Origin: a virus
IMG/VR virus record: IMGVR_UViG_3300027736_000158
Span: 1-31,411 of that record
Length of the DNA stretch: 31,411 nt
Direction: 5' to 3' (one strand)
Shown: one piece after another, positions 1 through 31,411 of the stretch
How the letters are laid out: each line of letters opens with the position of its first letter
Numbering within the stretch: the stretch's first letter is position 1
Position numbers and translations under genes: made by a program
The notes under the pieces: generated by a model
The model's input: the letters and a program-made list of their open reading frames with translations, nothing else
The model's database searches: none
Told to the model about the DNA's origin: nothing

Positions 1-12
1 GTGGCTAGCCAC
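1..12. other. cos-like terminal palindrome, left end
   Basis: Bases 1-12 are a perfect 12-bp palindrome (GTGGCTAGCCAC), and the first 11 bases recur as the last 11 of the window (31401-31411). Joining the ends through this overlap gives a single palindrome about 20 bp upstream of the small terminase start, which is where lambda-type phages place cos. The stop codon (TAG) of the leftmost gene sits in its centre. I infer a cohesive-end site with an overhang of about 11 nt. A circularly closed contig trimmed at this point, or attachment-site cores, are alternatives, but no integrase is present. Confidence 0.6.
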
Positions 13-535
13 GCGGCTCATGGGGGGGGGTTAAAAGATTCCTTTTAGGCCCCTTTACCCCTGTTTTCACGTGTGTGGATTTTACAGCACGTATACCAGA
101 TTCCACACGCGCTTTGAAGGATGCCACTTGCCCCATCGCAGCTTCGCGTGAGCAGCCGAGTAGCTTGCCGACCTGTCTCATGGTGAGCTTACTGCCTATG
201 CCTAGTCCAATGCGTATGACCTCGGCTTGGCCTCTCATCGCCGGACAGCGCTTACGTCCTATGGAGTCGAGCACGACCGAGAGGATGGCTAGTACCTGGT
301 CACGGTCGAAGGACTGAGCGCGGATCGTGGCGTCCTCCCCTTCGCTTTGGCGCAGGCGATAACAGGCGCGCGCTTCATCTAGCTCCATGACTGTGTCGCC
401 GGACTTAGGCAGTTCGCGGTACGGCCTGAAGCCAGCCGCTCTGGCCTTGGCCTGCTTGGCTGGGGACAATGAGTCAAAGTGAGCATCAACGGCTTGTTGG
501 TGCTCTGGCGGGATGTTGTCCTGAGTCTCGACCAC
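5..535 (-). CDS. Helix-turn-helix protein of unknown function beside the cos-like end
   Basis: This is a 176-residue protein opening with GTG at 535; the next in-frame ATG would remove about 50 residues. A helix-turn-helix-like stretch lies at about residues 117-140 (LTMRQVGKLLGCSREAA), resembling the sigma region 4 style of DNA-binding helix, followed by a basic tail rich in Lys and Arg. The N-terminal half has no recognisable domain. The gene is the last of the leftward series and follows the repeat-rich gap at 536-861, so it may regulate or bind that region. Its stop codon lies inside the terminal palindrome, and a run of nine C (sense strand) occurs six codons before the end. DNA binding is inferred from the helix pattern only. 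Confidence 0.6.
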   Translation of the reverse strand: MVETQDNIPPEHQQAVDAHFDSLSPAKQAKARAAGFRPYRELPKSGDTVMELDEARACYRLRQSEGEDATIRAQSFDRDQVLAILSVVLDSIGRKRCPAMRGQAEVIRIGLGIGSKLTMRQVGKLLGCSREAAMGQVASFKARVESGIRAVKSTHVKTGVKGPKRNLLTPPHEPRG

Positions 536-590
536 TTGACTGGGTTATGGGGTCTAAAGTGGGCTAAAGTGAAACTATAACCCAACGGGC

Positions 591-620
591 TTGTGTGCGG
601 CTGTGTGCAGTTGTGTGCAG
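591..620 (+). repeat. Three tandem 10-bp iteron-like repeats
   Basis: The units are TTGTGTGCGG, CTGTGTGCAG and TTGTGTGCAG, head to tail with an exact 10-bp period, about one helical turn. The exact reverse complement of the middle unit recurs at 773-782. Such phasing is typical of protein-binding iterons or operators. The binding protein is unknown; the adjacent helix-turn-helix protein or the primase-helicase are candidates. Confidence 0.6.
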
Positions 621-623
621 GGC

Positions 624-639
624 TTGCATACACCTTAAG
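624..639 (+). repeat. Left arm of a perfect 16-bp inverted repeat
   Basis: TTGCATACACCTTAAG is the exact reverse complement of 818-833. The arms are separated by 178 bp that hold the AT-rich and purine-rich centre, so this is too widely spaced to be a simple terminator. Paired protein-binding sites at an origin or control region are more likely. Confidence 0.7.
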
Positions 640-817
640 ACACTGACTACCAGCAAGGTTACAGAAGCCCCCTACTACTTACCTATAATTAAAGATAGAT
701 AGATATAGAGAGAGAGAGGAGAGGAGGGGGTAGGGATGACTCCAGTATAAAGGGGGCTATATATCCCAGAGGCTGCACACAGTCCACGGCTAACCTAAAG
801 CGTTACCGTTACAGACA

Positions 818-833
818 CTTAAGGTGTATGCAA
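818..833 (+). repeat. Right arm of the perfect 16-bp inverted repeat
   Basis: CTTAAGGTGTATGCAA pairs exactly with 624-639. Its inner GTATGCA (826-832) is inverted again as TGCATAC at 850-856, making a second, closer inverted pair just past the end of the primase-helicase gene. Confidence 0.7.
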
Positions 834-861
834 CTACGCCAACCTTGCGTGCATACAACGA

Positions 862-3504
862 CTAAGCGAGGAACGCAGACTTAGGAATACGGACGGCACG
901 ATGGGTAGAAGCACCGTAACGGCATCCGGCAAGGTGCACCGCTCCATCGACTCGGGCAAACTGATCCTTCCACTTATCGGCCCATGAAGTGTTCTCGAAC
1001 AGGGTACGCAGGGCCGGGTGATGGTTAGAGATGGAAACGGTATCGTCTTCGAGTTTCAGCCCTGAGCGCATCAGGTTGCTGCGGATGTTGTCGGCATCGT
1101 CCACGGTGACGTTTTGGGAGTAGTAAGCCTGTACCAGTTCGCCGATGGAGCGGGTATAGGTTCGGTCGTCCTGCTCAAAGCGGATGGACTTATCGAGCAT
1201 CCAGGCGAGCGCGCGGACTTCGTCCTGGTCAGCCTCATCGGGGAGGAAGCCGGTCCAGTTCTGCTTCTCGACCCAAGCGGTCGCGTCCTCAAGGGACAGG
1301 ACTCGCGTGGAGGTAAGGGAGAAGGCCCCAGACAGGAGAGCGCCTAACTGGTCACCGATGCGCTGGTCGCCTAGCTTGATGGCAACGGCCTTGGCAAAGG
1401 TGCGGGCGTTCTCGGTGATGGCTAAGGCATTAGCAAGGGAGCGTGAGCGGATACCCTCAGCGAAGCCAGGGCGGGCGATGGTATCGGCCCAAAGGGTCTT
1501 CAGCTGCTCGAAGCGAGCCTGACCGCCGTCGGTGTTATCCTTCCGCAGTTCAAGCGAGGTTATGCGGCTGGTATCGGCGCGCTGGTTAGCGGCCACGCCG
1601 ATAGAGGCGAAGGCGAAGCAACTGCGTATCTGGTACTCCATAGCCTTGCCTGAAGCGGAACCCTTACCGATGCCACCGCCAGTCTCAGCTGAGGCGGCGC
1701 GGGCGAGTTCAAGGATGGACTGCATCCGCATCTGGCCGCGCTTGTCCTCAGACTCGGCCTCGTCGAAAACGACTGGGAGGGCGTCTGAGCGCAGGCGTTG
1801 ACGGATGTAAGCCTCAGTGGTGGCTGACTGCACCGAAAGGGCAAGGCGACCCACCAGCGGGTCTAGGATGTTATTTAGGAGCCACGTCTTACCGGAGCCA
1901 GACGGACCGTTGACCCAGATATGGGGACGCCAGCCGAGGACGCCACAGATCGGGGCGATGACGCACCAGCCAGCAAAGAACTTAGAGTAGATAGGTTCTT
2001 TCCAGTTCATCATATCGGTCAGGGCCATGAGCCGCGCGGCCTCAGCGTTGGAGATGGGTTCAGCCTGGTCGGCCTCTAGGCGCTGGCCTTGAGTGTAAAT
2101 CCACTTAGACTTAAAGGATGGGATTGGGACCTCGGTGCTGGCGACTAAGAGGCGGTCGCCAGCGTGGAAGATGACTTGGGCTTCGTCGACCCAACAGCCA
2201 CGGCCACGGACTTTACGTGGGGCGAAGATGCCTTCACGGTGTCCGGCTTGGATGAGAGCGTTAGCGGCGGCTTTCCAATCGGCTCCTTCACGCCCGGGGA
2301 AGTGAGTCTCCCACCAGTTAGCACCAGCAAGTCTTAGGAAGGGCAGGTGCTTGTGGTCGTTGGCGGTGAGGCTGACAATCTGCTGGCTAGAGTCGGGCAG
2401 GTAGAAATAAACGCCGTCGTCGTGGCCGAGGACGCGGAACGGCCAAGGCTCCTCCTGCACGGGGTCAGGCTCATGCAGGGGTTGGGCGTCGAGGTTCGCG
2501 TAGTCGATAGCCTCAAGCACTTCAGGGGGAGGGGGTAAGTCGGCAGCGGGCGGGGTGGCGACGGGCTCGCCTCTGATGTGAGCGCGTACCATGTCGGTCG
2601 TCCAGCCTTCGGCCTCAGCGTCGGCAAGGTCCCAGCCATCGGCCACGTTAGCGGGCGGGGTGACGATGCGGACGTCTGGCAGTTGCTTGCGAATCAGCTC
2701 GATGCACTTGCGACCCGGCTCATCGGCATCAGGCCAAAAGAGGACGCGACGACCAGCAAGGGAGGACCAGTCGGCTAGGCTAACGGCCTTGGAGCCACCT
2801 GACCAGGTTGTGACGGTAAGGTTAGGCAGCAGACGGCTGGCGGCATCGGCGGTTTTCTCGCCCTCGACGATAAGCACCCACTTGTTGGCGTCGGCTACCG
2901 AGACAGCTGGCAGATTGAAAAGGGGGCGGGGCTTTGCGAATGACTTCCAGCGCCACGACTGCTTGCCGGAGACGTGCTCGCACCAAGTGATCGGCAGGAC
3001 TTCCTTAGAGCCATCGGCTAGGTCAAATCGACAGATCAGGCCGACGCGGTTACCTTCGGCGGTGAGATAGGGCCAAGTGGCAACTGGCTGGCCGTGCTTG
3101 TAGTGGTTCAGGTCTGGCTCATGGCAACCGTCTGGAGCGTGGGGAAGCGGTTCCCACTCCGACGCGGCTGATGGCTTGGACTCGTACTCAGCGCGCGGGG
3201 CGGTGGCAGAGGTAACACCAAGGGACAGACGCTCGGCCAGTTCGCGGGCGGCTTCGCCTTGCTTGCAACCCTTAATGGCGGCGAGAAGGGAGATGGGGTC
3301 GGAGCCTTTGTCGTCACCGGCGAAGTCGCACCACTTGCCTGTCGTTAGATTGATTGAGAGGCTAGAGCCTGGTTCGCCTCGGACTGAGCCGACCTTGAAC
3401 TCATGGCCGTCTTTCTTGCCAGCGGGGAACCATTCACAGCAGAGGGATTCAAGGGAGCCAAGCGCGGCGGCATTGACGGAAGCGAAGTCGAGACGAGGAG
3501 CCAT
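862..3504 (-). CDS. Toprim primase-helicase
   Basis: This 880-residue replication protein probably synthesises primers and unwinds DNA at the fork. From the N-terminus there is a CHC2-primase-like segment (around KWCDFAGDDKGSDPISL), a Toprim core with IVEGEKT at about residues 212-218 and an acidic FWPDADEPG at about 256-264, a linker rich in Pro, and a helicase ATPase with Walker A GPSGSGKT at about 533-540 and a Walker B-like VVFDEAE around 578-584. The C-terminus looks like a winged-helix tail. I chose ATG 3504 because it follows the recurrent leader box TCCCGCATTATAC and clears the upstream gene; an ATG at 3588 would overlap it. No DNA polymerase is encoded in the window, so a host enzyme is presumably recruited. 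Confidence 0.85.
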   Translation of the reverse strand: MAPRLDFASVNAAALGSLESLCCEWFPAGKKDGHEFKVGSVRGEPGSSLSINLTTGKWCDFAGDDKGSDPISLLAAIKGCKQGEAARELAERLSLGVTSATAPRAEYESKPSAASEWEPLPHAPDGCHEPDLNHYKHGQPVATWPYLTAEGNRVGLICRFDLADGSKEVLPITWCEHVSGKQSWRWKSFAKPRPLFNLPAVSVADANKWVLIVEGEKTADAASRLLPNLTVTTWSGGSKAVSLADWSSLAGRRVLFWPDADEPGRKCIELIRKQLPDVRIVTPPANVADGWDLADAEAEGWTTDMVRAHIRGEPVATPPAADLPPPPEVLEAIDYANLDAQPLHEPDPVQEEPWPFRVLGHDDGVYFYLPDSSQQIVSLTANDHKHLPFLRLAGANWWETHFPGREGADWKAAANALIQAGHREGIFAPRKVRGRGCWVDEAQVIFHAGDRLLVASTEVPIPSFKSKWIYTQGQRLEADQAEPISNAEAARLMALTDMMNWKEPIYSKFFAGWCVIAPICGVLGWRPHIWVNGPSGSGKTWLLNNILDPLVGRLALSVQSATTEAYIRQRLRSDALPVVFDEAESEDKRGQMRMQSILELARAASAETGGGIGKGSASGKAMEYQIRSCFAFASIGVAANQRADTSRITSLELRKDNTDGGQARFEQLKTLWADTIARPGFAEGIRSRSLANALAITENARTFAKAVAIKLGDQRIGDQLGALLSGAFSLTSTRVLSLEDATAWVEKQNWTGFLPDEADQDEVRALAWMLDKSIRFEQDDRTYTRSIGELVQAYYSQNVTVDDADNIRSNLMRSGLKLEDDTVSISNHHPALRTLFENTSWADKWKDQFARVDGAVHLAGCRYGASTHRAVRIPKSAFLA

Positions 3505-3544
3505 GTATAATGCGGGATGGCCCAAGGTGTCGGCAGGGTAGCGG

Positions 3545-3889
3545 TCAGGCAACCAGAAAAGCGACGTCCTCGACCGAGCGCGCGACAATGGCGATACCCC
3601 CAGCCCTTTGGACAGCCTGCTGCCATGTCTCCTGCTCAGGGGTCAGCCTGCCTTTGGGGGCTTTAACCTCGACAGATAGGAAGCGGGCAAACCTTTGGCC
3701 TACCATGTCGGGGGTGATCGTAAGCGTCTGCCAGCCAATCAGGTCAGCCGAGCCGGTGGTCAGGCCGTAGCGGATGACGCGGCCAGAGCGGGGGTCCTTA
3801 TATGCGCCGGAGTTATTGCGGAACATCCGCACGGCGGGACACTTGCCCAGGGACAGTCGGATGTCCTGCTGGATGGCGGCCTCGCTCAT
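3545..3889 (-). CDS. VRR-NUC domain nuclease
   Basis: This compact 114-residue protein is essentially a lone VRR-NUC domain (PD-(D/E)XK superfamily). The hallmarks are GSADLIG with the metal-binding Asp at 49, VEVKAPKG with Glu74 and Lys76, and a conserved Gln at 86 in LTPEQ. The family cuts branched or structured DNA, and stand-alone phage versions are found beside replication helicases. It begins four bases inside the end of the helicase gene (ATGA overlap), so the two are probably translated as a coupled pair. Substrate choice, such as Holliday junctions or flaps, is inferred from the family. Confidence 0.88.
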   Translation of the reverse strand: MSEAAIQQDIRLSLGKCPAVRMFRNNSGAYKDPRSGRVIRYGLTTGSADLIGWQTLTITPDMVGQRFARFLSVEVKAPKGRLTPEQETWQQAVQRAGGIAIVARSVEDVAFLVA

Positions 3890-5259
3890 TTCTTTTGCCG
3901 TGCCTTGAACACGTTGTGCGCCCAGCCGTAAGGGTTCTTCATGCCTCTGGCTTTGCCGACGCGGATCAGGTCCTCAAGGGTCTGAGCTGTGCCCTGCTCC
4001 CGCTTGCGACCTCGGACGGCCTCACGTGCCTTCAGCTCTTCTAGCTCGCCTTCGACCACGTCAGGGATGCGGTCCTTGATTTCGTAGACGTGCAAGCACT
4101 GCGGACACTGCGGGCTTGGGGTATGGACTGCGAAGCACTCCGGGCATTGGCGGGTGTCGGCCACATCGTCTTGCGGGCCGCGCTTGCCCCGCTTGCGTAT
4201 GCCGTCGAGCGACCAGTCACGGACTTCTTCGGCTAGGCCGTGACGCCTGCAGTTGCCCACATGGTCTAGGATGACGGCGCGCTGCTTGCCCGGTGATGGA
4301 CGGAGGACTCTGCCGATCTGCTGTAAGTGCAGGGATAGAGATGCCGTCGGCCTGAGCAGGATGGCAGTAGATACGCACGGCAGGTCGAATCCCTCTGACA
4401 CGATGTCCACACTGACCAGCCCTTGCAGTGCTCCAGAGGACAGGTCGAGGACTCGTCGCGCGCGCTCTCCTTTGGCGAGCGTACCGTCGATAACCTTGAA
4501 CCGATAACCTGCCGCGTTGAACGCCTGGGCAACGTGCTCGGCGTGTTTTATTCCTGTGCAGAATACGATGCACGGCTGTCCTTCGGCGTACTTGCGGTAG
4601 TGGATGACAGCGTCGCCGGTGATGGTCGGCCTGTCCATGCGCTCGGCTACCTCGGCACGGTTGTAATCCCCTGCCACCATGTGAACCCCTGTAAGGTCCA
4701 CGGTCTTAGGGGCGTAATACACTGGTTTACATAAGTACCCCTCATCTATGAGTTTTGTAACCTCTGGCCCACGGATCAGGTCGTCGAACACTTGACCGAG
4801 GCCCTTACCGTCAAGGCGCTGCGGAGTAGCGGTGACGCCGAGGACGCGCGCGTTAGGATACTGAGCGAGCACCGATGCCCAAGCACCGGCAGTGGCGTGG
4901 TGTGCCTCGTCAATAACGATGAGGTCGGGCGGCAAGACGCGGTCGAACCTGCGGACAAGAGTCTGGACGCTGGCGATCTGCGTGAGCTGAGAGCGGTCGG
5001 GCGTCAGCCCAGAGGCGATGAGGCCATGAGGCACGTCCATGGACTCAAGCGAGCGGTGGCACTGCTCCAGGAGTTCGGCGCGGTGGACGAGCACCAGCGT
5101 GCGGTTACCCTTGGCTGCAGCTGAGGCGGTGATATAGGAAAAGATGACGGTCTTGCCGGAGCCTGTAGGGGCGACAAGCAGGGGACGCCGACGGCCTAAG
5201 CGGAAGGAGTCGCGGACGCCATCAACGGCGGCTTGCTGGTAGGGACGGAGGTCGAACAC
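3886..5259 (-). CDS. Superfamily II DEAH-box DNA helicase with C-terminal zinc ribbon
   Basis: This is a 457-residue helicase of the type III restriction subunit/RAD25-like family. Visible motifs are Walker A APTGSGKT (30-37), DEAH at 117-120, motif III TAT at 143-145 and motif VI QIGRVLR at 314-320. A four-cysteine zinc ribbon follows (C372, C375, C385, C388). Such phage enzymes remodel forks or recombination intermediates, as UvsW does. The start is GTG at 5259, chosen because the leader box TCCCGCAC abuts it exactly as it abuts several ATG starts in this genome. It is first in a leftward operon with the VRR-NUC nuclease and the primase-helicase. Confidence 0.92.
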   Translation of the reverse strand: MFDLRPYQQAAVDGVRDSFRLGRRRPLLVAPTGSGKTVIFSYITASAAAKGNRTLVLVHRAELLEQCHRSLESMDVPHGLIASGLTPDRSQLTQIASVQTLVRRFDRVLPPDLIVIDEAHHATAGAWASVLAQYPNARVLGVTATPQRLDGKGLGQVFDDLIRGPEVTKLIDEGYLCKPVYYAPKTVDLTGVHMVAGDYNRAEVAERMDRPTITGDAVIHYRKYAEGQPCIVFCTGIKHAEHVAQAFNAAGYRFKVIDGTLAKGERARRVLDLSSGALQGLVSVDIVSEGFDLPCVSTAILLRPTASLSLHLQQIGRVLRPSPGKQRAVILDHVGNCRRHGLAEEVRDWSLDGIRKRGKRGPQDDVADTRQCPECFAVHTPSPQCPQCLHVYEIKDRIPDVVEGELEELKAREAVRGRKREQGTAQTLEDLIRVGKARGMKNPYGWAHNVFKARQKK

Positions 5260-5365
5260 GTGCGGGAATGGTGCAGGTTAGGGGCGTTATAACTGGGGGG
5301 CAATATTTATAACGGTTAGTGCTTTACGGCAGATGTAAGGGTGCTAGGTTGATGGCCTCCCGCAC
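5260..5365. promoter_or_regulatory. Divergent intergenic control region
   Basis: This 106-bp gap separates the leftward helicase operon from the rightward small-gene block, so promoters for both must lie here. It holds two TTATAAC elements (about 5289-5295 and 5309-5315) in an AT-rich patch around GCAATATTTATAACGG, and a C-rich leader box ending in CCCGCAC at each edge (one per strand). I could not assign convincing -35/-10 pairs by eye. Confidence 0.45.
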
Positions 5366-5467
5366 ATGAAACTAATCCTCGCCCTCCTCGCTGGCCTCGC
5401 GCTGGCCCTGTACGTCCTGCTTCTGGCTGACGGCCCCAATCTGCTGGACATCATCAACCGCTTTTAA
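5366..5467 (+). CDS. Small single-pass membrane peptide
   Basis: This 33-residue ORF starts MKLILALLAGLALALY and is almost entirely a hydrophobic helix with a Lys near the N-terminus and a short polar tail ending NRF. It may be a small inner-membrane protein or an uncleaved signal-like peptide. It is the first gene of the rightward block. The ATG is directly preceded by CTCCCGCAC, the same box found before the next gene and before the divergent helicase gene, which supports it being real. Function unknown. Confidence 0.6.
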   Translation: MKLILALLAGLALALYVLLLADGPNLLDIINRF

Positions 5468-5477
5468 TCTCCCGCAC

Positions 5478-5786
5478 ATGAACCACAAACCCACCTCCAT
5501 CACCGACCCTGTCCGTCTAGAAGCGGCCAAGGACCTCATCCTCAAACACCGGGCGAAGTCCGGCAAGCAGAGCCAGTACGAGCTCTACGGCTTCCTCTTC
5601 GGCCTGCGCGTCCAGATTGACCGCGTGGATCACGCTCCGACCTCTGGCGAGTTTGCCCCTCTGATCGGCAAGAAGCGCATCGCGTCACTGTTCACGGCCT
5701 ACGACTTAGTCGTGGAGTTCCGTGGCGTATGGAAGACCGACGCCGAGGCTAAGGTTATCGCATGGGAGCCTGCCAGCAATGCCTGA
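5478..5786 (+). CDS. Small phage protein of unknown function
   Basis: This is a 102-residue soluble protein with an alpha-helical, basic N-terminal half and a more mixed C-terminal half (FTAYDLVVEFRGVW). I recognise no family. The ATG follows the box TCTCCCGCAC immediately, matching the preceding gene, with ten bases between the upstream stop and this start. Its place at the head of a block of short, tightly packed genes suggests an early accessory protein. Confidence 0.65.
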   Translation: MNHKPTSITDPVRLEAAKDLILKHRAKSGKQSQYELYGFLFGLRVQIDRVDHAPTSGEFAPLIGKKRIASLFTAYDLVVEFRGVWKTDAEAKVIAWEPASNA

Positions 5787-5808
5787 CCCACTCTCTCACC
5801 ATCCCGCC

Positions 5809-6159
5809 ATGCTCATCATCAAACCCGACTCCATGCCTCCTCTCTGGTGGCTCTTCCCCTGGTCATACGCCCGGCAGTTGTACCGCAACGGTCAGGCGCT
5901 CAAGGCTCTCTGCGACAGGCAGGACGACCTGCTGCGCGGCAAGTATACGCCCCGCCCGCGCTGGAAGATTGATCGTTATGAATCCGAAGAAGGCGTTCGG
6001 TACTACTTCCAAGACACCGATTCTGATATCGAGCGTAACAAGACCTACGTCCGCTTCGGCGGCAGGTCATACCTTTACGACGGGCCTAGCAAATACTTCG
6101 CCTTTGAAACCGACCCGGCCAAGGCCATCGCACGCGTCACCGACCTTAACTCCAAATGA
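5809..6159 (+). CDS. Small phage protein of unknown function
   Basis: This is a 116-residue protein. The start at 5809 is preferred over upstream in-frame ATGs because it avoids overlapping the previous gene and is preceded by CATCCCGCC, a variant of the recurrent leader box. The N-terminus is Pro/Trp-rich (MPPLWWLFPWSYA), and the rest is charged with a Tyr-rich centre and an FGGRSYLYDGPSKYF segment that looks like beta hairpins. No family recognised. It overlaps the next gene by four bases (ATGA). Confidence 0.6.
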   Translation: MLIIKPDSMPPLWWLFPWSYARQLYRNGQALKALCDRQDDLLRGKYTPRPRWKIDRYESEEGVRYYFQDTDSDIERNKTYVRFGGRSYLYDGPSKYFAFETDPAKAIARVTDLNSK

Positions 6160-6362
6160 ACCTGACCCACCACCAGCTAGCGACCCGGCATATGGCGACC
6201 GAGGTCGAGCACATCAACCGCCTGATTTACACTAAGGACCTGTCGGTAGCCAAGGCCAAGCTGATGCTGGCCGAAGCCGCCCACGCCGCCAAGCAGCACT
6301 GCGATGGCTGCACCATCAAGTTTGGTATCAACGCCGGGCGCGCCTGGTTCAACGTCCTATGA
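6156..6362 (+). CDS. Small phage protein with CxxC
   Basis: This is a 68-residue protein, mostly helical (TEVEHINRLIYTKDLSVAKA), with a C-terminal CDGCT pair that could bind a metal. It starts in an ATGA overlap with the upstream stop and ends in another ATGA overlap with the next gene, so translation is probably coupled along the block. Function unknown. Confidence 0.6.
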   Translation: MNLTHHQLATRHMATEVEHINRLIYTKDLSVAKAKLMLAEAAHAAKQHCDGCTIKFGINAGRAWFNVL

Positions 6363-6598
6363 CCGACATCAATCGAAGCAGGATGATTCCCCTGCACGTC
6401 TGCGACCAGGCTGTTGCAAACTGTGAAGCCGAGATCACCGCGCTCAAGGCCGAGGTTCAGCGCCTCAAGCACCGGGCCGAAGGACTACGAGAGGCTGGCG
6501 ATGAGCTGTGGTTCTGCATCCGGCACGGTAAGCGCCTGACCCATGCCGAGGTTCAGGAAGCGGTCGAGGACTGGCAGGACATGAGGGCCAAGGTATGA
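6359..6598 (+). CDS. Short coiled-coil protein
   Basis: This is a 79-residue protein with a central heptad-like helix (about residues 20-48, containing LKAEVQRLK). The remainder is acidic and helical. The LKAEV-RL wording and an AGDE/AGDA segment recur in the next gene, so the two may be diverged paralogues or share a fold. ATGA overlaps join it to both neighbours. Such short coiled-coil proteins are common in phage early regions; the role is unknown. Confidence 0.65.
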   Translation: MTDINRSRMIPLHVCDQAVANCEAEITALKAEVQRLKHRAEGLREAGDELWFCIRHGKRLTHAEVQEAVEDWQDMRAKV

Positions 6599-6945
6599 GC
6601 AAGGTCCATCTAGAAGTAACCATGATGAAGCGCATAGGCGAACTGAACGTCGAGAACGCCCGCCTCAAGGCCGAGGTTGAGCGGCTGACCGCCTTCACTA
6701 CCCGCACCATTATCCCGAATGAGGAACTGCAGAAGCAGGTCGAGCGGCTGGAGGCATGGAAACGTGAGGCCGAGACTCAGCTTAAACTTGCAGAGCATTG
6801 GGTGAACCAGTCCAACACCGAGGTCAAGCGGCTGACCAAGGCAGGTGATGCGATGGCTGAAGACCTTCCGCAGTTTGGGAGCGTTAAAGAATGGAACGTT
6901 GCTAAAAACGGATGGAACGCCGCCAAGGAGGGCGAAACCAAATGA
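6595..6945 (+). CDS. Coiled-coil protein ending in an AAKEG tail
   Basis: This is a 116-residue protein dominated by coiled-coil heptads (about residues 15-85: LNVENARLKAEVERL, then LQKQVERLEAWKREA). It continues to TKAGDAMAEDL and a short C-terminal tail WNAAKEGETK, a tail type I recall from similar phage coiled-coil proteins. The tail is encoded by the left copy of a 17-bp direct repeat that recurs at the end of the glycosyltransferase gene. The same sequence supplies an AAGGAGG ribosome-binding site for the next start. It is joined by ATGA overlaps on both sides. Confidence 0.7.
   Translation: MSKVHLEVTMMKRIGELNVENARLKAEVERLTAFTTRTIIPNEELQKQVERLEAWKREAETQLKLAEHWVNQSNTEVKRLTKAGDAMAEDLPQFGSVKEWNVAKNGWNAAKEGETK
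6917..6933 (+). repeat. Left 17-bp direct repeat flanking the glycosyltransferase cassette
   Basis: ACGCCGCCAAGGAGGGC is identical to 8033-8049. It lies in the 3' end of the coiled-coil gene, encodes the core of AAKEG there, and contains AAGGAGG positioned about 10 bases before the ATG at 6942. Base composition drops sharply just after it. Confidence 0.9.
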
Positions 6946-7220
6946 GATCTCAACGCAAACAAACGCCAGGAGAATTGGATTTAGGGACAGAAATAGTCCA
7001 AGATGATTTTTTTAAAAAAGAATGGCAAGGTATGCCCGAGTTTACAATGAACCCAGAAGTGCCAATGCGGACAATTAAAGTATCATTTAAAACACAAGAT
7101 GACATTGATGCGTTTTCAATGCTTATAGGGCAGATTATTAATGAAAACATTGAAAACTATTGGTTTCCGAAACTTAACAGAAACGCCTTTTCCGATAAGG
7201 TTTACACAGATGAATCCTAA
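6942..7220 (+). CDS. Small phage protein paired with the glycosyltransferase
   Basis: This is a 92-residue protein with an acidic N-terminus, then WQGMPEF, a beta-strand-like IKVSFKTQDDIDAFSMLIGQ, a NYWFP segment and a DES C-terminus. From memory this matches a small phage family with the pattern W-x-GMPEF ... I-V-x-F ... W-x-P that is often next to TET-associated glycosyltransferases; no function is known to me. The start overlaps the upstream stop as ATGA and is preceded by AAGGAGG. Composition is strikingly AT-rich (7081-7140 is 30% G+C by count) compared with flanking genes, so it arrived with the next gene as a cassette. Confidence 0.75.
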   Translation: MRSQRKQTPGELDLGTEIVQDDFFKKEWQGMPEFTMNPEVPMRTIKVSFKTQDDIDAFSMLIGQIINENIENYWFPKLNRNAFSDKVYTDES

Positions 7221-8064
7221 ATACCCCATTTATATCATTAGCAAAGGCCGGTGGGAAAGTCGCCTTACAGCAAAAGCTTTAGATAAAATTGCCGTACCTT
7301 ACCGCATTGTAATCGAGCCACAAGAATACGAACAATATTCTTCTGTTATTTCACCAAGAAAAATCATTGTCCTTCCATTTTCAAATCTTGGCCAAGGGGG
7401 TATCCCAGCACGGAACTTTGTGCTGGAACATTCTATCTCCGAGGGAGCTGCATTTCATTGGATCCTTGACGACAACATTCGGGCTTTTCGACGATACAAT
7501 AACGACAAGAAATACCTAGTAACCTCTGGCACAGTCTTTAAGTGCGCCGAAGACTTTGTAGAACGATACACAAACGTCGGGCTGGCAGGGTTTCAATACA
7601 GTAGCTTCATGGCATACAATCGCCAAAAACGTCCCTTCACATTAAACTGTCGTATATATAGTTGCATCCTCATTAACAATTCAATCGGCATGAAATGGGA
7701 AGGTCGATATAATGAAGACAGCGACCTATCCATTCGTTGTTTAAAGAACGGTTGGTGCACTATTCTGTTTAATGCGTTTCTCCAGGACAAGGCCGCAACA
7801 ATGACCATGAAGGGCGGAAACACCGATACACTTTACAATACTGGAGACAACCGCAGGGAGTTTGCCGAAAGTTTGAAACGTAAGCACCCAGATTGCGTTG
7901 AAGTAATTTGGAGGTTTAAAAGATGGCATCACTTAATACAGTATGACAAAATAAATCGACCGACTCTCCATAGAAATGATTGCATTTCTGTTAACCCCGG
8001 AATAGATGAATACGGCATGGTATTAAGCGAAGACGCCGCCAAGGAGGGCAACGGCCAGCCATGA
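7210..8064 (+). CDS. TET-associated-type glycosyltransferase
   Basis: This 284-residue GT-A-like glycosyltransferase resembles the TET-associated glycosyltransferase (TAGT) group of phages. Marks are the N-terminal strand YIISKGRW (8-15), IEPQEYEQY (35-43), PARNFVLEH (66-74), a DxD-like metal site ILDDN (85-89) and the acidic EDSDLS (169-174). TAGT enzymes are thought to put sugars on modified bases in phage DNA; no TET/JBP oxygenase is seen in this window, so the acceptor is unknown. The ATG at 7210 lies 11 bases inside the previous gene. The gene is AT-rich until about 8030, where composition reverts within the last residues (DAAKEGNGQP), which are encoded by the right copy of the 17-bp direct repeat. 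Confidence 0.85.
   Translation: MNPKYPIYIISKGRWESRLTAKALDKIAVPYRIVIEPQEYEQYSSVISPRKIIVLPFSNLGQGGIPARNFVLEHSISEGAAFHWILDDNIRAFRRYNNDKKYLVTSGTVFKCAEDFVERYTNVGLAGFQYSSFMAYNRQKRPFTLNCRIYSCILINNSIGMKWEGRYNEDSDLSIRCLKNGWCTILFNAFLQDKAATMTMKGGNTDTLYNTGDNRREFAESLKRKHPDCVEVIWRFKRWHHLIQYDKINRPTLHRNDCISVNPGIDEYGMVLSEDAAKEGNGQP
8033..8049 (+). repeat. Right 17-bp direct repeat flanking the glycosyltransferase cassette
   Basis: This is an exact copy of 6917-6933, read in the same frame (again giving AAKEG) at the very end of the glycosyltransferase gene. Its AAGGAGG lies about 13 bases before the next start at 8061. The AT-rich composition ends at this repeat. Confidence 0.9.
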
Positions 8065-8216
8065 CCCGCAAACAGAAGCGACGCCCTGAGCGTCTGAGAC
8101 CCGGCCTCAAGCAGCAGACGCCGGTCGAGGTTAAGGCCACCGCCCGCGAACTGGCAGAGCACCGCAAGCGCTGGGAGTACCTGTTCAGCCTTAACGTCTG
8201 GAAGCCTACCCGATGA
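8061..8216 (+). CDS. Very small basic protein
   Basis: This is a 51-residue ORF beginning MTRKQKRRPERLRPG with an extremely basic N-terminus and a helical C-terminal half (ARELAEHRKRWEYLF). It is linked by ATGA overlaps to the glycosyltransferase before and the next gene after, and has an upstream AAGGAGG. It may bind nucleic acid through charge. It would be the gene that originally followed the coiled-coil gene before the cassette entered. Confidence 0.6.
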   Translation: MTRKQKRRPERLRPGLKQQTPVEVKATARELAEHRKRWEYLFSLNVWKPTR

Positions 8217-8569
8217 CCACCCCCTATAACTCTCACTCCTCGGCGATCAGTGCGATGAATAACCTAATAGATAAGCACGTCCCGCTTAGGGAAGCCGCCC
8301 TGCATGAGCATTACATGAAGGCCGATGAGACGCGCGCGCTGCTCAAGGCGATGGGTTGCTGGCCCGCCAAGACTGGCCGTCCCTCTGAGGTCAGGGGCAA
8401 GAAGCCCAAGAACGGCAAGACCGCCAGCGAGAAGGGGCGAGAAGCCTATGAATGGGCGCGCAAGAATAACGCCACTTATACCGAGGCCGCCGAACGGTTC
8501 CGCATCTCCGCCGACTCTATCCACTCCTACCGCCAATACCGCAAACTCCCTAAACTAAAAACTAAATGA
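8213..8569 (+). CDS. Small DNA-binding-like protein
   Basis: This is a 118-residue protein with a helical N-terminal part, a basic Lys/Gly-rich linker (about residues 55-75) and a C-terminal helix-turn-helix-like segment (NATYTEAAERFRISADSIHS). DNA binding is inferred from that segment and the high charge. It begins and ends in ATGA overlaps within the rightward block. Confidence 0.6.
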   Translation: MTTPYNSHSSAISAMNNLIDKHVPLREAALHEHYMKADETRALLKAMGCWPAKTGRPSEVRGKKPKNGKTASEKGREAYEWARKNNATYTEAAERFRISADSIHSYRQYRKLPKLKTK

Positions 8570-8733
8570 ACCCCGACTACTACGAAGACGAACTGACCAG
8601 GCTCCGGCTACGGCTGCATGAGGCCGAACTCCAGCGCGATGCCTTCAAAGCGATGGCCACGCACGTCCTGAAGGACCTAATCCGCGAGGTGCTGACTGAA
8701 CAGGCTGGCGTTACCAATCACCCCAATGGCTAA
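8566..8733 (+). CDS. Very small helical protein
   Basis: This is a 55-residue acidic helical protein (MNPDYYEDELTRLRLRLHEA) with heptad-like Leu spacing, possibly a short coiled coil. It starts in an ATGA overlap and overlaps the next gene by eight bases. Its position in a gap that would otherwise be empty, between tightly packed genes, supports it being coding. Function unknown. Confidence 0.55.
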   Translation: MNPDYYEDELTRLRLRLHEAELQRDAFKAMATHVLKDLIREVLTEQAGVTNHPNG

Positions 8734-9052
8734 CCGCGCACAATACGGATCGGTTCAGGCGGCAGTCATCGCCGGGCATGAACATTGTATGTCGGTCAAT
8801 GACATCGCCAAGCACACGGGTTTCAATATGCGGTCAATCCGTTCGGCAGCTGAGGACCTGTCCGTAGTCCTGCGCCGTGAGCGTAAGCCGTTCGGCTCGG
8901 CCAAGGCGCTGGTCTTCGAGGCCCATGCTCAGGGGATGACCGTCCCGCAACTGGCAGAGGCATCAGGGTTTAGCCGTCACACGCTCTACACTGCTCTGCG
9001 TCGCTACGGCCTAGCCCTTCCACGTGCCCGCCAAGGCCGTTTGACCCCATGA
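8726..9052 (+). CDS. Double helix-turn-helix DNA-binding protein
   Basis: This is a 108-residue protein with two helix-turn-helix-like units in tandem: MSVNDIAKHTGFNMRSI (about 22-38) and MTVPQLAEASGFSRHTL (about 71-87). The duplicated layout suggests binding to two adjacent half-sites and a role as regulator. It overlaps the small upstream gene by eight bases and the lysozyme-like gene by four (ATGA), so it may be made together with the lysis enzyme. Target unknown. Confidence 0.65.
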   Translation: MANRAQYGSVQAAVIAGHEHCMSVNDIAKHTGFNMRSIRSAAEDLSVVLRRERKPFGSAKALVFEAHAQGMTVPQLAEASGFSRHTLYTALRRYGLALPRARQGRLTP

Positions 9053-9522
9053 GTCTAGTCCTAGCCCTATCAGCCGCCCTGCTCGCCTCTGAGGCCATCC
9101 CAGAGGCTGTCGTGCAAGCGGTCGAACAGGTCGAGTCCTCTGGGCGTGGGTCTAAGACTCCAGATGGTGACGGTGGCAAGGCTATCGGATGCCTACAGTG
9201 GCACTCGGTAGCGTGGAAAGATTGCTCGGCTATCCGGCTCAAGGCGGGGCTGGCCGTCTACCCCTATGCCGACGCAGCAGTACCGACGAAGGCGCGCGAG
9301 TATGCCCGGACCTGGCTGACGGTGCTCAAGGTTAGGCTGGCTGAGGAGATTGGCCGACAGCCGTTCCCCGGTGAAATCTGGCTGGCATGGAATCTTGGCT
9401 GGTCTGGGTTTCAGCGCTATGGCTTTAGCTGGGCGCACGTCTCACGCGTCAAATTCGACAAGGCTAGGCAGGTAAACACCGTGGCTTGGGGCTTGCCAAA
9501 GCGGCCTGCCGTCTCAAGGTAA
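9049..9522 (+). CDS. Secreted lysozyme-like (lytic transglycosylase-type) enzyme
   Basis: This 157-residue protein probably cleaves the glycan strands of peptidoglycan. It opens with a hydrophobic signal-like segment (MSLVLALSAALLASEA). The fold cues are those of the lysozyme/SLT superfamily: a helix ending in VES with the candidate catalytic Glu at 29, then AIGCLQW (45-51, like the SLT AIGLMQ motif) and LAWNLGWSGFQRY (112-124, like the AYNAG-x-x-x-V/Y motif). Signal-mediated export would make it holin-independent or a SAR-type endolysin. It is the last gene of the rightward block and faces a hairpin region. The holin candidates lie far away on the other strand. Confidence 0.65.
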   Translation: MSLVLALSAALLASEAIPEAVVQAVEQVESSGRGSKTPDGDGGKAIGCLQWHSVAWKDCSAIRLKAGLAVYPYADAAVPTKAREYARTWLTVLKVRLAEEIGRQPFPGEIWLAWNLGWSGFQRYGFSWAHVSRVKFDKARQVNTVAWGLPKRPAVSR

Positions 9523-9526
9523 TAGG

Positions 9527-9605
9527 CGAAGCCCGGATAATTCAATTGTGCGGGATCGCAACTGAGGTGCTGTTCGGGCTTCGGGCCATCCGCAAGGGTG
9601 GCCCT
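9527..9605. terminator. Convergent hairpin region, probable bidirectional terminator
   Basis: This lies between two converging genes. CGAAGCCCG (9527-9535) pairs with CGGGCTTCG (9575-9583), and a second hairpin GGGCCA ... TGGCCC with extra CC/GG pairs spans 9584-9604, directly beside the stop codon of the minus-strand gene. U-tracts are weak, so the termination call rests on the convergent layout and the stems. Confidence 0.5.
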
Positions 9606-10102
9606 TACCGTTTAGCGAACAGGCGGTCTAACTCGGTCTTCTTATAGTAAGCGTTCTGGTGCAAGCCGATGATGCCCCTAGGTGTCTTATAATACTTAGG
9701 CTTAAGGCCAGCCCTAGCGATGCGGCCACGTAGGGCCACGTCAGAGACCCTAATTGATAGGCAGTAGTCTACGACCCTTACCCAGCCTTTTGGCACGGTG
9801 TCAGCCTGATGGGCAAACAGCCCTTCGGATGCTTCCCGGATAGAGCGGTATGGCGAGACAGGCTTATAGACGTAGGCTTTGTGGCACTGCCCAGTCTTAG
9901 CCTTAAACTGGTGGGCCTTGCGTTCCAGCAGTCCACGACGGAACAGATCGTAAGCCCTGGACGAAGCGTTGCGGGTGTAGGCCATGCGTAGCTCGACGCG
10001 GATATCGTCCACAGTTGAGAACCCGGCGGGGCAAGGGTGGTCCTCGGCGCTGGCCGTCAGTTCCCGCATAAGGCGGGCTAAGATATCGGCAGGGTTGCTC
10101 AT
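9605..10102 (-). CDS. Probable DNA-binding protein with two helical domains
   Basis: This is a 165-residue protein; start 10102 is in an ATGA overlap with the upstream phosphoesterase gene. The N-terminal half (about 20-80) reads like a winged helix (TVDDIRVELRMAYTRNAS, then RGLLERKAHQFKAKTG). The C-terminal 50 residues (VSDVALRGRIARAGLKPKYY and GIIGLHQNAYYKK) look like a second small DNA-binding fold. It is the last gene of its leftward operon and may regulate the phage or act with the recombination genes. No family assigned. Confidence 0.6.
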   Translation of the reverse strand: MSNPADILARLMRELTASAEDHPCPAGFSTVDDIRVELRMAYTRNASSRAYDLFRRGLLERKAHQFKAKTGQCHKAYVYKPVSPYRSIREASEGLFAHQADTVPKGWVRVVDYCLSIRVSDVALRGRIARAGLKPKYYKTPRGIIGLHQNAYYKKTELDRLFAKR

Positions 10103-10860
10103 ACGTTGATGCGCCAAGGTTGCCCGGCTAGTTCCTGCGGGTGAACGTAGAGGGTAGGCACAATGAGGTCGTCGGCGTACTCGCCATAGCAGATGGCCTG
10201 ACCCCATGAGAACGTTTTGCGGCGGCTGTTAGCGTAGTCCATGCAGGCCATGCGCGTGAGCGTTCCGACATTGATGCCGGTGGGTGCATCGTCGCGGCGT
10301 CCTTTGGCTATACCAGGGGAATGGGTATGGCCGAAAATGACCACCGAGACACCTCCCTTACAATACATCTCAGCCATGTCGCGGCAGGCGTTCTCGTTGT
10401 AGATGGAGCCGTGCGTAATTAGTCCGTTACCGATGCGGGAGCCTTCCCATATCCCCCGGTAAGGGATTTGCTTGGCCTTTAACTTCTGGCAGTGCTGTTG
10501 AATCTGCACGATCAGGAGACGCGCACACTCGGACACGACCTCATTAGTGGACTGAGCCAAGCGGAACAGGCGCGCCTCATGGTTGCCGTCATGCACGACT
10601 AACTCTAGGTCCTTATAGGCTTTCAGCTGCTCAAGGAAGTTAAGGCCCTCTTCAACGTCAGGGGCCAGCGGGTCGCCGTCGCCCTTGCCCCCGCCCATCA
10701 AAGGGGAGAGGTCCGTATAGTCTCCTGCATGGTCGAAGCGATGTGGACGGAACGCCTTAATAAAATCAGTCACCCCTTTCTGGGCAGATGGGTCAATAAA
10801 ATGTCCGTGCGAGCACGACACTACGGCAAACCGCTTCCACTTTCTAACGATGTTGCTCAT
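10099..10860 (-). CDS. Calcineurin-like metallophosphoesterase
   Basis: This is a 253-residue enzyme with the metal-binding signatures of the family: an SHGH segment (17-20) where DxH is usual, a GDYTD at 46-50 (normally GDxxD/GDxx), DGNHE at 91-95 and GHTH at 177-180. Family members hydrolyse phosphoesters with two metal ions. Phage versions act on nucleotides, 2',3'-cyclic ends or DNA ends, so the substrate is open. Start 10860 overlaps the kinase gene by four bases (ATGA), suggesting a coupled nucleotide or DNA-end processing role with that kinase. The first motif deviates from the consensus. Confidence 0.8.
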   Translation of the reverse strand: MSNIVRKWKRFAVVSCSHGHFIDPSAQKGVTDFIKAFRPHRFDHAGDYTDLSPLMGGGKGDGDPLAPDVEEGLNFLEQLKAYKDLELVVHDGNHEARLFRLAQSTNEVVSECARLLIVQIQQHCQKLKAKQIPYRGIWEGSRIGNGLITHGSIYNENACRDMAEMYCKGGVSVVIFGHTHSPGIAKGRRDDAPTGINVGTLTRMACMDYANSRRKTFSWGQAICYGEYADDLIVPTLYVHPQELAGQPWRINV

Positions 10861-11477
10861 CGGTAGAGGCTCATTGACTGCGTGAACTTGCGCGCCCACT
10901 GGCTAATCAGCTCGACGGAGCCATCGGCAAAGCCGACCTGCAGAGCGTTGTCCCTGGCGAAGTAACCGCGAGCGGCCATCAGTCCAATGGACTCGGCCTC
11001 GGCGTTGTTGGCTGGAACGTTGCCACCGCGCTCAATGTAGATCGGCACGTAACACCAACCGCGCTTGATGCACAGGGCCTCAAGCTTCTGGTACTCGTTG
11101 GCGTAGCGTAGGTCAGGGATAAGGACTACGGAGCCGGTGCTGTCAGAGTCGGCCACGGTCTCGTCTGCCCAGGTGTTCATGTGCTCGACGACTTTATCCA
11201 CCCATACGTTCGGGTTCTGGCTCCGGCAGTATTCTCCGTAGGCTACGAGCAAGGGGCGAAGTGCTGCCTTCTTAGCGGTGTCCTCGGTAAAGACATCAAC
11301 CTTTAGGCCAGCCGCTGTAAGCGATGCCTGCAGGGAGTGCTTCAGGTCATCGGCGAACTTCATCACGATGACGGAATATCCGGGTTCGTCCTGCTCCAGA
11401 TGGTCGAAGATAGCATCGGCCAAAGTGTCCTTGCCCGCCCTTGCAAATCCCGCGATGGGGATAACAACGTGTCGCAT
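10857..11477 (-). CDS. Deoxynucleoside monophosphate kinase-like enzyme
   Basis: This is a 206-residue P-loop kinase. The loop GFARAGKDTLAD (GxxxxGKDT, residues 10-18) followed by a helix and FADDLKHSL closely resembles phage dNMP kinases of the T4 gene 1 type, which phosphorylate dGMP, dTMP and hydroxymethyl-dCMP for DNA synthesis. It lies downstream of a terminator that separates it from the recT-like gene. It is first in a three-gene cluster with a metallophosphoesterase and a DNA-binding protein. A link with base modification by the glycosyltransferase is only a suggestion. Confidence 0.75.
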   Translation of the reverse strand: MRHVVIPIAGFARAGKDTLADAIFDHLEQDEPGYSVIVMKFADDLKHSLQASLTAAGLKVDVFTEDTAKKAALRPLLVAYGEYCRSQNPNVWVDKVVEHMNTWADETVADSDSTGSVVLIPDLRYANEYQKLEALCIKRGWCYVPIYIERGGNVPANNAEAESIGLMAARGYFARDNALQVGFADGSVELISQWARKFTQSMSLYR

Positions 11478-11511
11478 GGGTAGACTTTCTCACCCTACAT
11501 CTGCACCTATG

Positions 11512-11547
11512 CAAACAATAAGGCCGACCCCCTTACGAGAGTCGGCC
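11512..11547 (-). terminator. Intrinsic terminator after the RecT gene
   Basis: On the minus strand GGCCGAC (11547-11541) pairs with GTCGGCC (11528-11522) around a 12-base loop and is followed by TTATTGTTTG. It lies 26 bases past the RecT stop and before the kinase start, so it would end or attenuate the ligase-exonuclease-RecT transcript. Confidence 0.75.
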
Positions 11548-11573
11548 CGGCTACACTGCACCCCTGAGTTAGC

Positions 11574-12356
11574 CTAAATGTCTATCGGTTCGTCGGCGGT
11601 AGCGATGGCCTCGACCTCAGTAGCCTTGGCCTTCTTCACTGCTTCCTTGATGGCCTCAGCTGCGGGCTGGACTGGCTGGCCTTCAACCGTGCGGTGTCCG
11701 TACTCAGCCTCGTTGTCCTTGTGGATGGCTTCCTGCACGTCACGCGGCAAGCGGGGGAGCCACTTGGCAAGGCGCTTAAATGCGGTCTTCTTCCACATCT
11801 CCATTGGGTAAGTCGCCCAAGGGCCGGACGCACCGGAACGGCTGGCCTTACGGATGGCCTCCACTTCTGCTTTGCTCATCTGAATGGCGGCAGTCTCACC
11901 GTCCTTAAAGCGAACCATGGCGTAGACCGCGTAGGCTTCGCCACGATCCTTGGACAAGTCCACGACGTGCTCTTCGACTTTGCCTAGGTTGAACCGGTAA
12001 TTATCATTCTGGCAGACGATGTCGGCGTGGATGTGAGCCACTTCGCCGGAGCGCATGACCAGAGCGAGGATGCCCTTATAGTCGAACTGCAGGGTGGCGT
12101 CGTTGCCGTAGGGGATGAGGTGGGCATGGTGGCCGTCAGGCATCAGACCCCACTGCGCTGCTTGCAGGATGACCGAGGCCACGCTGGAGGGAGTGCAATC
12201 CCACAGCTTCGGGTTCTTGTTACAGGCGGTGATAACGCAGCGCATAAAGCGAGACGCGTCGTCGGCGTTGGGGAGGGCCTTAGCGACCTGCTCCTGGAGG
12301 GACTGCGAGCGGACAAGCTCGATGGTGTTCTTTGGCTGGACTGCGGGTGTGCTCAT
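11574..12356 (-). CDS. recT: RecT-family single-strand annealing protein
   Basis: This 260-residue annealase promotes pairing of complementary single strands during phage recombination. It shows the RecT pattern: a helical N-terminus, then LWDCTPSSVASVILQAAQWGL (at its core CTPSSVASVIL), HAHLIPYGNDATLQFDYKG, a central strand region and the C-terminal PMEMWKKTAFKRLAKWLP block. The acidic Thr/Glu tail may bind SSB. It is directly downstream of a RecE-like exonuclease, the usual partner. The leader TAACCCTTCCCACT resembles the recurrent C-rich start box, and its first 12 bases (ATGAGCACACCC) match those of the ligase gene. Confidence 0.93.
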   Translation of the reverse strand: MSTPAVQPKNTIELVRSQSLQEQVAKALPNADDASRFMRCVITACNKNPKLWDCTPSSVASVILQAAQWGLMPDGHHAHLIPYGNDATLQFDYKGILALVMRSGEVAHIHADIVCQNDNYRFNLGKVEEHVVDLSKDRGEAYAVYAMVRFKDGETAAIQMSKAEVEAIRKASRSGASGPWATYPMEMWKKTAFKRLAKWLPRLPRDVQEAIHKDNEAEYGHRTVEGQPVQPAAEAIKEAVKKAKATEVEAIATADEPIDI

Positions 12357-12367
12357 AGTGGGAAGGG

Positions 12368-13156
12368 TTAGACGTTAAACTTGGAGAGGTCCACTTCGAT
12401 GACACCGGGGCCGGTCTTGTGGGGCCAAGCCTGCGGATCAGCGCCGAGCGTGGTCTGGTAAGCGGCCATCAGGTCGAGGCCCTTACGGTAGCGACGGCGT
12501 CCGACTTCGATATCGGCTTCGGTCATTACGAACACTTGGACGAAAATCTCTGGGGCTTCCTTGCCCTCGATAGCGATGAAGGCAAAGCCTGTAGGTTTCT
12601 TGCCGGTAGCGATTTCGATGCCGTCAGTATACATGGCCGACTGGCGGTCGTAGCCAAACTCCCAGCAGCTGCGCCTAAAAGCAAAGTGCTCAATGGATGG
12701 CGTTGTTTTTGCATCTACGATTAGGCCGTCCTCGCGGTAACGGTCTGGTCGGCAGCGCATCTCGATGCCGGTGATAGGGTCAGTCCAGAAGAACGAAGCC
12801 TCGTTGACGCCTTCACCTGAGAGCAGGGTAGAAGCCTCAGTGTCCTCCTGCACGGCCTTGGCAATGTTGCAGAGTTGGACGTACTCGTCGTGGCTTACGA
12901 TCTCCTTGCCAATGCTTGCCATTTCAAACTCCTCTTCGCGGGCCTTGGCTCCCTTGCCCTTGTCGAGTCCTTCGGGCATCACGGCCCATTCGGAGCCGAC
13001 GAGCTGAGGCTCGAGGATGATAGTGTGGACAAGCGAACCCCAGCGAAGGGAAGGGGTCTTCTTGCGGGGGGTGTTCATAAGTCGGGGAGACTCAAGGAAG
13101 CGGGACAGTTTTGAGTTACTGACCGCCGGGCTGGCGTGGTATTCTTTGTTGTTCAT
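12368..13156 (-). CDS. RecE-like PD-(D/E)XK exonuclease
   Basis: This 262-residue nuclease probably resects double-stranded ends 5' to 3' to feed the RecT annealase. It has the RecE C-terminal/DUF3799 style: LSRFLESP near the N-terminus, RWGSLVHTIILEP (38-50) with a conserved His, a Glu in EAS near 119, and the active-site string CRPDRY ... IVDAKTT with Asp148 and Lys150. The start at 13156 (MNNKEYHASP) is chosen because it follows CCCCCGCAC, the recurrent leader box. The ORF is open further upstream, but that extension overlaps the ligase gene in another frame. Confidence 0.88.
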   Translation of the reverse strand: MNNKEYHASPAVSNSKLSRFLESPRLMNTPRKKTPSLRWGSLVHTIILEPQLVGSEWAVMPEGLDKGKGAKAREEEFEMASIGKEIVSHDEYVQLCNIAKAVQEDTEASTLLSGEGVNEASFFWTDPITGIEMRCRPDRYREDGLIVDAKTTPSIEHFAFRRSCWEFGYDRQSAMYTDGIEIATGKKPTGFAFIAIEGKEAPEIFVQVFVMTEADIEVGRRRYRKGLDLMAAYQTTLGADPQAWPHKTGPGVIEVDLSKFNV

Positions 13157-13184
13157 GTGCGGGGGAAAGGGGTGGGCGTTACTC

Positions 13185-14072
13185 TCACTTGTCGCCTCGG
13201 ATACGAGGGTGACGCATGGAGCCATCGGGCGTCTTGCTCTGGAATGTGACCTCAAGCCAGGAGCCGATGACGGTGTCTCGGTTCGCCCAGATCGTGGCGC
13301 GCTGTTCGTCAGTGAAGCCACCGCCCACGCGGATAAGGCGACCATTGTTCTCGACGACCACGTGGCCCATCGTGCCAGCCAGACGGCCTTCGCCTTCATG
13401 GACTGAGACTACCGGGCAGTCCTCGGCGTCGACGGCCTTGACCTTAAGCCAAGCCGATGAGCGCTTGCCCTGAGCGTAAGGGGCGTCTGCGTCCTTAATC
13501 ATGGCTCCCTCAAAACCCTGAGAGACGAAGCGACGGAACGCATCGTTAGGAGAGATGCCCATGAAGGACTCGACCAGTTGGACTTTGTCGGAATAAGTGA
13601 AGCAAGCCATCAAGGTGCGGCGCTCACGGTAGGTTCCGACATCGTCGGGAACGTCAAGCAGCCAGAGGAACGCGTCCTCGGCAGGGTCGTTAGAGCGGAG
13701 AGCACCGACAGAGTCGTAGAAGTCAGCGCCGGATACGGCCTCACAGTCGAAAGTAAACACGCCGTGCTTGCTGGCAGTGTCAGCGAACCATGCGCCAAGG
13801 TGAGCGATGGACGGAAGCGGGTTGCCGTTGCGGGTCTTCATGGCGACGGCCAGAGTCTGGCGGCAGACTTCCACGATCACGCGGACTCCGTCAATCTTCG
13901 GCTCAACGGCGTAGGACTCAGGCGTGATGCCCTTGTAGGGGCGGGCAAGCATAGCTTGGGACAGCGGGGCCTTGGGTTCACGGCGAGGGCCAACGCGGAA
14001 CTGCGGCTGGCTCTCAATCATGTTGAAGATATACGCGTACAGGTCGGCGTTCGGGTCGGAGGGTGTGCTCAT
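13185..14072 (-). CDS. ATP-dependent DNA ligase
   Basis: This 295-residue nucleotidyltransferase seals nicks. Motif I is EPKIDGVR, with the adenylated Lys at 59; motif IV is EGAMIK (188-193), motif V is WLKVK (208-212), and a short OB-fold follows to the C-terminus. It is small, as phage minimal ligases are. ATG 14072 is preferred to one at 14105 because it follows the box TATCCCGCACAAC and shares its first 12 bases with the RecT gene start. It leads the ligase-exonuclease-RecT series, a sensible end-repair and recombination set. Confidence 0.92.
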   Translation of the reverse strand: MSTPSDPNADLYAYIFNMIESQPQFRVGPRREPKAPLSQAMLARPYKGITPESYAVEPKIDGVRVIVEVCRQTLAVAMKTRNGNPLPSIAHLGAWFADTASKHGVFTFDCEAVSGADFYDSVGALRSNDPAEDAFLWLLDVPDDVGTYRERRTLMACFTYSDKVQLVESFMGISPNDAFRRFVSQGFEGAMIKDADAPYAQGKRSSAWLKVKAVDAEDCPVVSVHEGEGRLAGTMGHVVVENNGRLIRVGGGFTDEQRATIWANRDTVIGSWLEVTFQSKTPDGSMRHPRIRGDK

Positions 14073-14076
14073 GTTG

Positions 14077-14095
14077 TGCGGGATAGGCAAGGTAT
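14077..14095 (-). promoter_or_regulatory. C-rich leader box before the ligase start
   Basis: Read on the minus strand this is ATACCTTGCCTATCCCGCA, ending four bases before the ATG at 14072. It matches the leader element found before several other genes (CCTTxCC then CCCGCA). It has no Shine-Dalgarno character. Confidence 0.5.
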
Positions 14096-14109
14096 GCCCG
14101 GCCATGAGT

Positions 14110-14135
14110 GCTCCGTCAAGGGGGAATCAGCCCCC
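14110..14135 (-). terminator. Weak hairpin after the membrane-gene cluster
   Basis: On the minus strand GGGGG and CCCCC pair around CTGATT (within 14114-14129), about 40 bases past the stop of the last lysis-region gene. There is no U-tract, so it is at best a weak or factor-assisted terminator between the late genes and the ligase operon. Confidence 0.35.
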
Positions 14136-14168
14136 TGCTTAGAATCCCCTAGGAGGTGGGGGTAGGGG

Positions 14169-14495
14169 CTATGATGGCTGTCTACCCCGCCAGAGCCTTA
14201 AAACAGCCGCCACGGCTACGGCAAGGCATCCAAATGACAGGGCCAGCCCTAGGTCACGTACGGACTGCAGGGCTAGGGTAGCCGAGGATAGATTAGACTC
14301 TAGTTCTTTGGAGTCCGACTTAATGCCCCCATCGGTCACTAGCATAACTATGGCGTCAGTGTTCTGCAGCTGGTCTAGGACGAACCCTGCCGTGAACGCA
14401 GTCGTAACAGAGGCCAGCCCAGCAAAGGCTACCAGCAGGCAGACCGCCAGCAGCAGGTTACCCTCACTTGCGCTTCGATCGCTTGGCTTTGCCAT
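14169..14495 (-). CDS. Two-transmembrane protein, possible lysis accessory
   Basis: This is a 108-residue protein with two hydrophobic helices (LLLAVCLLVAFAGLASVTTA near 18-37 and LGLALSFGCLAVAVAAVL near the C-terminus) flanking a polar stretch, so the loop could lie in the periplasm. ATG 14495 is chosen, which overlaps the holin-like gene by about 30 bases in another frame. This long overlap is unusual for the window, though small phage lysis genes often nest. It is the last gene of the leftward late series. A holin, antiholin or spanin-like role is possible; none is proven. Confidence 0.55.
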   Translation of the reverse strand: MAKPSDRSASEGNLLLAVCLLVAFAGLASVTTAFTAGFVLDQLQNTDAIVMLVTDGGIKSDSKELESNLSSATLALQSVRDLGLALSFGCLAVAVAAVLRLWRGRQPS

Positions 14496-14826
14496 TGGGT
14501 TTAGGCTTGGACACCTTCTCGACCTCACGTTCGGCCCGGGCTTTGATTGCCCGCAGCATAGCGTCAAGGGCTTCAGGACTTGCGTAAGCCAGTGCGCCGA
14601 TGGCTCCCATCCGAAGACCAGGGCTGGCGATGTATTCGGTCAGGGCGTAACCAGCGACTGCGGCGGTAATCGAAGCAGCCATGACGCGACGAGCCACCCA
14701 GCCCCAGGTATGCTTCTCTTCTGAAAGCAAAAGTCTGGCCGCCATAGAAAACGCCCCAATCACTGCCGCCACAACGCCGTCCTTCAGCTCCTTCGGAATG
14801 GACTCAGGGTCAAGGGGCGCGCTCAT
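14464..14826 (-). CDS. Holin-like membrane protein
   Basis: This is a 120-residue protein with two or three hydrophobic segments (VVAAVIGAFSMAARLLL, VMAASITAAVAGYAL, GAIGALAYASPEAL) and a highly basic C-terminal tail (KPKPNGKAKRSKRK). Size, segments and the charged tail are those of phage holins, resembling the LydA/HP1-type pattern. It would permeabilise the inner membrane at lysis. It sits among small membrane proteins and is joined by ATGA overlap to the upstream one. The lysozyme-like enzyme is about 5 kb away on the opposite strand. Confidence 0.55.
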   Translation of the reverse strand: MSAPLDPESIPKELKDGVVAAVIGAFSMAARLLLSEEKHTWGWVARRVMAASITAAVAGYALTEYIASPGLRMGAIGALAYASPEALDAMLRAIKARAEREVEKVSKPKPNGKAKRSKRK

Positions 14827-14993
14827 TTGCGGAGGGTCGAGGTCAGTAAGGCTAGGTTTGCCACGCTATAGCAGGCGAACATTAGCGACATAGGGTAATT
14901 CTTGGTAATGAAAAAGTGAGCGATTCCCGCAGACGCATATGCTAGCGAGGCGAGCGATGGGACGCCGACTGTCAGGAACGTTTCGACGCTCAT
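14823..14993 (-). CDS. Small two-helix membrane protein
   Basis: This is a 56-residue protein that is almost entirely hydrophobic, with two probable membrane helices (FLTVGVPSLASLAYASAGIA and SLMFACYSVANLALLTSTL) and a KNYP turn. The start at 14993 lies in an ATGA overlap with the metallopeptidase gene, and it ends in an ATGA overlap with the holin-like gene. It may be a second holin, an antiholin or a pinholin. Confidence 0.55.
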   Translation of the reverse strand: MSVETFLTVGVPSLASLAYASAGIAHFFITKNYPMSLMFACYSVANLALLTSTLRK

Positions 14994-15304
14994 TGGATGA
15001 CGGTCCGACGGTAGCCAAGTTTCCACATGGCAGAGGCAATCCTGTTGGCGGCTTTCTCGACGGCCTCTTCGTCTAAGTATGGCAGCGCGTCGTGCAAAAG
15101 TTCGTGAGCTACCGTGTCAATCATCTCCTCCTCTGACTGCCTAGAGTCGCAGTGGATGTCGCCGAAGCCTTTCCAGCAGTAGCCGAAAGGAGTCGGGCAC
15201 TTCGGATCGTGCGTAGGCTTAACCCTGCCGAGGATGCGGAAGGTAAAGTGAGGCTCGCCGTATTGAACGGCGGGCGGGTCAGACTTTGGGCGAGGGCGGG
15301 ACAT
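14990..15304 (-). CDS. Small HELLH zinc metallopeptidase-like protein
   Basis: This is a 104-residue protein with a clear zinc-peptidase signature, HELLH at 67-71, followed by Glu residues at 79, 80 and 83 that could give the third ligand. Cys residues at 36, 43 and 52 precede it. The start at 15304 (MSRPRPKSDPP) overlaps the previous gene by 26 bases. Upstream in-frame starts would give a basic, low-complexity extension inside that gene. Because it lies among lysis-type membrane genes it may cut peptides in the cell wall or a host protein, but it has no evident signal peptide. Confidence 0.6.
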   Translation of the reverse strand: MSRPRPKSDPPAVQYGEPHFTFRILGRVKPTHDPKCPTPFGYCWKGFGDIHCDSRQSEEEMIDTVAHELLHDALPYLDEEAVEKAANRIASAMWKLGYRRTVIQ

Positions 15305-16004
15305 AGTCAGAGGCGTTGGCTTTGTCTTTAACGTAATCCCAGAGCAGGTAGAGCATAAGTGCAGCGGCAATCGAAAGGGTAGTCGCAACGATAACGCTGA
15401 AATATTCACTCTCAGTAATTAACGGCACTGCGCCGCAGAGCATCCCGCAGCCGATTAGGGGCAAGCCGATCTTAGGAGAGAGGAACGCAGTGCAGAGAGC
15501 ACCGGCTACCGCAAGTGCTCCACCAATCCAACTCCAAGTCTGTGAGGCCATGTCGGCCTTGGCCTGCTCTACGGCCTTGGTCAGCTCGACGATGCGGGCG
15601 TCCTTCAGCTGCGAGACGCGGAGGGCCTCGGTCGTGTCGGCCTGAACCTTTAGCCAGGAGGTGTCTATCTGCGAGAGGAGTTTCTTGCCGAAGGCTTCGG
15701 CGGCGGCGTAGTCCTTCTGATCGGCCTTGGCAGCGCGTGCCCGGGCGATGGCAAGTTCGCCAGCCTCGGGAGCAGGGAGGAACGAAAGGGCCACGGCGGT
15801 TTCACTGCGTACGACATCGGGGCGATCGGCGTTCTCCTTGGCAATCGAGATGGCGGCGCTTACCTTAGCGTCGGCGGTGTCCCACTGCTTGGAGACTGTA
15901 GCTACAACGGACGGAGAGGTCGGACCGTCAGGCTGGACTGGCAGCGGGTCGGAGGACGTAGCACACCCGGCCATCAGGAGAGCGATGACCAGGAGCGAGC
16001 GCAT
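15279..16004 (-). CDS. Lipoprotein-like coiled-coil and membrane protein
   Basis: This is a 241-residue protein. The N-terminus is a lipoprotein signal (MRSLLVIALLMAGCATSS; lipobox LMAGC with Cys14). A long Ala/Glu/Lys-rich coiled coil follows to about residue 135, then two or three hydrophobic helices (WSWIGGALAVAGALCTAFL, IGLPLIGCGMLCGAVPLI, TTLSIAAALMLYLLW). A lipid anchor plus coiled coil recalls spanins, but spanins lack this membrane-rich C-terminus. It may be an envelope protein of the lysis stage. The stop/start spacing with the upstream gene is two bases. Confidence 0.55.
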   Translation of the reverse strand: MRSLLVIALLMAGCATSSDPLPVQPDGPTSPSVVATVSKQWDTADAKVSAAISIAKENADRPDVVRSETAVALSFLPAPEAGELAIARARAAKADQKDYAAAEAFGKKLLSQIDTSWLKVQADTTEALRVSQLKDARIVELTKAVEQAKADMASQTWSWIGGALAVAGALCTAFLSPKIGLPLIGCGMLCGAVPLITESEYFSVIVATTLSIAAALMLYLLWDYVKDKANASDYVPPSPKV

Positions 16005-16006
16005 GG

Positions 16007-16132
16007 TCAGTCCTTGGACTTGAGGGCCTTGAGGATGTCCACGGCCTTCTCGACCTTAGCGGACTTGGCGTTCTTGACGCCAGCGTAGAAGCCGCCAGCG
16101 AAGGCGACGACGATGAGGAGCAGAGTGATCAT
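16007..16132 (-). CDS. Very small single-pass membrane protein
   Basis: This is a 41-residue protein with an N-terminal hydrophobic helix (MITLLLIVVAFAGGFYAG) and a basic helical tail (KNAKSAKVEKAVDIL). It starts in an ATGA overlap with the upstream gene and ends two bases before the lipoprotein gene. It may partner that protein in the envelope. A longer in-frame extension upstream is Arg/His-rich and unlikely. Confidence 0.55.
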   Translation of the reverse strand: MITLLLIVVAFAGGFYAGVKNAKSAKVEKAVDILKALKSKD

Positions 16133-16320
16133 GGGGAGGAGATGACTTCGACTTTGACGAGGGGGCCGAGGTCGACTGGGGTTTGCGCGGTGGCGAAGGT
16201 GGCGGTGATAGCAACCTCGGAACACTCCGCAGGCTCGCCGTTGAACGCTGGGAATACGAGAGTCAGGATGTTCATGGGGTCAGCCATGCGGAACTCAGTG
16301 GAGATTCTGTAAGTAATCAT
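16129..16320 (-). CDS. Small protein after the tail fibre
   Basis: This is a 63-residue protein that looks beta-rich (NILTLVFPAFNGEPAE, TQTPV-like loops), with no family I recognise. ATGA overlaps join it to the tail fibre gene before and the tiny membrane gene after. By position it could be a fibre-associated or assembly protein. Confidence 0.5.
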   Translation of the reverse strand: MITYRISTEFRMADPMNILTLVFPAFNGEPAECSEVAITATFATAQTPVDLGPLVKVEVISSP

Positions 16321-18911
16321 AGCGAAGTAATGATTTTATTTTGACCAAATAATTGACCAAGCGACGTTGCACCCTGCGTGCCGTCAGCGTAGGTTTCAAT
16401 GGAATAGCGGTTCTGTGTGCCGGTGCTTGCAGTCGTAGGTGCGCCTGATGCCGTGCCGTAAGAAACCCCATCGACAAACAGTTCTGCCGTTCCGTTACCG
16501 TAAGAGATGACGGCCATCTGGTGAACGTAGTTTGCCGTCAGGTTAGTCGCCAGCGGGTAGGTGCTATTAGTGGTAGTCAGCGTCGTCCCGTTATGGGTCA
16601 AGATTTTGACGTATGTCTGACCCGCAATGATTTCCAGACCAATGCCACGAGTAACCAGCGTGCCGCCAGAGGCAGACTTGCCGAGCGTGATGCGGATAAG
16701 CACGCCACTCGGGAAAGCCGTAGACTCACGATTGGTCACGCAACTAAAGCCGACCGTCTTAGTCCAGTCCACGATGTCACGATTAGTTAGCCCGTTGTAA
16801 TGCGTACCGGTTGTATAATATGCACCAGCGTAACCAGCAACCGTAACGGGCGTATAAGCAAGGAGCGCACCCCAATAGAGGCTTGCAGAAGCTCCAGCAC
16901 CAGAGGTAGCCGTTGTGAAGGCCGAGGACATTGGTGTGATTACTCCTTTATCAGAAAATGTGATGCCGAGTAAAGACACAGGGCTGGATGCCGTTGTCGT
17001 GCTTGTAGCCTTAGAGGTGTTTAAGACGCTGGCAAACGCCGGAACCGCCGCCGTGACGAAAGCCGTGGTGGCCAGCGCCGTAGTGTTGTTTCCAGCGGTC
17101 TGGGTGATGGCCGTCGTACCCGTTGGCAAGGATGGCGTGCCGCTGAAAGTCGGGCTGGCAAGAGCGGCGCGTGAGGTGTCCGTCGGATGGACGTGATCCT
17201 GGCGAGCGTAGCGCGTGGACGTACCGACGGCAGCCGTACCATCCACGAGCGGGGTGGCGGCAGCGGCTTGTGCGACGACGAAGGCGGTGGTGGCAATCTG
17301 GGTCGTGTTCGTGTCTACTGCGGCAGTGGTCGAGAGAGGTGAGCCGGTGAAGGTCGGACTTGCAAGGTTGGCCTTGAGGTCCAGCGCAGCCTGCAAGTTC
17401 GTATTGCCAGAGACTGCCCCAGTGATGTCAGCGAAGGCCACCGAGGTCGCAGGGGTGACGCCGCCCACGTTAACCACCCATGAGGCGTACGTTCCCGAGC
17501 CGGTGTGGTGGTTGATGTCCACGGTTAGGACGCCAGTGCTTGTGCTGTACGTCAGCACCTCGCCGTGCATATGGTTCGACGCGTTGTAAGAAATCGTGAT
17601 GTTCTGGGTCTGCGTGTACGAAAGGTCAGTGCCGATCGTGAAGGTCTTGTTGCCGTTGCCGATCGTGTTGCTTGTCGTCGAGCTGCTCAGGTAGCGGTCG
17701 CCGAACGCCTGGGCCTTGACGTAGGCCGTCGTTGCGATGGAGGTATCGTTATCAGAGGTGGGCGGAGTCGGGGCGGTCGGGTTTCCCGTAAAGGTAGGCG
17801 AGGCTAAGGTAGCGTAACCTGTGAAGCCGGGGAAAGCGGTTCCCTGATAGCTATTATCTGGAAAATATATTCCATCTGCTAGCATGGACGTAACCCCCGA
17901 GGCGTTCTGAACCGTAAAGCCATTGTAACTTGCTTGTGCCTCATCAGGTGCAGCGCCTTGCCAAGAGACAAAGCCATTAAGCGAGCCGCCATTAAGTGAC
18001 AGGTACAACGCATTAGCCTGTGCCGTGGTCGAGTAATCCGCAGCCGTAGCCGTTGCCATCGTGCCAAGTCCAGAGATGTCGGTATTCGACAGCGTGATCG
18101 CACCCGTGCGTCCAGCGACCGAAGTCACAGGGGCCGAGGTGATGTATCCCTGGGCCTTGACGAAGGCCGTGGTAGCGATGCTGGTATCGTTATCCAATGT
18201 CGCAGGGGTCGGGGCCGTAGGGTCGCCCGTCAGCGCCACGTTATTGAAGCCAGGGAAGGCGATGGTCTGGACACTGGCGTTTCCGAAGGTGATGCCAGCC
18301 GAACCAGTCGGCAGCTCAAAGCCACCGCCGTACGGATTGAAGATGTAGTAATTATGCGTCCCAGCCCCTGTGTCGTTATACGCGTCGATGACCAGGTTTG
18401 TGTTTAACAGGTTCTTAATCGTAGGGACTAAGAGCGTGCCGGACATCGTGCCGCCAGCTAGGGGAAGATAAGGAGCAAGCGCTGCTGACGTCAGGAAGCC
18501 CGATGGGTTACCGGTAAGGGGATAATACAACGCAGCCGCCTGTGCTGTGGTCGAGTACGCTGACAAGTCCACTGCCAGATTACCAGACGTGACCCCGAGC
18601 GGAGCAGAGACGCTGGTAATGAAGTCCGCGGGGAGGGTCAGCCAGCCAGTGTCATAGGATACCCCAGATAATTTCTGGAGCACCTGCCCGGTACTACCGC
18701 CAGCCGCCACGCCTTGACCGGGAGCACCAGTCGCCCCAGTAGCCCCAGTAGCGCCAGTCGGCCCAGCTGGACCAGGGACTCCAACGCTGCCCGACAGGGT
18801 TCCAGTGACCGTGCCAGTGACCGTGCCGGTGATCGTAGACTGGTCGGCGGCAAACGTGCCGGAGATGGTCCCGAAGGTCGAGGCCGTCGAAGTGATGATC
18901 GCGTCGGGCAT
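16317..18911 (-). CDS. Tail fibre with collagen-like segment, IATTAFV repeats and lectin-like C-terminus
   Basis: This is an 864-residue probable receptor-binding fibre. Residues 44-65 form eight Gly-X-Y triplets (GPAGPTGATGATGATGAPG), a collagen-like trimer. Four repeats of the type G-x-P-x-A-P ... IATTAFVKAQ occur at about 222-254, 372-402, 518-548 and 587-622. A classic fibre piece VGTSTRYARQDHVHPTD lies near 562-578. The last 160 residues (NRDIVDWTKTVGF to ELFVDGVSYGT) look like a LamG/concanavalin-type beta-sandwich likely to bind sugars. It is encoded last among the tail genes. The stop overlaps the next start (ATGA). Confidence 0.88.
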   Translation of the reverse strand: MPDAIITSTASTFGTISGTFAADQSTITGTVTGTVTGTLSGSVGVPGPAGPTGATGATGATGAPGQGVAAGGSTGQVLQKLSGVSYDTGWLTLPADFITSVSAPLGVTSGNLAVDLSAYSTTAQAAALYYPLTGNPSGFLTSAALAPYLPLAGGTMSGTLLVPTIKNLLNTNLVIDAYNDTGAGTHNYYIFNPYGGGFELPTGSAGITFGNASVQTIAFPGFNNVALTGDPTAPTPATLDNDTSIATTAFVKAQGYITSAPVTSVAGRTGAITLSNTDISGLGTMATATAADYSTTAQANALYLSLNGGSLNGFVSWQGAAPDEAQASYNGFTVQNASGVTSMLADGIYFPDNSYQGTAFPGFTGYATLASPTFTGNPTAPTPPTSDNDTSIATTAYVKAQAFGDRYLSSSTTSNTIGNGNKTFTIGTDLSYTQTQNITISYNASNHMHGEVLTYSTSTGVLTVDINHHTGSGTYASWVVNVGGVTPATSVAFADITGAVSGNTNLQAALDLKANLASPTFTGSPLSTTAAVDTNTTQIATTAFVVAQAAAATPLVDGTAAVGTSTRYARQDHVHPTDTSRAALASPTFSGTPSLPTGTTAITQTAGNNTTALATTAFVTAAVPAFASVLNTSKATSTTTASSPVSLLGITFSDKGVITPMSSAFTTATSGAGASASLYWGALLAYTPVTVAGYAGAYYTTGTHYNGLTNRDIVDWTKTVGFSCVTNRESTAFPSGVLIRITLGKSASGGTLVTRGIGLEIIAGQTYVKILTHNGTTLTTTNSTYPLATNLTANYVHQMAVISYGNGTAELFVDGVSYGTASGAPTTASTGTQNRYSIETYADGTQGATSLGQLFGQNKIITSL

Positions 18912-18915
18912 GGTC

Positions 18916-19230
18916 TTAGACCGTGACGGAGTCGATGACGTTGACGCGGAAGATTTCGGTCCGGCTTACCGTCGAGCCAGGGAAGACGAACTTAATATCC
19001 CAGCGCGCTAGGCCCAGCGCCCAGTCGGCGGTTGAGCCAGCGTAGGCCACCGTAAAGGACAGGCCATCGTTGGCCGTGGTGACCGTCAGCGTATAAGCAG
19101 TGCCGCAACGGTCCTCTAGGGTCGAGGTAAGGGTCGTCGCCAGCAGGTTGGCAGGGCCACTAGCTCCGGGTGTCCAAGTAAAAACGCAGGCGAAACTGTT
19201 GCCTTGCGAGATAGAAACACTGTTGGACAT
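18916..19230 (-). CDS. Small beta-rich tail-tip or fibre-associated protein
   Basis: This is a 104-residue protein that is nearly all beta-strand by sequence (SISQGNSFACVFTW, TLTVTTANDGLSFTVAYAG) and resembles short Ig-like proteins placed before fibres in many phages. It starts after a strong copy of the leader box (ACCCTACTTTTCCCGCAATA) and is followed four bases later by the fibre gene, so it may attach or fold the fibre. The exact role is unknown. Confidence 0.6.
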   Translation of the reverse strand: MSNSVSISQGNSFACVFTWTPGASGPANLLATTLTSTLEDRCGTAYTLTVTTANDGLSFTVAYAGSTADWALGLARWDIKFVFPGSTVSRTEIFRVNVIDSVTV

Positions 19231-19237
19231 GGCTACT

Positions 19238-19260
19238 TATTGCGGGAAAAGTAGGGTTTA
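19238..19260 (-). promoter_or_regulatory. Long-form C-rich leader box
   Basis: On the minus strand the element reads TAAACCCTAC, then TTTT, then CCCGCAATA, seven bases before the ATG at 19230. It is one of four near-identical long copies (also 23348-23369, 26509-26530 and 29051-29071). There is no purine-rich ribosome-binding site. Confidence 0.6.
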
Positions 19261-19262
19261 GG

Positions 19263-20249
19263 TCAGGTGGGGGCCACCACCGATGTAATCCAGAAGTCCG
19301 TGATGAATGTAATCTTACCCGACACGACCGGGACGCTAATTATAACGGGGGTGTAGCCTGAGCTGATGGTCACGGTGAAGTTAGCAGTACCCGCTGCCGT
19401 TATGGTCGTACCAGTTGTGGCCGTCATGCCGGTAAATCCAAAGCCTGGTGGGGATGAATTACCTAGCGCAACGGTGGTCACGTCAATGGAAGAGAAGGAA
19501 GCCGTGCCGTTGATGACCGTGCCATCATTCCAACAACACACTTCCCAGTCGATTGGAATGACTAACTTCCCCGTCTGCGTATAATCAAATGATGCCTGAT
19601 CGAAATAGTAATATTCATTTAAGCCAGTGTGCGTATTCATCACTTCGCTCATTAGGTTGGTGACCGTTAGGCTGGCAGAGCAGCACCCAGGCAGACCGGC
19701 TCCTGTTGGCGCGACCATGTAGTCGTGACTTTTTAGCGGAAAGTAACCCGAGTATTGCCAGAAATCATAAGAAGAGGCATTTGCCATGTCGTAGGGCGTG
19801 TCTGTATGCCAGCGCGGAAAGACAAGTATACCTGCCGTGCCTCCTCCTCCGGTCCCACTATAATTTCCGACCGTTCCGTTAGGATTTGGTACAGGGTCGA
19901 AGTCTGGGGAGGCGGGGTTGTAATTGTAGACGATGTTAGCCGGATACGTTGATTCAATAGCTGCCTCGCCTCCAAGTGGCCTGATGTAATTGGTCGTTGA
20001 AACTACGCCTTGGCTTACCCTTGAAACGCACTCGTTTGGGTATTCGGGATACCAGTCATGATAGGCGCTAAATGATGGCTGTGGAATAAATACAGTTGGG
20101 TAGTATGCGTAGAATGTTGCGTTGGTGTCGATGAAGTTATGTGTCGGGTTACCCGTAGGTAGCGGAAGAGACCCAGCAGGATATGACCCGGACGCAGCAG
20201 GGTTGCCCAACATTACCTGCCTAGCACCAGCCATATGCGGCAAGGTCAT
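19263..20249 (-). CDS. Probable tail protein, Tyr/Gly/Pro-rich
   Basis: This is a 328-residue protein rich in Gly, Pro, Tyr, Ser and Thr, with a beta-rich C-terminus (GFTGMTATTGTTITAAGTAN) typical of phage virion surface proteins. The start at 20249 (MTLPHMAGARQ) follows the upstream stop by one base; an ATG at 20282 is possible but overlaps by about 30 bases. It lies between tail genes and the fibre, so a tail-tip or adhesion role is likely. No specific family recognised. Confidence 0.6.
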   Translation of the reverse strand: MTLPHMAGARQVMLGNPAASGSYPAGSLPLPTGNPTHNFIDTNATFYAYYPTVFIPQPSFSAYHDWYPEYPNECVSRVSQGVVSTTNYIRPLGGEAAIESTYPANIVYNYNPASPDFDPVPNPNGTVGNYSGTGGGGTAGILVFPRWHTDTPYDMANASSYDFWQYSGYFPLKSHDYMVAPTGAGLPGCCSASLTVTNLMSEVMNTHTGLNEYYYFDQASFDYTQTGKLVIPIDWEVCCWNDGTVINGTASFSSIDVTTVALGNSSPPGFGFTGMTATTGTTITAAGTANFTVTISSGYTPVIISVPVVSGKITFITDFWITSVVAPT

Positions 20250-20250
20250 A

Positions 20251-20808
20251 TTAGACGCCGCTCCACCAGTAATTAGCGCCACCGGATCCGCACTTAAAGC
20301 GCTGAGACCACAACGATCCGCAGCCCTTATAGTTAAACGTATGCAAGGTATCTATATCGGTCTCAGTATCAGTAGAGCCCTGCACAATCCCAATAAGAAA
20401 AAAAGCAGTCTCGTCGTCGTCCGTCTGAAGGTCAGTTTTAATCGTAATGTACGGCGGTAAATCCGGGTCGGGATAAGTATAGTCTGGAGCACCCGCTGGC
20501 TGGCAAACAACGTAGACGTAATTGGTCGTCGTTGTCTCATCCAGTCCGTCTTCAAAAACTTGGATGTCAGGTGGTGGCAGATCGGTTAACGGATTGTCGT
20601 CGTGATCGGTGACGCCGAGGTTGTTTACCATGCCTGGGCTGACGTTGATGTAATATACTTCGGCGGTGCTGTCATAGCGCAGATTGTAGATCTGAAGGGG
20701 GCAGACCCCAGCGCCGCCGTTCCACTCACTCCACGGCTGCTCAATGTTAAGGTTAGTCCCGAGGCTGGAGGACGTGAACGTATAGCCTGGGCCGGGTTGA
20801 ATCGACAT
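20251..20808 (-). CDS. Probable tail-tip structural protein
   Basis: This is a 185-residue acidic protein with Pro/Asp-rich loops (YTYPDPDLPPY, DLQTDDDETAFF) and a C-terminal Cys pair with KCGSGGANYWW. It follows the upstream tail gene by three bases (TAA, gcc, ATG). I see no known domain; a virion role is inferred from the position and strand-rich composition. Confidence 0.55.
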   Translation of the reverse strand: MSIQPGPGYTFTSSSLGTNLNIEQPWSEWNGGAGVCPLQIYNLRYDSTAEVYYINVSPGMVNNLGVTDHDDNPLTDLPPPDIQVFEDGLDETTTTNYVYVVCQPAGAPDYTYPDPDLPPYITIKTDLQTDDDETAFFLIGIVQGSTDTETDIDTLHTFNYKGCGSLWSQRFKCGSGGANYWWSGV

Positions 20809-20811
20809 GGC

Positions 20812-21648
20812 TTAGTATTTCTTGTAAACGTCAAGCTCCCAGCCCACGCGCGAATATCGAATCTCGTAGTTAATTTTATAAATTAGGCCAAAGGATTCGA
20901 CGTTCACCTGAGACAGTATGTTTACTGGATTGCCTTCAAAGCCAGTTCCGACTGGCGCCCAATCAGGAAGCAGCGGGAACGTGCTCCAAGAATTGGTCAC
21001 ACTGGTGGTCCCTAAAAGTTCAATAAGGACGGAGACTTGCGCCTCGTCTTCGATATACATAATCCCAGAGTAACTCGTAGTCGGCGCAAGGTACTGAGTC
21101 TTGCCGTAGTATTGCGGGTAGGATGGATCGACGAAGCCAATGAATCGACCGCCGTTTATTTTCTCAAAGCAAGCGCCGTTCAAGCCAAGGTAGGCCGGAC
21201 CAGAGCTTCCAACATTGGGAGCAAGGTTATTAACAGAGTCTTGAGTATAGGGGGCGGGTCCAGCAATCGCCCCAAGGTAAGGCGAACCCTGAGCAACAAA
21301 GAAGTTAGGATGAGCCGTGATATTATCAGCCGTCAGACCGTTGGCTGCCGAGGTGTTGGCATTGGTATGCGAACCGCCGTTAACCGAAGGATCAATGCCG
21401 ACGTAATCAACCTTTAGGGTGGCAACGCCAAGAGCGTCCCAGCTGATGGAACCTTTATGTGATTTGCAGTAATTGTAGCTGGCTACCGGGAACGGCGTGC
21501 CGCGCACAAACGGAGCAAAGCTACCAGTGTTCGCGTCGCTTTTAAACGTGGCCGTAATCGTGATTAACCCAAAGCCATCAGACGTAGTCGTGTAGCCTGG
21601 CTGGAGGATGTCAGCCGTTAGGTTGTTGCCTTGGTCAATGCGTGCCAT
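20812..21648 (-). CDS. Probable tail protein
   Basis: This is a 278-residue protein with alternating strands and Gly/Asn/Tyr-rich loops, and a C-terminus ending INYEIRYSRVGWELDVYKKY. It lies just downstream of the tape-measure candidate, where distal tail or tail-tip proteins are usually encoded, so it could take the distal-tail role. Standard Dit or Tal signatures were not recognised. Confidence 0.55.
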   Translation of the reverse strand: MARIDQGNNLTADILQPGYTTTSDGFGLITITATFKSDANTGSFAPFVRGTPFPVASYNYCKSHKGSISWDALGVATLKVDYVGIDPSVNGGSHTNANTSAANGLTADNITAHPNFFVAQGSPYLGAIAGPAPYTQDSVNNLAPNVGSSGPAYLGLNGACFEKINGGRFIGFVDPSYPQYYGKTQYLAPTTSYSGIMYIEDEAQVSVLIELLGTTSVTNSWSTFPLLPDWAPVGTGFEGNPVNILSQVNVESFGLIYKINYEIRYSRVGWELDVYKKY

Positions 21649-21651
21649 AAA

Positions 21652-22419
21652 TTAGGTGAGTCCAGATTTCTGTAAGGTTAATGGTACTTGCTTCGTAAAG
21701 TCCGGCACGTCAGGGCGGCCCACGCTGGGAGCCTGTGCCTTGATATATTCCAGAATCTGCTGCTGGATATCGGTCTGCCTGGTCATGTTCTCAAGCACTG
21801 GGTTAGCGCCTACGCCAATCACGTTGGAGAAACCAGCGGGGCCTTGGAAAGTGGAGTCTTTTAGTGCGGCTCCAGCGGCTGGGTTCTTCTTAGCGTCTTC
21901 AGCAATTAGGGCTTGGACTTCATCTTGTACCGCTTTGGACCTAGATGCCAGATAATAGGGATTAGTTGTTTGAATCCCAAGCATATTTACTTGAGCTGGA
22001 AAACGACTCATAATTTCGTCTCCCCTTAGATCGTTTAGCAAGAAGCTCCTAGTCACGTCCTCACGAGTTGTCTTTGCCTCGGTAACAGTTTCCTTAGCCT
22101 TCTTCTCGTTGTTGCGTTTGTTTTCGTAATACCTGTCCTCGGCAGACATCAGTTTGTTAGTGTTATTAATGGCAGCTTGATTAGCGTCATCATGCTTCTT
22201 CTGATTATCAGCGATAGCCTTACCGATAAAAGCCATAGCAGCACCAAGCAAAGCCATAGGGCCTAGAAAAGAAAGGAAGATATCTTTGAATGAGTTCTTA
22301 AATTTCATTCCGATAGTCTCGACCTGCTTCTCGATGCTACCGACGGCGGCCTTAGCGCGTCCGGCTACCTGCTCGGCGTTAGTTTCTCCATCAATGCTAA
22401 ACTTTACGGAGTTGCTCAT
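21652..22419 (-). CDS. Short tape-measure-like tail protein
   Basis: This is a 255-residue protein, mainly helical, with an N-terminal coiled coil (AEQVAGRAKAAVGSIEKQ), a membrane-like helix at about 46-70 (IFLSFLGPMALLGAAMAFIG) and a charged Lys/Asn-rich stretch after it. Hydrophobic plus coiled-coil make-up and the position after a tail-chaperone candidate fit a tape measure. At about 1.5 angstrom per residue it would give a tail near 40 nm, far shorter than usual for siphoviruses. The start is in an ATGA overlap with the upstream gene. A baseplate or DNA-injection protein is the alternative. Confidence 0.5.
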   Translation of the reverse strand: MSNSVKFSIDGETNAEQVAGRAKAAVGSIEKQVETIGMKFKNSFKDIFLSFLGPMALLGAAMAFIGKAIADNQKKHDDANQAAINNTNKLMSAEDRYYENKRNNEKKAKETVTEAKTTREDVTRSFLLNDLRGDEIMSRFPAQVNMLGIQTTNPYYLASRSKAVQDEVQALIAEDAKKNPAAGAALKDSTFQGPAGFSNVIGVGANPVLENMTRQTDIQQQILEYIKAQAPSVGRPDVPDFTKQVPLTLQKSGLT

Positions 22420-22955
22420 GCGGGTTCGGTTTCAAGTTTGGCGATCAGGTCTTCGTCTTCCTTGGTTAATAGCTTCATGTCAGCTCCTTCGCTGATTGCA
22501 AAGCATGAGTGCAGCCAGATGGCCTGCGACTCCGGCATAGTCCACGCGCGCTCTTCGGATACCCCATGATTCATAAGGTTACAGACCACGGTTAATACCC
22601 AGGGCATCCCAGTCGTGTTAGTGTGCTTGGCCTTCTTCTCCCAGAACTTAGGCCAGGACTCAATCAGGACGAACTCGGTAAAGCGGGACATCTGCTTAAC
22701 AAAGTAGGTTTCGCTAGCGCTAAGGCGTCCAAGATAGAAACGATCCTTTAGGCTGAGTTTGCCGATAGGCTCACCAGCACAGATTTTAACGGCGATCAGA
22801 AGGTCGAGCGGACGGACGTCTTTTCCGGGCAAAACGAAAGGAGACTCTACAGACTCCAGCTGTAGCCGACGAAGCAAAGAGAATGGGTCAACGAAACGGC
22901 CCAGCACGACTAAGCGGCGTGGGTCCGTGAACGCGCTGAGGGCGCGCGGACACAT
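22416..22955 (-). CDS. Tail assembly chaperone candidate
   Basis: This is a 179-residue helical protein beginning MCPRALSAFTDPRRLVVLG, with LRPLDLLIAVKIC-type helices and an acidic tail (LTKEDEDLIAKLETEPA). Between the tail-tube candidate and the tape-measure candidate, its position is that of tail assembly chaperones (gpG/gpGT in lambda). No slippery frameshift site is obvious, and the end overlaps the next start as ATGA. Function assigned by position only. Confidence 0.5.
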   Translation of the reverse strand: MCPRALSAFTDPRRLVVLGRFVDPFSLLRRLQLESVESPFVLPGKDVRPLDLLIAVKICAGEPIGKLSLKDRFYLGRLSASETYFVKQMSRFTEFVLIESWPKFWEKKAKHTNTTGMPWVLTVVCNLMNHGVSEERAWTMPESQAIWLHSCFAISEGADMKLLTKEDEDLIAKLETEPA

Positions 22956-22958
22956 CGG

Positions 22959-23339
22959 TTAGACGACGGCCTCGTAGCCGACGGCAGTGATCGTGATACT
23001 GGAGTAATTTTTAACGCTGCCCTTATCTGAGAGCTTGGTAACCCATCCAGAGAAGGTGGTCGAAGCAGAACCGCTCGTATAAGACGAAGCAGTGTTGACC
23101 GTAACCGAGAAGGCAGCACCAAGAATCGGCATTACTGACGTTTTTGCAATCAGCTCACAGGTAATCTGGGTCTTCCTGTCGTCACCGCGCCAGGCAATCG
23201 TCAGGCCGTTTTCGTCAACGATAGTAGCCTCCGCGTTGAACTCGCCGTCGTTGGTATAACTTTGCACCACGGCGTTAGCAATGGTCGTATTATGGATGGC
23301 GTAGATGGCACTGATGCCCTGGACGATTGCGGCACACAT
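22959..23339 (-). CDS. Probable tail tube protein
   Basis: This is a 126-residue beta-rich protein with alternating strands (EFNAEATIVDENGLTIAWR, FSVTVNTASSYTSGSAST, SSITITAVGYEAVV). Size and strand pattern fit a compact tail tube subunit. The position just after a tail terminator candidate and before the chaperone/tape-measure pair agrees. A full leader box (AACCTTACCC then ACAATAG) precedes the ATG, suggesting high or separate expression. Confidence 0.55.
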   Translation of the reverse strand: MCAAIVQGISAIYAIHNTTIANAVVQSYTNDGEFNAEATIVDENGLTIAWRGDDRKTQITCELIAKTSVMPILGAAFSVTVNTASSYTSGSASTTFSGWVTKLSDKGSVKNYSSITITAVGYEAVV

Positions 23340-23347
23340 GGTATATC

Positions 23348-23369
23348 TATTGTTTCTTGGGTAAGGTTA
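23348..23369 (-). promoter_or_regulatory. Long-form C-rich leader box
   Basis: On the minus strand TAACCTTACCC begins within the preceding stop codon region, followed by AAGAAACAATA, eight bases before the ATG at 23339. It matches the copy at 26509-26530 over its first eleven bases and at CAATA. Confidence 0.55.
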
Positions 23370-23804
23370 TCAGACCGGGTTCACCACGATCAGGATGTCG
23401 TAGCCGAACACGGACGCCCAGGAGCGTTCGTTAACCCCTTCGTCCTCGGACTGAGGGGTGACGTCGTAGCATAGGGCATCGCCCCCAGCAACGAAGACCG
23501 CCTTAATGGCCGTCAGGTCCTGCATGGCCCCGGCAACGGCAGCGCATCGTGCTCGGTGTTCTTCAAGGGTGTTGTCGTCGGCAGAGGAGAAGACCGTGAC
23601 GCGGGTTCCGCAGGAGTAGTTACCCAGCCCCTGTGGCATATCGTTAGGAGAGCGGGCCGAGTCGCAGAGGACGATGGCCTTGGGGAGTACGTTAGTATCT
23701 GCGCCGTCGCCAGTGTAGATATAGACCCCAGCCAGTTCGGTCTGAGCTGAGAGGTGAGAAGCGATGGCCGCTTCGAGGATTTGACGTGAGGATTTTGTGC
23801 CCAT
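23370..23804 (-). CDS. Probable tail terminator protein
   Basis: This is a 144-residue protein with the outline of lambda gpU-like tail terminators: an N-terminal helix (RQILEAAIASHLSAQTEL), strands, a central VTVFSSADDNTLEEHRARC helix, and a C-terminal strand (GYDILIVVNPV). It sits between a gp10-like connector candidate and the tube candidate, the usual place. Evidence is mostly position and fold pattern. Confidence 0.5.
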   Translation of the reverse strand: MGTKSSRQILEAAIASHLSAQTELAGVYIYTGDGADTNVLPKAIVLCDSARSPNDMPQGLGNYSCGTRVTVFSSADDNTLEEHRARCAAVAGAMQDLTAIKAVFVAGGDALCYDVTPQSEDEGVNERSWASVFGYDILIVVNPV

Positions 23805-23812
23805 AAAAGTGG

Positions 23813-24775
23813 TTATTTCTTACTGTTAGCGCGCTCGATTGCATCATCTAGGCGAGACTGGATGGTAGCGTTAATCTGCTTAACGCGGTTGCCGTAGACG
23901 ATGTTCTCAGTGCCTGCATCCGTTGCAACGTTATTGACGTTACCGATCAGGTTCGTGGCTGTCATTGACATGGAACTGCCTGTCTCTGTCATCGTGAACT
24001 GGCCCATGGCCGAGCGGTTAGCATCAACCCAAGGGGCATCATACACGCCATAGTTTCTGGCCTTTCCCTTAGAACTGATAAGTGGGGGAATCATGGCAAG
24101 TGCCGTTGCCCATGCTGCCTTGACGCGACCGACCTTCATTTGACGTTCAGCGATGTAGGCATTGAGCACGTCGGACGTGCTCACCGTAAACTGCGGACCG
24201 CCAACAGGGGCGTTCTTAGGCCAGCGTCCACCGAACTTGGCTTTATACCTGTCGTGGATTGTCCGCAGGTCAGTGGTAGGCCCTTCGACCGGGCGCATGG
24301 TTCCGTCTGCCCGGGCTTTGTTTAAATAGTTTTGAGCCTTGGCAAAGGCTCGGCGGGTATCCGTGTCTTGCATAATCTTACGCATGACAGGGGATAGTCC
24401 TTTGATGTTCTTTTCCGTAGGCTGCAGGGCGATAAAGTCCATCCAGGAGCGGCCGCTAGGGCCAGTACCTTGGACGGCGTTGATGACTTGCCGAAGGAAT
24501 ACGCCTTTAGACCTGCGGGACTGATCCATCGGAATGAAGATACGTTTGACGTCCTTGGCTAGTTTTCCCATACCGGCCTTGTGTGCAGCTACGCTCAAAC
24601 CCTGACCACCGCCAGCAGGCATGGGAGGGGTAAAGGTCATGGCATCACGGAGCATCAGGCGCATCTGCTCGTTGGTGATAATCTTAACATCGACCTTAAC
24701 GTCCTTAGCGAACTGGGCAATGGCCGCGTCAAACTCGGCTTTGCTCTTAGGGTCTATGCAGCCTTTCTTGGCCAT
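23813..24775 (-). CDS. Head-tail connection or minor virion protein
   Basis: This is a 320-residue basic protein, helical at both ends (DPKSKAEFDAAIAQFAKD near the start, TIQSRLDDAIERANSKK at the end), with a middle strand region (FTMTETGSSMSMTATN). Length exceeds the usual HK97 gp10-like tail-completion protein (about 130 residues), though the position after a short connector protein and before the tail terminator is that of such a protein. Its start overlaps the previous stop by one base (TAATG). Confidence 0.5.
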   Translation of the reverse strand: MAKKGCIDPKSKAEFDAAIAQFAKDVKVDVKIITNEQMRLMLRDAMTFTPPMPAGGGQGLSVAAHKAGMGKLAKDVKRIFIPMDQSRRSKGVFLRQVINAVQGTGPSGRSWMDFIALQPTEKNIKGLSPVMRKIMQDTDTRRAFAKAQNYLNKARADGTMRPVEGPTTDLRTIHDRYKAKFGGRWPKNAPVGGPQFTVSTSDVLNAYIAERQMKVGRVKAAWATALAMIPPLISSKGKARNYGVYDAPWVDANRSAMGQFTMTETGSSMSMTATNLIGNVNNVATDAGTENIVYGNRVKQINATIQSRLDDAIERANSKK

Positions 24776-25146
24776 TACTGGTTGTCGTCGATGCAGTCTA
24801 GCTCGATGACGGCGCTGGTGAGTTTATAGGACTGGCCCTTAACGCGGAGCACCTGGCCGTTAACCGTAAACTTCTTACCTTCGCCTAGGAAGGCCGCAGG
24901 AACCCCTGCGTCCAGTGTAGCGACCTGACCCCCTACCCGGCCATCAGAAGCCGTCCAAGGGGCCGTAGCGGCGGCGAAACGCACCGTCCACATCTTTTGG
25001 TCAACGAAGCCACCAGCCTCAAAGCGTGGTGTGTTCATGGGACGGGACAGTCCGACGAGGAATACGTATTCACCGACCGTAGCCGGGACGCCTATATCGG
25101 CTAGCAGACCTTGGAAATCTGGCAGAAATGTATCATAAATGCTCAT
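24775..25146 (-). CDS. Head-tail connector protein
   Basis: This is a 123-residue protein with short strands (YVFLVGL, KFTVNGQVLRVKGQSYKL) and a C-terminal IELDCIDDN, resembling small head-completion proteins of the gpFII/adaptor type. It is the first gene after the capsid gene, beyond the terminator, and its leader CACCCTTCCAACAC is C-rich like the others. It is joined by TAATG to the next gene. Confidence 0.5.
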   Translation of the reverse strand: MSIYDTFLPDFQGLLADIGVPATVGEYVFLVGLSRPMNTPRFEAGGFVDQKMWTVRFAAATAPWTASDGRVGGQVATLDAGVPAAFLGEGKKFTVNGQVLRVKGQSYKLTSAVIELDCIDDNQ

Positions 25147-25175
25147 GTGTTGGAAGGGTGGGGAATTGGAGATAC

Positions 25176-25200
25176 AAAAAAGCCCCCATCGCTGGGGGCT
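25176..25200 (-). terminator. Intrinsic terminator after the major capsid gene
   Basis: On the minus strand AGCCCCC (25200-25194) pairs with GGGGGCT (25187-25181) around a six-base loop and is followed by a run of T (25181-25176). It lies 22 bases past the capsid stop and 30 before the next start. It probably raises capsid message relative to tail genes by stopping part of the transcription. Confidence 0.88.
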
Positions 25201-25221
25201 GTCTTAGGCCGTCAGCCCAGA

Positions 25222-26076
25222 TTAGGGGTTGTAGACCGAGGCGATCGTGCCCGTGGTGATGCCCTTGTTCGCGCCGAACATCAGCTCGAAGGAGCCGACG
25301 AGGTTACGCGTGGTGGGGTCGCCCCAGACATTGTAGAAGATGCTCAGACCGAGACCCGGCAGAACCATCGACTCAGAAACGATGAAGTCATTTTGGGTAG
25401 CCTGGAAGTCAGGAGCGGCAGCGGCCATCGCCACGGCTTCGGAAGAGCAAGCGAAACCAGCCAGTTTCGCTTCAGACGGGAAGGAGGAAGCGTAGTGAAC
25501 GCCGCCTTCAAAACCGTAAGCACCTTCAGAGAGGGGCAGCGAGGTCGTGCTGGTCGGGATGAGCTGGCTGTAGATGCCAGGGTTAACGATCAGCGCCTTG
25601 CGACCAGCCTTGGAGACACCGGCCCAGAGAGCGCGGAGGTTAGCAGAACCAGGGGTGATGGCCGAATCAGCGGCGGTCACGGTGGCGGCTCCGAAGTTAG
25701 CGACGGTGATAGGAGCAGTAGCAGCGGCCCAGATGGCGTCAGCGAGCTTGTCCATGTTGATCTGCACGAGGCGCTCAAGCTTCACGCCATTCTGGATATC
25801 GCCATAAGCGAGACCGAACGGCTGGTAAAGGTGGTCGAGGGCGACGGCAGAAGCGCCGAGGGTGGACGCGCCGATGGTCGAGAAGTCCGTCGGGTTGGTG
25901 ACGGTCGTGCTGCCAGCGGTGGAGAGCGAAACCTGGATGACGTCCGCCGGGCGCTTCACATCAGCGGAGAAATCCGTGGTGAAATGGCTGAGGGCCGCAA
26001 GGCGGTTCGCGAGTTTGGTAAGGCCGTATTCGCTGACGGTATCAACGATTAGGGCGCTAGAGATGGTGTTAGCCAT
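25222..26076 (-). CDS. Major capsid protein
   Basis: This is a 284-residue probable HK97-fold coat protein, with an N-terminal arm (MANTISSALIVDTVSEYGL), a central segment rich in Ala/Thr, and a C-terminal core ending FELMFGANKGITTGTIASVYNP. Position after protease and scaffold-like genes, and the strong terminator after it, agree. Composition is markedly Ala-rich with regular codon use, as for a highly expressed gene. The leader TTTACCCCCCAAATATAAC is C-rich. The fold assignment is inferred; the coat-protein call is firmer. Confidence 0.8.
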   Translation of the reverse strand: MANTISSALIVDTVSEYGLTKLANRLAALSHFTTDFSADVKRPADVIQVSLSTAGSTTVTNPTDFSTIGASTLGASAVALDHLYQPFGLAYGDIQNGVKLERLVQINMDKLADAIWAAATAPITVANFGAATVTAADSAITPGSANLRALWAGVSKAGRKALIVNPGIYSQLIPTSTTSLPLSEGAYGFEGGVHYASSFPSEAKLAGFACSSEAVAMAAAAPDFQATQNDFIVSESMVLPGLGLSIFYNVWGDPTTRNLVGSFELMFGANKGITTGTIASVYNP

Positions 26077-26102
26077 AGTGTGTTATATTTGGGGGGTAAA
26101 GA

Positions 26103-26504
26103 TTACTTTGAAGAAAAGAGGACAGCCTTGTGCTTCTTGAAGAAGGCGCGGCGTTCAGGGCCTACAGGCATCGCGGCGTATTGCTCGACGATGGAGCCGA
26201 CAACAGCCTCGGCGATAGGGGCGGCAACCGGGTCAACGCCGGAAGCGGCGAGGATGACAGCGGCTTCGGCCGAACCGGTAGCCTTGGCGGCTTCAAGTTT
26301 TGCGATCTTAGCGTTAGCGTCAGCGAGGGCGACTTCTAACTCCTGAACCTTTTGGTCCTGAGAAGCAGCGGACACCTTAGCGGCGTCAAGTTCAGCGGAC
26401 ACGTCAACGACAGAGGCTTCGACCGTCTTGCGGAGGTCGTCGCGTTCGGCGGTAAGGGAGACGACAGCGGCCTCGGCGGCCTTGAAGCGTTCTTCGATAG
26501 TCAT
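26103..26504 (-). CDS. Coiled-coil head protein, scaffold candidate
   Basis: This is a 133-residue protein. Residues 1 to about 75 are a continuous coiled coil (AAVVSLTAERDDLRKTV, QKVQELEVALADANAKI), followed by an Ala-rich hinge and a basic helical C-terminus (GPERRAFFKKHKAVL). A long coiled coil with a small basic capsid-binding end, encoded between the head protease and the coat protein, is the usual plan for a scaffolding protein that the protease removes. Here it is a separate gene rather than the C-terminal part of the protease gene as in lambda. Confidence 0.65.
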   Translation of the reverse strand: MTIEERFKAAEAAVVSLTAERDDLRKTVEASVVDVSAELDAAKVSAASQDQKVQELEVALADANAKIAKLEAAKATGSAEAAVILAASGVDPVAAPIAEAVVGSIVEQYAAMPVGPERRAFFKKHKAVLFSSK

Positions 26505-26508
26505 ATAC

Positions 26509-26530
26509 TATTGCGGATTGGGTAAGGTTA
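26509..26530 (-). promoter_or_regulatory. Long-form C-rich leader box
   Basis: On the minus strand it starts with the protease stop TAA and reads TAACCTTACCC, AAT, CCGCAATA, four bases before the ATG at 26504. It is the best match to the consensus of the long box. Confidence 0.6.
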
Positions 26531-27328
26531 TGCGTCTTGCTCGAAAGCGGCCAAGGCTTCGGCAAAGGATGAGGCAAGGCCGGTGATCAGGTTCTTGTTG
26601 GCGGCTTCGCGGCCAGTGAACACTTGACCTTCCATGTCAGCGCGGTTTGCCATTGAGCGCTTGCGGAGGACTGTCTGCTTGAACTCCTCTGCCATAGCTT
26701 CAACGGTTGCTTGTTCCATCGCGCGCATATCCTGCGTATAGCCTTCGCCTGCAATATTAGGCGCTTTATACTTTCCAGCGCGGAAGACCTCGACCTTGAT
26801 GCCCATAGCATCAAAGGCCGCTTGATAGGATTCGTCCACGGCGATCACGCCGATGGAACCCACGACCGCCGAGGGGCTGGCTAGAACGTAGTCGGCCTGA
26901 CTACCTGTATAATATGCGCCGGAGGCCATGAGCTTGCGGGCATAGGACATCGTCGGCAGAGGGATGCTCGCAATCTTGTCGGCGAGTTCGGGCGTACCGA
27001 CCACCGTCCCACCTGGCGAATCAATCTCAAAGGCGATGCGCTTGACCGCAGGGTTAGCCAGCATCTCGTCGATAGCGTCGCCGATGTCGCCCATGTCCGA
27101 GGCTCCGGTCATCTTGTCGAACTTGGTCAGGCCCATAGCCAGGAAACCCTGCACTGGGATTACTGCCGTACCGCCCTGTGTAACGTAGGGCTTAACGATG
27201 GGGTTAAAGAACATATCCAGCACACCGTCGATAACGCCATACTTCTCGGCGTACTTCAGATGGTTAGCGGCTTTGATGGGATCGCAGAGCATAGGCGCTC
27301 CGCTTAGTCCTTCGATAATGCACTTCAT
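26528..27328 (-). CDS. S49 family (SppA/gpC-like) head maturation protease
   Basis: This is a 266-residue serine peptidase that would process the prohead. The oxyanion region FEIDSPGGTV (100-109), catalytic Ser136 in MASGAYY and the general-base Lys188 in AGKYKAP match the Ser/Lys dyad of S49 enzymes. In lambda the gpC protease carries the scaffold as its C-terminal part. Here the protein ends shortly after the domain, and a separate coiled-coil gene follows. The start overlaps the portal stop as ATGA. Confidence 0.9.
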   Translation of the reverse strand: MKCIIEGLSGAPMLCDPIKAANHLKYAEKYGVIDGVLDMFFNPIVKPYVTQGGTAVIPVQGFLAMGLTKFDKMTGASDMGDIGDAIDEMLANPAVKRIAFEIDSPGGTVVGTPELADKIASIPLPTMSYARKLMASGAYYTGSQADYVLASPSAVVGSIGVIAVDESYQAAFDAMGIKVEVFRAGKYKAPNIAGEGYTQDMRAMEQATVEAMAEEFKQTVLRKRSMANRADMEGQVFTGREAANKNLITGLASSFAEALAAFEQDA

Positions 27329-28794
27329 GGGGTAGAGGGTGGAGGAGGTAGGTCTAGGTTGTCGGCAACGTCAGTTGGGATTTGGCTGGAGTTCTGGCCC
27401 TGCTGGAGCCAGTTGAATTGCGATTGGTAGAGCATCCAAAGAGGGATGCCACGGTCCTTGGCTTTCTGGATTCGCTTCTCAGCTTCGACCGCCAGGGCCT
27501 CCAGCGTATCGTCAAAGGTAACGCCCTTCTTGCCGAGGATGGCAGAGGATGTCGTGAGACCCATCTGCAGGTCGGCTCGGTCTTGCGAGGCTTCGCGGCC
27601 AGCGTCCACGGTGATGTCGCGGGGCGTAATCCACGTCTTGCGGTTGAAGTCCGGGTCATCGGGAATCTTGCCCTTGGCGATACCGTCAGCGATGACAAAG
27701 TCGTAAACGCGGTCGAGGCTGTCGATGAGGATGGATTGCCATTTTCCGGCAAATCGTGAAACACGGCCTGTGACCAGTCTCACTGAACTGCCGCCGAGAA
27801 CCCCCGGGGTCACTTGATATTCGTAAGGTAGCAGGCGCACAATGTCGCGTTCAATAGCAGTCATCATGCCCATCCACGCAGCTGAGGGTCGGGTCTGAGC
27901 TAACTGGGTCAGGTCCTCATTGGTATCTACCACCAGCATCTTGCCGCCCATCTGGCTGGCAATCTTCTCGCAGGAATTAGCGTCGCCGGAGAACTTGGCG
28001 GCTGGGTCATCTTGCAAAACCCCGCCCTGCTTTTTTAGGATTAAAGTATGATCCGCGGCAGTGCGAGCTGCCCTGACCTCAAGCTGGAAGACCTCAAGGT
28101 GGTCCTGAACTGACAGGAGGCTGGATTGCAGCACTGCATATCCGCGCACTGCGGACGGACGTTCAAACTCCATCACTTGGAGCATGGCAGAGGCAGGAAC
28201 GTACCGATCCTTATTTGAGTCGTCAGTATAAACATTCCAGCCCAGAATCTCACCATAAGTCCCAAGGTAAGCTCCGTCCACGTTGCGGTCATTGAACTCC
28301 ATCTTAGGCGACCCGACGCGGTGGGCTTCAAGAATCTGGATAGCCGGGACCCCGGTCTTTGGGTCGTTAGTCATAATTCCCCAGCTGTCACCGTCGATGA
28401 TGGCCCCGGACATCCACATGGTTTGAAGTTGTCCCAGATTATAGCGCCGGGTGAGATCGCACCTAACAGACCAGTCGCGGAAATACTTATCGTAGGCCAC
28501 CGCGGTCTGCGGGTTCTTAGCCAGGGACTGAGCCATGAGGCCGTCACCAACAGAAATTAAAACGGCCTCGTCCACGCACTGCTTGTAGATGGGACTATTA
28601 CGAACAGCCCAGCGCGACTTCGCCATCATGGCAATACGCGTAGCAGAAGTGACCTCAGTACGTTGGTCAGCCACACCGCCGATGAACAGCATACGGCGTG
28701 CCCCTGATTGCGTCGTACTTGCAAAACGCGAGTAAGATGCTGAAGGCTGCTTCTTAGCCGCCTTGGTTTTTGAAGGTGTTTTCTTAGGAGCCAT
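27325..28794 (-). CDS. Portal protein, lambda gpB type
   Basis: This is a 489-residue portal subunit forming the DNA gate at the capsid vertex. It has a basic N-terminus (MAPKKTPSKTKAAKK), then ARRMLFIGG, SRWAVRNSPIYKQCVDE, QILEAHRVGSPKMEF and a clip/stem region through to a Pro-rich end (LPPPPSTP), the outline of the phage_portal_2 family. Order terminase, gpW-like, portal, S49 protease supports the call. The ATG overlaps the gpW-like stop by one base (TAATG). Confidence 0.92.
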   Translation of the reverse strand: MAPKKTPSKTKAAKKQPSASYSRFASTTQSGARRMLFIGGVADQRTEVTSATRIAMMAKSRWAVRNSPIYKQCVDEAVLISVGDGLMAQSLAKNPQTAVAYDKYFRDWSVRCDLTRRYNLGQLQTMWMSGAIIDGDSWGIMTNDPKTGVPAIQILEAHRVGSPKMEFNDRNVDGAYLGTYGEILGWNVYTDDSNKDRYVPASAMLQVMEFERPSAVRGYAVLQSSLLSVQDHLEVFQLEVRAARTAADHTLILKKQGGVLQDDPAAKFSGDANSCEKIASQMGGKMLVVDTNEDLTQLAQTRPSAAWMGMMTAIERDIVRLLPYEYQVTPGVLGGSSVRLVTGRVSRFAGKWQSILIDSLDRVYDFVIADGIAKGKIPDDPDFNRKTWITPRDITVDAGREASQDRADLQMGLTTSSAILGKKGVTFDDTLEALAVEAEKRIQKAKDRGIPLWMLYQSQFNWLQQGQNSSQIPTDVADNLDLPPPPSTP

Positions 28795-29045
28795 TAGAGA
28801 TCAACGCGCGAATCCCAGTTTACCTGAATGGAGGTATGAGCACCGCCATAACGTGAACTGTCGATACGGGATAAAGCGTAGTTAATCTCTAGGATGCGTG
28901 TAGCCGGGGCAAGCCCTGCAGTCTTGTTAACACTGGTCCCAGAGTCAGAGTATGACGTTACAGCCAATCCGAGGTCGGCTATGGCCTGTGCCTTGTAGGC
29001 AAGCAAAGTCTCCTCTGGAACGCCGACATAGATGCCTAGTGCCAT
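28794..29045 (-). CDS. gpW-like head-tail joining protein
   Basis: This is an 83-residue protein with a helix (EETLLAYKAQAIADLGLAV), a short beta hairpin (SYSDSGTSVNK) and a second helix (ATRILEINYALSRID), the helix-hairpin-helix plan of lambda gpW, which closes the filled head. It lies between the large terminase and the portal, exactly as in lambda. The start at 29045 is chosen because it is preceded by a full leader box; an in-frame ATG at 29132 would run through the terminase gene. Confidence 0.7.
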   Translation of the reverse strand: MALGIYVGVPEETLLAYKAQAIADLGLAVTSYSDSGTSVNKTAGLAPATRILEINYALSRIDSSRYGGAHTSIQVNWDSRVDL

Positions 29046-29049
29046 ATAA

Positions 29050-30879
29050 CTATTGGGGGGCAAGTAAGGTTTGCGGTTCGTCTCTGCCGACGAGTCCCCA
29101 TCGTGCCGCAATAAGCATCCCAAGCAACTCACAGTCTAGGGCATGGTTATGCTTAACCCCTTGGCGCAGTCGCCAGATAGGCTTACCAGCTTCCTTTACC
29201 CTCACCTCAGAATCGAGCTGGGCGATATACTCCGGCAGAGCATCACGGGCAAATGTGAACACCTTCCGAGCGCGCGTGCCCCAGAATAAATCCTTACCCG
29301 ATAAATTGCTAAACACGATAAGCGATGTGGGGTTGCGTACCCCAGGCACATGAATGGCGGTCGGCGTGTTGTAGAATCTACGCACCGCATCACCGGCCTT
29401 CGTCTTTACGTTGAAATACTCTTGGCCTGAACCCTTGGAACACTGCCAGCCGCGAGCGGCGCACTGCTTGTAGACTTCCTGCGTAGAATTGCCGTCACCA
29501 GAGTCCACCATGACAAGCTGCGGGTGCACGCCGTGCTTGACCGCTAGGGCGTCTAGACCGCCCCAATCCGTCAGGCCATCAGTGCTATTGACCTTGCCGA
29601 ACCAGACCAGGCGGCTGTGCCCGGTGCGTGACCACTGGCGCACGATTGTCCAGAAGTGGTCCCCCTGACAATCCACGGCTAGGGTCAAAAACTTAACCGA
29701 ACCATCGGGAGCGTCGGCCTTGTCCACGATCTGGCCGCGTGGGCCGATGTAGGCCACGGCCTCCCAAGGGTCTGCCATAGCGTAGTCCGAGGACTCGGTG
29801 CTGACCACCATTGACGAGGTATCATCGCTCCAGGGCTGGGCGAGGTACTGGGTCTTAAACAACTTACGCGGTGTCAGGTCACCCAGCTCAGCGACCTCCT
29901 TTGCCTTAATCATGTCCACGGCCAAAGACCCCCAGCTCGTAGATGCCAGAGCGTTGACGTGCAGCCCGACGTACCCGGCCTTCTCGGCCTTGCCTGTAGC
30001 TACAAACCCAGCGCCGCGCTCGACCTCGTTGCACGTAGTCCGCACCTCGTCGTTATCCTCAAGCCGCACCTTGCACTTGGAGCACTCATAGGTCGTTCCG
30101 TTCTGCACGGCCTCAAGGTCCCAGCCGTCAATGCCCTTAGCGCCTTCCGGAAATCTGATGTAGTCCCAGAGGAACGGCTGCCGATGTAGGCACGTCTCGA
30201 CCGGGCAAACGAAGTGCCACTCTCTCTGGTCGGTCATCAGATAGAACTTCCAGAACTCAGCGCCTTGGCCTTCAATATCCCCTGGCTGACTTTCGTAGAC
30301 AGCCTTACTAGCGAACGCCGCCGCCTTCAGTCGGCTCATGCTCATGGCGATTGCCCCGTTAGGCCACTGCCAGATTTCCGACCCGAGGACATAGCGGACG
30401 TGCAGGGACTGCAGGTGCTTCTCGGTTGAGGCCGATCGGTTGTGAATCAAGCAGCCGTCCGCAAACCGTAGCGTCCCAGACTTGTCGTTATCGTCGGCGC
30501 TCATCTGCGAGCGGATATCGCCAACTTGCTCAAACAGTGGCCGCAGCTCATTCAAAGTAAACCCCTTGGCCTTATCTTGCGAGTCGAGGTAGATAGCCAT
30601 TGAAGCCCGGCGGTTAGCCATCAGGTAAGTCGCAATCAGTTTCAGTGTCAGCGTCTTCCCGCAGCCGATTGCCCAGGGCATGAACATCCGGCTGGTCGTC
30701 GGCGCGTTGAAAATACGCACGGCCTCGGCAATCCACGGCCAGCGCTTAGGGTTGTAGCCACCGTCAAAGACCCCAGCTGGAATCTTCTTAACGTTCTCCT
30801 TGAGGTATGCGACCGGGTCACTCAAGGCCGATGGCCTTACGACTGTCAGTCCCTCCTGAAACAGCTCCTCGGCGTTCAT
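29050..30879 (-). CDS. Terminase large subunit, lambda GpA family
   Basis: This is a 609-residue packaging motor and cos endonuclease. The ATPase has a Walker A-like GCGKT (72-76) after PWAI and a Walker B-like YVLGSEIWQW around 153-162. Two Cys pairs (C215/C220 and C256/C259) could bind zinc. The nuclease half has Asp residues in LTLAVDCQGDHF and LVMVDSGDGNST and a late HALDCELLG. The GpA-type architecture predicts cohesive-end packaging, matching the palindromic ends. The start overlaps the small subunit stop (ATGA). Its last codons (LLAPQ) are made by the leader box of the next gene. Confidence 0.94.
   Translation of the reverse strand: MNAEELFQEGLTVVRPSALSDPVAYLKENVKKIPAGVFDGGYNPKRWPWIAEAVRIFNAPTTSRMFMPWAIGCGKTLTLKLIATYLMANRRASMAIYLDSQDKAKGFTLNELRPLFEQVGDIRSQMSADDNDKSGTLRFADGCLIHNRSASTEKHLQSLHVRYVLGSEIWQWPNGAIAMSMSRLKAAAFASKAVYESQPGDIEGQGAEFWKFYLMTDQREWHFVCPVETCLHRQPFLWDYIRFPEGAKGIDGWDLEAVQNGTTYECSKCKVRLEDNDEVRTTCNEVERGAGFVATGKAEKAGYVGLHVNALASTSWGSLAVDMIKAKEVAELGDLTPRKLFKTQYLAQPWSDDTSSMVVSTESSDYAMADPWEAVAYIGPRGQIVDKADAPDGSVKFLTLAVDCQGDHFWTIVRQWSRTGHSRLVWFGKVNSTDGLTDWGGLDALAVKHGVHPQLVMVDSGDGNSTQEVYKQCAARGWQCSKGSGQEYFNVKTKAGDAVRRFYNTPTAIHVPGVRNPTSLIVFSNLSGKDLFWGTRARKVFTFARDALPEYIAQLDSEVRVKEAGKPIWRLRQGVKHNHALDCELLGMLIAARWGLVGRDEPQTLLAPQ
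29051..29071 (-). promoter_or_regulatory. Long-form C-rich leader box inside the end of the terminase gene
   Basis: On the minus strand AACCTTACTTG followed by CCCCCCAATA ends five bases before the ATG at 29045. The element lies in the last codons of the large terminase gene, encoding the C-terminal TLLAPQ and its stop, so it is kept although it is coding. Confidence 0.6.
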
Positions 30880-31382
30880 GCCTTTGGCTCCTCAAACACT
30901 CCAGCTACTCTGGCGACTTTCTCACGCGCGTCTCTTGCCCAATCGCTCAGGACGCCGATGGACTTAATCGGGTCCTTCGGGTTGCAGTTCTCACCACACT
31001 CAGAGCCTAGCGCGTCAAGCCGCTCGACGATCAGGCCAGCCAGACGGAGCATCGCCTCTCGCGCTTCAATCGCCCGGATGTGCTCACGCGCAAAGACCGA
31101 CCTGCGTTCCTGCTCTTCACGCAACGCAACCGCCTGCTTCAAGCTCTGGTTATAAGTTACCTGATACTTGCCCGTCTCAGCGTCACCAGCCCGGAGCATC
31201 CGCTCGTACTTCTCGCGAGCGAGCACGACCAAGCTTTCATGCTTGGCAATCGTCTCGTCGAAGTTCGCGTCGGGGATTCCCTCCACGTCTAGCTCGGGCC
31301 GCTCTTTTTTCGGTCGCCCTGGCTTACGCGGGGAAGTGCCCGTTTCAGAATCGGGCGTTTTTTGCTCATTTTCAAAACTCAT
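30876..31382 (-). CDS. Terminase small subunit
   Basis: This is a 168-residue DNA-recognition subunit. The N-terminus is unstructured and contains an AT-hook-like KPGRPKKE at about 20-27, and the centre is a long helix region (YNQSLKQAVALREEQERRS), followed by a helical C-terminus. This is the size and helical make-up of Nu1/TerS-like proteins, and the gene directly precedes the GpA-type large subunit with an ATGA overlap. It starts about 20 bases inside the terminal palindrome, the place where lambda puts its cos-binding gene. Direct similarity to Nu1 was not seen. Confidence 0.7.
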   Translation of the reverse strand: MSFENEQKTPDSETGTSPRKPGRPKKERPELDVEGIPDANFDETIAKHESLVVLAREKYERMLRAGDAETGKYQVTYNQSLKQAVALREEQERRSVFAREHIRAIEAREAMLRLAGLIVERLDALGSECGENCNPKDPIKSIGVLSDWARDAREKVARVAGVFEEPKA

Positions 31383-31411
31383 GTTAAAAAAAACGGCGGG
31401 GTGGCTAGCCA
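31383..31411. other. Right terminal region with cos-like repeat
   Basis: A run of eight A (31386-31393) and ACGGCGGG precede the terminal GTGGCTAGCCA (31401-31411), identical to bases 1-11. On the minus strand this is the leader of the small terminase gene, CCGCCG followed by eight T. Joined with the left end it forms the palindrome GTGGCTAGCCAC. Confidence 0.6.

Follow-up and report, generated by a model that had tools for sequence, protein, structure and literature searches.

The question raised by this locus is what function lies in a 326-bp gap (536-861) between two genes of a 31,411-bp IMG/VR phage record, which as a whole is called the window here. An earlier note had proposed the gap as a candidate replication origin, and the conservation of its repeats in relatives supports the proposal. 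We take the putative origin to be the whole gap, from the stop of a primase-helicase gene (862) to the start of a helix-turn-helix (HTH)-like gene (535), on the basis of an alignment of 19 versions of constant length, shuffles and a proximity test. Judged from these sequence comparisons, the gap is very probably the replication origin of the phage, at a rough probability of 0.85.

Gene order and repeats of the gap

The minus-strand gene order starts with TerS (31409-30876) and continues with TerL, portal, tail, lysis, ligase and exonuclease/RecT genes. After a plus-strand block with a TAGT glycosyltransferase come a helicase (5259-3886), a Holliday-junction-nuclease-like ORF, the primase-helicase (3588-862), the gap (861-536) and the HTH-like gene (535-5), which is followed by TerS again across the joined record ends. 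No DNA polymerase was recognised among the window proteins scanned, and no close DNA relative of the window was present in the phage collection searched. The TAGT-family (TET-associated) glycosyltransferase (7141-8064) lies inside a low-GC block (0.41) and suggests that the phage has glycosylated modified bases; a distant relative, L060, also has one (8215-9108), beside a ParB-like gene. Cumulative GC skew had its minima close to the contig ends, where the direction of the genes confounds it, and the minimum of the circular relative G004 did not coincide with the putative origin.

The three tandem units described in the earlier note are present at 591-600 (TTGTGTGCGG), 601-610 (CTGTGTGCAG) and 611-620 (TTGTGTGCAG), as are the exact inverted unit at 773-782 and the AT-rich, then GA-rich tract at about 681-736. 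What had been missed is that a single motif, TGCANACR, is common to the tandem units and the inverted arms. It occurs seven times, starting at 592 (degenerate), 602, 612, 625, 774, 825 and 850, and these seven sites, grouped as two inverted clusters on either side of a core, are the probable functional unit. Three of the 8-bp sites lie on one side of the polypyrimidine/AT-rich core and four on the other, and the clusters are mostly inverted. Iteron 1 (TGCATACA, 850-857, plus strand) is the weakest site in several relatives. Iteron 2 (TGCATACA, 825-832, minus) carries a TTAA extension, and iteron 3 (TGCACACA, 774-781, plus) is the inverted unit at 773-782. On the other side there are iteron 4 (TGCATACA, 625-632, plus), iterons 5 and 6 (both TGCACACA, 612-619 and 602-609, minus) and the degenerate iteron 7 (CGCACACA, 592-599, minus), whose position is the same in all relatives. 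The 16-bp perfect inverted repeat (624-639 and 818-833) of the earlier note is exact, but its arms are iterons 4 and 2 plus the TTAA extension, and they are conserved as such. The CTAAAGTG pair is likewise present (554-561 and 564-571), but it is not conserved in relatives.

Six of the nine exact TGCANACR matches in 31.4 kb fall within the 326-bp gap, and for each of the 19 versions 0/1000 dinucleotide shuffles reached the observed count. In a motif-blind repeat scan of the window the gap came second with a score of 5.1, behind a coding region with 6.3, so it is conservation and comparison that carry the case.

The putative melting core (681-736) consists of a GA/TC tract (705-736) and an AT-rich stretch (681-717), reads CTCTCTCTCTATATCTATCTATCTTTAATTATAGGT on the minus strand, and is assigned from its conservation and from an alignment with the distant relative L210. 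A conserved core edge, TATAGCCCCCTTTATA (746-761, minus strand), appears as TATAGCCCCC[CT]TTAT in nearly all relatives. The single-strand fold of the gap gave z = -2.6, with no single long hairpin.

The minus strand also carries AAGTAGTAG triplets (672-680), a TAG run which resembles DnaA-trios in sequence and direction only, and which is (TAG)3-4 in most relatives. Most lineages have runs of TAG/TAA triplets in their cores (Fisher P = 1e-8 vs core-composition shuffles, with lineages treated as independent), and the strand direction of these runs matches the DnaA-trio consensus 3'-GAT-5', where DnaA boxes stand 10-13 bp from the trios (PMC8287927). These points would fit an origin driven by host DnaA with the TAG triplets as DnaA-trios, but such an origin is very improbable. 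The shuffles leave microsatellite slippage out, the triplet run of the window is just AAGTAGTAG (P = 0.8), and about 37 nt separate the triplets from iteron 4, against 10-13 bp. The DnaA boxes are absent too: TTWTNCACA does not occur in the window, the earlier note having seen no standard boxes in the region either, and no DnaA box was found in the 12 origin regions examined. An own initiator, also suggested there, is the best reading for the putative origin, and it is likely the primase-helicase and not the neighbouring HTH protein.

The gap in close and distant relatives

The close-relative set comprised 19 distinct gap versions, the window included, with primases 81-97% identical. The order primase-gap-HTH is kept across all of them, and TerS is mostly next where the contig extends so far. 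The aligned gap with short flanks measures 369-373 nt in 19/19 versions, and all seven sites stand at equal offsets. The earlier note had named conservation of the repeats in relatives as a check, and the seven sites proved to be kept in place across the 19 versions. Their non-variable columns are better conserved than the remainder (mean majority 0.93 vs 0.80). A DNA-pattern scan for further close relatives gave no new lineages.

The sites evolve in concert. Iteron base 5 is A in 16 genomes, and T (or T and C) in the window, L003/L026 and L015/L031. The window and L029 have primases that are 97% identical; their base 5 is different at 7/7 sites, against 39/271 of the other columns (Fisher P = 2.3e-6), and they share more than 100 nt in the centre of the gap almost unchanged. 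Because the sites change together, they should be read by one protein.

The distant set consisted of phages and bacterial genomes with primases 35-50% identical; the bacterial genomes were found by an alignment-based contig scan, an earlier single-protein scan having given none. Different iterons occupy the same place beside these primases: GTCTGCA in L018, GTTACC in L062 and L066, TCCTAACGGT/CCGTTCGGA in Synechococcus phage S-H1 and TGCTWACA in KLER1-1. In bacterial genomes they are GTTACC (L208), AGCGTGACA (L210, 14 copies), GATCTAAC (L216, L217 and L221), CTGTAACG (L218) and CGTGACA (L250). The iterons of L018, L062/L066/L208, S-H1, L210 and L216/L217/L221 are unrelated to those of the window. 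In S-H1 the predicted origin is at about 17,684-17,964 of the record. Most distant arrays surround a core of AT-rich or polypyrimidine DNA. Within these loci, repeat clusters are enriched at the primase stop over the remaining sequence (Fisher P = 3e-7, 26 lineages treated as independent), and the linkage of arrays with the primase-helicase extends to distant lineages. Of the distant lineages tested, about half lacked a clear repeat cluster immediately at the primase stop, and an array was not found there in the Bordetella and Pseudomonas phage relatives L038, L040 and L042. Origin-like arrays lie further downstream in L060, L063 and L068 (0.4-1.9 kb; 0.9-1.9 kb for L063 and L068), and L019, which has a rearranged gene order, carries its array between the HTH-like gene and the primase 5' end. 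The high repeat scores at L067 1451 and L069 6551 were rejected as coding-looking tandem repeats.

The core is conserved as well. L210 is an uncultured betaproteobacterium with a primase 38% identical to that of the window, and its core can be aligned with that of the window for about 90 bp (score 30 vs a shuffle mean of 8.8; 0/500 shuffles as high). Since the L210 core is homologous though the iterons are unrelated, the core was kept and the iterons were exchanged.

Some other features of the bacterial loci were seen. A fused ParB-like and N6/N4 DNA methyltransferase gene (L210 2328-3599) comes directly after the origin in the betaproteobacterial MAG. The terminase large subunit ORF of L216 (4883-6271) has LAGLIDADG homing-endonuclease matches, probably an intein or intron homing gene. 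L218 and L219 are two primase-helicase-region matches of equal score, 56 kb apart on one Vulcanococcus MAG contig, and represent either a duplicated element or an assembly effect.

The primase-helicase as candidate initiator

The proposed initiator is the primase-helicase (862-3504, minus strand); the ORF spans 862-3588, and relatives start at ATG 3504. It matched the profiles phrog_35358 (3.9e-114) and phrog_239, and a sequence search of solved structures with the primase gave nothing significant. Its model had a pLDDT of 74.8, with a T7-gp4-like TOPRIM domain (Z 14.4). Model residues 383-908 align with SCCmec Cch (5dgk_B) over 404 residues (Z 12.7, rmsd 8.0), a match of moderate strength, and many MCM chains also match the C-terminal half (Z 12-13). 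The model thus suggests, with moderate strength, that the helicase has an MCM-like AAA+ core of the type seen in Cch and SaPIbov1 Rep. Pfam DUF927 was absent among the hits at E <= 0.01 of 22 members; so we do not file the protein as a DUF927 member, though fold and workings would be alike.

The proposed iteron reader is a C-terminal winged-helix domain of about residues 789-908 (865-1224, minus strand; pLDDT 91 in the model). When modelled alone, the last 129 residues gave a winged helix with a pLDDT of 91.1. Its best match among 998 chains was SaPIbov1 Rep 452-554 (8tch_A; Z 5.2, rmsd 3.4, 87 residues), where the Z is weak and the rank is telling, and the oriT-binding relaxosome accessory protein of pCW3 was also among the top structural matches. 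Foldseek alone gave nothing below E 0.2 for this domain. We consider it likely that the iterons are read by the C-terminal domain of the primase-helicase.

A candidate specificity residue was found in the same domain. Residue 852 (Ser852 codon, 1033-1035, minus strand), in the strand after the recognition helix, segregates in close relatives with the iteron base-5 switch: S or C is seen with T/C, and A (T in L005) with A. Within the domain only 852 and the very C-terminal residue segregate in this way; position 702 of the primase-helicase, outside the domain, does so too. L019 (C852, TTGCATTC) is only consistent with the pattern. As a simple code residue 852 was rejected, since L018 has A852 but reads TGCAGAC (base 5 = G) in the window register, and the claim is confined to close relatives. 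Base 5 switched by two changes on the primase tree, and with so few independent switches residue 852 is a lead, not a proof.

By analogy, the putative origin would be of the SaPI-Rep/Cch kind with a TOPRIM primase fused to the helicase. The C-terminal domain of SaPI Rep reads iterons that lie immediately downstream of the gene encoding it (PMC7581432). The predicted helicase core of the window protein resembles that of SaPIbov1 Rep and Cch, its C-terminal winged helix may do so too, and the short-repeat array immediately 3' of the initiator gene, seen in close and distant relatives, is a further likeness. The differences are the fused TOPRIM primase, a cos-type tailed phage instead of an island, unrelated iteron sequences and the lack of a Pfam DUF927 match. 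SCCmec Cch2 and SaPI5 PriRep1 are primase-linked helicases whose C-terminal domain binds direct repeats downstream of the gene (PMC7581432). The window protein is primase-linked as well, and PriRep1 was among its Foldseek matches; Cch2/PriRep1 (D5/Primase_Cterm type), however, have another helicase subfamily and primase type, with three AAGTG repeats in contrast to seven sites around a core. In pRN1 the gene for a primase-helicase that ends in a winged helix is followed directly, on its 3' side, by the origin (PMC4234260). This position is shared by the putative origin of the window, whereas pRN1 has a 100-nt stem-loop instead of iterons and an archaeo-eukaryotic primase. Phage P4 alpha combines TOPRIM primase, helicase and origin reading by a C-terminal winged helix in one protein (as summarised in PMC4234260). 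The window protein is predicted to have the same layout. The P4 type I repeat is GGTGAACA, and P4 has a second element (crr) elsewhere; this repeat was found in 0/12 origin regions.

At the gap we infer binding, melting, loading and priming. The C-terminal winged-helix domains would bind both iteron clusters (three and four sites). Two helicase rings would probably assemble around the core and melt its polypyrimidine/AT-rich DNA, and each ring would load itself on one strand. The TOPRIM domain of each loaded ring could then prime DNA synthesis, and the host polymerase would extend the primers. An origin at which the C-terminal winged helix binds TGCANACR iterons in two clusters around the core is, as the whole explanation, very probable. 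Far more speculative, and rather improbable, is a widespread modular origin. There the core would be recognised as a single strand via TAG/TAA triplets, in DnaA-trio fashion, by the unrelated MCM-like primase-helicase, and the specificity for exchangeable iteron arrays would be re-set by residue 852 of the initiator wing. If this were true, concerted switching of seven sites would give incompatible phage replicons.

The putative origin read by the primase-helicase gives a concrete candidate origin and initiator for an uncultivated phage group and for similar elements in bacterial genomes. It would extend the staphylococcal-island origin type, in which a self-loading helicase reads iterons immediately behind the gene that encodes it, to tailed phages and further elements in Proteobacteria, Cyanobacteria and Verrucomicrobia that have a TOPRIM primase on the helicase. 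With all seven sites switched in concert between otherwise near-identical origins, and with a candidate residue for specificity, the locus offers a natural experiment on how an initiator and its origin exchange partners jointly.

The HTH-like gene and the record ends

In close relatives the HTH-like gene (5-535, minus strand, 176 aa) is conserved and stands between the putative origin and TerS. Its product had no Pfam/PHROG/NCBIfam match and no homologue found in named phages, and its HTH resembles sigma region 4 weakly. The gap could be only a promoter/operator for this gene and the packaging genes beyond, the repeats being repressor sites, perhaps bound by the HTH protein. The gap is directly upstream of the gene, autoregulation is common, HTH-protein residues 27 and 150 also segregate with the iteron type, and close relatives conserve TTATAGTTTCACTT (567-580, minus strand) near the gene start, a possible -10 region or auxiliary site. 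But no sigma-70 promoter match was called in the gap, TTATAGTTTCACTT included, and an operator needs no AT/polypyrimidine core between inverted clusters. The arrays also stay with the primase-helicase while the downstream gene varies (ParB-DNA methyltransferase in L210, TSCPD protein in L250, NikA/RHH-like in S-H1). At best one weak homologue of the HTH protein stands beside a distant array (L019, E 8e-6), and none was found beside the L018, L062, L066 and S-H1 arrays, or in L039. A gap with this function only is thus improbable, though it may be both origin and promoter. Because the HTH protein is without a clear homologue beside most distant arrays and the constant partner is the primase-helicase, the initiator is likely not the HTH protein.

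The record ends bear on another explanation. Positions 1-11 and 31401-31411 share 11 bp, GTGGCTAGCCA, within the palindrome GTGGCTAGCCAC; L002 has TGGCTTGTCAC at both of its record ends, and the junction of HTH-like gene and TerS is also where L008 and L012 stop. The shared ends probably mark a cos site whose cohesive end is about 11 nt long. This putative cos is about 0.6-0.85 kb from the gap, TerS is the next gene after the HTH-like one, and it has two residues that segregate with the iteron type, as would be expected if the gap were a packaging element with cosB-like terminase small-subunit sites near the cos end. A whole gene separates the sites from cos, however, and L210 has the homologous core and arrays beside its primase but a ParB-methyltransferase gene next, so a packaging element is highly unlikely and replication origin remains the preferred reading. 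Beside the putative cos, at the 3' end of the HTH-like gene, there is a ten-G run (21-30; poly-C on the coding strand), and a C run is kept in most relatives.

Follow-up and report, generated by a model that had tools for sequence, protein, structure and literature searches.

The window analysed here, a stretch of 31,411 nucleotides of viral DNA (IMG/VR record IMGVR_UViG_3300027736_000158), carries a short coding sequence that ends one gene and supplies the ribosome-binding site (RBS) of the next. We propose that this sequence is probably a portable gene-end module, which docks cargo genes and reshuffles the small coiled-coil genes of an array by recombination at short homologies. The docking idea was raised in an earlier note on this DNA for a pair of low-GC genes, a small gene (gene A) and a glycosyltransferase (GT) gene, that lie between two copies of the sequence (Table 1). 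The idea is supported and general: the same gene end, called the tail below, recurs in many other viral contigs, on unrelated proteins and before unrelated genes. The viruses that carry it are read as a group of uncultured tailed phages.

A gene-end repeat bounds the cassette

The tail is present in the window as an exact 17-bp direct repeat, ACGCCGCCAAGGAGGGC, with one copy on each side of the cassette. A search of both strands of the 31.4-kb contig found no third exact copy, and the nearest further site (6283-6299) has 3 mismatches. No other 17-mer is repeated in the contig; in order-3 Markov sequences as long as the contig the mean number of repeated 17-mers was 0.03, and a pair within 1.5 kb occurred in none of the 60. 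The two copies are read in the same frame, as AAKEG, at the ends of two unrelated genes. The left copy closes a coiled-coil gene and supplies the AAGGAGG of gene A, while the right copy closes the GT gene and supplies the AAGGAGG of the gene at 8061, and at both junctions stop and start overlap in ATGA. Two of the four occurrences of AAGGAGG in the window, both strands counted, fall within the repeats. A perfect repeat bounding the cassette, read in one frame and containing on both sides an RBS ahead of an ATGA junction, was what the earlier note had described, and all of it was confirmed.

A chance repeat arising from preferred codons and a Shine-Dalgarno site was rejected by the Markov counts as well as by the bacterial-genome, frame and codon counts given below. 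No excess of RNA structure was seen in four tails that were folded (z from -0.86 to 0.37). Promoters and terminators at the cassette ends were near chance, and promoter-like sites did not coincide with the tails.

Table 1. Features of the window, with the evidence for each
Feature	Position	Strand	Evidence
Small conserved gene that flanks the variable region on the left	6156..6362	+	88-99% identical in most of L002-L016
Small coiled-coil gene, first in the variable region	6359..6598	+	Homologs in nearly all close relatives; L002 91% identical
Coiled-coil array gene with the left tail copy at its end (WNAAKEGETK)	6595..6945	+	L017 DNA match; different array genes in the other close relatives read
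DNA-conserved internal joint (RLTKAGDAM)	6821..6860	+	Rare codons fixed family-wide
Left gene-end module copy	6917..6933	+	AAGGAGG at 6925-6931; exact-match search, frame reading
Small cargo gene A, EW.GMPEF family	6942..7220	+	Near GT in most of 70 homolog loci; alignment; low-confidence model
TET-associated glycosyltransferase (TAGT) with grafted C-terminal tail	7210..8064	+	PF20691 E=1.9e-45; GT-A-type fold matches
Right gene-end module copy	8033..8049	+	AAGGAGG at 8041-8047; AAKEG at GT end; homology to relatives restarts at 8033-8035
Small conserved gene, docked after the right tail	8061..8216	+	Directly after a tail-ended coiled-coil gene in most relatives
Conserved gene, right flank	8213..8569	+	In L007, directly behind the tail
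RecT-family single-strand annealing protein	11574..12356	-	PF03837 E=8.6e-44; phrog_148 E=4e-66
RecE/exonuclease VIII-like nuclease	12368..13399	-	phrog_412 E=1e-65; PF12684 E=9e-24
ATP-dependent DNA ligase	13185..14105	-	PF01068 + PF14743; phrog_114 E=4e-57

Origin of the cargo genes

The low G+C reported for the pair was confirmed: across the contig, 1-kb windows reach their minimum at ~6800-8050 (0.41 vs a mean of 0.57, sd 0.04), and GC3 is 0.33 in gene A and 0.42 in the GT body, the other genes measured ranging from 0.64 to 0.84. With its start codon corrected to 7210, the GT matches the TAGT profile PF20691 at 155.7 bits (cut-off 27.5) over profile positions 1-205 of 205, and a second profile, phrog_842, annotated as beta-glucosyl-HMC-alpha-glucosyltransferase. 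Its predicted model (mean pLDDT 88, low in the last residues) matches GT-A-type enzymes. The window alone, among 32 related or tail-bearing contigs, has a TAGT over the cut-off. The viruses that hold GT homologs are mostly AT-rich, and the closest GTs (65-66% identity) are at 22-23% GC. Most of 70 viral homolog loci have a counterpart of gene A close to the GT, as a rule immediately upstream; gene A itself has no Pfam family, a weak match to a PHROG of unassigned function and a low-confidence model. The foreign origin suggested for the pair is supported by its low GC, by the restriction of TAGT to the window among the 32 contigs and by the conservation of the pair in many further viruses, most of them AT-rich.

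Gene A is a conserved neighbour of TAGT in many phages (homologs in L096-L161) and is possibly a cofactor of the enzyme. Elsewhere in the window, 10857-11477 matches phrog_139, a phage deoxynucleoside monophosphate kinase (E 1.9e-16), which might be part of a modified-nucleotide pathway tied to the GT; no base-modifying oxygenase was found among the window proteins scanned, which represent part of the ORFs.

In its full-length domain, its GT-A-type fold and the partner gene A upstream, the window GT resembles the rest of the TAGT family (PF20691, phrog_842). Its end is different. The homologs typically stop a few residues past an NxYGM motif, whereas the window protein continues into SEDAAKEGNGQP, which forms a low-confidence appendage in the predicted model. 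Because none of the 70 viral homologs ends in AAKEG and the window protein runs on where they typically stop, we conclude that the C-terminus is foreign, as had been claimed; the tail is not a conserved feature of glycosyltransferases from unrelated sites.

Empty sites in relatives and the history of the insertion

Both cargo genes are absent from all fifteen relatives that share the backbone, which were collected via the 8213 gene alone. In 13 of the 15, an AAKE-type tail (at most 1 mismatch in the 13-bp core) ends the gene before the backbone, and in most of these the tail is joined directly to the 8061 gene. Homology to the window restarts at 8033-8035, the first bases of the right repeat, in 10 of the 15 relatives (67-87% identity); in an eleventh, L007, just 33 bp match there (97%) because its tail joins straight to the 8213 gene. 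Relatives without the pair, in which a coiled-coil gene ending in a single tail copy is joined to the 8061 gene, had been predicted by the earlier note and do exist, but they carry a different coiled-coil gene. The window's own coiled-coil gene stands before the 8061 gene in none of the close relatives read, and the only part of it that aligns with L002 is the joint at 6821-6860 (40 bp, 95%). Two or three tail-ended genes are found in tandem in relatives without GT cargo. Contig L017 matches the window at 95.4% DNA identity over 6153-6928, coiled-coil gene included, and stops inside the repeat.

L017 ends at position 6334, as if the assembly had forked there, and population variation at the docking site is possible. 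The terminase of the window (29050-30879) is 22-24% identical to its best-covering cultured-phage matches, for example Verrucomicrobia phage P8625 and Akkermansia phage Moulinsart.

The end of L017 inside the repeat and the confinement of the exact GT joints to the window's contig, no independent contig having them, are what would be expected if the window were an assembly chimera at the repeat. We consider this very improbable: 17 bp is short for an assembler misjoin, which would be needed twice, the frame, the Shine-Dalgarno site and the overlap are kept at both joints, and the same arrangement is found with other cargo in several contigs.

A second possibility, favoured by the earlier note, is that recombination across the gene end brought in the cassette and, in doing so, duplicated the terminal part of the coiled-coil gene next to it. 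An exact 17-bp direct repeat around the cassette and empty sites with one copy would both result from such an event. However, the left copy continues GAAACCAAATGA and the right copy AACGGCCAGCCATGA, and each type occurs elsewhere: two contigs (L077, L259) carry the ETK allele and about ten others the GQP allele, several times directly before 8061-type genes. The copies are thus different tail alleles and, since tandem tails also occur in relatives, they look like two pre-existing tails. As relatives without GT cargo have two or three such tails and the 8061 gene follows some other gene in every close relative read, the claimed duplication was not borne out, and we regard it as unlikely.

Replacement of the body of a resident array gene is the simplest history, because the alleles differ and two or three tandem tails are common in relatives. 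The low-GC gene A and the TAGT would have taken the place of that body; the left tail would then close the preceding array gene, whereas the right tail would be the kept end of the replaced gene, now serving as the C-terminus of the GT.

The module in other viruses

A pattern scan found the module, that is the peptide AAKEG, the Shine-Dalgarno sequence AAGGAGG and a 4-nt overlap with the next start, in at least 120 viral contig stretches. The terminases of tail-bearing viruses are 97% down to ~32% identical to that of the window, or show no detectable similarity, so that the module is common to a broad group. All 134 exact copies with enough flank in tail-bearing loci are at gene ends and in the AAKEG frame, none being internal or in another frame; this and the following counts refer to copies rather than independent events, in a sample partly selected by the tail itself. 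Eight of ten relatives chosen independently of the tail carry 1-3 copies, and none of their exact copies is internal. Of 167 copies, 145 have the following start codon 4 nt inside the stop, and another 18 have it 8 nt inside. When 257 Gb of bacterial and archaeal genomes were scanned with a similar pattern, 20 matches were obtained, almost all of them within ordinary genes and none with the coiled-coil joint, and cultured phages searched with the region, the joints and a typical array protein gave chance matches only. In neither set was the module seen as a gene end.

The usual body upstream of the tail is a small coiled-coil gene. Downstream, the genes fall into 37 clusters, and 23 of 29 recurrent end segments stand before more than one downstream family; conversely, 28 different end segments are followed by a lysozyme-like family and 18 by the 8061 family. 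Altogether, the tail is present on five unrelated protein bodies, and for three of them, the GT included, tail-less homologs are known. Thus an HTH-like protein ends in the tail and has homologs without it in L207, L274, L340 and L341, and a protein of the RPRW..DTDP type ends in the tail while many of its homologs, the window's own included, do not. Two kinds of small membrane protein also end in the tail. In five contigs with differing upstream genes, one of these membrane-protein genes has a tail-ended stretch in front of it and its own tail at the end, and it is followed by five different next genes (8061-like, two others, a lysozyme-like gene and an array coiled-coil gene). This gene is the best parallel to the window's cassette. 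In these contigs (L342-L346), the 58-residue membrane-protein body with its tail, set in five contexts between near-identical bounding tails, has the appearance of a small mobile cassette. The conjecture that an RBS-carrying gene end is a general docking site is therefore borne out by the many bodies, the 37 downstream clusters and the other cargo.

Could the tail be kept merely as a protein motif of the coiled-coil family, such as a tag for localisation or stability, its RBS and its reuse being by-products? The peptide is nearly invariant and every copy is translated in one frame, as this explanation would require. Against it, synonymous positions are fixed too, the tail has been acquired by glycosyltransferase, HTH-like and membrane proteins, and AAGGAGG precedes the overlapping start by 7-13 nt in nearly all copies of the module (GCCGCCAAGGAGG), yet is rare elsewhere in the window. 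A mere protein motif therefore appears quite unlikely. Rather, the tail DNA combines the code for a C-terminal AAKEGx... peptide with a strong Shine-Dalgarno site and a stop that overlaps the next start. Any in-frame body could then be placed before it and any gene after it, and translation would be handed from one to the next.

Coiled-coil array genes as mosaics

The tail-ended coiled-coil genes are mosaics: their proteins are made of shared segments in differing combinations, and their breakpoints cluster in joints that are conserved at the DNA level. For the array proteins, library families gave only generic coiled-coil matches. Interchangeable segments such as TAFTTRTIIPNEELQAQVERL, HLHKGIYSLSLNVAQLKDEVERL and MASSIQFNEEMAKDYNGPTIVHQSVQRWN appear in many combinations (L193, L208, L218, L034, L175 and others). 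The ends of shared cores, which are not independent events, fall in three joints (LKAEVERL, KAGD and the tail) in 221 of 623 cases, vs 90 (sd 9) at random positions, a 2.5-fold enrichment. Codon usage at the internal joints, located for this test by peptide rather than by DNA and in many loci fetched via the tail, is strongly constrained: the commonest encoding of NARLKAEVERL accounts for 40% of sites vs 0.01% expected from background codons, and in KAGDAM the rarer codons GGG and GCG are used in 85% and 96% vs 14% and 20% in the background. Array DNA is common to 10 of 120 pairs of dissimilar viruses and other DNA to 27 of 120; the array represents ~5% of the sequence yet ~23% of the shared letters, so that sharing is enriched in the array but not exclusive to it. 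The DNA that ends the cargo genes also ends a pool of small coiled-coil genes, themselves joined at NARLKAEVERL and KAGDAM.

Most phage mosaic joints have no detectable homology (PMC3029335), and ordinary mosaicism, in which illegitimate recombination followed by selection leaves shared gene ends as marks of tolerated joins, must be weighed here. The window copies share 17 bp only and the fusion point of the GT lies outside strong homology, as this explanation would predict. It does not readily explain why the joint DNA is conserved beyond what the peptide needs, why breakpoints are enriched in the joints or why tail-bounded cargo recurs in five contexts, and we find it rather unlikely, although for the GT event by itself joining without any homology, with selection afterwards, keeps some probability.

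Candidate recombination agents

We favour recombination at short homologies, most likely by a phage RecT or ERF protein acting with a RecE-type nuclease, which would both reshuffle the segments and dock the cargo. The genes for an annealing protein and an exonuclease are neighbours in the window. The window and 12 of 12 close relatives have a RecT that exceeds the cut-off; among more distant tail-bearers, 17 of 19 have exonuclease VIII and 8 of 14 have ERF. None of the 19 more distant contigs has phrog_148, ERF being present instead in part of them, and an annealing protein was not found in a minority of the tail-bearing contigs. RecT, Red-beta and ERF systems recombine short diverged homologies (PMC3945230), and the same protein families are present in most tail-bearing phages. 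RecE/RecT- or ERF-type proteins are thus plausible candidates for the agent. Red-beta pairs efficiently over 23-27 bp (PMC3945230). For pairs of tails whose flanks are unrelated, the median shared length is 19 bp, and 33% share at least 23 bp; the two window copies share 17 bp, which is below the Red-beta length. From this comparison, annealing-protein recombination is plausible but 17 bp is marginal.

Short direct repeats around a cassette could also be the attachment sites of a site-specific recombinase. This is extremely improbable given that Phage_integrase (PF00589) was found in 1 of 32 tail-bearing or related records, that ten further window proteins scanned had no Pfam match, and that the joints lie anywhere from the tail to internal coiled-coil segments. 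Integrase-mediated entry was rejected on the integrase count.

It is tempting, if speculative, to go beyond docking and reshuffling and to imagine a selected gene-building locus, in which annealing proteins and three DNA-conserved coding joints, two within coiled-coil genes and one at a gene end that brings its own RBS, would assemble new small proteins and operons from a pool shared by distant viruses. Equally tentative is the suggestion, part of the same reading, that such a locus would be a diversity-generating system rather than passive mosaicism.

Comparison with known systems

The module works like known border, RBS and cassette elements yet does not share the sequence, the position or the structure that defines them. 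Boundary sequences were reportedly described in lambdoid phages by Clark et al. 2001 (HK620) and by Susskind and Botstein 1978, both as cited in PMC3029335. These are short conserved stretches of DNA at gene borders that were proposed to be sites of homologous exchange between mosaic modules. Here too, short conserved DNA lies at the borders of exchangeable genes and breakpoints coincide with it, as seen in the restart of homology at 8033-8035 and in the clustering at the joints (221/623 vs 90). Unlike boundary sequences, the tail is coding, being at once the C-terminus of the upstream gene and the RBS of the downstream gene, joints are also found inside genes, unrelated proteins gain the same tail, and the joint-plus-tail combination is present in no cultured phage beyond chance matches.

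The SAS/ESAS elements of cluster K mycobacteriophages have the sequence GGGATAGGAGCCC and lie 3-7 bp before starts, mostly in large intergenic gaps, with 11-19 copies per genome (PMC3203893). Like them, the module is a short AGGAG-containing repeat at the RBS position of genes of different families (37 downstream clusters here) and belongs to the non-structural half of the genome. Unlike SAS, it has the sequence GCCGCCAAGGAGG, is coding, lies 7-13 nt before an overlapping start and has 1-3 copies per genome.

T4-type phages harbour mobile regulatory cassettes made of a promoter and a stem-loop (Arbiol et al. 2010, as cited in PMC4177764). In both cases, a signal for expression also offers homology by which the modules of a plastic region can be shuffled. 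The T4-type cassettes are said to act at the level of transcription and to contain stem-loops. Our module, in contrast, would act at translation, and it shows no excess of structure in the four tails folded and no excess of promoters. Its own features are the coding joint, the gift of one tail to unrelated proteins and the presence of further joints inside genes.

The origin of phage mosaic joints, most of which have no homology, and the prompt expression of newly arriving genes are old questions. Here, one short and countable sequence would provide the homology for recombination, close the upstream gene in frame and equip the downstream gene with an RBS, and the idea that phages possess landing sites for cargo genes becomes testable. 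It would also explain why unrelated proteins share a C-terminal peptide, by which annotation and homology searches could be misled.
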